This document shows, piece after piece, positions 1 through 64,000 of a stretch of DNA of 64,000 nt (positions are counted from its first letter, which is position 1; every line of letters starts with the position of its first letter). A model generated the notes under the pieces. That model did not search any database. It was not told the origin of the DNA and saw nothing but the letters and a program-made list of their open reading frames with translations. This stretch comes from Deltaproteobacteria bacterium (GTDB lineage: Bacteria > Desulfobacterota > GWC2-55-46). A program made the position numbers and the translations under genes. The stretch lies in contig JACOUO010000029.1 in assembly GCA_016177845.1 (NCBI GenBank), forward strand, positions 1-64,000, in the 5' to 3' direction.

Positions 1-7
1 AGGATTA

Positions 8-1078
8 ATGGGACTTTTTAAGAGAGACCAGGTCTGGTGGATGAGATTCAGCTATAACGGCAAGCAGATAAGGCAATCCACAGGGGCAACTGATAAGAAG
101 CTTGCGGAAAAGATCCATGCAAAGGTTCTAACTCAAATCACGGAGGGCAAGTGGTTTGATGTTGATGAAGGCAAAAAGAGAACTTTTCTGGAGCTTGCAG
201 AAAAATATGAGGCTACAGAGTTCAAGGAGCTTAAAAGCTGGCAATCAGTTAAAAGCTATCTTAATGGTTTAAAAGCCTTCTTTGGCCCATATATGCTTTC
301 AGAGATTAACCCTGCTGTTATAGATGAATTCAAGCAGAAAAGGAAAACTGAGGGCGTAAAATCCGCAACCATAGTTAGGCAATTGAATATCCTTAAACGG
401 ATGTTCAATCTTGCCAAAAAGCGTTGGATGTGGATTAAAGAGGTTCCGCCTATTGAGATGGTAGCAAGGGCTGATAAAAAGCGGCTCAGGTATCTGTCCT
501 TTGAGGATTATCACAAGCTTCTTAATGTCTGTGAAGGATGGCTAAAGGGTGTCGTAACCATAGCCGCATGGACAGGATTAAGGCAGGGCAATATCCTTAA
601 TCTTAAAAGAAATCAGGTAAATCTGTTTGCGAGGACTATCAAGGTAGATGCCTCTGACACTAAAAATGGAGAGCACCTGATAATCCCTATAGCAGAACCT
701 GCTTTTCTGGTCTTAAAAGAGGCTCTAAAGGTAACCCATATCAAAAGCCAATATGCTCTTTGCAAGCCTGAGGGAACTCCTTATTATAAAATGGAAGTCC
801 ATAGGGCTTTTAAAGAGGCTTTAGAAAAGGCCGGGATTGAGGATTTCAGGTTTCATGATCTGAGGCATTGTTTCGCCTCTTGGAACCGTCAAGCGGGGGT
901 TGATCTTGATACCCTTGCAGACCTCATGGGGCACAAGGATACCCGAATGACGAGACGGTATGCCCATATAGGGCCTGTTCACCTTGCCAGCGCGGTAGGA
1001 CTGCTTGAGAAGAGCTACAAGGCATTTAGCACAAATTTAGCACAGTCCAATGAAAAAGGGCTACAGCAAATGCCGTAA
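8..1078 (+). CDS. Tyrosine recombinase (phage/island-type integrase)
   Basis: Site-specific recombinase of the tyrosine (lambda integrase) family, 356 aa. An N-terminal arm-binding/SAM-like region (about 1-150) is followed by the catalytic domain. The active-site residues are visible: Arg192 in TGLRQGN, His283 and Arg286 in HDLRH, His309 in MGHKD, and the nucleophile Tyr318 in RRYAH. The protein looks intact and should act on DNA in the cytoplasm to integrate or excise an element. The start has AGGAT just upstream of the ATG. The gene ends 14 bp before the 3' (CCA) end of a tRNA-Glu gene, the usual position for an integrase whose attachment site is the tRNA 3' end. The element itself would extend to the left, outside this window. 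The family assignment is firm; which element it belongs to cannot be seen. Confidence 0.93.
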   Translation: MGLFKRDQVWWMRFSYNGKQIRQSTGATDKKLAEKIHAKVLTQITEGKWFDVDEGKKRTFLELAEKYEATEFKELKSWQSVKSYLNGLKAFFGPYMLSEINPAVIDEFKQKRKTEGVKSATIVRQLNILKRMFNLAKKRWMWIKEVPPIEMVARADKKRLRYLSFEDYHKLLNVCEGWLKGVVTIAAWTGLRQGNILNLKRNQVNLFARTIKVDASDTKNGEHLIIPIAEPAFLVLKEALKVTHIKSQYALCKPEGTPYYKMEVHRAFKEALEKAGIEDFRFHDLRHCFASWNRQAGVDLDTLADLMGHKDTRMTRRYAHIGPVHLASAVGLLEKSYKAFSTNLAQSNEKGLQQMP

Positions 1079-1092
1079 CCCTTTGATTTACT

Positions 1093-1168
1093 TGGCGTCC
1101 CCACGGGGATTCGAACCCCGGTTACCGCCGTGAAAGGGCGATGTCCTTGGCCTCTAGACGATGGGGAC
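1093..1168 (-). tRNA. tRNA-Glu (anticodon TTC)
   Basis: The minus strand folds as a complete 76-nt cloverleaf including an encoded CCA. The 7-bp acceptor stem begins GTCCCCA, the anticodon loop is CTTTCAC with anticodon TTC, and the T arm contains GGTTCGAATCC. It closely resembles E. coli tRNA-Glu. Its 3' end faces the integrase gene, so it is the likely attachment site of the neighbouring element, and it appears to have been kept complete. Confidence 0.97.
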
Positions 1169-1185
1169 CTGAATTTTCTATTACT

Positions 1186-1261
1186 TGGTGAGCCGCCCGG
1201 GACTCGAACCCGGGGCCACCTCATTAAAAGTGAGATGCTCTACCAACTGAGCTAGCGGCTC
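1186..1261 (-). tRNA. tRNA-Lys (anticodon TTT)
   Basis: The minus strand gives a 76-nt cloverleaf with encoded CCA. The acceptor stem GAGCCGC pairs with GCGGCTC, the anticodon loop is CTTTTAA (anticodon TTT), and the T loop contains GGTTCGAGTCC. It lies 17 bp upstream (in transcript order) of tRNA-Glu, so the two are probably co-transcribed as Lys-Glu. Confidence 0.97.
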
Positions 1262-1470
1262 GAACCCGGTTTGCGGAACCAAAAACCAAATAACCTGGAA
1301 TAAGTACCACAACCGAAAAATGTTGTCAAACCTAAAATCAGGATTTTTCAAAATATTTGCAAAATCAGCTCCCCACGCTATAAAATGGCAGGGATTTTAA
1401 TGCGCTTTCCTTTATATTGACACGCCCTTAAAAGGGCCGCCTCACAGAGTACCCGATAAAAAGTGATCTT

Positions 1471-1887
1471 TTAGACCAAATCTTCCATGCCATGCGCCTT
1501 TCTAAGGCACTCAAGAGTATCTCTTACGGTCTTTCTCCTTATATGCTTAAGCATCAGGTGCACTCCGCAGACAAAATCGTCCTGCTCCTTTTTTTTAAGG
1601 CTCCTGTAGAGCTTCAGCAGGAGTTCCTCCGGGCAAGGGGTCGAATTCTCGATAATATTGCCCCTGAAGCTGAAGAAATAAGACGGATCTTTATCCATGG
1701 CGCGGGATATCTTAAGCCACTCGTCCGTGGTTATGGGTATATCTCCCCTCTCCTTGCGGACATAAGTAGTCCTGTCTATCCCGAGATATCTGGCCAGGGC
1801 TTCCTGCCTCAGGGCCTGCTCTTCGCGCAGTTGCTTGAGCCGTTCCAATATTTCTTTAGTAGTCAGTATCAAGTAGCTATCCCGCAT
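1471..1887 (-). CDS. XRE-family helix-turn-helix transcriptional regulator
   Basis: Small DNA-binding protein of 138 aa. Residues about 12-68 form a Cro/C1-type (XRE) helix-turn-helix: KQLREEQALRQEALARYLGI followed by a recognition helix around DRTTYVRKERG. The C-terminal 70 residues are charged and match no domain I know. I chose the ATG at 1887; a TTG lies one codon earlier. Upstream is a plausible minus-strand promoter (TTGCTG, 16 nt, TAATAC) whose -10 box is bracketed by two TTGACG repeats, which suggests autorepression. It lies between the tRNA pair and a HEPN protein, next to an integrase, so it may be accessory. The regulator class is clear; its targets are unknown. Confidence 0.8.
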   Translation of the reverse strand: MRDSYLILTTKEILERLKQLREEQALRQEALARYLGIDRTTYVRKERGDIPITTDEWLKISRAMDKDPSYFFSFRGNIIENSTPCPEELLLKLYRSLKKKEQDDFVCGVHLMLKHIRRKTVRDTLECLRKAHGMEDLV

Positions 1888-1941
1888 CAATCCAAATCAA
1901 TCACCAAAGGAAATAAAAACACTGAAACAACGAAGGCGCGG

Positions 1942-1975
1942 TTGACGGTATTATTTGACGAACTCAATTCAGCAA
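1942..1975 (-). promoter_or_regulatory. Predicted promoter/operator of the XRE regulator
   Basis: On the minus strand a -35-like TTGCTG (1970-1975) and a -10 TAATAC (1948-1953) are separated by 16 nt. The plus strand carries TTGACG at 1942-1947 and again at 1955-1960, directly flanking the -10 box. Paired repeats over a -10 are the usual layout of an autoregulatory XRE operator. The boxes are read by eye only. Confidence 0.4.
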
Positions 1976-2071
1976 TAACACAATGATTTTATAAAAAGGC
2001 CTATCGGCAGGCTAAATCCAAAAGGAACAGGAGGGGCTCATGCGGATGGATTGAGACCACTTCTGGCCCAA

Positions 2072-2500
2072 TCAGAATTTTATGATTCTCCTCAGAAAAT
2101 CCTTGACCTCAAGAACGAATTCCCTTGCTTGATAAATGCGAAGCAAGGCCTCGCTTTCAGCATAATCAAGAGATGTATTGACCATCCATTCTTCTCTGGC
2201 TTCCTTAAGCCTGCTTACCAGAGGGTCTACCTTGCTGTTTAACTTGTTCAGTACGGATGTAAAATGGACAAGGGCCTCTTTCTGCTGAATCCCGGCTGTG
2301 AGATATGCCGCAATGGTTGCATGCACAGCCGAATAATAAGCAATGGTGACGCACGGATTATACAAGCCGTTCTTATGAAGAAGTTCTGCCGCCTGAAGGA
2401 ACTCCTCGGCTTTTTTCATCTCATTTCTAATTTTATCCCGTTTTCTCGGATCCAAGAACAAAACTCCATTCCGCTTTCTTTCACTTAAAACTGTAACCAT
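2072..2500 (-). CDS. HEPN-domain protein (orphan)
   Basis: A 142-aa, mostly alpha-helical protein. The core around residues 28-135 has the HEPN-fold signature: KKAEEFLQAAELL, then YYSAVHATIAAYL, then a late DYAESE segment. HEPN proteins are often nucleic-acid-acting toxins or RNases paired with an MNT nucleotidyltransferase, or accessory subunits. I see no MNT partner on either side and no clear R-x4-6-H ribonuclease motif, so an active toxin role is not supported. It stands alone between the XRE regulator and lptF, near an integrase and tRNA genes, which fits accessory DNA. Function unknown; the family call rests on the motif pattern. Confidence 0.65.
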   Translation of the reverse strand: MVTVLSERKRNGVLFLDPRKRDKIRNEMKKAEEFLQAAELLHKNGLYNPCVTIAYYSAVHATIAAYLTAGIQQKEALVHFTSVLNKLNSKVDPLVSRLKEAREEWMVNTSLDYAESEALLRIYQAREFVLEVKDFLRRIIKF

Positions 2501-2797
2501 TTACCGTGGGCGCGCTCTTCCAGATTTTCACTACGGCTACAACTCAAGAAGATAAGCCTGTTTAAAATCATCTTTTTAAATACCGTAAAAAACCAAGCAT
2601 GTCAAACAATATGACACGGCAATTGCCGCACTCCAGGGCTTAAGCCTTGAAAGCGTCAAAAATACAGCCGTACTGACTTGATTCCATTTATGGACCGCAT
2701 CAGGCAATCACTCACTTTATCGGCCAATTTGCGCCTTTTCTTGAATGAAAACACAGCTCTCAAAAAAACATTAAATAATATTTATAATAATTTCACA
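2501..2797. other. Intergenic region between the HEPN gene and the lptF promoter
   Basis: No gene is supported here. It holds the divergent upstream regions of the HEPN gene (minus) and lptF (plus). The one structured element I see is a 17-bp inverted repeat, TGTCA-N7-TGACA, at 2600-2616, about 100 bp upstream of the HEPN start, which could be an operator. The stretch 2735-2797 is AT-rich. Confidence 0.4.
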
Positions 2798-2826
2798 TTG
2801 TCGCCAAAAAATCTTTATAGTATTAT
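2798..2826 (+). promoter_or_regulatory. Predicted sigma-70 promoter of lptF, abutting the start codon
   Basis: TTGTCG (2798-2803), a 17-nt spacer, then TATTAT (2821-2826). The expected start of transcription, about 7 nt downstream, coincides with the ATG at 2834. No Shine-Dalgarno sequence precedes that ATG, so the message may be leaderless. Confidence 0.45.
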
Positions 2827-2833
2827 CTATACA

Positions 2834-4006
2834 ATGCCAACGATTATAAGCAGATACATTTTCAGGGAAATCGCAGTACCTTTCCTTTTAAGCCTTACGA
2901 TACTTACCGTTACCGCGCTTCTAAGCAAGGTTATTAAGCTTATCGAGCTGATGGTAACACATGGCATCGGTGCATCCTTTATATTCTGGTTCATAGTCTC
3001 GGTAATTCCCTCTTTCCTTATCTATACAATCCCTATCTCATTCCTTATAGGCACACTTGTAGCATTTACAAGGCTCAGTTCTGACAGTGAGATAACCGCC
3101 ATGAAGGCATCGGGCTTAAGCCTCTTCTCCATTATGAGGCCCGTACTCTTTCTGGCGCTTTTAGCTTATCTTGCCAGCATTTCGGTTACTCTATATCTGT
3201 TCCCATGGGGCAATGCCAGCGTAAAGAAGCTACTCTTTGAGGCTGCGAAGTCAAAGCTCGTCTCCGGCATTGAGGAGAAAACCTTTTATGACCGCTTCAA
3301 GGGAGTGGTGCTTTATGTCGACCACCTCATACCAAAGACAGGAGAGATGGAGGGCATCTTTATCTCTCAGGGAGGGGCCGGGGGCGGGGAATCAAATATC
3401 TTCTTTGCGCAAAGGGGTGTATTTTCACCATCTACCGAGGAGTTCACCGTATATCTGAAGCTCGACAACGGCACCATCCACAGAAAGACTGAAAATAACG
3501 GCGCATATCATATTGCTGAATTCTCATCATATATACTTGAGCTTGGCTTTACAGGGGACGGCCCTGCCAACATCTCTGATAAGCCGAACAGGGAGCTGTA
3601 TCTAAATGAACTAAGGGACAGGATAGAGCTTATTGCCATAAAGGGAGAGGATACCGCCCCATACAAGATAGACCTTCATAAGAGATTTGCCCTGCCTGCC
3701 TCTATCTTCGTATTCGCCCTGCTGGGCGTGCCTCTCGGCATCCAGAAGATAAGGGCGGCAAGGTTTACCGGCTTCAGTGTCGCATTAGGGGTTGTGCTCA
3801 TTTATTATGTTGTATCCACCGCCTTTGAGGCATTAGGAGAAAACGGGGTCATAGACCCTATTCTTTCGGTATGGAGCTCGAATATTATCTTCCTTATAGC
3901 CGGAGCCTACATCTTCTCCAAGGCTGCAAAAGACTCGCCCATCGACATTCTGTCATGGGTTGACAGAGTAAGCCCCAAGGTCGTCAGAAAAAAGAAACAG
4001 AAATAA
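2834..4006 (+). CDS. lptF: LPS export ABC transporter permease LptF
   Basis: Inner-membrane permease of the LptB2FG transporter, which extracts lipopolysaccharide and passes it to the LptC-LptA bridge. Family LptF/LptG (YjgP/YjgQ), 390 aa from this start. The layout is typical: N-terminal membrane helices (about 10-120 here) with the family motif SSDSEITAMKASGLSLF, a periplasmic beta-jellyroll domain in the middle, then C-terminal helices. I prefer the ATG at 2834 because the protein then begins MPTIISRYIFREI like other family members; an upstream ATG at 2678 would add 52 atypical residues. lptG follows after 31 bp, so the two are an operon and both halves of the heterodimer are present. LptB, LptC and LptA are not in this window. 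Confidence 0.9.
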   Translation: MPTIISRYIFREIAVPFLLSLTILTVTALLSKVIKLIELMVTHGIGASFIFWFIVSVIPSFLIYTIPISFLIGTLVAFTRLSSDSEITAMKASGLSLFSIMRPVLFLALLAYLASISVTLYLFPWGNASVKKLLFEAAKSKLVSGIEEKTFYDRFKGVVLYVDHLIPKTGEMEGIFISQGGAGGGESNIFFAQRGVFSPSTEEFTVYLKLDNGTIHRKTENNGAYHIAEFSSYILELGFTGDGPANISDKPNRELYLNELRDRIELIAIKGEDTAPYKIDLHKRFALPASIFVFALLGVPLGIQKIRAARFTGFSVALGVVLIYYVVSTAFEALGENGVIDPILSVWSSNIIFLIAGAYIFSKAAKDSPIDILSWVDRVSPKVVRKKKQK

Positions 4007-4037
4007 ACCCGGCCCTTTCCGGCCATAAAATTTTAAA

Positions 4038-5111
4038 ATGAAAATACTTGAAAAATACATAATCTCCGAATTCACAAAGCTGCTGATAATATCGGTATTG
4101 TCCTTTATCGTCCTGTTCATAATGGTAGACCTGTTTGAGAATATGGACAATCTGATGAAGTATAATGTCCCGATACTGGCCAGCTTTGTATTCTTCCTTT
4201 ATAAAGTGCCGTTCATAATCGGGCAAGTCTCTCCCATTGCCGTTCTTGTTGCCGTGCTTCTGTCCCTTGGCCTGTTTTCAAAACACGGTGAGATCACCGC
4301 AATGAAGGCGGGAGGCATCCGCCTTCTCAGGGTTCTCGCCCCTCTGCTTGCGTTCGGCATAGGCATCAGCCTGTTCGTAATATTCATCAATGAGTACATC
4401 ACGCCTACCGCCCTCAAGAAGGTCGATACTTTCAGGAAGGAATGGTTCGGCATTCAAGGCAGTTCTTTCGGAAAAGAAGGCGTATGGCTTAAGACCAACA
4501 AAGGCATCATTAACATTAAGCAGGTCGACCTCACGAAAAACCAGCTAAACGGAGTTACATATTACATTATAGAAAAGCCTTTCGTGGTAAAGAAGCGCAT
4601 TCAGGCAAGAAAGGCTGAATGGAAAAACAATCAATGGATTGCGGATTCAGCGTTTATCTGGAACTTTACCGAAAGGGGAGAGGCCTTTAAATCAGAGGCG
4701 TCTGATGTGCTGCTTGAGGGAATAGTAGAGCCTGTCGACCTTGCAAATGTGGAGAACATCCATAAGAACATGAGCTTTGGCGAACTCAGGGAATATGTAA
4801 AAAGCCTTGAGGACGACGGCTATGAAGCAACCAAATACAAAATAGACCTATACGGCAAGCTTGCCTTCCCGATAGTCAACTTCATAATGGTGCTTGTCGG
4901 CATCTCATTTGCCCTTAAAACGGGCCGCCACAGCGGAATAGCCGCAGGAGTAGGCCTGAGCATAGTAATAGCATTCAGCTATTGGGTGGTCTTCGCGTTG
5001 ACGAAATCCCTCGGGCAAAGCGGCATGGTCCCGCCCATGCTTGCGGCATTCTTCCCTGACATGCTGTTTTTCGCCATCGGCGCGCTCATGTTCGGTTATG
5101 TGAGGCAATGA
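4038..5111 (+). CDS. lptG: LPS export ABC transporter permease LptG
   Basis: Second permease of the LptB2FG lipopolysaccharide exporter, 357 aa. It starts with the family-typical MKILEKYIISEFTKLL, has N-terminal helices with the coupling segment HGEITAMKAGGIRLL, a soluble periplasmic domain (about 130-260), and C-terminal helices from about 275 to the end (ALKTGRHSGIAAGVG). It lies directly downstream of lptF and ends at a hairpin shared with the converging aspS. The F/G assignment rests on gene order and the more LptG-like N-terminus; the family is certain. Confidence 0.9.
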   Translation: MKILEKYIISEFTKLLIISVLSFIVLFIMVDLFENMDNLMKYNVPILASFVFFLYKVPFIIGQVSPIAVLVAVLLSLGLFSKHGEITAMKAGGIRLLRVLAPLLAFGIGISLFVIFINEYITPTALKKVDTFRKEWFGIQGSSFGKEGVWLKTNKGIINIKQVDLTKNQLNGVTYYIIEKPFVVKKRIQARKAEWKNNQWIADSAFIWNFTERGEAFKSEASDVLLEGIVEPVDLANVENIHKNMSFGELREYVKSLEDDGYEATKYKIDLYGKLAFPIVNFIMVLVGISFALKTGRHSGIAAGVGLSIVIAFSYWVVFALTKSLGQSGMVPPMLAAFFPDMLFFAIGALMFGYVRQ

Positions 5112-5205
5112 AGCAGGATTCTCATGTAAAAAGTTTTTGTATTTTAATTAAACCCCAACGGCTTTTTGCAAAAACTCAAAATAAAGAAAATTTATCAATA
5201 AATAA

Positions 5206-5237
5206 AAAACGGCGGAAGAACTCTCTCCCGCCGTTTT
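5206..5237. terminator. Bidirectional intrinsic terminator between lptG and aspS
   Basis: A perfect 10-bp stem, AAAACGGCGG pairing with CCGCCGTTTT, with a 12-nt loop. It carries T-tracts on both strands and sits between convergent genes, so it can end transcription from either side. Confidence 0.85.
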
Positions 5238-5260
5238 CAGTTATATGCTCCGAACTCCCT

Positions 5261-7069
5261 TTAAGCCTTTGCAGGTGCCTCCGCCTTTTTCGGCACAGCA
5301 ATCCTTATAAAAATCTCATCAAGCTGCTTCTGGTCTACTGTTGACGGGGCATCGCTCATAACATCGGTTGCCTTCTGCGTCTTGGGGAAGGCGATGACAT
5401 CCCTGATGGACTCAGAGCCGGTCATGATTGCCATTATCCTATCAAGGCCGAATGCGATACCGCCGTGAGGAGGCGTGCCGTACTTAAGCGCCTCAAGGAG
5501 GAAGCCGAACCTTTCCTGCGCTTCTTCAAGCTTGATGCCAAGTTTCTCAAACACCTTTGCCTGCACATCGCTCCTGTGTATCCTTATGGAGCCGCCGCCA
5601 ATCTCGCTTCCGTTAAGTACAAGGTCATATGCCTTTGCCCTTACCTTGAGCGTGTCTGTATCAAGCTTCTCCAGGTCCTCATCCATGGGCGCGGTGAACG
5701 GGTGATGAACCGCCACATACCTCTTTTCAGCGTCATCATAATCGAGCATGGGGAACTCTGTCACCCAGACAAAGTTGAAGCCTTCTTTGGGTATGAGCCC
5801 AAGCCTGTTGCCGATATTGAGCCTGAGCCTTCCAAGGACAGTATTGGCAATTGATGGCTTATCAGCCGCGAACAGGAGGAGGTCTCCTGTTGAAGCCTCA
5901 AGTATTGTTGCGATATCCTGCCTTTCAACATCGGTCAGGAACTTGGCTATCGGGGATTGCCAGCCCTCTTCTGTTATCTTTACCCACGCAAGGCCTTTGG
6001 CGCCGAAAGACACAGCTATCTCGGTTAAGTCATCAAGGTCTTTCCTTGAAAAACCTGCTCCGCCCTTTACGCAGACCGCCTTTATCACTCCGCCTTTAGC
6101 GGCAGCGTCATTGAACACCTTAAAGCCTGAGCCCTTAAGCATCTCGGTCAAGTCCTTAAGCTCAAGGCCGAACCTGACATCAGGGTTATCAACCCCGAAC
6201 CTGCCAACAGCCTCAGCGTAGGTAAGCCTCGGGAAAGGAGGATTGAGGTCAAGGCCAAGCCCTTCCCTGAATATACGGACAACAAGGCCCTCCATCATCT
6301 TCATTACATCTTCCCTGTCAACAAAGCTCATCTCAGCGTCTATCTGGGTGAACTCGGGCTGGCGGTCAGCTCTGAGGTCTTCGTCCCTGAAGCACTTGAC
6401 TATCTGAAAGTACCTGTCAAAGCCGGATATCATCAGTATCTGCTTAAAGAGCTGCGGAGACTGGGGGAGCGCGTAGAACTGGCCAGGATTGACCCTGCTC
6501 GGAACAAGATAGTCCCTCGCTCCTTCAGGCGTGCTCTTGGTCAGCACCGGCGTTTCTATTTCAAGGAAACCGTTCTCCGTAAGATAGTTTCGTGTTGCCA
6601 TGGCGACCTTGTGCCTTAAGATGAGCTTATTCTGGAGAGGCGCCCTCCTTAAGTCAAGGTAACGGTACTTAAGCCTTGTCATCTCTGCGACATCGGTCTC
6701 ATCCTCTATCATAAAAGGAAGTGTAGCGGCGTCATTTAAAACCCTGAGCTCAGCAACGGCAACTTCCACCTGGCCTGTTTTGAGGTTGGGGTTTTCTGTG
6801 CCCTCAGGCCTCTTCTGGACAATGCCTTTGACAGCCAGCACAAACTCATTCCTTATATCGTGAGCCTTATCATGGACTTCATTGGATGCTTCGGGATTGA
6901 ATACAAGCTGGACGAGGCCGCTGCGGTCCCTTAAATCTACAAAGATAAGCCCTCCGTGATCCCTTCTGCGCTGGACCCATCCCATAAGGATAAGAGTTTG
7001 ACCATTTTGGGCGGATGATACATCTGCGCAGTAACAGCTTCTCCGCCAGCTTCCCATTTTTTCTAACAA
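5261..7069 (-). CDS. aspS: Aspartate--tRNA ligase (probably non-discriminating, Asp/Asn)
   Basis: Class II aminoacyl-tRNA synthetase, 602 aa, the normal length for a bacterial AspRS with a GAD insert. The N-terminal OB fold contains [11 protein letters not shown]; motif 2 is [21 protein letters not shown]; motif 3 is near AFGLDRI; the GAD domain lies around 290-410. The start is a TTG with a strong GGAGGG six nt upstream, which decides it over the ATG four codons later. His38 in RRRDHGG and Gly90 in RPEGTENPN are the residues found in non-discriminating bacterial AspRS, whereas E. coli has Leu and a different residue there. It may therefore also charge tRNA-Asn, needing GatCAB, which is not seen here. 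Confidence 0.95.
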
Positions 7070-7293
7070 GTTGAGCCCTCCGTAAAAATTTTAGTGATTA
7101 AGGTTGTAAGTACGAAAAATTAGGTTATTATTATAACTAATATAATTAAAAAAATAAATCCCGCTAAAAAAAGCAGAAATTTTTCCTTGGCTAAAATCCT
7201 CGGAAAATACCGAAAATAAAGAGGATTTGCTTTTATAACACATCCTTTTGCGCTTTTCAATTTATTAGAATTTTCGGAAAGTAAATTTTTAGC
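7070..7293. other. AT-rich intergenic region between divergent aspS and the cytochrome operon
   Basis: No gene seen. It should hold the aspS promoter on the minus strand: a TATAAT (plus-strand ATTATA at 7130-7135) lies about 60 bp upstream of the aspS TTG, in a run rich in A and T, with only a weak -35 match. The right part leads into the cytochrome promoter at 7294. Confidence 0.35.
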
Positions 7294-7324
7294 TTGACAG
7301 AAGCTATGTAGAACGGGCTATAAT
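7294..7324 (+). promoter_or_regulatory. Predicted sigma-70 promoter of the cytochrome operon
   Basis: Perfect consensus boxes TTGACA (7294-7299) and TATAAT (7319-7324), separated by a rather long 19-nt spacer. Transcription would start about 55 bp before the first cytochrome ATG, which has AAGGAGG upstream. Confidence 0.6.
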
Positions 7325-7388
7325 TGCAACAATTATAACCCAAAAACTCCACAAAAAGTCGGGTAAAAACATTACAAGGAGGCAATCA

Positions 7389-7766
7389 ATGAAGAGAACT
7401 CGCTTCTGGATTCTCCTCCTGACTTGTATCGGTATCGCTGGTGGTCTGTTCGCGGCAAACACAGGCCATGCAGAATACGGGGACATCGTCCTGAATAGCA
7501 AGTCGGAGAGTATGGAAAAGGCAGGTGTGAACCCAGTCGTGTTCCCACACTGGTTTCACAGGATCAGATTCAAATGTAAGGTTTGCCACGAAGACATATT
7601 CATCATCAAGAAGGGCGCCAACGACATCAACATGGCCGCCATCATGAACGGTGAATTCTGCGGCAAATGCCACAACGGTCTTACAGCATGGGAACCACTG
7701 TACTGCGATAGGTGCCATTCATACGCACCCGGCGGAACTGCACCGGCTGCATCACCGGCAAGGTAA
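7389..7766 (+). CDS. Secreted triheme c-type cytochrome (c7-like), first of three
   Basis: A 125-aa periplasmic electron-transfer protein. A signal peptide (about 1-28, basic start then a hydrophobic run, ending ...GHA) precedes a small domain with three heme-binding CxxCH motifs: CKVCH, CGKCH and CDRCH. The segment FPHWFH supplies candidate axial histidines. Three hemes in about 90 residues with this spacing match the triheme cytochrome c7 / c(7)-type domain family. It is the first of three related genes in a row with a good ribosome site (AAGGAGG). It shares a SMxKAGVxPVxFPH stretch with the third protein, so those two look like duplicates. Electron partners and redox role are unknown. Confidence 0.88.
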   Translation: MKRTRFWILLLTCIGIAGGLFAANTGHAEYGDIVLNSKSESMEKAGVNPVVFPHWFHRIRFKCKVCHEDIFIIKKGANDINMAAIMNGEFCGKCHNGLTAWEPLYCDRCHSYAPGGTAPAASPAR

Positions 7767-7802
7767 TACCACTATCTCGTTATCGGAAAGGAGGCAATTT
7801 TA

Positions 7803-8468
7803 ATGAAAGCATCTTCTAATAAGTTCATGAAGGGCGCCCTCCTCCTCTCGCTTTCGGTCTTTTTTGGCGTTGCAGTAACAGTAAATGGGGCTGATTCCGC
7901 AACTGCGGCAAAGGGAAAAACCAATGCAGCTCCTGCCAAAAGCGAAAAAGGTGCGGCACCCGTTCTGGATCCCAACGATCCGGCAAGTCTTATCTATCTT
8001 GATACCTCAGGGAAACCTGCTGGTATCGGAGACCCGAACAAACCGGCCAGCCAGTCCTATAAGGCAGGCCAGGGTTGGCATCCGCAGGCTCTTTCAGCTG
8101 CAGGCCTTCCCAAAGACAAGTACGGCCTTATCGACTGGGCAAAGCTTGTAAGAGAAAATATTGTAAAACCGAAACCGTCGCTTGACCCGAACGACGAAGA
8201 GATGCCGCCCCTTAAAATGGATATCCTTATCCCGGCAAAGGGCGATTTCGTAAACGATGTAATCTATCCGCATGAGATGCACACATACTGGCTCAAATGC
8301 GAAGTATGCCATCCGGCAATATTCGTTCCGGCTAAAGGCTCGAACAATATGTCAATGGCTGAGATTACAAAGGGTAACTGGTGCGGAAGATGTCACGGCA
8401 AAGTTGCGTTCCCGCTTACGGACTGCAACAAGTGCCATTCTTCACCCAAAAAAGCGGCATCAAAGTAG
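7803..8468 (+). CDS. Secreted triheme c-type cytochrome with long N-terminal extension
   Basis: A 221-aa exported cytochrome. After a signal peptide (about 1-30) comes an Ala/Lys/Pro-rich linker and a segment of about 100 residues without hemes (including DPNDPASLIYLD and LIDWAKLVRENI). Then follows a C-terminal c7-like domain with three heme sites, CEVCH, CGRCH and CNKCH, and YPHEMH as a likely axial-ligand segment. The extension is absent from its two neighbours and I do not recognise it. It could dock the heme domain to a partner or the membrane. The gene has its own GGAAAGGAGG ribosome site and lies 36 bp after the first cytochrome and 6 bp before the third, so all three are co-transcribed. 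Confidence 0.85.
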   Translation: MKASSNKFMKGALLLSLSVFFGVAVTVNGADSATAAKGKTNAAPAKSEKGAAPVLDPNDPASLIYLDTSGKPAGIGDPNKPASQSYKAGQGWHPQALSAAGLPKDKYGLIDWAKLVRENIVKPKPSLDPNDEEMPPLKMDILIPAKGDFVNDVIYPHEMHTYWLKCEVCHPAIFVPAKGSNNMSMAEITKGNWCGRCHGKVAFPLTDCNKCHSSPKKAASK

Positions 8469-8474
8469 GACTTT

Positions 8475-8813
8475 ATGAAAAAGTGGCAGGTTTTAGCATT
8501 GGCTCTGCTCATGGCAGTCCCGGCAACAGGTTTTGCCCAAATCGGCAAATTGAAGCTCGACTCCAAAGTAGACAGCATGCATAAGGCAGGTGTGGGGCCT
8601 GTAATATTCCCGCACGACAGCCACGAAAAGCTTTACAAATGCAATGATTGTCATCCGAAGATATTCAAGGAAAAGCGCGGCGAGAGTGGAATATCCATGA
8701 AGTTGAATATGGATGGAAAGTTCTGCGGCTCCCCGAACTGTCACAACAGTCCCAAGGCTTTTCCTCTCTTTGAATGCACAAAATGCCACACAAATGTTGG
8801 GGCGGCGAAGTAG
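8475..8813 (+). CDS. Secreted triheme c-type cytochrome (c7-like), third of three
   Basis: A 112-aa exported protein with a signal peptide ending near GFA (about residue 21) and three heme sites: CNDCH, an expanded CGSPNCH (C-x4-CH) and CTKCH. C-x4-CH sites occur in the cytochrome c3 superfamily, so the middle heme is probably still bound. FPHDSH gives candidate axial histidines. Its sequence resembles the first cytochrome of the cluster more than the second. It lies 6 bp after the second gene and its stop codon is inside the loop/stem of the operon terminator. Confidence 0.87.
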   Translation: MKKWQVLALALLMAVPATGFAQIGKLKLDSKVDSMHKAGVGPVIFPHDSHEKLYKCNDCHPKIFKEKRGESGISMKLNMDGKFCGSPNCHNSPKAFPLFECTKCHTNVGAAK

Positions 8814-8828
8814 CCGCCCCCTTTTTTT
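8799..8828 (+). terminator. Intrinsic terminator of the cytochrome operon
   Basis: Stem GGGGCGGC / GCCGCCCC (8 bp, 6-nt loop) followed by C and seven T. The left arm lies inside the last codons of the third cytochrome and the loop contains most of its stop codon. Confidence 0.9.
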
Positions 8829-8889
8829 GCCTTCTATTCTTTCCTGAATCAAAATAATTCCAAAAATTTAAGCGGCGGCCCTGACCTTA

Positions 8890-9618
8890 TTACAGCAGGC
8901 TTGCGGCCTCTTTATCGACAAGCCAGATGAGCTCTCCCCTTGGCCTTACAAGCTGGGCAGGATACGCAGGGGCCTTATCCTTATTGGTAAGTACCTCTTT
9001 CAATATACCTGCCTTATTCCTGCCAGATACAAGGAATATTACCTTAGAGGCGTTATTCACTACAGGCAGGGTCATTGTAATCCGGTCGTAATCAAAAGGC
9101 TCTACATGAGTCTCGACAACAAGCCTCTTCTCTTCTCTAAGAGTTTCTTTTGAGGGAAAGAGAGAAAGGGTGTGCCCGTCCTCGCCAAGACCTAAAAGCA
9201 TCAGGTCAAACGCAGGGACTTGCGCGTTGAAGAACTCTTTAAGCTCTTTTTCGTATTCCAGAGCGCTTTCTTTAGGGTCGCCCTCTCCCTTTATCCTATG
9301 GACATTCTGAGCAGGTATCGGAATCTTTGAGATCATCTCATAATGGGCAAGCCTGTAATTACTGCGGATATCTGACGGCGGTACACACCTTTCATCACAC
9401 CAGAAAAGATGCACATCCTGCCACGGTATATTTATCTTTATGTCATCTGATGCAAGGAGTTCATAAAGCATCCCCGGAGTATGCCCGCCTGAGAGGGCAA
9501 CCGAGAAAGAGCCTTTCTCTACTACCGAATCGCGTGACAACCTTGAAAAAATATCTGCCGCATTAATGCTAAGCTCCTCAAGCGAATCACAGATTATCAG
9601 ATTTTTTATTTTTCCCAT
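8890..9618 (-). CDS. pgl: 6-phosphogluconolactonase
   Basis: Hydrolyses 6-phosphoglucono-1,5-lactone to 6-phosphogluconate, the second step of the oxidative pentose phosphate pathway (cytoplasm). 242 aa, the DevB/NagB-like lactonase family. Visible motifs are VALSGGHTPGMLYELL near the N-terminus, HLFWCDERCVP with the family's DER, and LLGLGEDGHTLSLFP, the conserved G-x-DGH loop. It is the last gene of the operon tkt, tal-pgi, gnd, zwf, glk, pgl and follows glk by 30 bp, which agrees with the assignment. Confidence 0.93.
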   Translation of the reverse strand: MGKIKNLIICDSLEELSINAADIFSRLSRDSVVEKGSFSVALSGGHTPGMLYELLASDDIKINIPWQDVHLFWCDERCVPPSDIRSNYRLAHYEMISKIPIPAQNVHRIKGEGDPKESALEYEKELKEFFNAQVPAFDLMLLGLGEDGHTLSLFPSKETLREEKRLVVETHVEPFDYDRITMTLPVVNNASKVIFLVSGRNKAGILKEVLTNKDKAPAYPAQLVRPRGELIWLVDKEAASLL

Positions 9619-9648
9619 TAAGTCTCAACAGGCCCAATTTATAAGCAA

Positions 9649-10668
9649 TCAAGGAAATTCTATATGCTTTATATGGGTCCCTTTGTAAAGCATCGCCGCA
9701 TATGCAGCCGCGCCAAGCAGGCCTGTCTTATCATTGAGTATTACATTGACAGGCATCTGCGACATCAAATTATCAAACCTGCCCTTATCCCTGAACGATT
9801 TAATGAATGTGCCGCTCTCCATCGCCTTAAGTATCCTGGGGATTATTCCCCCTCCTATATAAATGCCGTTTACCGCCATGCTTTTAAGCGCGAGATTCCC
9901 TGCCTCAGCTCCGTAAATGGAGATAAAAAGCTCCAAAGCTTCCCTGCAGGTCTCATCCTTGCCGCTTATAGCCTCCTCCGATACAACAGGAGCTATCCCT
10001 TCAGCCTCAAACCTTTTTTTAAGGTACTGCGGCTCAGCCCTTTTTCTTATGGTTTTGACATAATTATAAATATTTTCAAGTCCCGGCCCTGAGAGTATCC
10101 TCTCATAGCTTACATGGCTGTATATCTTCATAAGGTACTCAAGGAGCCCCATCTCCAATTGATTCCTCGGGGCAAAATCAGTATGCCCGCCTTCAGACCC
10201 CGACGGTATGTGCGAGACACCGTCCCAGAACAAAATAGCCTCGCCAAGCCCTGTGCCTGCGGCTATCAAGGCGGCATTGCCATTTTTTGGCGTACCCTCC
10301 TGAAGCACCATAAGGTCATTTTTCGAAAGGAGATCTACCCCCCATGCTATGGCCACAAGGTCGTTTATAAGCTCCAGCTTTCTTATATTAAACTTACGCC
10401 TTATCTCTTCCCCGTCCACTATCCAATCAAGATTGGTCATCTTGCAGCGATTTCCCATCACAGGGCACGCAATGCCAAACCCGGAAGCCTCGATATCAGA
10501 GGTGTCCACTCCTTTAATGAACTGCCCGATTATCTCATCAGGCCCCTTGAAATCGCTGTTTGAGAAAGCTCCCTCTCTGGCAAGTTCCAGATGGTAGCCC
10601 TTGTCGTAAAAAAGCGCCAGATAGGTCTTTGTGCCGCCAATATCACCCGCAAATATAAGCTTGCTCAT
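9649..10668 (-). CDS. glk: Glucokinase
   Basis: ATP-dependent phosphorylation of glucose to glucose 6-phosphate. 339 aa, the bacterial glucokinase family (ASKHA fold) rather than the ROK type. The phosphate loop FAGDIGGTKTYLALF is at the N-terminus, LINDLVAIAWG carries the catalytic Asp, and AAGTGLGEA and GSEGGHTDFAP form the substrate site. The start is the ATG that overlaps the zwf stop as ATGA (10665-10668); a GTG four codons earlier is possible but less likely. The coupling to zwf means its product feeds directly into the next enzyme. Confidence 0.93.
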   Translation of the reverse strand: MSKLIFAGDIGGTKTYLALFYDKGYHLELAREGAFSNSDFKGPDEIIGQFIKGVDTSDIEASGFGIACPVMGNRCKMTNLDWIVDGEEIRRKFNIRKLELINDLVAIAWGVDLLSKNDLMVLQEGTPKNGNAALIAAGTGLGEAILFWDGVSHIPSGSEGGHTDFAPRNQLEMGLLEYLMKIYSHVSYERILSGPGLENIYNYVKTIRKRAEPQYLKKRFEAEGIAPVVSEEAISGKDETCREALELFISIYGAEAGNLALKSMAVNGIYIGGGIIPRILKAMESGTFIKSFRDKGRFDNLMSQMPVNVILNDKTGLLGAAAYAAMLYKGTHIKHIEFP

Positions 10669-12227
10669 AGGTTCACCCATCGCCTGCCGTCTTTTTGTAA
10701 TAATTTATCAGCCTCAAAAGGTCCGTAGCTTCCGGCCTTGTACAGGTCCACTTCAGGCCTTAACGGCCCTCGTTCAGCTGCCTTCAATATTGGGGTAAGG
10801 AAACCCCATGCAAGCTCCATCCCGTCTCTCCTTACAAAGAGCATCTTATCTCCGAGCATGCAGTCTATGAGAACCCTCTCATAATCGCTAAGCTCTATCC
10901 CGGTATAGCCCTGCATGTAAGGGAAATCCATCAGCACATCCCGCAGGCACACCTTTGAGCCCGGGTTTTTCGTATGGAACCTCAACTGGACCCTTTCATC
11001 GGGCTGAATTCTAAGGATAAACGCGTTAGGCCCTATCTCAGCGGCAAGAGTCTCCCTGAACATCTGGTGCGGCACGCCCTTAAACTGGATCGTGACCTGA
11101 GAGAACTTCTCTGAAAGCCTTTTTCCTGAACGCAGATAGAACGGCACATCCTGCCATCTCCAGTTATCGACAAATACCTTGAGGGCGGCAAATGTCGGCA
11201 CCATCGAATCTTTTGCAACGCCCTCCTCTTCGATATAGCCTTGTGCGGCCTTTCCTCCGACCTCGCCCGCGGCATATTGCCCAATTACAAGCGACTCGCT
11301 GAGCTTATTAATATCAATGGGACGCAAGGCCCTGAACACCTTTACCCTCTCATCCCTGACAAGCTCTGACTCATAGATTGAAGGCGGCTCCATGGCAATG
11401 AAGGCGAGCACCTGAAGGATGTGGTTCTGAAACATATCCCTGAGCACGCCTGCCTGTTCGTAATAGCCTGCCCTGCCCTCTATGCCCATTGATTCCGCAA
11501 CTGTTATCTGGACATGGTCTATATAACGCCTGTTCCAGATGGGCTCAAAGATAAGATTAGCGAAACGGAGCATCATTATATTCTGGACAGTCTCTTTGCC
11601 AAGATAGTGGTCTATCCTGTAGACCTGCTGCTCATCGAAGTTCTTAAGCACCACCTCTTCGAGCCTCTTCGCGCTCTCAAGGTCATGCCCGTAAGGCTTC
11701 TCTATGACTATCCGTGACCAGCCCTCACCCTCTTCTGAAAGCCCCCTGCTGCCGAGCGTCTCTATTATTCCGCTGTAGGCTGAAGGTGGAGTGGCAAGGT
11801 AGAAAAGCCTGTTACGGCCTGTGCCGAACTGCTCCTCTTTTTCATCCAGAAGTTTCTTTATATTCTCAAATGTATCTTTGCTGTAATCTATCTTTCTGTA
11901 AAAAAGCCTCTTTGAGAACTCTTTCCACGCCTTGGCATCAAAGTTTTTCACCTCTTTTACTGCGTCTTCCATCATACGGCGAAAGCCGTTATCATCCATC
12001 TCCGTGCGGGCCGCGCCGACCACAAAAAAGTTATCAGGAAGTATTTTATCCTTTGTAAGACGGTAAAGCGCCGGCATCAGCTTTCTTCGGGTAAGGTCTC
12101 CCGAAGCCCCGAATATTACCATGCAACAAGGGGGCGGATACAACTCCTCACAGGGTTCTCCGGTCGGGGCCACTGTGCCGACCTTTATTGTTGCTTCGCT
12201 ATCAAGGTTGCTGTCGCCAATGTCCAT
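10665..12227 (-). CDS. zwf: Glucose-6-phosphate 1-dehydrogenase
   Basis: Oxidises glucose 6-phosphate to 6-phosphogluconolactone with NAD(P)+, the entry step of the oxidative pentose phosphate pathway. 520 aa, slightly longer than usual because of a roughly 35-residue N-terminal tail before the Rossmann motif VIFGASGDLTRRKLMPALYR. The active-site signature RIDHYLGKETVQN, with the catalytic His, is intact, and EKPYGHDLESA is present. It is followed by glk with a 4-bp overlap and preceded by gnd at 83 bp. Coenzyme preference cannot be told from sequence. Confidence 0.95.
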   Translation of the reverse strand: MDIGDSNLDSEATIKVGTVAPTGEPCEELYPPPCCMVIFGASGDLTRRKLMPALYRLTKDKILPDNFFVVGAARTEMDDNGFRRMMEDAVKEVKNFDAKAWKEFSKRLFYRKIDYSKDTFENIKKLLDEKEEQFGTGRNRLFYLATPPSAYSGIIETLGSRGLSEEGEGWSRIVIEKPYGHDLESAKRLEEVVLKNFDEQQVYRIDHYLGKETVQNIMMLRFANLIFEPIWNRRYIDHVQITVAESMGIEGRAGYYEQAGVLRDMFQNHILQVLAFIAMEPPSIYESELVRDERVKVFRALRPIDINKLSESLVIGQYAAGEVGGKAAQGYIEEEGVAKDSMVPTFAALKVFVDNWRWQDVPFYLRSGKRLSEKFSQVTIQFKGVPHQMFRETLAAEIGPNAFILRIQPDERVQLRFHTKNPGSKVCLRDVLMDFPYMQGYTGIELSDYERVLIDCMLGDKMLFVRRDGMELAWGFLTPILKAAERGPLRPEVDLYKAGSYGPFEADKLLQKDGRRWVNL

Positions 12228-12310
12228 ATTAAAGAGAACCTCAAATGTGCTGTTTTTTTAAAGAAGGGTCAAAAAGGGTAAGTGAAGTTTCTGATTACTG
12301 CTTTTTAGGT

Positions 12311-13204
12311 TTATCCTCCATGCCCGCCGAACTCTTTTCTCAAAGCGGCAAGCACCTTTTCCCCAAATGATACATCCTGCTGGGAACGGAATCTCCTGAA
12401 AAGGGCCTCAGAGATGGCAGGCAGAGGCACCCCGCTTTCAACAGCCTCTTTCACCATCCAGCGTCCTTCGCCTGAATCCCCTACATAATCATTTATTGAT
12501 TCAAGCCTGCTATCTTTCCTGAGGGCGTCTTCAAGGAGCTCAAGCAGCCACGACCTCACCACGCTGCCCCTGTTCCAGAGGTGCGCTACATTTTTAAGGT
12601 CGAGCCCTGCCCCGTACTGCGACTTTGCAAGAAGCTCGAAACCTTCGGCATACGCCTCCATCATCCCATACTCGATGCCGTTATGTACCATTTTCATATA
12701 ATGGCCTGCCCCTGTTGCCCCGCAGTACAGATAGCCCTCAGGAGGGGCAAGGGTTTTAAATACCGGCTCAAGAAAGCCGCATATCTTCTTATCGCCTCCG
12801 GCCATGACGCAGTAGCCGTTCTTAAGGCCCCAGATGCCTCCGCTTACTCCTGCATCGATGTAATTTATCTTAAGAGGCGTAAGCTCTTCCTCATGCCTTA
12901 AGTCGTCCCTGAAATAGCTGTTGCCTCCGTCAACGATTATGTCGCCTTCGGCAAGGAGCCCCTTAAGCTCTTCTATCACAAGTTCGACAGGGCTGCCTGC
13001 CGGTATCATCAACCAGACTATCCTTGGAGAAGGCAAAACAGAGACAAGCTCTCTTATCGAGTATGCGCCTTTGATGCCATCTTTCTCAGCTTCCTTTGTC
13101 TTCTCAGGAGTCTTATTAAAAGCGGTTACCGTATGTCCGCCCTGAGTGAGCCTGCGCGCCATGTTCATGCCCATCTTTCCAAGGCCGACCAGACCTATGT
13201 GCAT
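12311..13204 (-). CDS. gnd: 6-phosphogluconate dehydrogenase, decarboxylating (short, YqeC/GntZ-like type)
   Basis: Oxidative decarboxylation of 6-phosphogluconate to ribulose 5-phosphate. At 297 aa it belongs to the short form, about 170 residues smaller than E. coli Gnd and lacking the long helical C-terminal extension. The Rossmann motif GLVGLGKMGMNMARRL is at the N-terminus; DGGNSYFRD and DAGVSGGIWGLKNGYC form the substrate loop; the catalytic region is KMVHNGIEYGMM. Short forms are often NAD+-linked, which would make this pathway yield NADH at this step (inference). It is 5 bp from tal-pgi, so tightly co-transcribed. Confidence 0.93.
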   Translation of the reverse strand: MHIGLVGLGKMGMNMARRLTQGGHTVTAFNKTPEKTKEAEKDGIKGAYSIRELVSVLPSPRIVWLMIPAGSPVELVIEELKGLLAEGDIIVDGGNSYFRDDLRHEEELTPLKINYIDAGVSGGIWGLKNGYCVMAGGDKKICGFLEPVFKTLAPPEGYLYCGATGAGHYMKMVHNGIEYGMMEAYAEGFELLAKSQYGAGLDLKNVAHLWNRGSVVRSWLLELLEDALRKDSRLESINDYVGDSGEGRWMVKEAVESGVPLPAISEALFRRFRSQQDVSFGEKVLAALRKEFGGHGG

Positions 13205-13209
13205 ACCTG

Positions 13210-16059
13210 CTACCTTTCCTTTACCGCGCCTAAGATGAATTTCTCAGCCTCTGCTATTGTTTCAGGGCTTGAGTCCTTAAGGCTCAGGAGAGCGACCCTG
13301 CAGCCTTTTGAATCCAGCGCCTCCATGTCTCCGAATGCCTGAGAAAGCTCCAAATCCTTAAAGCTGAATGAACTGCTCGGTATCTTTACATCTTCCTTTG
13401 TGTCATGGCACAGGATTATGAAGACCCCTTTATTTGTGCCGCCCTTATGGAGCTGGCCTGTTGAATGCAGGTATCTCGGCCCGTACCCGAACTGGGTAGC
13501 GGCCTTCGTCATATCCCTGAGCTTTTTCCTCATGCCGGAGAATGTGAAATCAGCTTTAGAGTCAGAAGGGTTGAAATAAGCGAGCATGCCCAGATAATCG
13601 CCCTCATGGAGAAGGCCCATGAAGTTCTCCATCGCGGTCTTTGAACTGCCGTTCTTGACCTGCTCATATATGGAGTTGCCAAAATAAATATTAAACTTTT
13701 TGCCTGCGTATTCAACTCCGGGAGGAGTGGTCTTTATTTTTCCTATTGAGTTAAGCCTCTCCCGCGTGAGCTTTTTTGCAAGCTCAACATCGGGCTGGTC
13801 AAAGGGATTTATGCCGAGGAGCTGGCCTGCCACAGCAGTAGCCATCTCCCACCTGAAGAACTCCCCTCCGACCTCATGGATATCATCGAGCCTGAAGTTA
13901 ATGACAGGATGCCCGGCTGTAAAGAGGTCTTTGAGCATCTTATCCATATCCTTATCGAGCTCGCCAAAGCTGATATTGACAAAGACCCTGTCATTCCCGT
14001 AATCATCGGGAATGCCTATGGGCTCTCGTGTCACGGGCACAAGGCCCTTGCCCTCTTTGCCCGTGCTTTCAGCCAGCAGCTGCTCTATCCAGAGACCGAA
14101 GCTTGTAAGCTTATCCGGCATGAAGAATGTGACCTTATCCTTGCCATTCCTGCCAAGGATGCCAAGGGCAGCGCCAAGCATCAGTATGGGATTACGGATG
14201 CCGTGCATGCATGGGTGCGTAGCCGCGGCTATGCATGACGCGTGATGGATAAGTTTTGAGATGTCTATGCCGATAAGCGCGGCAGGCACCAGCCCAAAGT
14301 AGGAAAGCGCAGAGAACCTTCCGCCAATGTCATGAGGGTTCAGGAAAAGCCTCCTGAACTTGTATTTACGGGAGAACCCTTCAAGAGGGGTGCCGGGGTC
14401 GGTGATGGCTATAAAATTCTTTCCTGTCTCTTCCCCGTGTGTCTCCTTGAGCTTATTATAAAAATAATCGAACAGGCTTAAAGGCTCTATCGTCGAGCCG
14501 GATTTACTGGAGACAAGGAACAGGGTCTTATCAAGGTCTATCTCACTCTCTGCCTTTTTTACTGCCTCAGGGTCTGTTGAGTCAAGCACTATGAGCTTCG
14601 GGTAACCCTTGGCAGAGCCGAAGGCGTCATTCATCACGAGGGGCGCAAGGCTTGAGCCTCCCATGCCAAGGAGCACGGCATGCGTAAAGCCTGCCTTTTT
14701 TATCTCTGCGGCGAATGAGATGATGGAGTCCTTATTATCTTCCATAATCTCAGGCAGGTTTAGCCAGCCGAGGGCTTCCTTTATTAGCTTCTTATCCTCA
14801 GGCGTAGTCTTCCATAATGTCGGGTCTTTTGCCCAGAGGCGTTTAAGGAAGTTCTCATGCTCTATCTCTTCAAGCGCGTCTGAAACAGGGGCCTCAAAAC
14901 CGTTAAGGGCGTATTTGACCGTATACCCTTTTTTAGAGAGTATCGCTTCTTTCTTCCCCTTTATGCTTTCAAGCACTCCGTCATATGATTTTGAGAATAT
15001 CTCTATGCCGTCCTTTTCAAGCCTCTCAGTCAATTTATCATAATCAATGCCGAGCGTGGAGAGGTCGGTAAAAATCCGCTTAGCCCCTTCAAGGTCTTCG
15101 GTAAGGGTCGGCTTCACCTTGCCGTGGTCAAAGAATGCAAGCATTGTCTGAAGCGGCATTGTATTGACTGTGCCCTTCTCAATAAGCCCCTCCACATATT
15201 TCACATCAGAGTAGTTAGGGTTCTTGGTGCCGGTGCTTGCCCACAGGAGCCTCTGGGGTGATGCGCCCGCGTCTTTAAGTTTCCTGAACCTATCGCTTCC
15301 GAATATTTCGCTGAATTTTATGTAAGCAAGCCTGGCATTGGCTATAGCCACCTTGCCAAGGAGATTTTTAAGCCTTGCCTTCTCATCATTCGATGTGGAA
15401 TGTTCCGCCCTCTCCTCTATCATCTTATCCGCGAGGGTATCCACACGGCTTACGAAAAAGCTCGCAACACTTGATATGGTATCAATTGGCAAGCCCTCTG
15501 AGGCGCGCCTCTCAAGGCCTTTTATATAGGCCCAGGCAACTTCTTCGTATCGTTTAACTGAGAACAGGAGGGTTACATTGATACTTCGGCCTTCATAGGT
15601 GAGTTCTTCAATGGCGGCAAGCCCCTCACGGGTGCCTGGGACCTTGACCATTATATTAGGCTTGTCAATAAGCGAGAACAGCCGCCTTGCCTCATCTATC
15701 GTACTTTTGGTATCCCTGGCAAGCTTCGGATTGACCTCAATGCACACAAACCCGTCTCTCCCGCCTGCCCCCTTAAAAACAGGCCCCATTACCTCAGAGG
15801 CAAGTTTTATGTCTTTTATCATGAGCCTTCGGAGAATGTCTATTTCAGCGACACCCTCAGTAACAAGCTTTGCGATATCCTCATCGTATTCATCAGTTCC
15901 GGCAATCGCGTTCTCGAAGATAGTAGGGTTTGAGGTCACGCCCATAAGACCGTATTCCTCTATCATTCTCTTAAGCTCACCGGATGCTATAAGGCCTCTG
16001 CGCAGGTTGTCATACCAGACGCTTTGCCCTAATTTTTTCAATTCCAATAAGGGGTTCAT
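13210..16059 (-). CDS. Bifunctional transaldolase / glucose-6-phosphate isomerase
   Basis: A natural fusion of two enzymes, 949 aa from the ATG at 16059, which has GGGAG upstream; a longer reading adds 13 residues with no ribosome site. Residues 1 to about 365 are transaldolase (MGVTSNPTIFENAI, and the Schiff-base Lys about 139 in IMVKVPGTREG), which transfers dihydroxyacetone units. About 400-949 is phosphoglucose isomerase (LLGMGGSSLAPLV, LVSSKSGSTIEPL, GGRFSALSYFGLVPAAL), converting fructose 6-phosphate back to glucose 6-phosphate. Fusing the last regenerating step to transaldolase fits a cyclic pentose phosphate pathway, with tkt upstream and gnd/zwf downstream. Confidence 0.95.
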   Translation of the reverse strand: MNPLLELKKLGQSVWYDNLRRGLIASGELKRMIEEYGLMGVTSNPTIFENAIAGTDEYDEDIAKLVTEGVAEIDILRRLMIKDIKLASEVMGPVFKGAGGRDGFVCIEVNPKLARDTKSTIDEARRLFSLIDKPNIMVKVPGTREGLAAIEELTYEGRSINVTLLFSVKRYEEVAWAYIKGLERRASEGLPIDTISSVASFFVSRVDTLADKMIEERAEHSTSNDEKARLKNLLGKVAIANARLAYIKFSEIFGSDRFRKLKDAGASPQRLLWASTGTKNPNYSDVKYVEGLIEKGTVNTMPLQTMLAFFDHGKVKPTLTEDLEGAKRIFTDLSTLGIDYDKLTERLEKDGIEIFSKSYDGVLESIKGKKEAILSKKGYTVKYALNGFEAPVSDALEEIEHENFLKRLWAKDPTLWKTTPEDKKLIKEALGWLNLPEIMEDNKDSIISFAAEIKKAGFTHAVLLGMGGSSLAPLVMNDAFGSAKGYPKLIVLDSTDPEAVKKAESEIDLDKTLFLVSSKSGSTIEPLSLFDYFYNKLKETHGEETGKNFIAITDPGTPLEGFSRKYKFRRLFLNPHDIGGRFSALSYFGLVPAALIGIDISKLIHHASCIAAATHPCMHGIRNPILMLGAALGILGRNGKDKVTFFMPDKLTSFGLWIEQLLAESTGKEGKGLVPVTREPIGIPDDYGNDRVFVNISFGELDKDMDKMLKDLFTAGHPVINFRLDDIHEVGGEFFRWEMATAVAGQLLGINPFDQPDVELAKKLTRERLNSIGKIKTTPPGVEYAGKKFNIYFGNSIYEQVKNGSSKTAMENFMGLLHEGDYLGMLAYFNPSDSKADFTFSGMRKKLRDMTKAATQFGYGPRYLHSTGQLHKGGTNKGVFIILCHDTKEDVKIPSSSFSFKDLELSQAFGDMEALDSKGCRVALLSLKDSSPETIAEAEKFILGAVKER

Positions 16060-16181
16060 GCCGTGCTCCCGATTGTATAGGAAAAACCAGCGCGGCATCC
16101 CGTTCAGGGATGCCGGCGGTTAGATGAAATCTGATGGGTAAAGACTACGAAAAGAAATACTACGTAAGTATAGCAGGGACA

Positions 16182-18233
16182 TTAGATTCTATCAAGGAAG
16201 AGCCCTTTTTTTTTATTGATAAGGGCAATGGCCCGTGCCGAGATATTCTCAACGGTAAGGCCCAATTTCTCATATATCGTCTTATAGGGAGCGGAAGCGC
16301 CAAACCTGTTGATTCCGACAATGTCGCCCTCAGGCCCTACATAGCGGTCCCAGCCAAGCGGGGAGGCCGCTTCAATGGATATCCTTGTCTTGATATGGGA
16401 CGGAAGCACGCTGTTCTTATACTCGGCATCCTGCCTTTCAAAAAGTGCCCAGCTCGGCATGCTTACTACTCTTGCCTTGACTCCCCTCTTTGAGAGGTCT
16501 TCATATGCGCCGAGCGCAAGTGACACTTCAGAGCCGGTAGCCATGAGTATGACTTCAGGCTCGCCTTCGGCATGGTCGGCAAGGACATACGCGCCGCGCG
16601 AAACACTTTCGGCTGCCGGGTATTTAGTCCTGTCAAGCACAGGCACATTCTGCCTCGTAAGCACAAGGACAACAGGGCCGTTCTCATTTAAAAGGGCAGT
16701 CTTCCACGCCTCAGCCACTTCTGTGGCATCAGCCGGCCTTAATACAATGACATTTGGGATTGCCCTCAGGCCCGCAAGCTGTTCAATGGGCTGGTGGGTC
16801 GGGCCATCCTCTCCAAGTCCGATGGAGTCATGTGTAAATACATATATGGTCTGAATGCCCATAAGGGCTGCAAGCCTTATGGTGGGCTTCATGTAATCGG
16901 AAAAAATGAGGAATGTTGCGCCGTAAGGCACTATTCCCTTTGTAAGGGCCAACCCGTTGAGTATCGAGCCCATCGCGTGCTCACGGACGCCGAAGTGCAG
17001 GTTCCTTCCCACAGAATCAGGGAGGAAGTTGCCCATGCCCTTCATAAGAGTATTCGTAGACGGCGCAAGGTCTGCAGAGCCGCCGATAAGGAACGGGGTG
17101 TCCTTGGCTATTGCATTAAGCACCTTTCCCGACGCGCTCCTTGTTGCCATGGAGCCGTCCTTTTCAGTGAATACGGGCAGGGACTTTATCCACTCCGCTG
17201 AACGCCTGCCTTCCATTATGTCCCTAATCTCTTTGGCAAGCTCCGGGTATTGTTTCTCATAATTTTTAAAGAGCTCGTTCCACTGCTTCTCAAGGCCTTC
17301 GCCATGAGGTACGGCATTCCTGAACTCTTTTGAAGCCTCTTCAGGTATATAAAATGACGGTTCAAGGGGCCAGCCAAGCTTTTCCTTTGTCGCCTTTACC
17401 TCTTCTTTTCCGAGAGGCGCGCCGTGCACCTCAGCGGTGTCCTGCTTTGCGGGGCTTCCAAAGCCGATATTGGTGCGGGCTATGATTATGGACGGCCTTA
17501 CAGTCTCTTCCCTGGCTGCCTTTAAGGCAAGGGCGATGCCTTCGGTGTCATTTCCGCCTACCTTCTGGACATGCCACTTCTGCGCCTCAAATCGTTTTGC
17601 GACATCTTCGGTAAAGGCTAACTCTGTCGAGCCTTCTATCGTTATCCTGTTATCCGAATATAGGTAGATGATTTTACCGAGCCCGAGGTGTCCTGCGATT
17701 GAAGCCGCTTCACTTGAGACTCCCTCCATGAGATCGCCGTCACTGCATATGGCGTAGATATTATAATCAAAGAGAGGGAAGCCGGGCTTATTGAAGCGGT
17801 CAGCCAGATACTTCTGCCCCATTGCCATGCCGACCCCGTTGGCAAAACCCTGGCCCAGAGGCCCTGTTGTGGTCTCTATGCCAATCTCAGGGTGGTATTC
17901 GGGATGTCCCGGTGTATGGCTTCCCCACTGCCTGAAGTTCTTAAGCTCTTCAAGCGGGAGGTTATAGCCTGTAAGGTGAAGGAGCGAATAAAGAAGCATT
18001 GAGCCGTGGCCCGCTGAAAGGATGAAGCGGTCGCGCCCAAGCCATTTTGGGTTAGAGGGATTATGCCTTAAAAATTGCTTCCAGAGCACATATGCCATCG
18101 GGGCATCTCCCATCGGCATTCCCGGATGCCCGGAATTAGCCTTTTCTACCCCGTCAATGGCTAAAAACCGGATGGTATTGATACAAAGTTCGTCAATGCT
18201 CCCTTTATTGGGATTTGTGAGATTCTTTTCCAT
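16182..18233 (-). CDS. tkt: Transketolase
   Basis: Thiamine-diphosphate enzyme that moves two-carbon units between sugar phosphates in the non-oxidative pentose phosphate pathway. 683 aa, full length. Visible are the N-terminal [20 protein letters not shown], the [16 protein letters not shown] region, the ThDP/Mg motif beginning SDGDLMEG and ending at the YSDN pair, and the pyrimidine domain with GVREHAMG and [22 protein letters not shown] lies upstream of the ATG. It is the first gene of the pentose-phosphate run and begins 34 bp after the DUF502 gene, so it may be read from the pan transcript. Confidence 0.96.
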
Positions 18234-18267
18234 ATGGCCCCTTCACAAAATTTTATTTTGGCAAATT

Positions 18268-18936
18268 CTATTTATTTACAAGTTTGGTATTCTGGACTAT
18301 TTTATCCTTGGAAATCAAGGCGTTTTTAAACTCGTCATTATTTGGCACTACCATTCCGCCAGTGATTATTATCTTAAAGGCATCTTCAACCTTCATCTCA
18401 AGCGGTATCACATCTTTTTCAGGCATAACCACATAGTAACCTGTCGTAGGGTTAGGCGTTGTCGGCAGGAAGACGCTTACGCTGTTCTCCGCCGTCTTAT
18501 CCTTAAGCTCTCCCCTGAGCTTTCCCGTAAGAAAGCCTATTGACCATACTCCGGCTTTGGGAAATTCAATAAGCACGACCTTCCTGAAGCCTTCGTGGTC
18601 CTGTTTGAAAAAAGTCTCAAGGAACTGTTTTGTGGAGTTATAGACTATTCTTACTACGGGGAGCTTTGCCATAAGGTTCTCGGCGGCTTCCAAAATCCTT
18701 TTTCCGAGGAAGTTGGTCGTAAGCAGGCCTACAAGGACAATGCCCAAAAAGGTAAATACTATCCCAAGGCCCGGGATGTGAAATGGCAAATAGGTATCAG
18801 GCCTCATCGACTCAGGCAGGATAACGAAAACACTGTCAAGGAACCTGACTATTGTCGAAAGGATATAGAAAGTTATATATACGGGCACAACGACAAGAAG
18901 CCCTGTTATGAAGTACCCCTTAAAACTTTTGTTCAT
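18268..18936 (-). CDS. DUF502 family membrane protein
   Basis: A 222-aa conserved membrane protein. Two N-terminal transmembrane helices (about 8-30 and 52-75) precede a soluble domain with family-typical segments: [31 protein letters not shown] and [14 protein letters not shown]. Biochemical function is unknown for the family. Its ATG overlaps the panD stop (ATGA), so it is translationally coupled to pantothenate synthesis genes here, and tkt follows closely. No role in either pathway is established. Confidence 0.85.
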
Positions 18937-19313
18937 AGACTGCCGGCGGCAAGTTTGGCGCTTATCTTCTTGATAGCGTTCCTTTCGTCCACATAGACAA
19001 GCACAGGATTGTGCTTGAGCGCTTCGGCCTCTTCATATACCGAATAGGTTGCTATTATTACAAGGTCTCCCTTTTTTGCAAGGTGCGCGGCTGCGCCGTT
19101 AATGGAGATAACGCCGCTGCCCCTCTCGCCTTTTATGGCATAGGTCGTCAGCCGATTTCCGTTTGCGATATCGTATATCTGGACCTGCTCAAACTCATAT
19201 ATGCCGGCGGCTTCCATCAAAGCCTCGTCAATGGCAACGGAACCTTCGTAGTTGAGGTTGGCTTCAGTGACCGTTGCCCTATGGATTTTACTTTTAAGCA
19301 TTACCCGCTGCAT
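18933..19313 (-). CDS. panD: Aspartate 1-decarboxylase
   Basis: Pyruvoyl enzyme that makes beta-alanine from aspartate for pantothenate and CoA. 126 aa. The proenzyme self-cleaves between Gly24 and Ser25 (NYEGSVAID), and the new Ser becomes the pyruvoyl group; that site and the conserved [13 protein letters not shown]-terminus are intact. The start at 19313 is chosen because GGAGGAG lies just upstream and the protein then begins [11 protein letters not shown] as expected. It is third in panB-panC-panD and overlaps DUF502 by 4 bp. Confidence 0.95.
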
Positions 19314-19352
19314 CTTTAAATCTCCTCCTGAATTCAATCCTTTTTCTTTTTT

Positions 19353-20201
19353 TCATTCTGCCGCAAGGAGGCAGTTATCAATAAGCCTTGCCTTTCCTAT
19401 CTTTACAGCCAGAAACAGTTGCGCGCTATCTTCAATAATTGACAGGTCCTCAAGCGAGTCTTTATCGCAGACCTTGATATAATCTATCACGGCAAGGGGC
19501 TGTTTCTCTATGATTTTTTTCACCTTTTCAATTATGAGGCTGCTTTGCCTGACTCCCTTTGAAAACTCCTTTTTTGCCTCTTCAATCGATTCAGGGATGC
19601 ATTTTGCTTCGCTGCGCTCTTCGGTGCTTAAGTATGAGTTCCTTGAGCTCATTGCAAGGCCGTCAGCCTCCCTTACTGTATCAACCCCAATTATCTCAAG
19701 GCTCAAATCAAGGTCTTTTGCCATTTTCCTTATAATGGCAAGCTGCTGATAGTCTTTTTTCCCGAATATGGCCTTATCAGGCATGACCATATTGAATAGC
19801 TTCAGGACTACTGTTGCCACCCCCCTGAAATGACCCGGCCTTGAAAGCCCGCAGAGGCGGTTGGAAAGACCCGCTACCTCTATAAATGTATCAAAGCCCT
19901 TTGGATAGACATCTTCGGGTTCAGGCGCAAATATTATATCCACCCCTGCCGATTTTGCAATCGCGCAGTCCCTGTCAAAGTCTCTGGGGTAGGAGCTTAA
20001 ATCCTCCTTAGGCCCGAACTGTGTCGGGTTTACAAAGATGCTCAGCACAAGCAGGCCGCCTGAATGCCTGCCTATATCAAGCAGCCTCTTATGCCCCTGA
20101 TGGAGAAAGCCCATTGTGGGCACAAGGACTATTTTCTTTCCTTCTGAGCGCGCCTGCCTTGAGGCTTCCTGCATCCCGGAGACGCTTTTTACTATTTTCA
20201 T
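19353..20201 (-). CDS. panC: Pantothenate synthetase
   Basis: ATP-dependent condensation of pantoate with beta-alanine, through a pantoyl-adenylate. 282 aa, normal length. The nucleotidyl-transferase fold motifs are present: VPTMGFLHQGHKRLL (HxGH), FVNPTQFGPKEDLSSYPR, and the second nucleotide loop FGKKDYQQLAIIRKM. It lies 11 bp after panB and 39 bp before panD, giving all three pantothenate-branch genes in one operon except ketopantoate reductase (panE), which is not seen here. Confidence 0.96.
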   Translation of the reverse strand: MKIVKSVSGMQEASRQARSEGKKIVLVPTMGFLHQGHKRLLDIGRHSGGLLVLSIFVNPTQFGPKEDLSSYPRDFDRDCAIAKSAGVDIIFAPEPEDVYPKGFDTFIEVAGLSNRLCGLSRPGHFRGVATVVLKLFNMVMPDKAIFGKKDYQQLAIIRKMAKDLDLSLEIIGVDTVREADGLAMSSRNSYLSTEERSEAKCIPESIEEAKKEFSKGVRQSSLIIEKVKKIIEKQPLAVIDYIKVCDKDSLEDLSIIEDSAQLFLAVKIGKARLIDNCLLAAE

Positions 20202-20212
20202 TTTCTGAACAC

Positions 20213-21016
20213 TTAATAAGAATGCTCTTTGGAAGGGAATTTTCCTTCCTCCACATCCCTGATAAATTCGCCTACGGCAAGGGAGATCACATTTTGCAGG
20301 TCAGCGTATTTTTTTACATACTTGGGCGTACGCATATCTTTTTGGTGAAGCCCGAGCATGTCGTTTACCACCAACACCTGCCCGTCGCAAAACGGCCCTG
20401 CCCCAATCCCTATTGTCGGAATGGATAAAGATTCAGTTATTTCCTTTGCAAGGGCTGCAGGAATGCCTTCAAGCACAATTGAAAATGCGCCAGCCTTTTC
20501 CACGGCATGGGCGTCTTCCAGAAGGGTTTCGCCCGCTGACTTGTTCTTTCCCTGCACCTTATACCCGCCCATCTTGTGAACGGACTGCGGCGTAAGCCCG
20601 ATATGGCCCATCACAGGCACATCCATCTCAACTATCGCCTGTATCGCCTTTGCGCTTCTCCTGCCGCCTTCGACTTTTACAGCCTCTGCCCCGCCTTCTT
20701 TTATTAGCCTTGCGGCGTTTTGCCTTGCGTCAATGATAGTGGATTGATATGACCCGAAAGGCATATCAGCAACTATCAGCGCATTTGTCCTGCCCCTTGC
20801 CACCGCCCTCGTATGGTAGATTATCTCATCGACAGTGACCGGAAGGGTGTTTTCATATCCTGCCTCTACCATCCCTACAGAATCCCCTACAAGCACCATG
20901 GGAATACCGGCATCATCCAGTATCCTCGACATATAAAAATTATAAGCCGTAAGGACCGGTATCTTCCTGCCTTCCTGCTTCATCTTCATAATGTCAAGCA
21001 CTGTTATCTTTTTCAT
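20213..21016 (-). CDS. panB: 3-methyl-2-oxobutanoate hydroxymethyltransferase
   Basis: Transfers a hydroxymethyl group from methylene-tetrahydrofolate to ketoisovalerate, the first committed step to pantothenate. 267 aa from the ATG at 21016; the protein then starts MKKITVLDIMKMK, typical of PanB. Family motifs are LTAYNFYMSRILDDAG, VGDSVGMVEAGYENTLPVT, DMPFGSY, KVEGG and MGHIGLTPQSVH. It heads panB-panC-panD, separated from the upstream kinase gene by a terminator, so the pan genes have their own promoter in the gap 21081-21184 or just inside it. Confidence 0.96.
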   Translation of the reverse strand: MKKITVLDIMKMKQEGRKIPVLTAYNFYMSRILDDAGIPMVLVGDSVGMVEAGYENTLPVTVDEIIYHTRAVARGRTNALIVADMPFGSYQSTIIDARQNAARLIKEGGAEAVKVEGGRRSAKAIQAIVEMDVPVMGHIGLTPQSVHKMGGYKVQGKNKSAGETLLEDAHAVEKAGAFSIVLEGIPAALAKEITESLSIPTIGIGAGPFCDGQVLVVNDMLGLHQKDMRTPKYVKKYADLQNVISLAVGEFIRDVEEGKFPSKEHSY

Positions 21017-21054
21017 TTTTGCCCGCTTGCGGTTTTTTTTGTTTTTGATACTAA

Positions 21055-21080
21055 CTAAAAAACCTTCCAAAGAGGAAGGT
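21055..21080 (-). terminator. Intrinsic terminator after the deoxynucleoside kinase gene
   Basis: On the minus strand ACCTTCC / GGAAGGT (7 bp, 5-nt loop) is followed by six T. It separates the kinase from panB. Confidence 0.8.
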
Positions 21081-21184
21081 CCATACAAGCAAAAAATGGG
21101 ATTTAAAAGCGTACTTAATTATAAACTACTTCCGTCATAGAGACAACATCAGATTTTTATTAAGGATTTCAAGGAGTTAAGACC

Positions 21185-21826
21185 CTATTTTGCGGCAAGC
21201 GGGATATAATGCTGGGCTCCGCCCTTCATATTTTTTATTTCCCTGACAAGGTTAGTGAGGTCTGCCGGATTATTTACAAAATCTATTTCTGTGGTGTTTA
21301 CGACAAGCAGAGGCGTGTCATTGTAGTAGAAGAAATACCTGTTGTAGGCATCTACAAGCTTCTCAAGGTATTCTTCCTTTATGCTCTTCTCATAATCGAG
21401 ATTCCTGATATTTATCCTGTCAAGGAGTATCTCGGTAGAAGCCTGAAGGTATATTACAAGGTCAGGTTTGGGTATCCTTGTATCAAGGAGCCTATAGACC
21501 TGTTCGTAGAGCCCAAGCTCATTTTCATCGAGGTTGAGATATGCGAATATCCTGTCCTTGGCAAAGAGATAGTCTGATATGACAGTTGCATTGAAGAGTT
21601 CCTGCTGGAACATGTCCTTCTGCTGCTGATAGCGGCTTAAAAGAAAGAACAACTGTGTCTGGAAGGCGTATTTTTTTATATCGTTGTAAAACCTGGGGAT
21701 AAAAGGGTTCTCTTCGACCTCTTCAAGCAAAGTCCTGCCGCCAAGCTGCTCAGCAAGGAGTTCAGCAAGGCTTGATTTGCCGACACCGATAGGGCCTTCT
21801 ATGGCGATATAGCGGGATTTTTCCAT
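21185..21826 (-). CDS. Deoxynucleoside kinase family protein (deoxyadenosine/deoxyguanosine kinase type)
   Basis: Phosphorylates a deoxynucleoside in nucleotide salvage (cytoplasm). 213 aa. The P-loop GPIGVGKSSLAELLAEQL is at residues 11-28, followed by the substrate region EEVEENPF and the LID-like arginine segment DRINIRNLDYE. The family (dNK/dGK/dAK) is clear; the exact nucleoside is not. It follows rsmA by 86 bp and ends at a terminator. Kinases of this family are often found next to pan genes. Confidence 0.85.
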   Translation of the reverse strand: MEKSRYIAIEGPIGVGKSSLAELLAEQLGGRTLLEEVEENPFIPRFYNDIKKYAFQTQLFFLLSRYQQQKDMFQQELFNATVISDYLFAKDRIFAYLNLDENELGLYEQVYRLLDTRIPKPDLVIYLQASTEILLDRINIRNLDYEKSIKEEYLEKLVDAYNRYFFYYNDTPLLVVNTTEIDFVNNPADLTNLVREIKNMKGGAQHYIPLAAK

Positions 21827-21912
21827 TTTTCTCTACCAGAAGTTACAAACAAATTATCTCAGGCAGGCCAAAAAGTCAAGACCCTATATTCCTGATGATT
21901 TTCTCAGATTTT

Positions 21913-22746
21913 TCAAGCTTTTAGGAGAAATAAAATATTTGCGAGCCTGCTGAATTCAGCTCCGGTAAGCGTCTCTCCCCTCCTCTGGGGGTCAATTTCT
22001 GCTTTATTCAGCCCTTGAAGGATAATCTCCTTTTCAAGGCCCAATGCCTTAAGCGCATTGAGGAGGGTCTTTCTCCGTGTGCCAAACGCGCTCTTTACTA
22101 CTGTTTTAAAAAAAGCCTCATTGGTAATTTCATATCTTGGGGTATCGAGCACCTTGAAGCTCACCACGCTTGATTCTACCTTGGGCCGCGGGGTAAAGAG
22201 GTTCCTTGAGACATGGAACTCTAATCTTACATCAGTAAACATCTGGGAGAACACGGACAGGATGCCATAGTCCTTTGTGCCGGGGCCTGCCGCTATTCTC
22301 TCGGCAACCTCCTTCTGGAACATCAGCACCATCAGAGTGAACGCAGACCTCTCGCTCAGGAATTTGGCAAGTATCGGGCCTGAGATATTATACGGCAGGT
22401 TTGATACAAGCTTTAATTTACGGCCCTTCTCCACTGCGAAGTCATCAAATGAGAATTTCAGGGCGTCCTTGATGATTATCTCAAAATTCCCTGCACCCTT
22501 GAACTTTTCCTTTAAAACTTCGGCAAGGTCGGTATCCACTTCAACTGCCGTCACAGACGCGCCCGATTCCACAAGCCCCTCGGTAAGCGCGCCAAGACCT
22601 GGACCTACCTCAACCACATGGTCGGATTCGCTTAAGTCAGCGGTCTTGATGATCCTGTTTATCACATTCCTGTCAATAAGGAAGTGCTGTCCGAATCTCT
22701 TTTTAGCGCGGGGCGTGTTCCCGCTATCCTCATTATCAAATATCAT
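21913..22746 (-). CDS. rsmA: 16S rRNA (adenine1518-N6/adenine1519-N6)-dimethyltransferase
   Basis: KsgA/RsmA dimethylates two adenosines near the 3' end of 16S rRNA during 30S maturation. About 277 aa from the ATG at 22746. SAM-binding motif VVEVGPGLGALTEGL, the catalytic NLPYNISGPIL (NLPY), and the N-terminal KRFGQHFLIDRNV are present. A longer reading would overlap tsaD by 77 bp and add residues not typical of the family, so the shorter start is used. It follows tsaD by 40 bp, in a run with the cysteine desulfurase gene. Confidence 0.94.
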   Translation of the reverse strand: MIFDNEDSGNTPRAKKRFGQHFLIDRNVINRIIKTADLSESDHVVEVGPGLGALTEGLVESGASVTAVEVDTDLAEVLKEKFKGAGNFEIIIKDALKFSFDDFAVEKGRKLKLVSNLPYNISGPILAKFLSERSAFTLMVLMFQKEVAERIAAGPGTKDYGILSVFSQMFTDVRLEFHVSRNLFTPRPKVESSVVSFKVLDTPRYEITNEAFFKTVVKSAFGTRRKTLLNALKALGLEKEIILQGLNKAEIDPQRRGETLTGAEFSRLANILFLLKA

Positions 22747-22786
22747 CAAATTGAACCTGTTTGGAGGGAGCAGTAAATTGAATGGA

Positions 22787-23800
22787 TCAAAACCCTTCCC
22801 AGGTAGGACGGGCATTAAGGTCAAATCCTGCGAAGAGGCCTTTTTTAAGCTGGTGATAGCCAAGGGCAGCTATCATCGCGCCGTTGTCGCTGCAGAACTT
22901 CGGCGGAGGAATAAAAAGGCGTATGCCTGCCTTATCCGCTGTCTCCTTAAGCCTGCCTCTCAACCTTGAGTTTCCGGCAACCCCTCCTGCTGTTATGAGG
23001 TCTTTGGCATCTGTCGCATCCATTGCCCACATTGCCTTATCTACCAGCACATCAACAACAGCCTCCTGAAAGCTTGCGGCAAAGTCTTTCAGGTTCTCCG
23101 GGGCAGGCGGGTTTTTCCTTACCTCATTTAAAACAGCGGTCTTAATGCCGCTGAAGCTGAAATCAAGGTTTCCCTTCGCGAGATACGGACGGGTAAATTC
23201 TATGAAATGAGGATTGCCATCTTTTGCAAGCCTGTCTATGACCACGCCTCCGGGATAACCCAGGCCAAGGAGCTTTGCTACCTTGTCAAACGCCTCACCT
23301 GCCGCGTCATCCCTTGTTTGGCCAAGTATCTTATATGAAGTGTAATCCTCTAAATAGATTAAAGTGGTATGCCCGCCTGATACTATCAATGCAACAGCAG
23401 GGAATTCGGGTGTAGCCTTCTCTTGCCCCGCCTCTTTGAGGAATGCCGCCAGAGGATGCGCCTCGATGTGGTTTACCCCTGTAAGCGGAATATTTTTCAC
23501 ATAAGAGACTGACTTGGCAAAGCTCAACCCGATTAAAAGCGACCCGACAAGGCCGGGCCCCTGTGTCACGGCAATGCCGTCTATTTTATCCATCGTGACA
23601 TCAGCCCTCAGGAGCGCCTCGTCAACTACAGGGATTATGGATTCAATATGCCTGCGTGAGGCAAGCTCAGGCACAATACCGCCGTAGACCCCGTGTATGT
23701 CATCCTGAGAGGAGACTACGGATGAAAGCACCCTGCTTCCGTCCTCGACAACCGCTGCCGCGGTATCATCGCATGAAGATTCAATACCTAAGATAAGCAT
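22787..23800 (-). CDS. tsaD: tRNA N6-adenosine threonylcarbamoyltransferase TsaD
   Basis: Transfers the threonylcarbamoyl group to A37 of ANN-decoding tRNAs, with TsaB and TsaE. 337 aa, ASKHA fold. ILGIESSCDDTAAAVV is at the N-terminus, the metal-binding histidines are in GVNHIEAHPLAA, and LIVSGGHTTLIYLE and the late CSDNGAMIAALGY are conserved. Its start codon overlaps the stop of the cysteine desulfurase gene by one base. TsaB, TsaC and TsaE are not in the window. Confidence 0.96.
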   Translation of the reverse strand: MLILGIESSCDDTAAAVVEDGSRVLSSVVSSQDDIHGVYGGIVPELASRRHIESIIPVVDEALLRADVTMDKIDGIAVTQGPGLVGSLLIGLSFAKSVSYVKNIPLTGVNHIEAHPLAAFLKEAGQEKATPEFPAVALIVSGGHTTLIYLEDYTSYKILGQTRDDAAGEAFDKVAKLLGLGYPGGVVIDRLAKDGNPHFIEFTRPYLAKGNLDFSFSGIKTAVLNEVRKNPPAPENLKDFAASFQEAVVDVLVDKAMWAMDATDAKDLITAGGVAGNSRLRGRLKETADKAGIRLFIPPPKFCSDNGAMIAALGYHQLKKGLFAGFDLNARPTWEGF

Positions 23801-24927
23801 TATTTTTTCGCTATAGTCCTTACCGCATCAAGGAAAAAACTTATTTCCTGCGGTTTAGTAAAATATCCGGGGCTTACCCTTACTGCCCCGTCAGGGTGCG
23901 TTCCTGCTTCCCTGTGAGCGTCAGGCGCGCAGTGCGCCCCTGTCCTTACCATTATCTCAAACTGCTCATCAAGCTTTATCCCGACCTCGGCAGGCTTTTT
24001 TCCTTCGATATTAAAGGCTACGAGGGCGGCCCTTTTTGATGCCTGCTTAGGCCCGATTATATTGACGCCTTCAATTTCACCAAGCCCCCTGAGAAGCTCG
24101 GCTATAAGCCCTTCTTCGTGATACCTTATCTTCTGAACCCCTTCATTTAAAAGGAATTCAACGCCTGCGCAAAGCCCGCCGACTCCCGGCGTATTCATGG
24201 TGCCTGATTCGAGCCTGTCAGGCACTTCAAGCACCGTATCAAGCTCCCCGGTGCCCCCGTTTACAAGGGGCTCAGGCTCGATGCCTTCCCTTAAATATAA
24301 AAAACCCGTGCCCTGAGGCCCGAAGAGCGCCTTATGGCCTGTTGCCGCAAGTATGTCAATGTTCATCTTATTTATATCGATTGGGAGAGCGCCAACGGTC
24401 TGCGCCCCGTCCGCCATGAATATAATGCCTTTCTTTTTACACAGAGCCCCTATCTCTTCAATATCCTGAAGAGTTCCAAATACATTCGATGCATGGGATA
24501 CGCACACTATCTTTGTGTTCTTCCTTATGGCAAGCTCGATGTCTTTAGCTGTGATAAAGCCTTCATTATCAGGCCTGACCCGTGTGACCTCTATCCCGCC
24601 CTGCTCAAGCCTTCCCACAGTCTTGGCAACTGAGTTATGCTCAAAAGAAGTAGTTATCAGATGGTCGCCCTGTTTAAGAAGCCCTTTCAAGGCGATATTT
24701 ACCGCTTCGGTTGCATTCTTTGTAAAAGCGACCCTTGATGAATCAGGGATATTGATGAGCTTTGCTACAGCCTCTCTGGCGCTGAATATCACGCGGCTTG
24801 CCTCTATTGCCATGCGGTGGCTCGCCCTGCCGGGGTTGCCGCTTATCCTCCTTAACACATCATCTATCCTCAGATAGACCTGTTCAGGCTTAGGGAATGA
24901 TGTTGCCGCATTATCCAGATATATCAT
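23800..24927 (-). CDS. Cysteine desulfurase family protein (class V aminotransferase)
   Basis: PLP-dependent enzyme of the NifS/CsdA group, 375 aa. YLDNAATSFPKPEQV is at the N-terminus, the PLP lysine lies in AATGHKALFGPQGTGFL, and the candidate catalytic Cys is in VRTGAHCAPDAHR. The family normally takes sulfur from cysteine for tRNA thiolation or Fe-S clusters. Unlike IscS there is no adjacent iscU or mnmA; tsaD and rsmA follow directly, so a role linked to tRNA sulfur chemistry is possible but not shown. GGAGGGG precedes the ATG. Confidence 0.88.
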   Translation of the reverse strand: MIYLDNAATSFPKPEQVYLRIDDVLRRISGNPGRASHRMAIEASRVIFSAREAVAKLINIPDSSRVAFTKNATEAVNIALKGLLKQGDHLITTSFEHNSVAKTVGRLEQGGIEVTRVRPDNEGFITAKDIELAIRKNTKIVCVSHASNVFGTLQDIEEIGALCKKKGIIFMADGAQTVGALPIDINKMNIDILAATGHKALFGPQGTGFLYLREGIEPEPLVNGGTGELDTVLEVPDRLESGTMNTPGVGGLCAGVEFLLNEGVQKIRYHEEGLIAELLRGLGEIEGVNIIGPKQASKRAALVAFNIEGKKPAEVGIKLDEQFEIMVRTGAHCAPDAHREAGTHPDGAVRVSPGYFTKPQEISFFLDAVRTIAKK

Positions 24928-25039
24928 TTCAACTTAACCCCTCCGGCTTTATGAGAATCGCCATTTGGATTTATTTAAAAAATTATATTAACACCTTTTT
25001 TACTTGAGTTCATCAGGTTTCATTGAACCCTCAGGACAT

Positions 25040-25071
25040 AAAAAATCCCGCGCCAAAGAGCAAACGGGATT
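25040..25071 (-). terminator. Intrinsic terminator after the hybrid histidine kinase
   Basis: Minus-strand stem AATCCCG / CGGGATT (7 bp, 14-nt loop) runs into a T-tract. It lies just past the kinase stop and separates it from the cysteine desulfurase operon. Confidence 0.8.
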
Positions 25072-25089
25072 CTGAAAAAGATGCTTTAA

Positions 25090-27999
25090 TTATTTTTCTT
25101 CTGTAAGGACGCCGCTTACTACTTTGCTGAACTCTGAAACACGGTATGGCTTAGCGATAACGCCTTTAAAACCGAATTTCCTGTAATCAGCCATTATGGG
25201 GTCCCTGGAGTAGCCGCTTGAGACTATGGCATTTACGGCAGGGTCCAATTCAAGAAGCATCTGCATTGTGTCCCTGCCTCCCATGCCGCCCGGCACAGTT
25301 AAATCGAGTATCACGGCGCTGAAAGGTTTGCCTTCCTCTTTCGCCTTTTTATACAGCCGCACCGCCTCCATCCCTTCTTTGGCAAAGACAGGCTCATAGC
25401 CGAGAATCTCAAGCATCTCTCCTGAGACATCCCTTACAAGCTCCTCGTCATCCATGACAAGTATTCTGCCTTTTCCCGGAATCACCGCTTCGTCATTAGC
25501 CTCGGCCTTTTCCTGTGAAGAGGGAATGTAGATATAAAAAGTCGAGCCTTTTCCGTGTTTGGTTTCCACTTTTATATGGCCGTTATGCTTCTTGATAATG
25601 GAATAGCATACCGCAAGACCAAGGCCGCTTGCCTTCTGTTTTGTCGTAAAGAACGGGTCGAATATCTTATTTAATATCTTTCTGTCAATGCCTGTGCCTG
25701 TATCGTTGATAGCAATCCTGACATAATCTCCCGGCTTTATGGGGAGCGCGTCCTCCTGCGTTACAGCAAGATTCTCCGCGGTGATTTTTATTGTACCCCC
25801 GTCAGGCATGGCGTGATTAGCATTAAGGACAATATTGCTTATGACCTGATTCATCTGTCCTTCGTCTACCTCTACGGCCCACAGGCCTTTCGGGAACGAA
25901 AAATCACAGCTTATTTTCGACCCTCTCATTGTAAGGAGTGCGGCATCCTTTACAAGCTGCTCTATGGGAGCTGATTCCTTTATGGGGTCCCCTCCCTGTG
26001 AAAATGTGAGGAGCTGTCTTGTAAGGCTTTTGGCCCGGACAGCTGACTTCTCAACATCGTCCAATATGCCCGATATCCTTTCACCGGGCTTTGAATATAA
26101 TTTAGCGACACTTATATTTCCAAGAATGCCCAGCAGGATATTGTTGAAATCATGCGCCATGCCTCCGGCAAGCACCCCGATTGATTCAAGTTTTTGCGCC
26201 TTAAGGAGCTCTGAGTCTATTTTCTTACGCTCGGTTATATCCTGTACGATGCTGATTATAAGCCCCTTGCCTTCGCCGTCATTCTGAAGTATCCCCGTCA
26301 AAGAGCCTACAAATTCAGTGCCGTCCTTGCGCCTGACCTTTATCTCAATATCCTTTTTGCCTTTTTTTATTTCATTGACCGTATGCTGCCTCTCTGCAGG
26401 ATCGCGGTAGAGGGCAGGGACTTTAAGCCCCATGAACTCTTCTTTTGAATCATAGCCGAACATCTTCCATAGCGCCGGATTTGCCTCTATGAAAACACCA
26501 TCCTCCGTGGTGATAGAGATGCCCAGCGGGATGTTCTCGATCAGGTTCCTGAATTTTTTCTCCGACTCCCTTAAGAGTTCCTCAGCGATCTTTGACTCGG
26601 TAATATCCTGCACAGTCCCCAGCATACGCACTGCTTTGCCTTCGCTGTCGAGGATTACCCTGCCTTTCTCATGAACAATGCGTTCTACTCCGTCAGGCTG
26701 AACTATTCTGTGGTCTATCTCGTAAGGTTTTTTAAAAAAGAGAGCGTCACCAACCGCTTTGTTTACAATATCCCTGTCTTCGGGCAGTATCCTGTTTACA
26801 AACGCCTCATAATTCGCGCCGAACTCCTGCGGCTTAAGCCCGAATATCCTGTATATCTCATCCGACCAATAGAGCTGGTTATTGGCAATATCCCAATCCC
26901 AGTTCCCCAGGTGCGCTATCTCCTGCGCTTCCTTGAGGCGTTCTTCGCTCTTTCTGAGCTCGTCTTCAGCTTTTTTTCTCCTGAGCTCCAATGCCGCGCG
27001 CACACCGAAGAGCTTCATCACCATTCTTGTGGTCATCTCTTCGCGCATGGGCTTGTCATCCATTGCCACGAGCATGCCTATTGGAGCGCCATGCTCGTCA
27101 AGCAAAGGCACGCCTACATAGCTCTCCGACTTCATTTGTTTGAGCAACTCGGCCTTTGGGAATACGTCCCTGAGGTTCTGAGGATAAAAACAGAACGTCC
27201 CTCCCCTGACATATTCGCACGGTGTGTCAACGATGCCTGATTCTCTATTTTCAATAAAATTCCCGTCCGCCCAGAATGCCAGGCTTAGCGCCTTCACCTG
27301 TTCTTCCTCAATGAATTCGGCTACCAACGCATAGCGGAATTTAAGCGTAAGCGCAAGGCTTCGCACAAGAGACCGCAGGAATTCCTCTCCCGTAAAGTTT
27401 GAAGTGCCTTCAAGCATATTCTGCAGGACTTCCTCAGCCCTCATGCGTTCTTTTACCTGAAGTTCAAGCGCCTCGTTAGCCCTTTTCAGGGACGCGGTCT
27501 TCTCCTCGATACTTCTTCCAAGCTCTTCGCTCTCTTTTGATAATTCAGCCTGGGCGTATTTTCTCTCCGTAATGTCCCTTTTGATGCCGAGAGCATACTC
27601 ATTGGAGTTGACCTTTATCGGCTTTATGGTCATCTCGACCCATATCTCTGAGCCGTCCTTTTTGCGCATCCTGTACTCAGGAAGGAATTCCCCTGTCTTC
27701 CATGAGATTTTCCCAAGCTCAAAAGACCTCTCAACATCTTCAGGGAAAAGAATAAGACTTATATCAGACTTGAGGAACTCCTCTTTTTCGTACCCGAACA
27801 TCCTGCAGCCGGCGCTGTTTACAGCCACATACCTGCCCTCGGTATCTATGACAAACATGCCGTCCATCGCTGACTCGAATATCAGACAGGAATTTATGTC
27901 AGACGCATTTTCTGCGCACCCGGACTCAAGGATATTTATTCTGCCCCGCAGCAGTCCTATCTCTTTTAAAAGTTCTTCCTTTGACCTGTTGTCAATCAT
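25090..27999 (-). CDS. Soluble PAS/GAF hybrid sensor histidine kinase with receiver domain
   Basis: A cytoplasmic signalling protein of 969 aa; no transmembrane segment is seen. Domain order: PAS (about 40-146), coiled linker, GAF (about 200-340), PAS (360-470), PAS (480-592), HisKA with phospho-acceptor His616 in GGMAHDFNN, HATPase (712-828; NIVLNANHAMPDG, DTGTGID, GLGLAV), and a C-terminal receiver with Asp899 (AVILDLTVPGG). The start at 27999 has GGAG seven nt upstream; a TTG four codons earlier is weaker. It sits 20 bp behind yifB. No response regulator with an output domain is adjacent, so the receiver may relay to a distant phosphotransfer protein. Signal unknown. Confidence 0.92.
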   Translation of the reverse strand: MIDNRSKEELLKEIGLLRGRINILESGCAENASDINSCLIFESAMDGMFVIDTEGRYVAVNSAGCRMFGYEKEEFLKSDISLILFPEDVERSFELGKISWKTGEFLPEYRMRKKDGSEIWVEMTIKPIKVNSNEYALGIKRDITERKYAQAELSKESEELGRSIEEKTASLKRANEALELQVKERMRAEEVLQNMLEGTSNFTGEEFLRSLVRSLALTLKFRYALVAEFIEEEQVKALSLAFWADGNFIENRESGIVDTPCEYVRGGTFCFYPQNLRDVFPKAELLKQMKSESYVGVPLLDEHGAPIGMLVAMDDKPMREEMTTRMVMKLFGVRAALELRRKKAEDELRKSEERLKEAQEIAHLGNWDWDIANNQLYWSDEIYRIFGLKPQEFGANYEAFVNRILPEDRDIVNKAVGDALFFKKPYEIDHRIVQPDGVERIVHEKGRVILDSEGKAVRMLGTVQDITESKIAEELLRESEKKFRNLIENIPLGISITTEDGVFIEANPALWKMFGYDSKEEFMGLKVPALYRDPAERQHTVNEIKKGKKDIEIKVRRKDGTEFVGSLTGILQNDGEGKGLIISIVQDITERKKIDSELLKAQKLESIGVLAGGMAHDFNNILLGILGNISVAKLYSKPGERISGILDDVEKSAVRAKSLTRQLLTFSQGGDPIKESAPIEQLVKDAALLTMRGSKISCDFSFPKGLWAVEVDEGQMNQVISNIVLNANHAMPDGGTIKITAENLAVTQEDALPIKPGDYVRIAINDTGTGIDRKILNKIFDPFFTTKQKASGLGLAVCYSIIKKHNGHIKVETKHGKGSTFYIYIPSSQEKAEANDEAVIPGKGRILVMDDEELVRDVSGEMLEILGYEPVFAKEGMEAVRLYKKAKEEGKPFSAVILDLTVPGGMGGRDTMQMLLELDPAVNAIVSSGYSRDPIMADYRKFGFKGVIAKPYRVSEFSKVVSGVLTEEK

Positions 28000-28019
28000 C
28001 CGTATCTCCAAAGGGCAGG

Positions 28020-29540
28020 CTAAACCGGCTGCCTGTCCAAAGTCCTGTACTGTATCGCCTCTGAAAGGTGGTGCGGCATTATGTTCTCTTCTGCTTCAAG
28101 GTCCGCTATTGTCCTTGCCACTTTAAGAATACGGGTATATGCCCTTGCCGAAAGCCCGAGCCTCTCTACCGCTGTCTCCAGAAGCTTCTGCGACTGTCCG
28201 TTTATCTCGCAGTATTGTTTTATCAGCCTTGAAGGCAGCCTGCTGTTTGAGAATATCTCAGCGTCCCTGTACCTTTCAGCCTGAATGGCGCGCGCATTAT
28301 CAACACGCTTTTTTATCTCATTTGAAGGCTCGCTCATCCTCTCTTTCGTAAGCTCCCTGAACTTTACCGCAGGCACTTCACAGTGTATGTCTATCCTGTC
28401 GAGGAGAGGGCCTGATATTTTTGACCTGTAGTGCTGGACCTGCATGGGGGTGCAGACGCATTCCTTGCTCAAATCCCCCAGAAAACCGCACGGGCACGGG
28501 TTCATCGCGCCTATTAGCATAAACTCGGACGGATAGGTAAGCGATACTGCCGCCCTTGAGATGGACACCTTGCCGTCCTCAATGGGCTGCCTTAATACCT
28601 CAAGCACATTTTTCCTGAACTCAGGCAGTTCATCGAGAAAAAGCACTCCGTTATGCGCAAGGCTTACCTCGCCGGGCCTGGGAATCCTGCCGCCCCCGAT
28701 AAGCCCGGCATCGGAAATAGTATGATGGGGAGACCTGAACGGACGCTCCGTTATAAGGGCCTTTGCCTCAAGCACCCCGGCAACGCTATGCACCTTCGTA
28801 GTCTCTATCGCCTCTTCAAGGCTCATGTCTGGCAGAATGGTCGGAAGCCTCTGGGCAAGCATTGTCTTGCCTGACCCCGGAGGCCCTATCATCAAAAGGT
28901 TGTGGCCGCCCGCGGCAGCAACCTCAAGAGCCCTCTTTACATGCTCCTGCCCTTTCACATCGGCCATGTCAATATAGGCCTTTGCCCTTGAAAAAAAAGA
29001 GTTTACATCAAGCCTGCACGGCTCAACGGATGAGCTTCCGTTTAAAAATTCAACAAGGGCCGGCAGATTCCCTATACCGTAAACCTCGACCCCGTCAACA
29101 AGGGCAGCTTCTTCCTTGTTTTCCAGAGGCAGTATAAGTTTTTTATTTAAGTTCCTCGCGCAAACGGCTATCGAGAGGGCTCCCCTTATCGGCTTTATAG
29201 TGCCGTCAAGGGAAAGCTCGCCCATGATAAAATAATCCTGAAGGTTGTCGTTATTTATAATGCCCTCGGCCTTTAGGATTCCTATCGCAACAGGCAGGTC
29301 GAATGTAGTGCCTTCTTTTTTGATATGGGCAGGCGCGAGATTTACCGTAATTTTTTTAGCGGGGAAGTTGTAGCCGGAATTCTTTACTGCGGATTTAACC
29401 CTGTCCTTACTCTCTTTTACCGCATTGTCAGGCAGACCTACGGTTGAAAAAGATGGCAGGCCTTTGGAAATATCCACTTCCACTTCAACGAGATAGGCGT
29501 CAATTCCAAGAGTTGTGCTGGTAAGGACCTTTGAGAGCAT
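28020..29540 (-). CDS. YifB family Mg chelatase-like AAA ATPase
   Basis: A 506-aa protein of the YifB/ComM family. An N-terminal S5/lon-like domain (VEVDISKGLPSFSTVGLPD) is followed by an AAA+ module with Walker A GPPGSGKTMLAQRLP, Walker B VLFLDELPEF and the conserved MNPCPCGFLGD cysteine motif, then a C-terminal lid domain. ComM-type members are helicases that aid branch migration in natural transformation; whether that holds here is not known. I use the ATG at 29540, preceded by CAGGAT, so the protein starts MLSKVLTSTTLGID. A 12-bp hairpin (29555-29582) lies in its leader. Confidence 0.92.
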   Translation of the reverse strand: MLSKVLTSTTLGIDAYLVEVEVDISKGLPSFSTVGLPDNAVKESKDRVKSAVKNSGYNFPAKKITVNLAPAHIKKEGTTFDLPVAIGILKAEGIINNDNLQDYFIMGELSLDGTIKPIRGALSIAVCARNLNKKLILPLENKEEAALVDGVEVYGIGNLPALVEFLNGSSSVEPCRLDVNSFFSRAKAYIDMADVKGQEHVKRALEVAAAGGHNLLMIGPPGSGKTMLAQRLPTILPDMSLEEAIETTKVHSVAGVLEAKALITERPFRSPHHTISDAGLIGGGRIPRPGEVSLAHNGVLFLDELPEFRKNVLEVLRQPIEDGKVSISRAAVSLTYPSEFMLIGAMNPCPCGFLGDLSKECVCTPMQVQHYRSKISGPLLDRIDIHCEVPAVKFRELTKERMSEPSNEIKKRVDNARAIQAERYRDAEIFSNSRLPSRLIKQYCEINGQSQKLLETAVERLGLSARAYTRILKVARTIADLEAEENIMPHHLSEAIQYRTLDRQPV

Positions 29541-29670
29541 ATCCTGAATTGCAAGACGGGCTTTCAATTCTGAAGGCCCGTCCGCTATTGTTGCGTTATT
29601 TTGAAACTAAAAATTACGCTAATTTTATCAGGAACTCACAATGGTTACAAGGAATTTAAAAAAAGCTGTT

Positions 29671-30972
29671 TTACCTCTTGGGGCCGATCTCAAGACTTCC
29701 CTTGAAATATCCGCCGACATTGTCAAGGGCGCAGAAACTGCCGCACATGGTGCAGGTGTCAGGCTCCTCAGGGCTTCTGCTGCTTCTTATCTCAGAGGCC
29801 TTCTCTCCGAATAAGCCCAAATTGTACTGGTCATCCCATCTTAAGTCCCTGCGGGCCTTTGACATCTCCATGTCCCGTTCCTTTTTGCCGAGCTTTACCA
29901 TATCGCCTACATGGGCGGCTATGCGCGCGGCCCTGACGCCTTCGATTACATCTTCCCTGTTCGGGAGAGCCAGATGTTCGGCAGGAGTTACATAGCATAT
30001 CAGGTCAGCCCCGTACCTTGCGGCCTCAGCCGCGCCTATTGCGGCTGATATATGGTCATATCCCGCCGCGATATCGGTAGTCAAAGGGCCAAGCACATAG
30101 AAAGGCGCGTCTGCGCTCATGCGCTTCTGAAGTTTTACATTGGCCTCTATGTCATCAAGGGGCAGATGTCCCGGGCCTTCGCACATCATCTGGCAGCCCA
30201 TGTCCTGCCCCAGATTGGCAAGTTCGCAGTTTATCAAAAGCTCCTGCACCTGCGCCCTGTCGAGGCTGTCGTGCACCGCGCCTGCCCTGAGCCCATTGCC
30301 AAGGCTTAGGACGCAGTCGTATTTCCTGAATATCTCAACCACCTTGTCGAATTTTTCGTAGAGGGGATTTTCTTTATTGTTCTTGAGCATCCACCCGACC
30401 ATGTAAGACCCGCCCCTTGAGACAAGCCCTCCGTAACGGTAGCCCTGCTTATTGAGCCTTTCAATGGTCAGCCTGTTTATGCCGCAGTGGACTGCCATGA
30501 AAGATATCCCATCAGCGCACTGCCGTTCAATGACATCAAAGAGAAGTTCTTCGGTGAGCTTATTAGGGTCGTGGTACTTCTCTATGGCTTCTTTAAATGC
30601 CTGATAAAGAGGAACGCTCCCAACCGACAGGTTAGTCACGCCAAGCACCTTCTTACGGATAGAGTCGAGGTCTCCCCCGACGGACAGTTCCATCATCGTA
30701 TCCGCGCCAGCCTCTTCAGCGGCAATGGCCTTGCTTATCTCAGCCTCGACATCGATGATGTCGGAAGATGTGCCGATGCTCGCGTTGACCTTTGTCTTAA
30801 GCCCTTTTCCGATTGCCACAAGCCTTGCCTTGCGATTCACATTATTCGGTATTACGGCTTTGCCTTCGGCTATCATCCTCATCAGGTAGTCGGGTGAGAC
30901 ATTGTCATAAACCGCTGCCTCTTTCATCTCACTTGTTATGATACCTTTTCTGGCGGCTTCGATCTGCGTCAT
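29671..30972 (-). CDS. thiC: ThiC-family radical SAM enzyme: probably 5-hydroxybenzimidazole synthase (BzaF), else phosphomethylpyrimidine synthase
   Basis: Radical-SAM enzyme acting on aminoimidazole ribotide, 433 aa, the short ThiC form. The body is typical (MRMIAEGKAVIPNN, MMCEGPGHLPLDDIEANV, CYVTPAEHLALP). The C-terminal iron-sulfur motif is C407-x2-C410-x3-C414; classical proteobacterial ThiC has C-x2-C-x4-C. ThiC makes the thiamine pyrimidine, while the paralogue BzaF makes 5-hydroxybenzimidazole, the precursor of the cobamide lower ligand. Here the gene starts 3 bp after cbiA at the end of a riboswitch-controlled cobalamin operon, and no thiamine gene or TPP riboswitch is near. I therefore favour BzaF, but sequence alone does not settle it. 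Confidence 0.85.
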   Translation of the reverse strand: MTQIEAARKGIITSEMKEAAVYDNVSPDYLMRMIAEGKAVIPNNVNRKARLVAIGKGLKTKVNASIGTSSDIIDVEAEISKAIAAEEAGADTMMELSVGGDLDSIRKKVLGVTNLSVGSVPLYQAFKEAIEKYHDPNKLTEELLFDVIERQCADGISFMAVHCGINRLTIERLNKQGYRYGGLVSRGGSYMVGWMLKNNKENPLYEKFDKVVEIFRKYDCVLSLGNGLRAGAVHDSLDRAQVQELLINCELANLGQDMGCQMMCEGPGHLPLDDIEANVKLQKRMSADAPFYVLGPLTTDIAAGYDHISAAIGAAEAARYGADLICYVTPAEHLALPNREDVIEGVRAARIAAHVGDMVKLGKKERDMEMSKARRDLRWDDQYNLGLFGEKASEIRSSRSPEEPDTCTMCGSFCALDNVGGYFKGSLEIGPKR

Positions 30973-30975
30973 CTT

Positions 30976-32343
30976 TCACCTCTCGGTTTTGAATTTTTTA
31001 CACATATTTACAAATCCGCAGGCAAACCCCGGGTTGCTCGAGAAGTGGAGATGGATATAGCTTGCAAGCGTATTTTTATACAGATAACCTTCCATGAAGT
31101 CATTGCCATCGTGATTGAAGCTGAATACTGTCTTTATATTTTTCGGAACCTTTATAATCTCTGAATAATGGAATTCATGCCCTCTGATTGCCTTTGCCCC
31201 GCCCTCAACGGGAAAGCCTTCGGCAAGAACCTCCCTGTACCCGAGAGCCTTTCTTTTTGAGAGCATCCTTGTACTGAAAGGCAATACCCCGCTCATCTGA
31301 AAAACCTTGCCATCTTTATCAGAAATATTCCTGCCCAGATACATCAATCCACCACACTCGGCATATATGGGCATGCCTTTTTTCGATGCTGACTTTATTT
31401 GTGATTTAAGGCTTAAATTCTCTTCGAGGCTGGACGCGTACAGTTCAGGGTAGCCTCCGCCAAGATATATGCCTGAGGTTCCCTGGGGCAATTGCTTATC
31501 CTTAACAGGGCTGAAAAAGACAAGCTCCGCGCCCAAATTTTTCAATATCTCGAAATTCTCTTCATAGTAAAAACAGAACGCCTTATCAAGGGCTACCGCA
31601 ATCCTTGTTGATTCTTTTCTGTTCTTTTCTTTTTTGACAGGCTCAGCTTTTTGAACAGGCCTTCCTATGAGGGCTTTTATATCGACTGATTTTTCAATGG
31701 CATCTCCTGCGCTCTTTACAAACTGCTTCCACGAGCCGTCCTCAAGCTCTCCTGCCATCACAAGCCCAAGATGCCTCTCAGGCATTGAAAGGGTTAAGTC
31801 TTTAGGAAGATACCCAAGCACCTTTATTTTGGAGCCTTTTGGGATTGAATCTTTTAATATCTGAAAATGACGGGGGCTTCCAACCCTGTTGAATACCACC
31901 CATTTTATATTTACCTTCGGGTCGTACGATTCAAAGCCTTTTATGATTGCGCCTGCGCTCCTTGCGGTCTTCTCAGCATTTACGACAAGAAGGACCGGAA
32001 TATCGAGCAGCTTTGCTATGTGCGCTGTTGAGCCCTCTTCGCTTTTGCCGTCCTTTCCGTCAAAGAGGCCCATCACGCCTTCGATTATGGAAACCTGCGA
32101 ATGGCTGGATTTTTGTAAAAATGTCCTCTTTACGCCCTTTTTGCCCATCATCCATGTATCAAGGTTATATGAGGGCACGCCAAGAAGGGCCCTGTGATAG
32201 CCGGGGTCAATATAGTCAGGGCCTGCCTTGAAAGGCTGGACAGTCAAGCCCCTTCTCCTTAACGCCTCCATCAGGCCAAGCGTAATGACGGTCTTTCCGG
32301 CGCTGCTGTTGGTGCCGGCCACTATGAAGGCAGGGTTCCGCAT
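30976..32343 (-). CDS. cbiA: Cobyrinate a,c-diamide synthase
   Basis: Glutamine- and ATP-dependent amidation of the a and c carboxylates of cobyrinate, 455 aa. The N-terminal P-loop AGTNSSAGKTVITLGLMEAL and DPGYH segment form the synthetase half; the C-terminal class I glutamine amidotransferase half has the nucleophile Cys in PIYAECGGLMYLG and the late HEFHYSE. Its presence implies a de novo corrin ring pathway, not only salvage, although the ring genes (cbi) are not in this window. It follows cobC by 57 bp. Confidence 0.94.
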   Translation of the reverse strand: MRNPAFIVAGTNSSAGKTVITLGLMEALRRRGLTVQPFKAGPDYIDPGYHRALLGVPSYNLDTWMMGKKGVKRTFLQKSSHSQVSIIEGVMGLFDGKDGKSEEGSTAHIAKLLDIPVLLVVNAEKTARSAGAIIKGFESYDPKVNIKWVVFNRVGSPRHFQILKDSIPKGSKIKVLGYLPKDLTLSMPERHLGLVMAGELEDGSWKQFVKSAGDAIEKSVDIKALIGRPVQKAEPVKKEKNRKESTRIAVALDKAFCFYYEENFEILKNLGAELVFFSPVKDKQLPQGTSGIYLGGGYPELYASSLEENLSLKSQIKSASKKGMPIYAECGGLMYLGRNISDKDGKVFQMSGVLPFSTRMLSKRKALGYREVLAEGFPVEGGAKAIRGHEFHYSEIIKVPKNIKTVFSFNHDGNDFMEGYLYKNTLASYIHLHFSSNPGFACGFVNMCKKFKTER

Positions 32344-32400
32344 TTTTTAAAAATCCCGGGGAATGTTTTTGAATTGGTCAAAGATGAGAACTACGGTAAA

Positions 32401-33036
32401 TCAGTATATCTTGTTGATGGAAAAATCCTGGTTCGGCCCGCCGTTTAAAAGCTTCACTACCTGCATGCCGTCATTATAATACTCAATCACATTGAGGCAG
32501 CCGTAGTCCTGCTCGATACGGAAAAAATTCCTTATATCAAGACCAAGCACCTCGCTTAATATGACCCTGTTCACCCCTCCGTGCGCAAGTATGCATATAG
32601 CCTCTCCCCTGTGCCTCTCTATTATTTCAGACAAGGCAGGAACTACCCTTGCCCTCAGGTCAACAAGGCTTTCTCCGCCCTGCACCTTGCTTGTGGCAAG
32701 GTCCTTGAAGCTGAAGTCCGCCTCTTCAGGGTAAAGGGCAGCCGCTTCTTCCCTTGTAAGCCCTTCCCACCTTCCGAGGTGTATCTCCCTTAAAGAGTTG
32801 ACCATTACGGGATTGAGACCAAGCCTGTTGCCGATTATGCGCGCGCCTTTTACAGCCCTTTGCAGGTCGCTTGAATACATTGACTTAATTGGCTCATTGG
32901 CAAGAAAATCCGAGAGCCTGTTCATCTGCTCTACGCCGGTAGGAGTGATATCTACATCAAAATGCCCGTTATACCTGTACTCATGGTGGTTTGCGACCTG
33001 TCCATGCCTGATAAGATAGAGCCTTGTAAATTCCAT
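32401..33036 (-). CDS. cobC: Histidine phosphatase family protein, likely alpha-ribazole/cobalamin phosphatase
   Basis: Phosphoglycerate-mutase-like phosphatase, 211 aa. The phospho-histidine motif LIRHGQVANHHEYRYNG is at the N-terminus, with REIHLGRWEGLT in the middle and the second catalytic His in LAHGGVNRV. CobC removes the phosphate from alpha-ribazole phosphate or from cobalamin 5'-phosphate. The superfamily is broad, and the specific call rests on its place between cobS and cbiA. AGGAG lies upstream of the ATG. Confidence 0.85.
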   Translation of the reverse strand: MEFTRLYLIRHGQVANHHEYRYNGHFDVDITPTGVEQMNRLSDFLANEPIKSMYSSDLQRAVKGARIIGNRLGLNPVMVNSLREIHLGRWEGLTREEAAALYPEEADFSFKDLATSKVQGGESLVDLRARVVPALSEIIERHRGEAICILAHGGVNRVILSEVLGLDIRNFFRIEQDYGCLNVIEYYNDGMQVVKLLNGGPNQDFSINKIY

Positions 33037-33055
33037 TGCATTACTCCTGTTGCTT

Positions 33056-33811
33056 TTAAAAATCCATCTCGGATAGGTTTGTCAGCGCCAATACCATTAT
33101 TATGAAGAGAACTTCCGCTATTTCACTCTGGAAGCCGAATACATCCCCTGTGACCCCTCCTATCTTTTTCCTGAAAAATCTGGAGAAGAAAAAAACTACC
33201 CCGCCAATCAACAGCAAAAGGAAGAGGGATAAGAGGCCTAATGATAGCGCACAGAGCACCGATGTTATAATCGTTGCCTTGATGAGTGTGGAAGTCTTAT
33301 TGCGGGCAAATGCCGCGCCAAGCCCGCCTGTGCTTCTGGCATAATCCGACCAGCATGCCATCGGCACCATTGCCCAGCGGCCTACTATGGGAAAGAGAAA
33401 GAGTGTAGGCACTTTTACCTCATCGGGCAAATCTCCCAGCGCAAGGAACTTCAAAAGCAGTATCATCACAAGAAAGACTACGCCGATCGCGCCTGTGGCG
33501 CTGTCACGCATAATGCGGAGCCTGTCCTCAGGAGTACTGCCGCCGGCAAGCCCGTCAACCGTATCTGCGAAACCGTCGAGGTGCAGCCCGCCATTTGTCA
33601 GCACCAGTATCAGTACCAAAAGCCCGGTAACGACATTATCAGACAGAAGCCCTGAAAGCATATAATACGAGAGCACAAGTATCAGGCCCTGAAGGGCCCC
33701 GACAAGCGGGAACCATGACATGGAGCCTGCAAGCTCCTCTGTCCTTATCTCTGTATCTCTTTGAACCGGAAAAACTGTCAGGAACTGAAGGGCAAGTATA
33801 AAACTTCTCAT
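33056..33811 (-). CDS. cobS: Adenosylcobinamide-GDP ribazoletransferase (cobalamin synthase)
   Basis: Integral inner-membrane enzyme joining adenosylcobinamide-GDP to alpha-ribazole (phosphate), the last assembly step of the nucleotide loop. 251 aa with about six hydrophobic helices; the acidic active-site motif GGLHLDGFADTVDGLAGG (about 77-94) is intact, and QFLTVFPV at the N-terminus is typical. It lies between cobT and cobC, its substrate-producing and product-processing partners. Confidence 0.94.
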   Translation of the reverse strand: MRSFILALQFLTVFPVQRDTEIRTEELAGSMSWFPLVGALQGLILVLSYYMLSGLLSDNVVTGLLVLILVLTNGGLHLDGFADTVDGLAGGSTPEDRLRIMRDSATGAIGVVFLVMILLLKFLALGDLPDEVKVPTLFLFPIVGRWAMVPMACWSDYARSTGGLGAAFARNKTSTLIKATIITSVLCALSLGLLSLFLLLLIGGVVFFFSRFFRKKIGGVTGDVFGFQSEIAEVLFIIMVLALTNLSEMDF

Positions 33812-33834
33812 TTATAAAAAATCTCTTCTTCTCT

Positions 33835-34890
33835 CTAAATGGTTTTCTCGGATACCCCGGCATCGCCGAATGTAGCCATTTCATTATATATCTTAACCCC
33901 GGCTTCAACAAGCGATATGGCTATTGCCGCACCTGTGCCTTCGCCGAGCCTTAAATCAAGGTCAACAAAGGGCCTGAGCCTCATCCTCTCAAGCATGACC
34001 TTATGCCCGCGCTCAACCGAATTATGGGAGGCAAAGATATAGTCCCGCACCTGCGGTTTAAGCTCATACGCAATAAGCGCGCCCGCAGTCGATATGAAGC
34101 CGTCAACCACTACCGGCACTCTTCTTGAGGCCGCGCCGAGTATAAGCCCTGCGATTCCGGCTATTTCAGTGCCGCCGAGCTTTGCAAGCACATCAATGGG
34201 GTCTGATATGTTAGGTTTATTCACATTCAAGGCGTCTTCTATTACACGCACCTTGTGGTTATAGCTTTTATCGTCAATGCCTGTGCCTTTGCCTGTGACA
34301 TCAGCTACGGGCTGGCCTGAGAAAGCCGCTATTATCGCGCTTGAGGGCGTAGTGTTGGCTATGCCCATCTCTCCTGTGCCGTAGATGACGCCTTCGCCGG
34401 CGTTCTCCAGAGCAAGTTCTATCCCCGCCTCAATGCACTTAATGGCTTCATCCCTTGTCATTGCAGGGCCCTTACGGATGTTGCGCGTGCCCTTCATCAC
34501 CTTTTTCTGGATAAGCCCGGCGCAGTCCGTAAAGTCGTAATCAACTCCTATATCCACTACCTTGACCTCAACTCCTGCATGCCTTGCAAGCACATTTATC
34601 CCTGCCCCGCCCCTTAAAAAGTTAAGCACCATCTGGGGCGTGACTTCCTTCGGGAACGCTGAGACACCTTCATCGGCAACCCCGTGGTCGCCCGCGAATG
34701 TAAAGATTATCTTTTTATTGATTCCGGGTGTCAGATTTCCTGTTATGGCTACCATCTTCTTTGCGAACTCTTCAAGCCTGCCAAGGCTGTCTTTGGGCTT
34801 TGTAAGCATGTCAAGGCGGGCCTGCGCCTTATCAAGAAGCTCCGGGTCAATGGATGCTATACTTTTTAGTGCCTCATCAAGTCTGGACAT
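33835..34890 (-). CDS. cobT: Nicotinate-nucleotide--dimethylbenzimidazole phosphoribosyltransferase
   Basis: Activates the lower-ligand base to its alpha-riboside phosphate using nicotinate mononucleotide. 351 aa, standard length. Conserved stretches are [60 protein letters not shown], and the C-terminal [15 protein letters not shown] with the catalytic Glu nearby. CobT homologues accept several benzimidazoles and phenolics, so the actual base is not fixed by the sequence. The next gene starts after 3 bp. Confidence 0.95.
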
Positions 34891-34893
34891 AAC

Positions 34894-35373
34894 CTAAATC
34901 CCTCCCTGCGCCTTTGCGTAAGTTTTAGAAGCTATGAGGTTGCCGATGTAGCCGCCGATGGCTGATGCCGCAAGCATCAATATGAGATACATTGCCTTGT
35001 CAGGCTCTCCCATTGATTTTACCCAGAATAGAATGCCCAGCGGGGCCGCCACTGTCAATGCCCACACAGAACCCATGAACTTTTGCCTTGAGGCTATTAT
35101 AAGACCTACTATTATGCCTAAAATAAGGCTTACCGAAGGGGTGATGACGATATTTGAAAACCGTGTGGCCTCGGGAAGCATCTGTTCGAATACTCCCTTA
35201 TTTGCCTCAATGAATGCCTTGGCCTCATCAGGCTTTCTGCCTTTAAAGAAGGTGGATACAAACCTGCCGTAAGCGGTGATCTTAAGTGAAGTCAGCGCCC
35301 ATGTGATAAATCCGTAAATGGCTATGAATGCCACATAGCCTGTCAAAAATGCCGCAAAGATCCTTTTTTTCAT
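34894..35373 (-). CDS. Unknown four-helix membrane protein in the cobalamin operon
   Basis: A 159-aa protein I do not recognise. Hydrophobic segments lie at about 7-28, 75-94, 101-118 and 128-148, with a hydrophilic loop of about 45 residues (KGRKPDEAKAFIEANKGVFE) between the first and second. It is placed between cobU and cobT, with only 3 bp to cobT and 26 bp to cobU, so it is co-transcribed and under the cobalamin riboswitch. CobS is a membrane enzyme, so a scaffold role or a corrinoid/precursor transport role is conceivable, but nothing in the sequence proves either. Confidence 0.8.
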   Translation of the reverse strand: MKKRIFAAFLTGYVAFIAIYGFITWALTSLKITAYGRFVSTFFKGRKPDEAKAFIEANKGVFEQMLPEATRFSNIVITPSVSLILGIIVGLIIASRQKFMGSVWALTVAAPLGILFWVKSMGEPDKAMYLILMLAASAIGGYIGNLIASKTYAKAQGGI

Positions 35374-35399
35374 CTCATCCTCGTGTTGTTTTTATAGTC

Positions 35400-35912
35400 C
35401 TACTTCATTTTAAGGGGAATGCCGGCTGCCACGAAATACACCTCATCCGCGCTTTCTGCAAGAAGCTGGTTTACCTTGCCTGACAAGTCCCTGAACCTTC
35501 TTGCCAAAGGATTATCAGGCACAATGCCCTGCCCCACTTCATTTGATACGATTACTATATTTGCCGCTGACTGCCTGCATGCAGATGAAAGGTCAGCCGC
35601 CTTTGATATGATTTCACTGTCTTTTAAATCCGCGCCCATGAGGTTTGTGAGCCACAGCGTTACGCAGTCAACGAGCGCCACACCGCTTCCTGCCTTTTTA
35701 ATGGTTGCGGCAACTTCAAGAGGCTCTTCGAATGTATGCCACTGTTCGCTCCTTTCATCCTTATGGTTCCTTATCCGCTCTTCCATCTCAGCATCATAGG
35801 CCTGCGCGGTAGCGATATAGGTCTTTGTGCCTTCCATGCCATCCGCAAGCGTCAGGGCAAACGCGCTCTTGCCGCTCCTTGCCCCTCCTATGATGAAAAA
35901 GGTTTTGCCCAT
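35400..35912 (-). CDS. cobU: Adenosylcobinamide kinase / adenosylcobinamide-phosphate guanylyltransferase
   Basis: Bifunctional enzyme that phosphorylates adenosylcobinamide and adds GMP, making adenosylcobinamide-GDP. 170 aa. P-loop FIIGGARSGKSAFAL at the N-terminus, the guanylylation region RIRNHKDERSEQWHTFEEP containing the conserved His, and VSNEVGQGIVPDNPLARRFRD near the C-terminus are all intact. It lies 3 bp after cobO. Confidence 0.95.
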   Translation of the reverse strand: MGKTFFIIGGARSGKSAFALTLADGMEGTKTYIATAQAYDAEMEERIRNHKDERSEQWHTFEEPLEVAATIKKAGSGVALVDCVTLWLTNLMGADLKDSEIISKAADLSSACRQSAANIVIVSNEVGQGIVPDNPLARRFRDLSGKVNQLLAESADEVYFVAAGIPLKMK

Positions 35913-35915
35913 TGG

Positions 35916-36449
35916 TTAGAACTCTATGCCTTTACGCGCCGGTGTCCCGTGATCGTAGGGGTGTTTTATCTTCAGCATCTCTGTTACATAATCGGCAATC
36001 TTGACCAATTCAAAGGGAGCGTTCCTGCCTGTCAAAACCACTTCCAGGTGAGGCGGCCTGTTATTAAGAAAATCTATCAGGTCGCTTTCAGCTATCCAGC
36101 CGCCGTTTATGGCTGACATGATCTCATCCAGTACAAGGAGGTCAACCCCTCCCTCGTTCGCCTTTTTCCTGGCAAGTTCATATGTGTCCTGAACAGACTT
36201 TTTTACGAACGAAAGGTCGGTATTGCCCTTTGTGAATATCGGATGCCTGCAGTTTGACCTGACAAGCTCTATATTATAATTGGAATTTTTAAAGAACTCC
36301 TTTTCGCCCGACGGAGAGCTGTCTTCCTTGAAGAATTGGACAAAGAGTACCTTAAAGCCCTGGCCCGCTGCCCTTGCCGCAAGCCCGACCGCAGAGGTGG
36401 TCTTCCCCTTGCCTTCCCCTGTATAGATGTGTACGAGTCCTGTTTTCAT
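35916..36449 (-). CDS. cobO: Corrinoid adenosyltransferase (CobO/BtuR type)
   Basis: Adds the 5'-deoxyadenosyl group from ATP to the cobalt of reduced corrinoids. 177 aa. P-loop HIYTGEGKGKTTSAVGLAARA at the N-terminus, LLVLDEIMSAINGGW (Walker B-like) and VLTGRNAP near the end are diagnostic. I use the ATG at 36449, which gives the family-typical start MKTGLVHIYTG; a GTG lies four codons upstream. It is the first gene of the cobalamin operon, after the riboswitch and its terminator. Confidence 0.94.
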   Translation of the reverse strand: MKTGLVHIYTGEGKGKTTSAVGLAARAAGQGFKVLFVQFFKEDSSPSGEKEFFKNSNYNIELVRSNCRHPIFTKGNTDLSFVKKSVQDTYELARKKANEGGVDLLVLDEIMSAINGGWIAESDLIDFLNNRPPHLEVVLTGRNAPFELVKIADYVTEMLKIKHPYDHGTPARKGIEF

Positions 36450-36513
36450 AAGATAACCCACTCTACTTTGATTTAACTCTCTTTAATATGAAAAATGTCA
36501 TGGGAGGGAGAAA

Positions 36514-36546
36514 TAAAAAAACCCATCCCTTGTTCGGGGATGGGTT
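36514..36546 (-). terminator. Riboswitch-associated intrinsic terminator upstream of cobO
   Basis: Minus-strand stem AACCCATCCC / GGGATGGGTT (10 bp, 7-nt loop) followed by seven T, placed between the cobalamin aptamer and cobO. It fits premature termination when cobalamin binds. Two other hairpins lie between aptamer and terminator (36568-36597 and about 36610-36635) and may take part in the switch. Confidence 0.85.
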
Positions 36547-36671
36547 AGAAGTGCTGAAAATTCCATAGGTTTTTACGGGACTGCGCCCGGAAAAACCATG
36601 CACATTCTTATAAGGCATTTAAATAAAAGCCTTATATGGACCCTCTCCCTCGGAAGGTCGTACTCCGTACA

Positions 36672-36833
36672 ATTGGGCAGGTCTCCTGGCTTTGCGGGTC
36701 ATCCTACTTTCCCAACCTTCCCGGCTTTTGCCAGTGGTCAAGTGGAGATTTCGTCGCCGCTACAGTTGCGGGGCAGCTCCCGATTCTACGGGATTCCCTT
36801 TTAGCCGTGCCTTTTGGCGTTCGGCACCCAATC
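36672..36833 (-). promoter_or_regulatory. Cobalamin riboswitch
   Basis: The minus strand carries the hallmark elements in order: AAAAGGGAA, then GCTGCCCCGCAACTGTAGCG, then CCACTGGCAAAAGCCGGGAA (B12-box region), then AGCCAGGAGACCTGCC. A P1 helix can be drawn between ATTGGG (36828-36833) and CCCAAT (36672-36677). It precedes cobO and an intrinsic terminator, so cobalamin should turn the operon off. Confidence 0.97.
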
Positions 36834-36873
36834 GCGAGTAAGATACTACTATCCTGTTGTATTACTCAGGATT

Positions 36874-36902
36874 AAACTAACAGTTTTAACTTGCTGAGTC
36901 AA
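36874..36902 (-). promoter_or_regulatory. Predicted promoter of the cobalamin operon
   Basis: Minus strand TTGACT (36897-36902), 17-nt spacer, TAGTTT (36874-36879). The -35 is good and the -10 weak. Transcription would begin about 30 nt before the riboswitch and after the stop of the upstream TIM-barrel gene. Confidence 0.4.
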
Positions 36903-36929
36903 GGCTAAATTTTAAGCCAAGGAAATTAT

Positions 36930-37709
36930 CTATAAAAATTTCTTTATCGCCTGTATTGCCCGCCTCATCATTTCCTCTCCGTGAGGCTCTATAGTGTAAA
37001 CGGGGTTATTGCCGTATTTCTTTAAAAGAGTAAAAAAGAGCTTGAAATCTATGGCACCCTCGCCCAATGGCAGGTGCTCGTCATTTTTGCCGTGGTTATC
37101 GTGGAGATGCACCTCGGCTATCCTGTCTCCCAATAGCTCGAACCAATCCTCTATGTCCACTTTGGAGAATACATTAAGATGGCCGGAATCTATGCAGATG
37201 CCGAAGTTCGGGGACTCAACGGCCTCCATGAGCGCTGCAAGCGCATCAGGTGTCCTGTCGAATATATTTTCAACCGCTATTACGGTGCCATACTCCTCAG
37301 CCCTTTTGACGAACTCAGGCCATGTCTTTAAGCTCTGCTCAAGCCACAGGCCGATATTCCCGTGGAATTTCTTTTCGTTATAACCGCCGTGCAGGACGAC
37401 ATTTTTTGGCCTCAGGTACTTTATCGCGTCAAAGACCTGCCTGTACCTGTCAGCTGTCGAACGCCTTTTTTCTTCATTGGCGCTTCCCGGATTAAGGTCG
37501 ATATACGGGCCGTGCATGGTAACGGTAAGCCCGTTTGAAGCGAACTCGTTTTTTATCTCTTCCAAATCCTCCGGCGCCGCGCTCTCAAGGTGAGAGCTGT
37601 CCATATAGACCTCAGGGTTTATCTTCTCGTCCCTGAAGAACTCAAGCCTCTCCAGAAGAACCGGATAAGGCACATGCACCTGAACCTTTTTCGAAGCCTC
37701 GCTGCCCAT
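36930..37709 (-). CDS. Sugar phosphate isomerase/epimerase-like TIM-barrel protein (AP endonuclease 2 superfamily), possibly CbiR
   Basis: A 259-aa xylose-isomerase-like barrel (ATG at 37709 gives MGSEASKKVQVHVPY; an upstream start adds 14 basic residues). Metal-site segments of the superfamily are visible: MHGPYIDLNPGS, VLHGGYNEKK, VIAVENIF (metal-binding Glu), ICIDSGHLN, and VHLHDNHGKNDEHLPLGEG. Members act on sugars, damaged DNA or, in the case of CbiR, on cobamides, cutting them to cobinamide phosphate for remodelling. It sits directly upstream of the cobalamin riboswitch on the same strand, which makes CbiR worth testing, but it is not under the riboswitch. Specific function unproven. 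Confidence 0.8.
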   Translation of the reverse strand: MGSEASKKVQVHVPYPVLLERLEFFRDEKINPEVYMDSSHLESAAPEDLEEIKNEFASNGLTVTMHGPYIDLNPGSANEEKRRSTADRYRQVFDAIKYLRPKNVVLHGGYNEKKFHGNIGLWLEQSLKTWPEFVKRAEEYGTVIAVENIFDRTPDALAALMEAVESPNFGICIDSGHLNVFSKVDIEDWFELLGDRIAEVHLHDNHGKNDEHLPLGEGAIDFKLFFTLLKKYGNNPVYTIEPHGEEMMRRAIQAIKKFL

Positions 37710-37888
37710 TATTTTAGCCCTGTTTTTTTTGACATTAAACCTGAATACCACGGTCGATTCAAGCGAAATATGGAAAGAGACCGCTCAGTGACATCGGTTT
37801 TTATTCTGCTATACTTTTTAATATAACTTCAGAAAAGCCGTTTTCACCTTCAAACCTCCGCATTAACCCCAAATCAAAGAGGTAACTT

Positions 37889-38500
37889 ATGAAACCCGTA
37901 TTATGTTCTATTCTCGCAGGAACTCTTATTTTAAGCATTGCATCGGCAGGTATGGCGGTAGAATCAAAGAAAGCCGAAAAAAAAGGCATTATGTCCAAGA
38001 CTCAGGACGAGATGGTAAAGATAGCAAAGAGCGCGGCGCCTGCCTTTATTTCAGATAATGCCACGATAATGGTACCCGGCCCTGACGGAAAGCTCAAGAC
38101 AGTTAAGGAAGGCACAAACGGATTTACCTGCGTGCCCGACCTTAGCATGCAGGAAGTGCCGGATCCGGCATGCGCGGACAAGGCAGGCACTCAGTGGCTG
38201 ATGGATGTGATAAATAAGGCTGAAAAGCCCTCAAACGATGTTCCGGGCATAGGATACATGGCCAAGGGCGGCTGGCACTGGGAAAAGGACGGCAAGGTTA
38301 TAATGGACCCGGCCACGCCTGGGGCAAAAAGGGTAAAAGAGCCTCCCCACTGGATGATCTTCTGGCCCTTTACATCAACTGAGACAATGCTGCCCACAAT
38401 GCCGGGAGAGTTCAAAACATACATAATGTATGACGGCACGCCTTATGCTCACCTTATGATATATCAGAACCCCAGGGAACTTAAACAAGGCAAAAAGTAA
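37889..38500 (+). CDS. Secreted protein of unknown function
   Basis: A 203-aa exported protein. A clear signal peptide (about 1-23, cleaving near GMA|VES) is followed by a soluble domain with features of a single compact fold: SAAPAFISDNATIMV, TNGFTCVPDL with a Cys, a second Cys in DPACADK, then KGGWHWEKDGK, EPPHWMIFWPF and MYDGTPYAHLMIYQNP. The two cysteines are close enough for a disulfide. I recognise no catalytic motif. It has its own terminator, so it is a single-gene unit. The conserved-looking Trp/His-rich end suggests ligand binding, but that is a guess. Confidence 0.85.
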   Translation: MKPVLCSILAGTLILSIASAGMAVESKKAEKKGIMSKTQDEMVKIAKSAAPAFISDNATIMVPGPDGKLKTVKEGTNGFTCVPDLSMQEVPDPACADKAGTQWLMDVINKAEKPSNDVPGIGYMAKGGWHWEKDGKVIMDPATPGAKRVKEPPHWMIFWPFTSTETMLPTMPGEFKTYIMYDGTPYAHLMIYQNPRELKQGKK

Positions 38501-38505
38501 GCCGC

Positions 38506-38550
38506 AAAAAGGAGACGCAGGGGCAAGAAATCCTGCATCTCCTTTTTTTT
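38506..38550 (+). terminator. Intrinsic terminator after the secreted-protein gene
   Basis: Stem AAGGAGACGCAGG pairs with CCTGCATCTCCTT (one internal mismatch) and is followed by eight T. Confidence 0.88.
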
Positions 38551-38597
38551 ATTATGTTTTTCGCTCACAGAGCATGCCGCTGTCCGGGAAAAAAGCC

Positions 38598-38626
38598 TTG
38601 ACTTTTAGCTATGTACACAGTATACA
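38598..38626 (+). promoter_or_regulatory. Predicted promoter with overlapping palindromic operator of the GntR gene
   Basis: TTGACT (38598-38603), 17-nt spacer, TATACA (38621-38626). A 15-bp palindrome, TGTACACAGTATACA (38612-38626; centre variable, arms TGTA-N-AC / GT-N-TACA), covers the -10 box. The shape fits a GntR/FadR-type operator, so autoregulation is likely. Confidence 0.6.
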
Positions 38627-38637
38627 ATAAATATATT

Positions 38638-39333
38638 ATGGAAAAAGTGCGCGTACTTGATTATCCGGTTGAAAAACCCCTCACTTTACGGGAACAGATA
38701 GTCGATTTCATCAAGGATGCCGTTGTAACAGGTCATCTGAAACCCGGGGAAAGGGTCCCTGAACAGCAGATTGCCGAAAACTTCGGGATCAGCCGCACGC
38801 CTATCCGCGAGGCATTCCGCCAGCTCGAATCCGAAGGGTTTATAAGCGTAATCCCAAGGAAAGGGGCCGTAGTAAGCCCGATAACGGATAAGGATGTCAG
38901 GGAATTCTACGAAATAAAAAGCCTTTTGGAAGGCTTTGCAGCAAAGACCGCCTGCAGCAAGCTTGCCCCGAAAGACATAAAAAAGCTTGAAAGCCTCAAC
39001 CTGCAGATGGAAAAATGCGCTGAAAAGAATGATGTGAAAGGTTTTTTCAGACTTGATAACCAATTTCATGATATATTCTTAAGCGGATGCGGAAATGAGA
39101 AGCTCTGCAATCTTGTAAACCATCTTGTGCAGCAGTTCGAGCGTTTCAGGGTCACTTCGCTCTCGCTCCCCGGCAGGATGGAAGATTCCGTAAAACAGCA
39201 TAATGAAATAATCGAAGCCTTCAAGGAAGGCAACCAGAGCCTTGTAGAGACCCTCGTAAGGGCTAATGCCGAAAGAGGCAGGGATGTCCTTGTAGAGGAA
39301 ATCCTTAAAGAAAAGTCAAAGCAATGGTCCTAA
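38638..39333 (+). CDS. GntR family transcriptional regulator (FadR subfamily)
   Basis: A 231-aa regulator. N-terminal winged helix (about 15-75): REQIVDFIKDAVVTGHLKPG, then the recognition helix IAENFGISRTPIREAFRQLE and the wing EGFISVIPRKGAVVSP. The C-terminal FCD all-helical ligand domain (about 85-215) has the metal-binding pattern DNQFHDIFL ... HNEIIEAF ... NAERGRD. The ATG at 38638 is used because an earlier ATG at 38611 lies inside the promoter. The expected transcript begins about 5 nt before this ATG and no ribosome site exists. The effector is unknown; FCD regulators often bind small organic acids. Confidence 0.9.
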   Translation: MEKVRVLDYPVEKPLTLREQIVDFIKDAVVTGHLKPGERVPEQQIAENFGISRTPIREAFRQLESEGFISVIPRKGAVVSPITDKDVREFYEIKSLLEGFAAKTACSKLAPKDIKKLESLNLQMEKCAEKNDVKGFFRLDNQFHDIFLSGCGNEKLCNLVNHLVQQFERFRVTSLSLPGRMEDSVKQHNEIIEAFKEGNQSLVETLVRANAERGRDVLVEEILKEKSKQWS

Positions 39334-39590
39334 TAAAAAGCACTGAAGCTGCTGCCCGGCTTGCCAGGACGATAATTTCGGATATCGCCCTGTACAACAG
39401 GGAGAAGATTCAGAACGGTATAAAGAACGACAACATATTTGACCTCCTTGAAAAGGAGCTCAAGGAAGGGCTTGACCTGTACAGGAGCAGAGTTTCCCCT
39501 GAGCTTGACAGAAAGAACGCCCTCTACAACAGGGCAATAGTGGATATCCTCATTAAACGAAGCGGCGAGATAAAATCAGAGATCTGGTAA
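39324..39590 (+). CDS. Small protein of unknown function coupled to the GntR gene
   Basis: An 88-aa, charged, probably all-helical protein with no cysteine, signal or membrane segment. It starts inside the last codons of the GntR gene (10-bp overlap), so translation is coupled. I do not recognise it. The motif ALYNREKIQNGIKNDNIF and the later NRAIVDILIKRSGEIKSEIW look like a conserved small domain rather than random sequence, and the codon use resembles the neighbours. rluD follows after 89 bp. It could be a partner of the regulator or simply the first gene of the next unit. Confidence 0.65.
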   Translation: MVLIKSTEAAARLARTIISDIALYNREKIQNGIKNDNIFDLLEKELKEGLDLYRSRVSPELDRKNALYNRAIVDILIKRSGEIKSEIW

Positions 39591-39679
39591 AAACCTCTCC
39601 AGGCACGAAACCTCAACCACAAATTCCTTTTTAAATCTGACTTCCCGCGTAAAGAGCGGGTCCGAAAACCCTGTTAACT

Positions 39680-40642
39680 ATGTCAACTATCCGTACATTT
39701 ATTGTCAGCCCTGAAGAAGCATCCCAGAGACTTGATATTTTCCTCACCGGAAAACTACCTGAGATAACGCGCTCAGGCATTAAGAACCTCCTTGAAGAAG
39801 GCATGGTGCTTGTAAACGACAAGGCCAGTAAATCAGGGCACAAGATAAGGCCCGACGACAGGATATCCATAGAGATACCCGAGCCTGAACCGCTTACGAT
39901 TAAGCCCGAGCCTATCCCAATCGATATAGTATATGAAGATGATGACATCATTGTCGTCAATAAACCCGCAGGCATTGCAGTTCATCCGGGGGCAGGCCAG
40001 AGCTCAGGCACGCTTATCAACGCGCTTGCCTACCATACGAAAGACAAGCTCTCCAGGATAGGCGACCCAATGAGGCCGGGCGTTGTCCACAGGCTTGACA
40101 AGGATACCACGGGCGCGCTCATATTCGCAAAGACTGATGAGGCATACAGGAATCTGTCCGAACAATTCAAGGCCCACTCAACAGGCAGAAAATACATTGC
40201 CCTTGTCTGGGGAGACCTGAAAGAAGACGAAGGTTCAGTTGACCTCGCAATCGGAAGAGACCTGACCCAGAGGAAAAAGTTCTCTCCAAGGACAAAAAAG
40301 AGCAGGACAGCCATTACCCACTATAAGGTCATGAAGCGTTATCTGATGATGTCGCTCGTTGAGCTTACGCTTGAGACAGGCAGGACGCATCAGATAAGGG
40401 TGCATCTTACGGCCATACACCACCCTGTGGTGGGAGACCAGATATACGGCAAGAGAAAGGTCACGGAGAACCTGCCCAAGCCCATTTTCGATGTGCTTAA
40501 ACGCATGAAGAGGCAGTGCCTTCACGCAAAGACCCTTAATATAAAACACCCGAGGACAGGGGAGCGCATGGAGTTCTCAGCCCCCCTTCCTCCTGACATG
40601 GATGAGGTACTGAAACAATTGGATGAGCATGCACTCAGCTGA
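39680..40642 (+). CDS. rluD: RluA-family 23S rRNA pseudouridine synthase (RluD-like)
   Basis: Isomerises specific uridines of 23S rRNA to pseudouridine. 320 aa. An N-terminal S4 RNA-binding domain (about 12-75, QRLDIFLTGKLPEITRSGIK) precedes the catalytic domain with VVHRLDKDTTGALIFAKT, whose Asp is the nucleophile, and the late GRTHQIRVHL. The order S4 then catalytic domain and the length fit RluD best; RluC is the alternative. It overlaps pgeF by 20 bp. Confidence 0.9.
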   Translation: MSTIRTFIVSPEEASQRLDIFLTGKLPEITRSGIKNLLEEGMVLVNDKASKSGHKIRPDDRISIEIPEPEPLTIKPEPIPIDIVYEDDDIIVVNKPAGIAVHPGAGQSSGTLINALAYHTKDKLSRIGDPMRPGVVHRLDKDTTGALIFAKTDEAYRNLSEQFKAHSTGRKYIALVWGDLKEDEGSVDLAIGRDLTQRKKFSPRTKKSRTAITHYKVMKRYLMMSLVELTLETGRTHQIRVHLTAIHHPVVGDQIYGKRKVTENLPKPIFDVLKRMKRQCLHAKTLNIKHPRTGERMEFSAPLPPDMDEVLKQLDEHALS

Positions 40643-41414
40643 CGGCATACAATATATAGCATCCCCCCTCTTCCCCGCTAAAGAGGTCAATCATGCCTTC
40701 CTTTCAAGGATTGGCGGCGTAAGCGAGCCTCCTTTTGACTCCCTGAATTTTGACAATCGTGATACTGACACAAGTGAAAATATAGAGAAGAACAGGGATA
40801 AGCTCTCAAAGGCCCTTGATGTGCCTGTTAAGAATATAGTGCTTGTAAATCAGGTACACGGCTCAAAGGTGCTTGTTATAAAGGATTCAAACCATGCAGG
40901 CCAGCCTATTGTAGAGGCTGACGCCATCATCACCGATGTAGCCCAGGTGCCTATCGGCATCATGACCGCAGACTGCCTCCCGGTCCTTATATACGACCCT
41001 GCAAAAAAGGCAGTGGCCGCAGTCCACGCTGGCTGGAAAGGCTCGGCAGGCGGGGTATCGATAGAAGCGATAAAAGCAATGCGCCTGCAGTACGGAAGCG
41101 ACCCCAAAGATATGGTCGCGGCTCTCGGCCCCTATATAGGCCCGTGCTGCTATTCCATTAGAGAAAATGTAGTGGCTGAATTCAAAAACAGGTTCGGCTC
41201 TTACACAGGCTATATCCAGAAGTTTAAAGACGAAATACGGCTTGATATAGGCCTTGCCAATATAGAACAGCTCACAGGCTCAGGCATCCCAAAGGCCAAT
41301 ATCAGCTTTGAGCCTGTATGCACCTCGTGCAATAACGCCCTTTTCTTCTCATACAGAAAGGACGGGGGCAGGACTGGCAGGCAATTAAGCTACATAATGC
41401 TTAAAGGGTCTTAA
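40623..41414 (+). CDS. pgeF: Peptidoglycan editing factor PgeF (YfiH/laccase-domain family)
   Basis: Member of the multicopper-oxidase-like DUF152 family, 263 aa, formerly called polyphenol oxidase; in E. coli the homologue edits mis-built peptidoglycan precursors. Conserved metal/substrate segments are VNQVHGSKVLVI, TADCLPVLIYDP, VHAGWKGSAGGV and ALGPYIGPCCYSI. It overlaps the end of rluD by 20 bp and lies 5 bp before coaE, so the three are translated from one message. Neighbouring rluD is a frequent arrangement for this family. Confidence 0.92.
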   Translation: MSMHSADGIQYIASPLFPAKEVNHAFLSRIGGVSEPPFDSLNFDNRDTDTSENIEKNRDKLSKALDVPVKNIVLVNQVHGSKVLVIKDSNHAGQPIVEADAIITDVAQVPIGIMTADCLPVLIYDPAKKAVAAVHAGWKGSAGGVSIEAIKAMRLQYGSDPKDMVAALGPYIGPCCYSIRENVVAEFKNRFGSYTGYIQKFKDEIRLDIGLANIEQLTGSGIPKANISFEPVCTSCNNALFFSYRKDGGRTGRQLSYIMLKGS

Positions 41415-41419
41415 AGCAG

Positions 41420-42016
41420 ATGATAATCGGCTTAACAGGCGGCATAGCGTCAGGCAAAAGCCTTGTCTCAGGCGAACTTAAAAAGCTTGGGGCGCATATA
41501 ATCGATGCCGATATCATAGCAAGGGAAATAGTAGAGCCGGGAAGCCCCGCGTATGACGATATTGTCAGGGAATTCGGCGCGGGTATCTTGAATGAGGATA
41601 GCACCATAGACCGCAAGGCGCTCGGAAAGATTGTCTTTGCGGATAAGGAAAAGCTCCATAAACTTAACAGGATCACCCACCCCAGAATAATAGAGAAGAT
41701 AAACGGGAAGATAAAAGAGCTTAACGACAACCACAAAGACCCTGTGATAATAGTCGATATAGCCCTTCTTATAGAGGTCGGCCTCCATAAGGACATGACT
41801 AAAGTAATGGTGGTTTACTCCGATGAGAAAACCCAGATAGAGAGACTTAGAAAACGGGACAATCTCTCGGAGGAAGAGGCACAGCAGCGCCTTAAGGCCC
41901 AGATGCCAATGGCTGAGAAGCTCGGATATGCCGATTATGTCATAGACAATACCGGAACTGCCGAACAGACCAAAGAGCGTGTAAAACAACTGTATTCGGA
42001 GCTTAAAAAAGGGTAA
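41420..42016 (+). CDS. coaE: Dephospho-CoA kinase
   Basis: Final step of coenzyme A synthesis, phosphorylating the ribose 3'-OH of dephospho-CoA. 198 aa, normal length. P-loop GLTGGIASGKSLVSGELKKLG starts at residue 4; DADIIAREIVEPG and the LID region RLRKRDNLSEEEAQQRL are present. It is the last gene of the rluD-pgeF-coaE unit. Confidence 0.95.
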   Translation: MIIGLTGGIASGKSLVSGELKKLGAHIIDADIIAREIVEPGSPAYDDIVREFGAGILNEDSTIDRKALGKIVFADKEKLHKLNRITHPRIIEKINGKIKELNDNHKDPVIIVDIALLIEVGLHKDMTKVMVVYSDEKTQIERLRKRDNLSEEEAQQRLKAQMPMAEKLGYADYVIDNTGTAEQTKERVKQLYSELKKG

Positions 42017-42024
42017 AAAGCCAC

Positions 42025-42053
42025 TTGACAGGCTGTATGAAGCGTGTTAGAGT
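42025..42053 (+). promoter_or_regulatory. Predicted promoter of rho
   Basis: TTGACA (42025-42030), 17-nt spacer, TAGAGT (42048-42053). It would give a leader of about 200 nt before rho, in which I see no strong structure; long leaders are common for rho because it regulates itself. Confidence 0.45.
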
Positions 42054-42260
42054 GGTTATACCTTTCAAAATAGTTACTCTAAATTATTACACCATACCTC
42101 GTAAGCTTCAATCCAAAGATTCGATTTAAGCCCAGAGGAAATAAATCCGAAGTGAACTAAACTCACATACAACTTAATAAAACCATAAAACCTTTTCAGG
42201 AATCAGATTTCAGTATATTTCTATTCCAACCAAAACAAAACCCCCCATTTAGGAGTATTT

Positions 42261-43511
42261 ATGAACCTCAAGGAATTAAAAGAGAAAAAAATTAACGAGC
42301 TTACTACGCTCGCTAAAAAATATAATATAGAAGCGGCCTCGAGCATGCGTAAGCAGGACCTGATATTCGCCCTTCTGCAATCCCAGAGCGAACAGAACGG
42401 GATGATATACGGCGAAGGCGTACTTGAGACGCTGCCTGACGGCTTCGGCTTTTTAAGGGCGCCTGATTATAATTACCTGCCCGGCCCTGATGATATTTAT
42501 GTATCCCCTTCACAGATAAGAAGATTCAACTTAAGGACAGGCGATATCGTATCAGGCCAGATAAGGCCCCCGAAAGAAGGCGAAAGATATTTTGCCCTCC
42601 TTAAAGTAGAAAAAGTAAACTACGAAGACCCCGAAGTTGCCCGTGAAAAGATACTTTTTGACAACCTTACCCCGTTATATCCCCAGGAAAAGATAAACCT
42701 TGAACTGCCGCCCAACAGCGACATGTCAATGAGGATAATGGACCTCTTTACCCCTATCGGTAAAGGCCAGAGGGGACTTATCGTTTCACCCCCGAGGGCA
42801 GGTAAAACAATTCTTCTTCAGAAGATTGCCAATTCAATCACCACAAACCATCCTGAAGTCGTTCTTCTCGTCCTCCTTATCGATGAAAGGCCGGAAGAAG
42901 TCACCGACATGCAGAGGTCGGTAAAGGGAGAGGTCATCAGCTCCACATTCGATGAGCCTGCCCAGAGGCACGTGCAGGTCTCCGAGATGGTTATAGAGAA
43001 GGCAAAAAGGCTTGTAGAACATCAGAAAGATGTCGTAATCCTCCTTGACTCGATAACAAGGCTCGCAAGGGCTTACAACACAGTAGTACCGCCAAGCGGA
43101 AAGGTACTCTCAGGCGGCGTTGACTCCAATGCCCTGCATAAGCCAAAGAGATTTTTCGGAGCCGCAAGGAATATCGAGGAAGGCGGCAGCCTTACCATCA
43201 TCGCCACAGCCCTTATCGACACTGGCAGCAGGATGGACGAAGTCATATTTGAAGAATTCAAAGGTACAGGCAACATGGAAATCGTCCTTGACAGGAAGCT
43301 TTCCGAAAGAAGGATATTCCCCGCAATCGACCTCAACAAGTCAGGCACAAGGAAAGAGGAACTCCTGCTTGCCAAAGAAGCGCTCAACAGGATCTGGATA
43401 CTCAGAAAGGTTCTGCAGCCGCTTAACCCGATTGAATCAATGGAATTCCTGCTCGATAAGATTCAGCACACGCCCTCAAACAAGAGCTTCCTTGAATCAA
43501 TGAGCAAATAA
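42261..43511 (+). CDS. rho: Transcription termination factor Rho
   Basis: Hexameric RNA helicase ending transcription at Rho-dependent sites. 416 aa. An N-terminal helix bundle ([20 protein letters not shown]) is followed by the cold-shock RNA-binding domain ([16 protein letters not shown]), then the RecA-like ATPase with Walker [18 protein letters not shown], Walker [17 protein letters not shown] and the Q/R loops ([21 protein letters not shown]). AGGAG precedes the ATG. It is followed by a strong intrinsic terminator. Confidence 0.97.
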
Positions 43512-43523
43512 AAGACCATTTTT

Positions 43524-43558
43524 CCCGTGCCTTTATTAATTAAAGGCACGGGTTTTTA
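43524..43558 (+). terminator. Intrinsic terminator after rho
   Basis: An 11-bp stem, CCCGTGCCTTT / AAAGGCACGGG, followed by five T. Confidence 0.92.
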
Positions 43559-43604
43559 TTTTCTGGGACGGACTACCCCCGCTTTTTCAGTTTTCTTTTT
43601 TCCC

Positions 43605-43634
43605 TTGCACTTCTTGCCTGTAGTTTGATATATT
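43605..43634 (+). promoter_or_regulatory. Predicted promoter of the rpmE-thyX-prfA-murA-his run
   Basis: TTGCAC (43605-43610), 18-nt spacer, TATATT (43629-43634). It leaves a leader of about 100 nt before rpmE. Confidence 0.5.
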
Positions 43635-43739
43635 AGGATATTACCCCTTTTGGGGCGAAATGGGAATAGTGTGCCTAAACCCGGAACAAGGACTTCAAGG
43701 CAAACATACCCCAAAATATATAACGGAGGACCGTATAAA

Positions 43740-43952
43740 ATGAAAGAAGGCATTCACCCGGAATACAACCAGACAAAGATACACTGCGTCTGCGGAAGCG
43801 TAGTAGAGACAGGTTCAGTAAAGAAGAACATCTCTGTTGAAATCTGCTCAAACTGCCATCCGTTCTTCACAGGTGAGACAAGGCTCATCGACACTGCCGG
43901 TAAGATTGAGAAGTTCAATCTCAAGTACGGCAGGAAAACAAAGGGAGCGTAA
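43740..43952 (+). CDS. rpmE: 50S ribosomal protein L31
   Basis: Large-subunit protein, 70 aa, zinc-binding (C+) type: the cysteines CVCG and CSNCHPF form the zinc site. The start MKEGIHPEYNQ has GGAGG upstream, which rules out the longer reading that would add 30 residues. rpmE next to prfA is a common bacterial order; here thyX is inserted between them. Confidence 0.96.
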   Translation: MKEGIHPEYNQTKIHCVCGSVVETGSVKKNISVEICSNCHPFFTGETRLIDTAGKIEKFNLKYGRKTKGA

Positions 43953-43967
43953 AAAAGGAGACGGGCG

Positions 43968-44654
43968 GTGAAAGTAAATCTCCTCAACTTTACACCCGAA
44001 CCTGAAAAGACCGTCTCTTTAGCTGCCAAACTATGCTATTCTGACAGTACAATCGGAGAGCTCGAGGATAGAGTAAAGGAATCTTCCCAGGAGAAATTCC
44101 TGGGCAAGATCATTAAAATGGGACACCTATCTGTCCTTGAGCATGCTTCCTTTGTCTTCGGCATCGAAGGCATATCAAGGGCGACTTCCCACCAGCTTGT
44201 CCGCCACCGCCTTGCCTCATACTCCCAGCAGAGCCAGAGGTATGTTACCGTAAGCTCGCCCGAGTATGTTATCCCCGGCTCAATAAAAAAGGATGCGGCA
44301 AAAAGAAAGCGGTTCGAGACCGAGATGAAGCGCATCTACAGGCTTTACAAAGAGCTTGTGGAAGAGGGAGTGCCTGCCGAAGACGCCCGCTACCTTCTGC
44401 CGAACGCTGCCTGCACAAAGATTATTGTTACAATGAACGCAAGGGAACTCCTGCACTTCTTCAATCTCCGCTGCTGCGAAAGGGCTCAATGGGAGATAAG
44501 GGAGATGGCTACCCTTATGCTCTCCCTCGTAAAAAAGGAAGCCCCTTTGATTTTCAGGGACTCAGGCCCGTCCTGTGTAGCGGGAGCTTGCGGAGAAGGC
44601 AAGATGACCTGCGGCAAGCCCAGGGAAATTAGAGAGAAATTCAGGCAATTATAA
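43968..44654 (+). CDS. thyX: Flavin-dependent thymidylate synthase ThyX
   Basis: Makes dTMP from dUMP with methylene-tetrahydrofolate and FADH2. 228 aa. The signature RHRLASYSQQSQRY (RHR-x7-S) is intact, together with LPNAACTKIIVTMNARELLHFF. A GTG start with GGAG seven nt upstream is supported. ThyX use suggests that the classical ThyA may be absent. It lies 15 bp after rpmE and 94 bp before prfA. Confidence 0.96.
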   Translation: MKVNLLNFTPEPEKTVSLAAKLCYSDSTIGELEDRVKESSQEKFLGKIIKMGHLSVLEHASFVFGIEGISRATSHQLVRHRLASYSQQSQRYVTVSSPEYVIPGSIKKDAAKRKRFETEMKRIYRLYKELVEEGVPAEDARYLLPNAACTKIIVTMNARELLHFFNLRCCERAQWEIREMATLMLSLVKKEAPLIFRDSGPSCVAGACGEGKMTCGKPREIREKFRQL

Positions 44655-44748
44655 AATACCCCTGCCAACGGGGCTTTGCTCAAACCCAATAATTTAAGGA
44701 AACTACGGACAGGCCGCGCTTGATGGGCGGCTTTTATGTTGATAAACC

Positions 44749-45852
44749 ATGATCCAGAAACGCCTCGAAGAAGTCGAACAGAGATTCAACGAACTTTCAG
44801 ATATCCTTGCAAGGCCCGAGGTCGCGGGAGACCAGGAGCAATACCAGAAGTACATCCGCGAGCACGCCTCTTTAAGAGATATCGTAGAGGTATATCGCGA
44901 ACTTAAAAAAGTAGATTCAGAGCTTGCCGAGAACAAACAGATACTCGAAGGCAAGGATGAAGATTTAAGGGAGCTTGCAAAAGAGGAAATCCCCCTCCTG
45001 CAGAAGAAAAGGGAAGAGCTTACCACCAGAATCAAGATAATGCTCCTGCCAAAAGACCCGAATGACGACAAGAACATCATCATCGAGATAAGGGCGGGCG
45101 CCGGCGGAGATGAATCAGCCCTTTTTGCCGCAGAGATATTCAGGATGTACCAGAGGTATTCGGAAAATCAGCGCTGGAAGGTTGATGTCTTAAGCTCAAG
45201 CCCCACGGGGCTTAACGGCTTCAAGGAAATCATAGCGATGATAGAAGGCAAGGGCGCTTACTCAAGGTTTAAATACGAAAGCGGAGTCCACCGCGTCCAG
45301 AGAGTGCCTGAGACCGAGGCATCAGGCAGAAGGCATACTTCAACCGTAACTGTTGCCGTAATGCCTGAGGCTGAAGAGGTAGAGGTCGATGTAAGGATGG
45401 ATGACATCAGGGTCGATACCTACCGTTCAGGCGGCCACGGCGGACAGAACGTAAACAAGGTCGAGACAGCCGTAAGGATGACGCATATACCTACAGGGGT
45501 CGTAGTAGCATGTCAGGAAGAGAAAAGCCAGCACAAGAACCGTGACAAGGCTTTCAAGGTCCTCATTTCAAGGATACTTGACATGAAACAGCAGGAACAG
45601 CGCAAAAAAATCGCCTCCGACAGGAAGACCCAGGTCGGCACAGGCGACAGAAGCGAGAAGATAAGGACATACAATTTCCCCCAGAACAGGGTCACTGACC
45701 ACAGGATTGGCATAACGCTCCACAGGCTCAGTGAAATCATGGAAGGCGACATAGCAGAACTTACAGACAACATCATCGGGTATTATCAAACGGAAGCCCT
45801 CAAGGGCATCGAGAATAATTCGGCAAACGGCTCAAGCCGCTCCGCGGATTAA
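44749..45852 (+). CDS. prfA: Peptide chain release factor 1
   Basis: Recognises UAA/UAG and triggers peptide release. 367 aa. The N-terminal coiled-coil domain is followed by the codon-reading P-x-T motif, here PET in [14 protein letters not shown], and the catalytic GGQ in [19 protein letters not shown]1 rather than RF2 by length, N-terminal sequence ([15 protein letters not shown]) and position after rpmE. The usual next gene prmC, which methylates the GGQ, is missing; murA follows after 11 bp. Confidence 0.96.
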
Positions 45853-45863
45853 GTAAGGTCGAA

Positions 45864-47123
45864 ATGGATAAGATTCTAATCGAGGGCGGAGAACGCCTTG
45901 TAGGAGAAGTAACAGTAAGCGGCGCAAAAAATGCCGTACTGCCCTTGATGGCAGCCTCTTTGCTTGTAGACGGCTGGAACACCATCACCAATGTCCCTAA
46001 CCTGAGGGATATCGAAACATTTAAAATCCTCCTTAAACATCTGGGGTCAGAGCTTGAAGCCGACCCTCAGAACAATATCCTTAAGATAAAAACTTCAAAT
46101 TTAAAGAGCAATGAAGCCCCTTATGACCTTGTAAAGACAATGCGGGCCTCAGTCCTCGTGCTTGGCCCTCTTGTATCGAGGTTCAAGCAGGCAAGGGTCT
46201 CCCTGCCGGGCGGCTGCGCCATAGGCGCAAGGCCCATTGACCTGCACCTTAAGGGACTTAAGCAGATGGGCGCAGAGGTCACCATTGAAAAAGGCTATGT
46301 AAATGTCGCCGCAAAGAAGCTTAAAGGCGCAAAGATTTACATGGACACGACCACGGTCACAGGCACAGAGAACCTCATGCTTGCCGCAGTACATGCCGAA
46401 GGCACTACAATTCTTGAGAACTCCGCTCTTGAGCCTGAAGTCGCATGCCTTGCGGACGCCCTTAACAGGATGGGCGCAAGGATAACAGGCGCAGGCACGG
46501 AGACTATAAAGATAGAAGGGGTGGACAAGCTCTATCCGATAGAGATGAGGGTAATACCGGACAGGATAGAGGCAGGCACCTTCATGGTGGCATCAGCCAT
46601 GACAAGGGGCAATGTGCTCATAAAGGACTGCCCCCACTACTACCTTGACTCTTTAAATGTAAAGCTTAAAGAGGCAGGAGCCGAAATAATAGAAGAAGAC
46701 GGCGGAATAAGGGTCATCGGGGATGTCCCCATAAGAAGCGTAGATGTAAAGACAATCCCCTACCCGGGCTTCCCTACTGACATGCAGGCGCAGATTATGG
46801 CAATGATGTGCATAGGAAGCGGACTGAGCGTCATAACAGAGACTGTATTTGAGAACAGGTTCATGCATGTAAGCGAGCTTAAGCGCATGGGCGCCGATAT
46901 AACAATTGATGGACGGTGCGCCGTAGTAAGAGGCGTGAAGCAGTTAAGCGGTGCGCCTTTGATGGCAACTGACCTAAGGGCAAGCGCCTCCCTCATACTT
47001 GCCGGGCTTGTCGCTGACGGAAAGACCGAGGTCTCAAGGATATATCACCTTGACCGCGGCTATGAAAAGATAGAAGAAAAACTCAAACGCCTTGGCGCGA
47101 AGATAGAGAGGGTAAAAGAGTGA
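45864..47123 (+). CDS. murA: UDP-N-acetylglucosamine 1-carboxyvinyltransferase
   Basis: First committed step of peptidoglycan synthesis: enolpyruvyl transfer from PEP to UDP-GlcNAc. 419 aa. The N-terminal [16 protein letters not shown] and the active-site loop [15 protein letters not shown] contain the catalytic Cys, so fosfomycin sensitivity is expected. The C-terminal end carries [14 protein letters not shown]. It overlaps hisG by 4 bp (GTGA). Confidence 0.96.
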
Positions 47124-47809
47124 GCAACCTGAAGAAAAAATCATGGGACGATACCCTGACAATAGCTTTGCCAAAAGGAAGGATACTTAAAGAGGCATTG
47201 ACATTATTCAGGGCGGCTGATGTGGACTTCAGCGAGATCCTTCAGGACGACAGGAAGCTGATATTCGAAAACATCGCCGAGGGGCTGAGGTTCATGGTCA
47301 TAAGGAGTCAGGATGTCCCCACATATGTAGAGTACGGGGCAGCAGACCTTGGTATCGCAGGCAAAGATGTCCTTATGGAGCAGGGCAAAGACCTCTATGA
47401 GCCGCTTGACCTTGGGATAGGCGTATGCAGGATGATGGTGGCAGAGCCAAAAGAACTTGGTGAGCTCGACAACCCGAAACACTGGACTCACATCAGGGTT
47501 GCCACAAAATACCCCAACATCACACTCAAGCATTTTTTAAATAAAGGCATACAGGTTGAGATAATAAAGCTTTACGGCTCAATCGAGCTTGCCCCTCTTT
47601 TAGGGCTTTCCGAAAGAATAGTCGACCTTGTTCAGACAGGAGAGACCTTGAGGAAGAACGGGCTTGTAGAGGTAGAGCATGTAATGAACATTACCTCAAA
47701 GCTTGTCTGCAACAGGGCCAGCCTCAAGACAAAGCCCAAGAGGGTCAAAGACCTCGTTGACAGGCTTTCAAAGGCGGTAGCTCAGGCAAAAGAGCCCACT
47801 CAAGGCTAA
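47120..47809 (+). CDS. hisG: ATP phosphoribosyltransferase, short form
   Basis: First step of histidine synthesis, joining ATP and PRPP. At 229 aa it is the short HisG lacking the C-terminal regulatory domain; short forms work only with HisZ, which is not in this window. Family segments are [36 protein letters not shown] and the PRPP loop [14 protein letters not shown]. The GTG start overlaps murA, so it is translationally coupled to a cell-wall gene. A structured repeat separates it from hisD. Confidence 0.95.
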
Positions 47810-47839
47810 AGCAGTTGTTCTCAGCGGAAAAAAATGAAC

Positions 47840-47935
47840 TACCCCGCCGCAAGCAGCGGGGTATCCGAAGGAGATTTATTTTTTGAACGCGGCAAGCCAC
47901 AGGGAATTCAACCCCGAAGGAAATTAAAATTAGTT
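47840..47935. repeat. Intergenic structured repeat-like element between hisG and hisD
   Basis: Two hairpins in a non-coding 200-bp gap: TACCCCGC / GCGGGGTA (47840-47847 with 47856-47863, 8-nt loop) and TTGAA / TTCAA (47883-47911, longer loop). Each is followed by CCGAAGGA. No T-tract follows, so it is not a simple terminator. The layout resembles REP/BIME-type mobile hairpins; I see only one copy here. Confidence 0.5.
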
Positions 47936-48009
47936 TCCTATTTCTTTTAGCCAAAGAGTAATTTATAATCTTCTGGCAGTAAATCCATCGGTACATCTCC
48001 CTAAAACAA

Positions 48010-49302
48010 ATGCGGATTATTGATTCGAAAGACAAGAGCTTTCCAGAGGTACTCGCCTCCATCACAAAAAGGGGCGAGCAGGACACCTCTGCCGTTGAGG
48101 CAGCGGTCAAGAAAATCCTCGACGATGTAAGGGCAAAGGGCGACAAGGCTGTCCTTGAATACACAAAGAAGTTTGACGGGGTGGACCTTAAAGGCCGCCT
48201 TCAGGTCGCTGAAGCCGAGATAAACGCCTCCCTTAAAAAAATCTCCAAAAAAGACCTTGCCTTAATTGAACTTGCGGCACAGCGCATAGAATCATTCCAT
48301 AAAAAACAGCTTCAAAATTCATGGTTTACGACAGAGCCCGACGGTACTATTTTAGGCGCTAAAGTGACTGCCCTTGAAAGGGCAGGCATTTATGTGCCCG
48401 GCGGCAAGGCCGCCTATCCTTCGACCGTTCTTATGAACGCCATACCCGCAAAGGTCGCTGGCGTTGATGAAGTAATAATGGTCACTCCCCCGGGTAAAGA
48501 AGGCATAAACCCGTATGTGCTTGCCTCTGCCAAAGTCGCAAGGGTGGATAAGATATTCCGCATCGGAGGCGCGCAGTCAGTCGGCGCGCTTGCTTACGGG
48601 ACTAAATCAGTGCCAAAGGTAGATAAGATAACGGGGCCCGGCAATATATATGTAGCAACAGCAAAGAGGCTTGTATTCGGCATAGTAGATATCGACATGA
48701 TAGCAGGGCCGAGCGAGATACTTGTAATTAATGACGGCACAGGCGAGCCCTCATGGATTGCAACCGACCTGCTCTCACAGGCAGAGCATGACGAGCTTGC
48801 CTCAGGCATACTCATAACCACTTCAGACGGAATGGCAAAGGCTGTCAAGGCAGAGGTGGAATCAATACTTAAAAAACTCAAGAGAAAGCATATCGCAGAA
48901 GTCTCGATAGAGCGCTACGGAGCCATTATAATTACAAAAGACCTTAATGAGGCGGCTCAGATATCAAACAGGATAGCCCCTGAGCACCTTGAGCTTTTTG
49001 TTGAGGCGCCCTTTGAACTGATGCCCAAGATAAGGAATGCCGGGGCGATATTTTTAGGCAGGTTTACCCCTGAGGCAACCGGCGACTACCTTGCAGGCCC
49101 GAACCATACGCTCCCCACAGGCGGCACCGCAAGGTTCTCATCTCCTTTGGGCGTGCTTGATTTTGTAAAAAGAACCAGCATCATAAGCTTTTCCGAAAAG
49201 GCGATCGACACGCTCGGAAGCAGCATCAAAAGGTTTGCCGACCTTGAAGGGCTTGAGGCGCACGGCAAGAGCGTGGAAGCAAGGCTTAAGAGGAAAAAAT
49301 AA
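48010..49302 (+). CDS. hisD: Histidinol dehydrogenase
   Basis: Last two steps of histidine synthesis: oxidises L-histidinol to histidine with two NAD+. Zinc enzyme of 430 aa. Visible are YVPGGKAAYPSTVLMNAIPA, the signature FRIGGAQSVGALAYGT, the zinc ligands in LLSQAEHDE, and the catalytic Glu-His pair in RIAPEHLELF. It starts a downstream run hisD-hisB-hisH-hisA-hisF with short gaps. Confidence 0.96.
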   Translation: MRIIDSKDKSFPEVLASITKRGEQDTSAVEAAVKKILDDVRAKGDKAVLEYTKKFDGVDLKGRLQVAEAEINASLKKISKKDLALIELAAQRIESFHKKQLQNSWFTTEPDGTILGAKVTALERAGIYVPGGKAAYPSTVLMNAIPAKVAGVDEVIMVTPPGKEGINPYVLASAKVARVDKIFRIGGAQSVGALAYGTKSVPKVDKITGPGNIYVATAKRLVFGIVDIDMIAGPSEILVINDGTGEPSWIATDLLSQAEHDELASGILITTSDGMAKAVKAEVESILKKLKRKHIAEVSIERYGAIIITKDLNEAAQISNRIAPEHLELFVEAPFELMPKIRNAGAIFLGRFTPEATGDYLAGPNHTLPTGGTARFSSPLGVLDFVKRTSIISFSEKAIDTLGSSIKRFADLEGLEAHGKSVEARLKRKK

Positions 49303-49320
49303 TTTTAAGAGGTTTTTTTT

Positions 49321-49956
49321 ATGGCAAGGAAAGCAAAGATAGCCAGAAAAACCAAAGAAACAGACATAACGCTTGAGATAAACCTGGACGGAAGCGGCGT
49401 AAGCAACATAAAGACGCCAATCCCCTTCTTTGACCATATGCTAACCAACTTCTCAAGGCATGGCCTTTTTGACCTTAAGCTCACCGCAACAGGAGATGTC
49501 GAGGTCGATCTTCACCATACGGTGGAAGATGTAGGCATCGTGCTTGGAGAGGCCATAAAAAAGGCCCTGAAAGACAACTCAGGCATCAAAAGGTGCGGCA
49601 CTGCAACTGTGCCCATGATGGATGCCCTTTCATCCGTTGTGCTTGACATAAGCAACCGCCCGTATTTTAAATTCAACGCCGCAAAGGACGCGCACCCTGC
49701 GGTAAATAAAAAGGTCTATGCCGCAAAGATGGAAGAAGGCAGGATGTACTCTGCCTTTGACATGGGGCTTTTGGAAGAGTTCATGAAAGCGCTTTCAAAC
49801 AGCGCAGGCATTGATCTGCATATTACTCTGCACTACGGAAAAGATGTCCATCACTCAATAGAATCAATATACAAATCCCTTGGCAGGGCCTTAAGCGCGG
49901 CTGTTGCAAAAGACCCGAGGATAAAAGGCGTAATGTCAACGAAGGGCAAGCTTTAG
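49321..49956 (+). CDS. hisB: Imidazoleglycerol-phosphate dehydratase
   Basis: Manganese-dependent dehydration of imidazole glycerol phosphate. 211 aa, monofunctional (no phosphatase domain). Metal-binding histidine motifs FFDHMLTNFSRHG, DLHHTVEDVGI and DVHHSIESIYKSLGRAL are all present. The first 12 residues form a short Lys/Arg-rich tail. It lies 18 bp after hisD and 5 bp before hisH. Confidence 0.96.
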   Translation: MARKAKIARKTKETDITLEINLDGSGVSNIKTPIPFFDHMLTNFSRHGLFDLKLTATGDVEVDLHHTVEDVGIVLGEAIKKALKDNSGIKRCGTATVPMMDALSSVVLDISNRPYFKFNAAKDAHPAVNKKVYAAKMEEGRMYSAFDMGLLEEFMKALSNSAGIDLHITLHYGKDVHHSIESIYKSLGRALSAAVAKDPRIKGVMSTKGKL

Positions 49957-49961
49957 TTCTT

Positions 49962-50576
49962 ATGATAGCAATAATCGACTATGATATGGGCAACCTCAGA
50001 AGTGTCCAGAAGGCCTTTGAAAAGATAGGCGCAACCGCAACCGCAACCCGCGACCCAAATGTAATCAAAGACGCAAGCCGTGTAGTCCTGCCCGGAGTAG
50101 GCGCATTCAAGGACTGCATGAAAAACCTTGAGGACTACGGCCTCATTGACCCGATATTAAAGGCAATAGATTCAGGCAAGCCGTTTCTTGGCATATGCCT
50201 CGGGTTGCAGCTCCTTTTTGAAGAGAGCATGGAGTTCGGCACCCACAAGGGGCTTGGCGTCATAAAGGGCAAGGTAGTGCGCTTTCCCGCAACAGACAAC
50301 CCTGAGTTCAAAGTCCCTCACATGGGATGGAACGAGATAAAAAAAGAAAAAGACTCCCCCATACTGGACGGAATTTCAGATAAATCATATTTTTATTTCG
50401 TGCATTCATATTATGCTGTCCCGGATGATAAGGCCGTCATTTTAACCTCCACGGACTATGATGTGAATTTTACGAGCAGTATCGCCAAAGACAACATAAT
50501 GGCGTGCCAGTTCCACCCTGAGAAGAGCCAGCAGGTGGGGCTAAAATTACTTAAAAATTTCAACGAGCTAAAATAG
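49962..50576 (+). CDS. hisH: Imidazole glycerol phosphate synthase subunit HisH (glutamine amidotransferase)
   Basis: Class I glutaminase that supplies ammonia to HisF. 204 aa. IDYDMGNLRSVQKAFE at the N-terminus, the nucleophile Cys in FLGICLGLQLLFE, and the His-Glu pair in CQFHPEKSQ complete the triad. hisA lies between it and its partner hisF, a common order. Confidence 0.96.
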   Translation: MIAIIDYDMGNLRSVQKAFEKIGATATATRDPNVIKDASRVVLPGVGAFKDCMKNLEDYGLIDPILKAIDSGKPFLGICLGLQLLFEESMEFGTHKGLGVIKGKVVRFPATDNPEFKVPHMGWNEIKKEKDSPILDGISDKSYFYFVHSYYAVPDDKAVILTSTDYDVNFTSSIAKDNIMACQFHPEKSQQVGLKLLKNFNELK

Positions 50577-50589
50577 ACGGAGAAGTAAC

Positions 50590-51309
50590 TTGATTATCAT
50601 CCCGGCAATAGACATAAAAGACAAAAAATGCGTAAGGCTTACCCAGGGCAGGATGGACGCGGAGACCGTCTATTCAACAGACCCCTCTGAAGTCGCCAAA
50701 AAATGGGAGTCCCTCGGGGCTGAGATAATCCATCTTGTTGACCTTGACGGAGCCGTTGAAGGCAACGCAAAGAACTTCGATGTCATAAAAAAAATAACAG
50801 AGACCGTAAAGGCGCCTGTCCAGATAGGCGGGGGCATAAGGGATATAAAGACTGCCGAGCTTTACCTCGACACACTTGGGGTAAAAAGGATTATAATAGG
50901 CACAGCGGCATACGATAACCCGACACTGGTGACTACGCTCACCAAAAAATACCCCGGCAGGATTGCCGTGGGCATTGACGCAAAGGACGGCCATGTCGCC
51001 ATAAAGGGCTGGGTAACCGTAACGGATGAAAAGGCTGTTGACCTTGCAAGAAAACTGGAGGGCAATGGGGTCGCCTGCATCATCTACACTGATATATCAA
51101 GGGACGGCATGCTCACAGGCCCCAATGTAGAGGCCACAAGGGAGATGTCTGAGTCCGTAAATATCCCGGTTGTAGCATCAGGCGGCATGTCCTCGATAAA
51201 AGATATCGTAGCCTACAAGGGAGTAAACCTTGAAGGCATAATAATAGGCAAGGCGCTTTACTCAGGCAATATCGAGCTGAAGGAAGCGATAGAGGCGGCA
51301 AAGGCTTAA
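50590..51309 (+). CDS. hisA: ProFAR isomerase (HisA)
   Basis: Amadori-type isomerisation of ProFAR to PRFAR in histidine synthesis; (beta-alpha)8 barrel of 239 aa. [18 protein letters not shown] carries the catalytic Asp of strand 1, IQIGGGIR the first phosphate site, and ASGGMSS the second. The start is a TTG, supported by GGAGAAG just upstream; an ATG would remove strand 1. It ends 1 bp before hisF. Confidence 0.95.
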
Positions 51310-51310
51310 G

Positions 51311-52081
51311 ATGCTTACCAAGAGGATAATACCGTGCCTTGATGTAAAGGACGGAAGAGTAGTCAAAGGTGTCAGCTTCGTAGAGCTAAGAGACGCGGGA
51401 GACCCCGTAGAGTCCGCTGAGGCTTATGAGCTTCAGGGGGCTGATGAGCTTGTGTTCCTTGACATAACCGCCTCGCACGAGAAGAGAAAGACCATTCTCG
51501 ATGTAGTGGAGAAGACCGCTTCAAATGTATTCATGCCCCTTACCGTAGGCGGCGGCATAAGAACGCTTGACGACATAAAAGAGCTCCTTAGGGCAGGCAC
51601 AGACAAGGTATCCATAAACACGACCGCTGTTGAGGACCCTGATTTTGTCAAACGGGCGTCCGAACGCTTTGGGAGCCAGTGCATAGTAGTGGCCATCGAC
51701 GCAAAGAGAAAGGCTGACGGAAGCGGCTGGGAGGTCTATACCCACGGCGGAAGAAAGGCCAGAGGCCTTGATGTAGTCGAATGGGCAAAAAAGGTTGAGT
51801 CCCTCGGGGCAGGAGAGATACTCCTGACAAGCATGGACAGGGATGGCAGAAAAGACGGCTATGACCTTGCCCTTACAAAGGCAGTGGCAACAAATACGAC
51901 TGTTCCAGTAATAGCCTCCGGCGGGGCAGGAACGCTTGAGCATATATGCGAGGCTTTTACAGTAGGCCTTGCCGATGCCGCGCTTGCGGCCTCCATCTTC
52001 CATTTTGGCGAGTTCACGATTCCGGAAACGAAAAAATATCTCCGTAACAGAGGCATCCGGGTAAGACCGCCCCAAGAGTAG
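51311..52081 (+). CDS. hisF: Imidazole glycerol phosphate synthase subunit HisF (cyclase)
   Basis: Cyclase half of the HisH-HisF complex, producing imidazole glycerol phosphate and AICAR. 256 aa barrel. [19 protein letters not shown] with the catalytic Asp, [12 protein letters not shown], and [11 protein letters not shown] are intact. hisI/hisE do not follow; the next gene is a DUF2127 protein after 2 bp. Confidence 0.96.
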
Positions 52082-52083
52082 CC

Positions 52084-52629
52084 ATGAAAAAGGAAAAGCA
52101 CTCCGCGTTCCTGAAATTCATAATCGGATACAAGGGCTTCATAGGCATTGTGCAGCTCTTTGTCTCCATCAGCGTCTTCAACTTCCTTGATTCCAATGTC
52201 GAGGCTACATTTACTAATCTTTGCACTACCTTTCGCCTGAATACTGAAAACGAGATAATCGCCGCTGCCATAAAAAAAGCCGGAATGATTGAGAACGGCA
52301 CTTTCATCGGCATCACCCTTGTTATCTTTGTGCTCGGGGCTGTAAACCTTGTCGAGGCCTGGGGCCTGCACTTAAGAAGGAGATGGGCTGAATGGCTCAC
52401 GGTTTTTGCAACAGGCGCGCTAATACCGCTTGAGATATACGAAGTATATTCATCAATCACGCCCCTTAAGGTCGGCATACTCATCCTGAATGTGGCTATC
52501 GTCTTATACCTTGCCAAGCACAAGGAACTCTTCAAGAGCAGGAAAAAAAGGGCGGCTGCCTCTCATCTTAAAGTCGTCCACAGCGACAGTTCCGCCCCTG
52601 CCCCCAAGAAAAAACTTAAAAAGACTTGA
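52084..52629 (+). CDS. DUF2127-type membrane protein
   Basis: A 181-aa membrane protein with about four hydrophobic segments (near 10-31, 76-96, 106-128, 133-150) and a basic, Lys-rich tail (KSRKKRAAASHLKV, then KKKLKK). The pattern EAWGLHLRRRWAEWLTVFATGALIPLEIYE matches the DUF2127 family, whose function is unknown. It is 2 bp behind hisF, so it is co-transcribed with histidine genes, though no link to the pathway is known. A promoter for rpsF overlaps its last codons. Confidence 0.8.
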   Translation: MKKEKHSAFLKFIIGYKGFIGIVQLFVSISVFNFLDSNVEATFTNLCTTFRLNTENEIIAAAIKKAGMIENGTFIGITLVIFVLGAVNLVEAWGLHLRRRWAEWLTVFATGALIPLEIYEVYSSITPLKVGILILNVAIVLYLAKHKELFKSRKKRAAASHLKVVHSDSSAPAPKKKLKKT

Positions 52630-52654
52630 TTAATTCAAAAAGAAATAGTATAAA
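52626..52654 (+). promoter_or_regulatory. Predicted sigma-70 promoter of the rpsF operon
   Basis: TTGATT (52626-52631), a 17-nt spacer, TATAAA (52649-52654), immediately after the DUF2127 gene. It gives a leader of about 130 nt. Confidence 0.6.
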
Positions 52655-52738
52655 TTCTCTCTTAAGCGAAAGCTTAACGGGCTTAGTATTGCCCAAAACA
52701 GGAAAATGGCGCATGGGGTGCCATTAATAAACAATCCT

Positions 52739-52774
52739 TGTCCCGTAAAAACGGGACAAACCCGCGAAAGCGGG
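52739..52774 (+). promoter_or_regulatory. Two-hairpin leader of rpsF (possible S6:S18 binding structure)
   Basis: TGTCCCGT-AAAA-ACGGGACA (52739-52758) is followed at once by CCCGC-GAAA-GCGGG (52761-52774), 6 nt before the AAGGAGG ribosome site. rpsF leaders in many bacteria carry an RNA bound by the S6:S18 dimer. The second hairpin also matches a dispersed repeat near 62772, so it may instead be repeat-derived. Confidence 0.4.
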
Positions 52775-52792
52775 GAACCAGAAGGAGGAAAC

Positions 52793-53140
52793 ATGAACAA
52801 TTACGAGACAGTATGTATCGTAAGGCCCGATGTAAGCGATGATGTCGTAAAGGGTATCATCCAGAAGGCCACCGCTACCCTGGAGAGCGGCAAAGGCACA
52901 ATTGCCAGGGTCGACGAATGGGGCAGGAGAAGGCTCGCTTATCCGATCCAGAAGAAGAACGAAGGCTTTTATTTCGTCCTTACCTTCACCAGCAATGCCG
53001 AGGTAAGCAAAGAGATCAACAGGCAGCTCAGGCTCAATGAAGATGTACTGCGCTACCAGACAGTCAGGCTGGAAGAGCTTCAGAAAGCCGCTGAACCGGC
53101 CAAAGAAGCTGAAGTGAAAGCGGAAGGAGGGCAGGCATAA
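52793..53140 (+). CDS. rpsF: 30S ribosomal protein S6
   Basis: Small-subunit protein that pairs with S18 on 16S rRNA. 115 aa from the ATG at 52793, which has a strong AAGGAGG; an upstream ATG is rejected because it would translate the leader hairpins. [15 protein letters not shown] and the [19 protein letters not shown] core are diagnostic, and the tail is acidic and Ala-rich. Its stop overlaps the rpsR start (TAATG). Confidence 0.97.
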
Positions 53141-53412
53141 TGGCAATGGAAAGAAGAGAAAGAGGCCCCCAGGGCGAACGCGGAGATAAAAGGCCGTATC
53201 AGAAGAAGAAGGTCTGCCGTTTCTGCAAGAACAGAGGCCTTACAATAGACTATAAAGACGCAAAAGCGCTCAGGCCTTATATAACCGAGAGGGGCAGGAT
53301 AGTACCCCGCAGGATCTCCGGCACTTGCGCAAAGCACCAGCGCGTAGTAAGCACAGCCATCAAGCGTGCCAGGAATCTCGCAATTGTCCCCTTTACGGCG
53401 ACAAGCATTTAA
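53140..53412 (+). CDS. rpsR: 30S ribosomal protein S18
   Basis: Small-subunit protein, 90 aa. The first 25 residues are a basic, Arg/Gly-rich tail; the core [18 protein letters not shown] and [20 protein letters not shown] is typical. The three cysteines in the core suggest the zinc-capable (C+) variant, with the last one in the GTCAKH position. It is coupled to rpsF by a 1-bp overlap. Confidence 0.97.
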
Positions 53413-53434
53413 TTGATTATATAAGGAGAGGGCC

Positions 53435-53878
53435 ATGAAGGTAATACTTAAAGCAGAAGTCGATAACCTCGGAAAATTTGGTGACCTCGTAAAGGTAGCC
53501 CCCGGCTACGCGAGGAATTACCTCATTCCCAAGGGGTTTGCCGCTGAGGCAACAACCGGGAACATAAAGCAGTTTGAAGCAGAAAGGGAAGCCTACCTTA
53601 AAAAGGCCCAGGTCAAGAGGGAAAACTCAGAAAAGCTCAAGACCGAACTTGAAGGCGTAACACTGACCTTCACAAGGAAAGCCGGCGAAGACGACAAGCT
53701 CTTCGGTTCAGTTACAACCCACGACATAGAGACTGAACTCAAGGCAAAAGGCTTTGCCATAGAGAGGAAAGAAATCCGTCTCGAAGAACCGATTAAATCA
53801 ATCGGCCAGTTTACAGTATCCGTTAGACTCCAGTCTGATGTTATCGCTAACATCAATGTCGGGGTCGTAAAAGAATAA
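53435..53878 (+). CDS. rplI: 50S ribosomal protein L9
   Basis: Large-subunit protein, 147 aa: N-terminal rRNA-binding domain (MKVILKAEVDNLGKFGD, VAPGYARNYLIPKGFA), a long connecting helix (about 45-75), and the C-terminal domain (LFGSVTTHDIETELKAKG). AAGGAG precedes the ATG. dnaB follows after a strong hairpin. Confidence 0.97.
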   Translation: MKVILKAEVDNLGKFGDLVKVAPGYARNYLIPKGFAAEATTGNIKQFEAEREAYLKKAQVKRENSEKLKTELEGVTLTFTRKAGEDDKLFGSVTTHDIETELKAKGFAIERKEIRLEEPIKSIGQFTVSVRLQSDVIANINVGVVKE

Positions 53879-53891
53879 CAATCTCATCGTT

Positions 53892-53919
53892 GAGCTGTGC
53901 CCTTTAAGGGGCACAGCTC
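53892..53919 (+). terminator. Strong hairpin between rplI and dnaB (attenuator-like)
   Basis: An 11-bp stem, GAGCTGTGCCC / GGGCACAGCTC, with a 6-nt loop, but only a weak T-rich stretch afterwards. It may reduce read-through from the ribosomal genes into dnaB or protect the mRNA end. Confidence 0.5.
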
Positions 53920-53935
53920 ATTCAATTTCGGTCTT

Positions 53936-55339
53936 ATGGCAATCCGCGCTCAAAAAGAGCTGCTCCATAAAGTCCCGCCTCATAACATTGAAGCGGAGCA
54001 GTCCATTCTCGGCGGAATCCTCCTTGAAAAAGACGCTATAAATAAAATCCTCGAGGTGCTCTCCCCTGACGGTGAGGACTTCTATCATAATGCCCACGCA
54101 AAGCTCTTCAAGGGCATGGTCACTCTTTTCGAAAGAAATAATCCCATTGATGTAGTCACGCTTTCAGACCTGTTCAAGAACTCTGATGAGCTTAGCTCTG
54201 TCGGCGGGATTTCCTATATTGGCGAGATAGTGGAAGCCACCCCCACTGCAGCCAATATCATGTACTACGCAAGGATAGTCAAAGGCAAGGCGCTGGTAAG
54301 AAGGCTTATCGGGGCTGCAACCGAAATAGTCGAGTCAGGCTACGAAGGTGTCGATTCGGTTGAAGAATTCGTTGACGCTGCCGAGCAGAAGATTTTCAAG
54401 ATATCCCAGGACAGGTCAAAAAAGACAGTCTTCGCTTTAAAAGACATTATCAAAGACGCCTTTGAGACTATCGAGAAGCTCTATGAGAAAAAATCCCATA
54501 TCACAGGCGTTTCCACCGGTTTCAGGGAGCTTGACAAGCTTACCTCAGGCCTTCAGGACTCAGACCTCCTTATCATAGCAGGTCGCCCCGGTATGGGTAA
54601 GACATCTTTTGCCCTCAATGTGGCTGAGAACGCCGCAGTTGAGTCCGGCTCTCCTGTTGCTGTCTTCTCCCTTGAAATGAGCAAGGAGCAGCTTGTCCAG
54701 AGGATGCTTGCATCAAGGGCAAGGGTTGACCTTCAGAAGCTCAGGAACGGATACCTTAAGGATGAGGACTGGGGCAAGCTGACAACCGCGGTCGGCACTT
54801 TATACGAAGCCCCTATCTATATAGATGACACCCCTGCCATGTCTGTACTTGAGATGAGGGCAAAGGCAAGGAGATGGAAAGAAGAATTCGGGCTCAGGCT
54901 CGTGGTCATTGACTACCTTCAGCTCATGAGGGGCAGAAAAAGCGATAACCGTGAGCAGGAAATATCCGAAATTTCAAGGTCTTTGAAGGCAATGGCAAAA
55001 GAGCTTCACCTGCCTGTCATCGCCCTTTCACAGCTCTCCCGTAATGCTGAAAGGAGAGAAGGCAATATCCCGCAGCTTTCAGACTTGAGGGAATCAGGCG
55101 CTATCGAACAGGATGCGGACGTTGTCATGTTCGTGTACAGGGAAGGCGTTTACAAGCCCTGCGAATGCCCTCATGACACCCCCTGCACATGCGGCAGGAG
55201 AAAAGGCTCGGAGATCATCGTAGCCAAACAGCGTAACGGCCCCACAGGTTCAGCCAAACTCACATTCCTGAACGAATACACAAGATTCGAAGACCAGGCC
55301 CCATCCGAATACGATGTGCAGAGCGAGTGGGTGGAGTAG
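53936..55339 (+). CDS. dnaB: Replicative DNA helicase DnaB
   Basis: Hexameric 5'-3' helicase of the replication fork, 467 aa from the ATG at 53936; an upstream GTG would translate the hairpin. N-terminal domain (VPPHNIEAEQSILGGILLEKDA), linker, then RecA-like ATPase with Walker A IIAGRPGMGKTSFALN, Walker B LVVIDYLQLM, and the DnaB signature ALSQLSRNAERREGNIPQLSDL. Unusual: a Cys/His cluster (Cys409, Cys411, His413, Cys417, Cys419) in the loop before EIIVAKQRNGPTG, where most DnaB have an acidic linker. No intein seen. Confidence 0.96.
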   Translation: MAIRAQKELLHKVPPHNIEAEQSILGGILLEKDAINKILEVLSPDGEDFYHNAHAKLFKGMVTLFERNNPIDVVTLSDLFKNSDELSSVGGISYIGEIVEATPTAANIMYYARIVKGKALVRRLIGAATEIVESGYEGVDSVEEFVDAAEQKIFKISQDRSKKTVFALKDIIKDAFETIEKLYEKKSHITGVSTGFRELDKLTSGLQDSDLLIIAGRPGMGKTSFALNVAENAAVESGSPVAVFSLEMSKEQLVQRMLASRARVDLQKLRNGYLKDEDWGKLTTAVGTLYEAPIYIDDTPAMSVLEMRAKARRWKEEFGLRLVVIDYLQLMRGRKSDNREQEISEISRSLKAMAKELHLPVIALSQLSRNAERREGNIPQLSDLRESGAIEQDADVVMFVYREGVYKPCECPHDTPCTCGRRKGSEIIVAKQRNGPTGSAKLTFLNEYTRFEDQAPSEYDVQSEWVE

Positions 55340-55409
55340 AGGCTCGCCTACACTTCTTTTCTGAAAATCTTTTTAAAATCCAAAAAGTAAATGGAACAGC
55401 TCGTGGCGG

Positions 55410-55494
55410 GTCATTGCGAGGGCATTAAGCCCGAAGCAATCTGTCTTTGTAAATCTGACCATAAGCCGGATTGCTTCGCTCCGCTCGCAATGAC
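55410..55494. repeat. Palindromic intergenic repeat (GTCATTGCGAG family)
   Basis: Terminal inverted repeats GTCATTGCGAG (55410-55420) and CTCGCAATGAC (55484-55494), with inner inverted repeats GAAGCAATC (55433-55441) and GATTGCTTC (55469-55477). It can fold into one long stem. This element type is widely dispersed in bacterial genomes and is MITE- or REP-like. Confidence 0.85.
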
Positions 55495-55502
55495 AACTAC
55501 CA

Positions 55503-55531
55503 GATTCCCGATAGAGACATTCGGGAATGAC
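55503..55531. repeat. Short palindromic repeat, copy 1 (ATTCCCG...CGGGAAT)
   Basis: ATTCCCGA-N-CATTCGGGAAT palindrome ending in GAC. A 29-bp match with three differences recurs at 62814-62842. Confidence 0.8.
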
Positions 55532-55645
55532 GGCTTGATTAGGGGAAGTGGCAGAATCGGCGCTTCTCATCCCCTTCCAGAAATCCATTCAGAAACTCTC
55601 AAAAAACTGTTATCATTCCTTAAAATCAATTGAGGATATCGCAAA

Positions 55646-58039
55646 GTGTTTGCCGAAATAGCTGTTGAACTCCCTTTAGAAATTATATTTACCTACAGCG
55701 TACCCAGCGAGCTTGAAAATGAAGCGAGTGTAGGCAAACGCGCGCTTATACCTTTTGGGAAAAGGACAGTTACCGGCTATATTATCAGCATCACTTCTCA
55801 GCTCCCTGCTGAAATCAAAGAAGCCAAACCCATTCTCGACATACTCGACCCTGAGCCTATTTTCGATGAAAAACGGCTTAAATTCTATAAGTGGCTCTCC
55901 TCATATTATTTCTCCCCTCTCGGAGAAGTGCTCTCCCTGACGCACCCCGGGAGCGCAAACATAAAGAGCCAGAGGTACTTCAAATCTGCCTCTGACATCC
56001 CCTCCGGGAAACAAGGAACTGAAAGGGAGATACTGGAAACAGCGAAGGACGGCATTGCTTTAACTGCCCTCCTTAAAAGATTCAAGGGAAAACCAGTCCA
56101 TTCCATTGTCGAGAGGCTAAAAAAAGAGGGACTTATTTCAGAAGAGATGCGCCTTACGGGCGGAGGCACGCAAAGGACAGAGCAATTCGCATCACCCGTA
56201 AAATCCGAGGACACTTCAGAACTCCTAAAAAAATCCCCCATTCAGGCAAAAGTATATAAATTCCTTTTAGAAAACGGAGAGAAGTCTTTTACTGACCTCA
56301 GGAAAGAGTTCGGTGAAGTCACTCAGGCAATAAAAAAACTCTGTGAAAAAGGGCTGGCAAATATAACCGAAAGACAGGTCTTAAGAAACCCGTTCAGCGA
56401 TATAGTCCCAAAGGCAGTGCCCTTTGAGCCCAATGAGGAACAGGCAAAGGCAATAGATGCCATTACCAAGGCCATTAAAAAAAATGCATACTCCCCTTTC
56501 CTCCTTTACGGGGTCACAGGGAGCGGAAAGACGCTTGTATATCTTAAAATACTTGAAGAAGCGTTAAAGGCAGGTAAAAAGGCCGTAATACTTGCCCCTG
56601 AGATTGCCCTTACGCCGTGGCCTGCGGCTTATCTTGCGGAGAGGTTTCCGGGCAGGATTGCCCTTGCCCACAGCGGACTCTCTGAAGGAGAACGGATAGA
56701 TGAGTGGGGAAGGATATTAAGGGGAGAGGCTGATATTATAGTAGGCGCGCGCTCAGCCCTTTTCTCACCGATAAAGGATTTGGGCCTGATAATAGTCGAT
56801 GAGGAGCATGAGACATCCTACAAGCAGGAGGACGGGGTAAGGTACAACGCCAGAGATGCCGCCCTGATGCTCGGCAAGCACCTTGGCATCACGGTCGTCC
56901 TCGGCTCGGCTACCCCCTCGGTTGAGACATTTTATAACGCAGGCACAGAAAAATTAACCCCTTTATATATGAGAAAACGGGCAGGTGGCGCAAAATTGCC
57001 GTCAATAGATATCCTAAACATGAAGGGCAAGAAAGGGCTTGTCATATCAGAAAGCCTTCAGGGCCTCATGGGTGAGGCATTCAAAGGAGGGCAGCAGGCG
57101 CTTTTGTTCCTTAACAGGAGGGGCTTTTCAAATACGATAATTTGCCGGGACTGCGGGCACAACTTCTCATGCCTTAACTGCAGCGTTACCCTGACCATGC
57201 ACAAAGGGGCAAAGACACTTAAATGCCATTACTGTGACCTCTCAATACCGCTGCCTGATAACTGCCCTGACTGCTCAAGCTTAAACCTAATTACGCCCGG
57301 AGTAGGCACTGAAAAGATTGAAGAGGAGATACGCACCCTGTTCCCCGGGGTAAGGGTCGGCAGGATGGACAGGGACACCACCTCAAGAAAAGGCTCCGCT
57401 AAAAAGATAATAGACGCTGTCGAAGAGAGAAAAATAGATGTGCTCATCGGCACCCAGATGGTATCAAAAGGACATCATTTCCCCGGAATCACGCTGGTCG
57501 GCGTAATCTCAGGCGACACTTCGCTTAATATCCCTGACTTCAGGAGCTCTGAACGGACCTTTCAGCTTATAACGCAGGCCGCAGGAAGGGCAGGCAGGGG
57601 TGCAGAGGCCGGCCATGTTGTAATCCAGACATTAAACCCCGAGCATTACTGTTTCAGGTGCGCCCTTGAGCATGACTATGAGAGCTTCTACAAGGAGGAG
57701 ATAGAGCACAGGCGAGAGCTTGACTACCCTCCGTTTACAAGGCTCTGCAATCTAAGGCTTGACGGCATCAAGGAAAGCAGTGTCATAAAGGCGGCTTCAG
57801 AACTTAAAATATCGGCTGACAAGCTCCTTGGCAGGAAAGACCTTGGCATCACTATATTAGGGCCTGCTCCTGCGCTCCTTGCAAAGATAAAGAACCGCTA
57901 CCGCTGGCAGATGCTTTTTAAAGGCAAAGACATCTCCAAGCTCCATCCCTTCATAAAAGGGCTTAAAAACTCCTTTGAGGCCAAAAAAATAAGCGGGGTA
58001 AATCTCACCATAGATATGGACCCCCTTACGATTGTCTAA
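55646..58039 (+). CDS. priA: Primosomal protein N' (replication restart helicase PriA)
   Basis: 3'-5' helicase that reloads DnaB at stalled forks. 797 aa, GTG start. N-terminal 3'-DNA-binding domain, winged helix (about 185-235), helicase with Walker A LLYGVTGSGKTLVYLK, DEEH box LIIVDEEHETSYKQ, and the eight-cysteine zinc insertion (CRDC, CLNC, CHYC, CPDC). The C-terminal motif QAAGRAGRGAEAGHV is present. It follows dnaB after a repeat-filled gap; the two proteins act in the same process. Confidence 0.96.
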   Translation: MFAEIAVELPLEIIFTYSVPSELENEASVGKRALIPFGKRTVTGYIISITSQLPAEIKEAKPILDILDPEPIFDEKRLKFYKWLSSYYFSPLGEVLSLTHPGSANIKSQRYFKSASDIPSGKQGTEREILETAKDGIALTALLKRFKGKPVHSIVERLKKEGLISEEMRLTGGGTQRTEQFASPVKSEDTSELLKKSPIQAKVYKFLLENGEKSFTDLRKEFGEVTQAIKKLCEKGLANITERQVLRNPFSDIVPKAVPFEPNEEQAKAIDAITKAIKKNAYSPFLLYGVTGSGKTLVYLKILEEALKAGKKAVILAPEIALTPWPAAYLAERFPGRIALAHSGLSEGERIDEWGRILRGEADIIVGARSALFSPIKDLGLIIVDEEHETSYKQEDGVRYNARDAALMLGKHLGITVVLGSATPSVETFYNAGTEKLTPLYMRKRAGGAKLPSIDILNMKGKKGLVISESLQGLMGEAFKGGQQALLFLNRRGFSNTIICRDCGHNFSCLNCSVTLTMHKGAKTLKCHYCDLSIPLPDNCPDCSSLNLITPGVGTEKIEEEIRTLFPGVRVGRMDRDTTSRKGSAKKIIDAVEERKIDVLIGTQMVSKGHHFPGITLVGVISGDTSLNIPDFRSSERTFQLITQAAGRAGRGAEAGHVVIQTLNPEHYCFRCALEHDYESFYKEEIEHRRELDYPPFTRLCNLRLDGIKESSVIKAASELKISADKLLGRKDLGITILGPAPALLAKIKNRYRWQMLFKGKDISKLHPFIKGLKNSFEAKKISGVNLTIDMDPLTIV

Positions 58040-58153
58040 AGGCAATTCCATCCCGTACACCACACTTTCCTCCTCCTGAAACCCTCACCCGAAAAGGCGC
58101 CCAACATACGGTTTTGTTCTTTTATTTCAAGTAGTTATCCAGAGTTCCCGGAA

Positions 58154-58181
58154 TTGACATTTTTCAAGTCGGGTATAGGAT
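58154..58181 (+). promoter_or_regulatory. Predicted promoter of the 297-aa membrane protein
   Basis: TTGACA (58154-58159), 16-nt spacer, TAGGAT (58176-58181), about 55 bp before the start codon. Confidence 0.45.
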
Positions 58182-58236
58182 TAAATCAGGAAGATAAATA
58201 AAGTGAAGAATGTTTTTTAACCGGGAGGTGATTGAA

Positions 58237-59130
58237 ATGGCAGTCGGATATGGAACCGGTGCAACATTTTATAGTGATGCGGAATTAGGGAGATACCGTA
58301 TCTCCTGGGGTGCCGTATTTGCAGGGGTGGTAGTTGCGCTTGTGACCCTGCTTGCCTTAAACCTTCTTGGGCTTAGCATTGGGTTAGGGGTGCTTAACCC
58401 GGCGGCAGAGCAGAGGTTTGCGGCTGTAGGCATAGGAGCAGGCGTTTGGATGATCTTAAGCACGGTAATTTCACTCTTTGTCGGCGGCTGGGTGGCCGCC
58501 CGCATGGCAGGGCTTGTCAGCCCTCTCAGGGGCATTATGCACGGCATAGTGATGTGGTCTCTCGTAACGCTCATTTCCTTTTACCTGATGACAAGCACGG
58601 TCGGCAGCCTTATAAGCGGTGCAGCCAGCGCAATCGGCCAGGGTGTATCAGCCGTAGCTACCAGCATTACCCAGGTCGCTCCTCAGCCCGGCCAGACAAT
58701 AGGTCAGGCCGTACCCGGAGGAGTATTGAATGATGCCCAGAACATGATAGCCCTGTCACGGAGGGCAACGAATAAACCTGCGGCTCAAAGGGAGTTGAAC
58801 CAGGCTTTGACGGTACTCTTCTCAAAGGGAGACAATCTGACAGCGGCTGACAGGAGCCAGGTTGCCGATGTTCTTGTGGCATATACAAATATGAACAGGA
58901 CAGAGGCCAACAGAAGGGTTGACCAGTGGGTAACGCAGTTCCAGCGGTCGAGAACGCAGGTGGCGCAGACGGCCCAGCAGGTAACTGATACGCTCTCGAA
59001 GGCAGCGCTTTGGGGCTTTGCGGCAATGATTCTCGGAGCTGCAGCCTCAGGCTTTGGCGGATGGCTTGGCGCCAGATACCAGCTTGAGCCTTTAGCCCCG
59101 CCAGCCGAACCAAAAGAAAGAGGTGCATAA
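58237..59130 (+). CDS. Membrane protein of unknown function with four helices
   Basis: A 297-aa protein starting at the ATG with GGGAGG upstream. Helices lie near 25-50 (WGAVFAGVVVALVTLLALNL), 68-95 (GVWMILSTVISLFVGGWVAA), 103-130, and a last one near 262-285 (AALWGFAAMILGAAASGFGG). Between the third and last is a soluble region of about 130 residues, Ala/Gln-rich with likely coiled-coil character. The Gly-rich helix pairs resemble small-residue packing in stress or PRC/YrzE-like membrane proteins, but I cannot name the family. It is a single-gene unit with its own promoter and terminator. Confidence 0.8.
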   Translation: MAVGYGTGATFYSDAELGRYRISWGAVFAGVVVALVTLLALNLLGLSIGLGVLNPAAEQRFAAVGIGAGVWMILSTVISLFVGGWVAARMAGLVSPLRGIMHGIVMWSLVTLISFYLMTSTVGSLISGAASAIGQGVSAVATSITQVAPQPGQTIGQAVPGGVLNDAQNMIALSRRATNKPAAQRELNQALTVLFSKGDNLTAADRSQVADVLVAYTNMNRTEANRRVDQWVTQFQRSRTQVAQTAQQVTDTLSKAALWGFAAMILGAAASGFGGWLGARYQLEPLAPPAEPKERGA

Positions 59131-59175
59131 GCTGAATTTCGCTATAAAATCGACAACTTAGTTCCCTTGCTCACT

Positions 59176-59208
59176 TACCCCGGGCTATATCTGCCCGGGG
59201 TATTTTTT
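59176..59208 (+). terminator. Intrinsic terminator after the membrane-protein gene
   Basis: TACCCCGGGC / GCCCGGGGTA, 10-bp stem with a 7-nt loop, followed by six T. Confidence 0.92.
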
Positions 59209-59397
59209 AAGTGCGTTTCTTTTGATTTTGCATTCCATTTCCTGAAATAGTAATATAGGTACTTCAAAAAGGGTTTAATCAGATATGTATTTTAGGGTAT
59301 AATTATAAAAGGAGTTAATTGGTCCTTTTTAAGGTCTTTGGCAGATAAATGGAACGATAAATATAGTTAATATCCTTAAACGCAAAAAGAGTTCAAT

Positions 59398-59946
59398 ATG
59401 GCCCTGCTTACTATTATAAAATATCCTGACCCGTTCCTCAAGACCAAGACAGCCTTGGTCAAAAATGTCGATGATTCGATAAGGGAACTCATCTCGGACA
59501 TGGTAGAGACAATGTACTATGCCAAAGGCATTGGTTTGGCCGCTACACAGGTCGGGGTTGATAAAAGGATAGTGGTCCTCGATGTTCCGAACAGAAGGAC
59601 TGATGACGAAGAGGATGAGAAGCCTGTAAAGGGCAAGAACCTTATTGCCCTCATCAACCCTGAGATAATCGAGGCTGAAGGCACAACGGTCTATGAAGAA
59701 GGGTGCTTAAGCATTCCCGGCTTTACCGCTGATGTGGAGCGTGCGGCAAAGGTCAGGATAAAGGCCCTTAACAGGAACGGAGAACCTATCTCCTTTGAGG
59801 CCGGCGGTCTTTTTGCCATAGCCCTCCAACATGAGATAGACCACCTTGACGGCATACTTTTCATTGACAGGCTCTCCCGTTTAAAAAGGGAGATGATAAA
59901 ACGCAAAATTAAAAAGGCCCTTGAATCGGAAGAGAGGGCACTCTAA
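59398..59946 (+). CDS. def: Peptide deformylase
   Basis: Removes the N-formyl group from nascent proteins. 182 aa. The three motifs are complete: GIGLAATQVG, EGCLSIPG (metal-binding Cys) and QHEIDHLDG (HExxH). A charged insertion (TDDEEDEKPVKGK, about 66-78) precedes motif 2. It is followed 33 bp later by fmt, the enzyme that adds the formyl group. Confidence 0.96.
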   Translation: MALLTIIKYPDPFLKTKTALVKNVDDSIRELISDMVETMYYAKGIGLAATQVGVDKRIVVLDVPNRRTDDEEDEKPVKGKNLIALINPEIIEAEGTTVYEEGCLSIPGFTADVERAAKVRIKALNRNGEPISFEAGGLFAIALQHEIDHLDGILFIDRLSRLKREMIKRKIKKALESEERAL

Positions 59947-59979
59947 AGTTGAAGCGGAAAGTGACTCTGTTAATCTGAT

Positions 59980-60927
59980 ATGGGGCTTTCTTCCAGGATT
60001 ATCTTTATGGGAACGCCGGCCTTTGCTGTTCCCTCATTAGAAGCGCTTATAAAAGCAGGCCATCACATCCTTGCTGCAGTTACCCAGCCGGATAAGCCGC
60101 GGGGCCGCGGCATGGCATCTGTTTCATGTCCTGTAAAAGAGACAGCCCTCAGCCATAATATCCCTGTGTTCGACCCTCCAAAAATAAGGGATGCTGAATT
60201 CATCGAAAAACTCAAAGCCTTAAAGCCTGACTTCATAGCAGTGGTTGCTTACGGCAAGATATTGCCGCAGGCAATACTTGATATCCCTGCCAAGGGCTGC
60301 ATAAATCTCCATGCGTCTTTACTGCCCAAATACAGGGGGGCCGCCCCAATAAACTGGGCAATCATCAACGGAGAAAAAGAGACAGGCACATGCACCATGT
60401 ACATGGATGCGGGAATGGATACGGGAGATGTCCTGCTTTGTGAAAAAACCCCGATCGGCGTAGAGGATACTACTGAAGACCTCGCTAAAAGATTATCGGT
60501 AAGCGGGGCAGAGCTGCTTGCAAAGACAATAGGTCTGCTGAGCGAAAACAAAGACAGCATAAAACCCGTACCGCAGGATGAGAAAGAGGCTACCAGCGCG
60601 CCGATACTTAAAAAAGAGGACGGCAGAATTGACTGGAACAGGCCCGCGGCTTCCATCGGCAATCTTTTAAGGGGGCTTTATCCGTGGCCCGGCACTTATA
60701 CCTATTGGGACGGAAAACTCCTAAAGATACACAAGGGCAGGCCGTCAAGCATTGCATACGATGGAGAGCCCGGCACAATAGTCGATACTTCGAAAGAGTC
60801 GATAAGCGTTAAATGCGCTGATTCGGTATTTGAGATACTTGAGCTTCAGCCTGAGAACAAGAAAAGAATGAGCGCGAAAGACTTCATTCAGGGATACAGA
60901 ATTGCAAAAGGGGCCAGATTTGAGTAA
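59980..60927 (+). CDS. fmt: Methionyl-tRNA formyltransferase
   Basis: Formylates initiator Met-tRNA with 10-formyl-THF. 315 aa. N-terminal IIFMGTPAFAVPSLEALI, the catalytic Asn-His in INLHASLLPKYRGAAPINWAI, the Asp in MDAGMDTGDVL, and the C-terminal OB domain (LLRGLYPWPGTYTYW) are present. The next gene overlaps its end by 8 bp. Confidence 0.96.
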   Translation: MGLSSRIIFMGTPAFAVPSLEALIKAGHHILAAVTQPDKPRGRGMASVSCPVKETALSHNIPVFDPPKIRDAEFIEKLKALKPDFIAVVAYGKILPQAILDIPAKGCINLHASLLPKYRGAAPINWAIINGEKETGTCTMYMDAGMDTGDVLLCEKTPIGVEDTTEDLAKRLSVSGAELLAKTIGLLSENKDSIKPVPQDEKEATSAPILKKEDGRIDWNRPAASIGNLLRGLYPWPGTYTYWDGKLLKIHKGRPSSIAYDGEPGTIVDTSKESISVKCADSVFEILELQPENKKRMSAKDFIQGYRIAKGARFE

Positions 60928-61720
60928 TTCGGAGAAATGGCAGGGCAGTCCTGAGAGCATCTCCTATAAGCCCACTAAAAGCTTATTTTTAGGGCTGCTG
61001 GCTGTTGCCGCGCTCGGAGTTGCCTTCATCGGCTTCTTTTTCTGGTATATACCTACTGTTGGCCTAAGGAGCATTCACCCTGCCCTGCCTTATATTCTCG
61101 GGGCTGTCTTAATAGTCATCAGCGTCCTTGTCCTTGGCGGTCTGATATTTATTACCAATGCCGCAATGAAAGGCACACTCCCGTTCTACTCCAAATGGCT
61201 CCACTGGCTTCTCGTCAAAGTCTATCTGCCTATTATGGTAATGGCAGGAGGCATCTTAAGGATACCGAAGATAAAGATTGAGAGGACTTTCATAGAGCTC
61301 AATAACCAGATGGTGCTGCTTATGGGCAGGAAGTTCAAGCCGGAGAGGCTTTTGATACTTATGCCGCATTGCATACAATTTGATAATTGCAAGATAAAGG
61401 TCACGAGGAATGTCAAAAACTGCGTAGGCTGCGGCAAATGCGAGATAGGCGAACTGCTCTCATTAAGCACGGAATTCGGAGTAAACCTTTTTATCTCAAC
61501 AGGCGGAACAGTAGCAAGGCGCAAGGTATATGAGGACCGCCCCCACGCAGTCATTGCTGTTGCCTGTGAAAGGGATTTAACCAGCGGGTTGCAGGACGCA
61601 TTCCCCCTGCCTGTCCTTGCCATAGTAAACAAAAGGCCCAGGGGCTACTGCATGGAGACAGGGGTTGCCATAGAAGAGGTCAGGCAGGCGATAAAAGACC
61701 TTATCGGGGCTGGCCGCTAA
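60920..61720 (+). CDS. DUF116 domain-containing membrane protein
   Basis: A 266-aa protein. Two hydrophobic segments (about 20-42 and 54-78) precede a cytoplasmic DUF116 domain with many cysteines: MPHCIQFDNC, KNCVGCGKCEIGELL, VAVACERDL and RGYCMETG. The cluster CVGCGKC suggests a metal or Fe-S site. Function is unknown; the family is often found beside def/fmt. I choose the TTG at 60920, which has AAGGGG six nt upstream, over a TTG six codons earlier. It overlaps fmt by 8 bp, so it is translationally coupled. Confidence 0.85.
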   Translation: MSNSEKWQGSPESISYKPTKSLFLGLLAVAALGVAFIGFFFWYIPTVGLRSIHPALPYILGAVLIVISVLVLGGLIFITNAAMKGTLPFYSKWLHWLLVKVYLPIMVMAGGILRIPKIKIERTFIELNNQMVLLMGRKFKPERLLILMPHCIQFDNCKIKVTRNVKNCVGCGKCEIGELLSLSTEFGVNLFISTGGTVARRKVYEDRPHAVIAVACERDLTSGLQDAFPLPVLAIVNKRPRGYCMETGVAIEEVRQAIKDLIGAGR

Positions 61721-61723
61721 GAC

Positions 61724-61752
61724 TTGACAGTGGGGTAATTCTGCCCTATATT
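61724..61752 (+). promoter_or_regulatory. Predicted sigma-70 promoter of htpX
   Basis: TTGACA (61724-61729), exactly 17 nt, TATATT (61747-61752), about 57 bp before the ATG. Confidence 0.65.
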
Positions 61753-61808
61753 GTGAGTGTAAAAACAGAAGATTCAAAACTTTTCTTTAAAAATCAGGAG
61801 GTTACAGA

Positions 61809-62654
61809 ATGAATTATCTCAAGACAGCGGTCCTTTTAGCAGCGCTGACCGCACTCTTGGTATTCTTCGGCAGTTTAATCGGAGGCAGGCAGGGCGCAAT
61901 CGTTGCGCTTATCATGGCCGGCGTGATGAACTTCGTCACATACTGGTTCAGCGACAAGATCGTCCTTGCCATGTACCGCGCAAAAAGGGTGACAGAGGCA
62001 GAGGCCCCTACCCTTTACAATATGGTAAGAGAGCTTACCATAAAGGCGCAGATACCCATGCCTGCGGTGTATATAATGGAACAGGATACGCCCAATGCCT
62101 TTGCCACAGGAAGAAACCCGGACCATGCGGCAGTAGCCGTCACTTCAGGCATAATGAAGATACTTACAAGGGAAGAACTTATGGGTGTTGTAGCCCATGA
62201 GCTTGCCCATGTAAAACACAGGGATATTTTGATAGCAACCGTTGCCGCTACCATTGCTGGCGCGATAAGCTATCTTTCACACATGGCTTACTTTGCCTCG
62301 ATGTTCGGAGGAAGCAGGGACAATGACAGGGGCAGCAATCCAATTGTCTTTATCGTAATGATGATTGTCGCGCCGATTGCCGCCATGATAGTACAGATGG
62401 CGATATCCCGTTCAAGGGAGTACGGGGCTGACCAAGGCGGGGCGCAGATAGCCGGAAACCCAATCTATCTGGCCAATGCCTTACGGAAGCTCGAGTTTTA
62501 CAACAAGAGAATACCGATGCATGTGCCCAATGAGGCAACAGCACACATGTTCATAGTTAGCCCCTTAAGCGGCGGCAGCATGCTTAAGCTCTTCAGCACC
62601 CATCCTCCAATCGAGGACAGGATAAAGAAGCTCGAAGCGATGGTAGGGCGGTAA
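61809..62654 (+). CDS. htpX: Zinc metalloprotease HtpX
   Basis: Inner-membrane M48 protease for quality control of membrane proteins. 281 aa. Two N-terminal helices (about 5-22 and 28-46), zinc motif HELAH (His130, Glu131, His134), two later helices (about 140-160 and 180-200), and the third ligand region [19 protein letters not shown] precedes the ATG. A single-gene unit with a consensus promoter and a terminator, consistent with stress control, although no sigma-32 boxes are seen. Confidence 0.95.
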
Positions 62655-62683
62655 AAAAGGCATAAACAAAAATACCACATAAG

Positions 62684-62707
62684 AAAGGGGCTGAAAAGCC
62701 CCTTTTT
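62684..62707 (+). terminator. Intrinsic terminator after htpX
   Basis: AAAGGGGCT-GAAA-AGCCCCTTT, a 9-bp stem with a GAAA loop and a T-run. Confidence 0.9.
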
Positions 62708-62767
62708 CTTTGGAAGAATTTACAAAATCCAGATTGCTTTTCGGATGGCAGCTTAGGTTTAGCTGTA

Positions 62768-62842
62768 GTCATTCCCGCGAAAGCGGGAATCCGAGAGGGG
62801 CCCCTGAATAGTGGATTCCCGATTAAGGCATTCGGGAATGAC
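62768..62842. repeat. Dispersed palindromic repeat pair (ATTCCCGC...GCGGGAAT)
   Basis: GTCATTCCCGCGAAAGCGGG (62768-62787, a hairpin with its continuation) and a second palindrome at 62814-62842 that matches 55503-55531 in 26 of 29 positions. The outer ends GTCATTCCCG and CGGGAATGAC are inverted, so the unit can also fold as a whole. It lies between htpX and the convergent PilZ gene. Confidence 0.8.
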
Positions 62843-62923
62843 AAATCCGGCTGGGCAGGAAAGAAAGTCTCATATTGCTTCAATTTTATTCAAAAGAACG
62901 GCAAATACCTTTGCAGAAAAAAC

Positions 62924-63343
62924 CTACTCCAGAGCCCTGTCTTTCGCATCCTGCGAAGGCCGTTTTCCGGAATTAACCATAAAATAACTTTCAAGGGCCT
63001 GTCTGCCGTCCTCATCCATATCAAGGAACATTATCCCGAACCTGTGGAGCGAGCTGTCCACTTTTGCCTTGCAATCACTAAAGTTTTCCAGCCGCTCACC
63101 CCTGACCACCTCGCCTGTTATGTTAAGGGGGTTGGTAATGCCGGGGATGCAGCATGAGTATTTGAGAAGCGAGCCTGCGGCAATGACAACGCCTGTCTCC
63201 ACAAGCGCGCCTGAAGTGCTTATGTTTATGGTATTGCAGATATAGGACTCCCCCCTGCCTTCGCCTGTCTCAAGGGTCAGTTTGGCAAGTATCTGGATGC
63301 TGTGCCTTTCAGACCTTGTCAATTTTTTATATTGTTTTCCCAT
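62924..63343 (-). CDS. PilZ domain-containing protein
   Basis: A 139-aa protein made of one PilZ domain. The N-terminal RSERHSIQILAKLTLETGEG carries a variant of the c-di-GMP motif (RxxxR is reduced to a spaced R...R/H), and INISTSGALVETGVVI matches the second motif [D/N]xSxxG. The first motif is imperfect, so c-di-GMP binding is likely but not certain. It could link c-di-GMP to motility or polysaccharide output; no such genes are adjacent. Confidence 0.82.
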   Translation of the reverse strand: MGKQYKKLTRSERHSIQILAKLTLETGEGRGESYICNTINISTSGALVETGVVIAAGSLLKYSCCIPGITNPLNITGEVVRGERLENFSDCKAKVDSSLHRFGIMFLDMDEDGRQALESYFMVNSGKRPSQDAKDRALE

Positions 63344-63383
63344 ATCGCCCTACAGAGAGTATACACTGTTTTTACATTATAAA

Positions 63384-64000
63384 TCAGGGGATGTCAAATT
63401 CTCCGTTCATTTCCCTGTTAAGGTTATTCAGGTACATGACAGCTTCGGAATTCCTCGGGTTTACCTCTACAGCCTTCTGGAATGCCACTACAGCCTGACG
63501 AAGTCTGAAGTTCGAGCGGTAGTAGGTCTTGCCAAGCGATACATAAAACGCCTCCCTGCCTGCGTCAGTGACCATCACAGGCGGGATGACATCGTTTGTC
63601 GCCTCTATAAGTTCCTCAACGGTCTTTATGCCAAGCGACGGGTCAAGATACTGCAGTTTTGGGAGCGTAAATTCAAGTATGGGCTTCTCATCTGTATTAA
63701 GGGCTGTTTCCCCGAGATAGCTTCTTAAGTCCCTATTTCCTATCAGGTAAAGGTCAAGCACATCATACGGGTTTTTGATATTTATCCGATCAAGCCCTTC
63801 CCTTATCTTCTCATCCGAGAACCTGTTATTCAACCTCTGCAGGTCAAATCCGTGCGGTTTGGTAGAGCCTATTACCACGAGGTCAAGGGTATCTGTGTAG
63901 TGAAACCATATCGACACATACGGAAAGACGGAGGCGAATGTGTTTATGCCTATCCTGAATTCATTAGGCGTTATCCTGTAGTTCTGAAACCAGAGCCCCA
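63384..64000 (-). CDS. Spermidine-synthase-like protein with C-terminal TPR segment (partial, 5' end outside window)
   Basis: The reading frame is open to the window edge, so at least 205 residues are seen and the N-terminus is missing. The part starting GLWFQNYR and FRIGINTFASVFP, with DTLDLVVIGS, resembles the C-terminal half of membrane-anchored spermine/spermidine-synthase-like proteins. Near the end, GREAFYVSLGKTYYRSNFRLR and FQKAVEVNPRNSEAVMYL form about one and a half tetratricopeptide repeats. Such fusions are common in anaerobic bacteria and their substrate is unknown. It lies 40 bp upstream of the PilZ gene on the same strand. Confidence 0.7.
   Translation of the reverse strand, partial: GLWFQNYRITPNEFRIGINTFASVFPYVSIWFHYTDTLDLVVIGSTKPHGFDLQRLNNRFSDEKIREGLDRINIKNPYDVLDLYLIGNRDLRSYLGETALNTDEKPILEFTLPKLQYLDPSLGIKTVEELIEATNDVIPPVMVTDAGREAFYVSLGKTYYRSNFRLRQAVVAFQKAVEVNPRNSEAVMYLNNLNREMNGEFDIP

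Follow-up and report, generated by a model that had tools for sequence, protein, structure and literature searches.

The final steps of vitamin B12 (cobamide) assembly are carried out at the membrane, and the reason for this location is stated as an unanswered question in PMC8092220. The same text proposes a membrane-anchored cobamide complex, possibly with further members. CobS and CbiB, both integral membrane proteins, are enzymes of nucleotide-loop assembly. According to another report, overproduction of CobS dissipates the proton motive force in Escherichia coli, and CobC or PspA rescues the cells (PMC8749415). In a separate field, a third source describes immunity to channel-forming toxins as being provided by polytopic membrane proteins in almost all cases (PMC12744356). 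Within the literature searched, no description of a membrane protein between cobU and cobT was found. The locus described here encodes such a protein, termed X, which shares an operon with CobS and, unlike CobS and CbiB, has no candidate catalytic residues.

Operon context

The window, meaning the whole 64,000-nucleotide stretch of DNA that was analysed, contains a cobalamin operon whose minus-strand order is riboswitch, cobO, cobU, X, cobT, cobS, cobC, cbiA, a ThiC-type gene and comM. The initial annotation had proposed X as a four-helix membrane protein inside this operon, 26 bp from cobU and 3 bp from cobT, under riboswitch control and resembling no cobalamin protein. Each of these points was borne out: the open reading frame, the hydropathy profile and the AlphaFold2 model agree, the spacing and the aptamer were recovered, and, for X together with 16 orthologues, Pfam and NCBIfam listed none of the CobS, CbiB and CbiM families. 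The features are as follows.

36930-37751, minus strand: CbiR-like TIM barrel, preceding the riboswitch (NF041277, 92.5 bits, cut-off 105; PF01261)
36846-36659, minus strand: cobalamin riboswitch aptamer RF00174, preceding the operon (113.6 bits)
36546-36520, minus strand: terminator-like hairpin in the interval between aptamer and cobO (10-pair stem and T run; consensus match only)
35916-36461, minus strand: cobO (cobA-type) corrinoid adenosyltransferase (TIGR00708, 150.8 bits, below the cut-off of 167.75)
35400-35912, minus strand: cobU, 26 bp upstream of X (NF004469, over cut-off)
34894-35373, minus strand: X, four-helix membrane protein of 159 amino acids, ATG start (open reading frame, hydropathy, AlphaFold2)
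33835-34890, minus strand: cobT, 3 bp downstream of X (TIGR03160, over cut-off)
33056-33811, minus strand: cobS, membrane cobamide synthase, two genes downstream of X (TIGR00317, over cut-off)
32401-33036, minus strand: cobC-type alpha-ribazole phosphatase (TIGR03162, 148.2 bits, below the cut-off of 162.9)
30976-32343, minus strand: cbiA/cobB cobyrinic acid a,c-diamide synthase (NF002204, over cut-off)
29671-30972, minus strand: ThiC-type enzyme at the operon end (NF009895 and TIGR00190, over cut-off)

The cobO and cobC matches are clear, though under their cut-offs. The hairpin ahead of cobO is probably the riboswitch attenuator; it comes from a scan that yields a similar number of sites when the sequence is shuffled, and the same scan detected no terminator-like hairpin on the minus strand between cobU and cobT. 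A GGAGGG in the last codons of X resembles a ribosome-binding site for cobT. The ThiC-type enzyme falls below the cut-off of the BzaB model (541 of 700 bits) and may be either ThiC itself or an enzyme that makes a lower ligand, such as BzaF. Upstream of the riboswitch, the CbiR-like gene suggests cobamide remodelling; none of 59 genomes reaches the CbiR cut-off, so this gene may represent a divergent subgroup. A tie between X and either the ThiC-type or the CbiR-like gene was rejected, as both occur with and without X.

Distribution and inheritance

Of 58 further genomes searched as relatives, 18 carry an orthologue of X (19 of 59 when its own genome is included), all in one order. The profile search gave strong matches in the same order only, in 19 of its 48 genomes, a tally that leaves out a twentieth (G005) matching only through a short three-helix protein. 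A phylum-wide sample of 395 genomes yielded matches in six, all within the order, and neither viral contigs nor plasmids contained relatives. The GTDB genome collection was scanned with exact peptide patterns taken from one protein, which returned one relative among 190 matched stretches, so that absence of X outside the phylum is poorly tested.

The position of X is highly regular. It adjoins cobU in all 18 relatives and cobT in 17, the remaining contig ending inside X, and its site within the operon is fixed across four families of the order. The unrelated gene comM likewise stays beside the operon in most X-bearing genomes, and a stable position alone is therefore no proof of shared function. 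The proposed tie to nucleotide-loop assembly holds with respect to location, as every orthologue sits at the same place, but not with respect to need: 19 genomes of the order keep cobU beside cobT and are missing X, the gap between the edges of the cobU and cobT BLAST matches being below 70 bp in 16 of them. Since these relatives manage the pathway without it, X is an accessory component rather than a core enzyme and is unlikely to catalyze a core step. CbiM, CbiB and CbiC are present in 17, 15 and 18, respectively, of the 19 X-bearing genomes and in many genomes without X. These genes do not tell the two groups apart, and replacement of a missing cobalamin enzyme or cobalt importer by X was rejected as a general explanation. 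One orthologue (L036, from genome G036) bears a long His/Asp-rich C-terminal tail of metal-binding type; CbiM was not found in that genome, and cobalt handling is possible in this lineage.

X is under purifying selection, with dN/dS of 0.08-0.20 in six close pairs of orthologues, compared to 0.14-0.20 for cobU, 0.07-0.13 for cobT and 0.08-0.18 for cobS. These values, together with the orthologues in 18 further genomes, establish X as a real gene and rule out a chance open reading frame. It is less conserved than its operon neighbours. An overlap of X with cobT (a negative gap) is seen in 11 of 18 loci under automatic start choice, with two starts unsure. The X and cobT trees agree broadly and share the same supported groups. 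When presence of X is placed as a label on the cobT tree, nine changes are needed, three of which well-supported branches make unavoidable; a count this low was reached in 10 of 500 shuffles. The agreement of the trees and the label changes point to early presence and repeated loss: most likely, X was in the order from early on and was then lost several times, several gains via transfer of an operon segment being a conceivable alternative.

Predicted structure and conserved residues

Structural features were derived from an alignment of 17 of the 19 X sequences, without those of G009 and G017, the latter being truncated. The AlphaFold2 model built on these 17 rows (mean pLDDT 91, pTM 0.83) has helices at residues 2-30, 34-42, 48-57, 59-93, 100-119 and 126-157, and the four hydropathy maxima at residues 14, 84, 109 and 139 correspond to four membrane helices. 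Mean counts of Lys plus Arg against Asp plus Glu over the 17 sequences are 2.8/0.4 for the N terminus, 6.7/5.8 for the long segment after helix 1, 2.2/0.2 for the loop between helices 2 and 3, 1.8/1.4 for the last loop and 2.9/2.8 for the C terminus. This charge distribution favours a topology with both termini inside and the long segment outside.

The invariant residues are R4, Y35, G36, F38, F42, G45, R46, A69, F72, P79, G86, G90, P111, G140 and G144, which include two GxxxG motifs (G86xxxG90 and G140xxxG144). No acidic, His or Cys residue is found among them. Position 119 is Lys or Arg in 17 of 17 sequences, and the helices contain no conserved ionisable residue, nor is there a conserved metal ligand. 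The pattern of conservation suggests a role in helix packing rather than in transport.

Comparison with known families and folds

X reaches the cut-off of no Pfam or NCBIfam family. The membrane families SCO4225/DUF7942 and DUF3792 match weakly and over the last three helices only, leaving helix 1 and the outer segment uncovered; for X of the window the scores are 17.2, 16.3 and 15.9 bits for SCO4225, DUF7942 and DUF3792 (cut-offs 33, 26.7 and 31.3), and the best E-values among the 17 aligned sequences are 0.00032, 2.8e-05 and 0.015. ECF S components (MptD-type Trep_Strep) stayed under cut-off, with a best E-value of 0.0027 and matches in three of the 17 sequences, and are outside the two families listed for X of the window. 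Foldseek returned no match to the X model at E≤0.001. The best VIA-align hit was LptG, with Z 6.3 and an rmsd of 5.6 over 138 residues, a Z within the range of common helical arrangements and too low for naming a fold. An ABC-exporter-like fold (LptG, MacB, LolC/E) was not adopted, given the middling Z, about 8-12% identity and an operon without an ABC ATPase.

Distant relatives behind RHS genes

Outside the order, the class search returned one match, a weak (28 bits) and nearly full-length one in genome G050. This relative (L131:4681-5079) is a protein of 132 amino acids encoded 4 bp behind a 1358-residue RHS/YD-repeat open reading frame. A search of the 395 genomes with a profile that included the G050 protein gave two more relatives outside the order, in G137 (L140:4978-5361) and G310 (L141:3473-3922), which lie 16-17 bp behind open reading frames called RHS by Pfam. 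With an HMM built from X sequences only, the scores were 32.7 bits for G050, 30.1 for G310 and 13.1 for G137, so that the link to G137 rests mainly on G050. Among 363 hydrophobic decoy frames the best unrelated one, a CobS, scored 10.4 bits, a ceiling that sets aside short three-helix proteins (20-25 bits). In hhalign, X against the RHS-linked trio scored 66.1, compared to at most 20.3 in 100 hydropathy-preserving shuffles. The initial annotation had treated homologues without a link to cobalamin genes as evidence against a cobalamin role. All three distant relatives outside the order are of this kind, whereas the orthologues are all in the operon.

The RHS-linked proteins share with X the arrangement of one helix, an outer segment and then three helices, as well as a PYGxF-like motif following helix 1, of which all three keep PF; the GxxxG of helix 2 is kept in G050. 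They differ from X in being shorter (127-149 amino acids) and in standing behind RHS rather than cobalamin genes, and in G050 and G137 much of the FFKGR part of the outer segment is missing. The three RHS proteins have a Cys-rich C-terminal domain in common.

L131:5087-5323: Cys-rich C-terminal domain of the first RHS protein
L140:4679-4957: Cys-rich C-terminal domain of the second RHS protein
L141:3942-4190: Cys-rich C-terminal domain of the third RHS protein

Eight invariant cysteines form a mirrored pattern in this domain, C-x2-C-x6-C-x6-C ... C-x6-C-x6-C-x2-C, which would suit a stapled helical hairpin; AlphaFold2 predicts three helices at moderate confidence (pLDDT 76). A Pfam scan of the RHS proteins placed no family within the domain. 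Searching the 395 genomes with it gave two strong matches, both at loci already known from the profile search, and none in the six X-bearing genomes of that sample. The domain was not found in viral contigs or plasmids, nor the G050 protein in plasmids. Two weak matches were treated as chance, one in G184 to a short secreted-looking Cys protein that is not RHS and lacks an X-like neighbour, the other in G127 to a frame containing stops. Immunity proteins are usually encoded directly behind such toxin-like genes, and the Cys-rich domain with its adjacent four-helix protein is a candidate for a new toxin-immunity pair. With just three loci, two of which turned up in both searches, the pairing is a lead rather than a statistic. 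The relatives of X draw attention to a C-terminal domain of RHS proteins and the membrane protein paired with it, and their kinship with X suggests a route leading from conflict systems into vitamin metabolism.

Possible functions of X

Long residence in the B12 operon, loss without loss of the pathway and kinship with RHS-linked proteins make X probably a membrane helper. Taken together, the toxicity of CobS, the polytopic nature of immunity proteins to channel-forming toxins, the dispensability of X and its packing residues favour an accessory and perhaps protective partner of CobS as the reading with the best support. X is accordingly viewed, tentatively, as a membrane subunit of late cobamide assembly that has an accessory, non-catalytic role, works with CobS and was co-opted early from the RHS-linked family. 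Its place beside cobU and cobT, the overlap with cobT, the agreement of the trees, the low dN/dS, the glycine motifs and the RHS-linked homology count in favour of this role, and its absence from many relatives that keep cobS and the nine label changes on the cobT tree count against it. A small four-helix membrane protein of the kind found beside RHS/YD-repeat genes would have been co-opted early in one order. Under scarcity of cobamide the riboswitch would open the operon, and X would be translated together with CobT. It would insert with both termini on the inner side and a folded segment of about 45 residues outside, pack via its glycine-motif helices against CobS (or itself), and help to anchor the CobU-CobT-CobS-CobC machinery to the membrane as a tight assembly. 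X may be an extra part of the proposed B12 membrane complex. As it is small, conserved, riboswitch-controlled and dispensable, a defined enzyme set can be assembled with X or without it, which makes the question of membrane location testable.

The same homology could be read differently. X may be an orphan immunity protein against the RHS-type toxins of competitors, carried in the operon under the riboswitch promoter and with no part in cobamide metabolism. Each of the three distant relatives outside the order directly follows an RHS gene whose product carries the same type of Cys-rich C-terminal domain, and X resembles defence genes in being less conserved than its neighbours and often absent. 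This reading is nonetheless rather unlikely: X occupies one fixed operon site in four families, is inherited largely vertically and overlaps cobT, the RHS domain is missing from the six X-bearing genomes among the 395, and expression of an immunity protein only at low cobamide would make little sense. More doubtful still is a domesticated, immunity-like safety partner, encoded on the same riboswitch-controlled message, that stops proton leak or depolarisation by CobS. Many relatives have cobS without X, although X has homology to an RHS-linked membrane family, excess CobS depolarises E. coli (PMC8749415), and polytopic membrane proteins confer immunity to channel-forming toxins in almost all cases (PMC12744356). 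If true, such a safety partner would help to explain how late B12 synthesis proceeds safely in the membrane; we regard it as improbable.

Riboswitch-controlled operons often contain transporters, and the initial annotation had considered one for X. Oligomers of X acting as a small transporter or channel, whose substrate could be a corrinoid, a lower-ligand base, alpha-ribazole or cobalt, would agree with the conserved basic residue at position 119 (17 of 17), the invariant R46 and, in G036, the His/Asp-rich tail of the orthologue alongside the missing CbiM. However, no conserved ionisable residue lies inside the helices and no metal ligand is conserved, CbiM is already present in 17 of the 19 X-bearing genomes, CbiM, CbiB and CbiC accompany X and occur without it, X of the window scores under the cut-off of every transporter family, and its model drew no clear match in the Foldseek and VIA-align comparisons. 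A transport function is thus not favoured, and we consider it unlikely.

Related three-helix proteins and other genes in the cobU-cobT interval

A conserved three-helix protein of 85-90 amino acids (L045, at about 303458-303694 of contig C18 in G000, as well as L044 and L123-L128) aligns with the last three helices of X, with an hhalign score of 45.6, where 100 shuffles reached no more than 20.8. It differs from X in lacking the first helix, the outer segment and any cobalamin or RHS link, and it shows no similarity to the RHS-linked trio (score 12.3). Neither of two members scanned contained a Pfam or NCBIfam family over cut-off. The protein adjoins a DciA-like gene, named by eye.

Other open reading frames are found near cobT in relatives. 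A flavin-reductase-like frame, recognized by eye, lies just upstream of cobT in L096 (G048) and L100 (G058), and in G048 it falls between cobU and cobT. At L103 (G056), from another family of the class, a hydrophobic and unrelated-looking frame of about 170 codons (around 5441-5959, oriented to cobT) occupies the interval between cobU and cobT, so that the slot may have taken up a membrane protein on two separate occasions.
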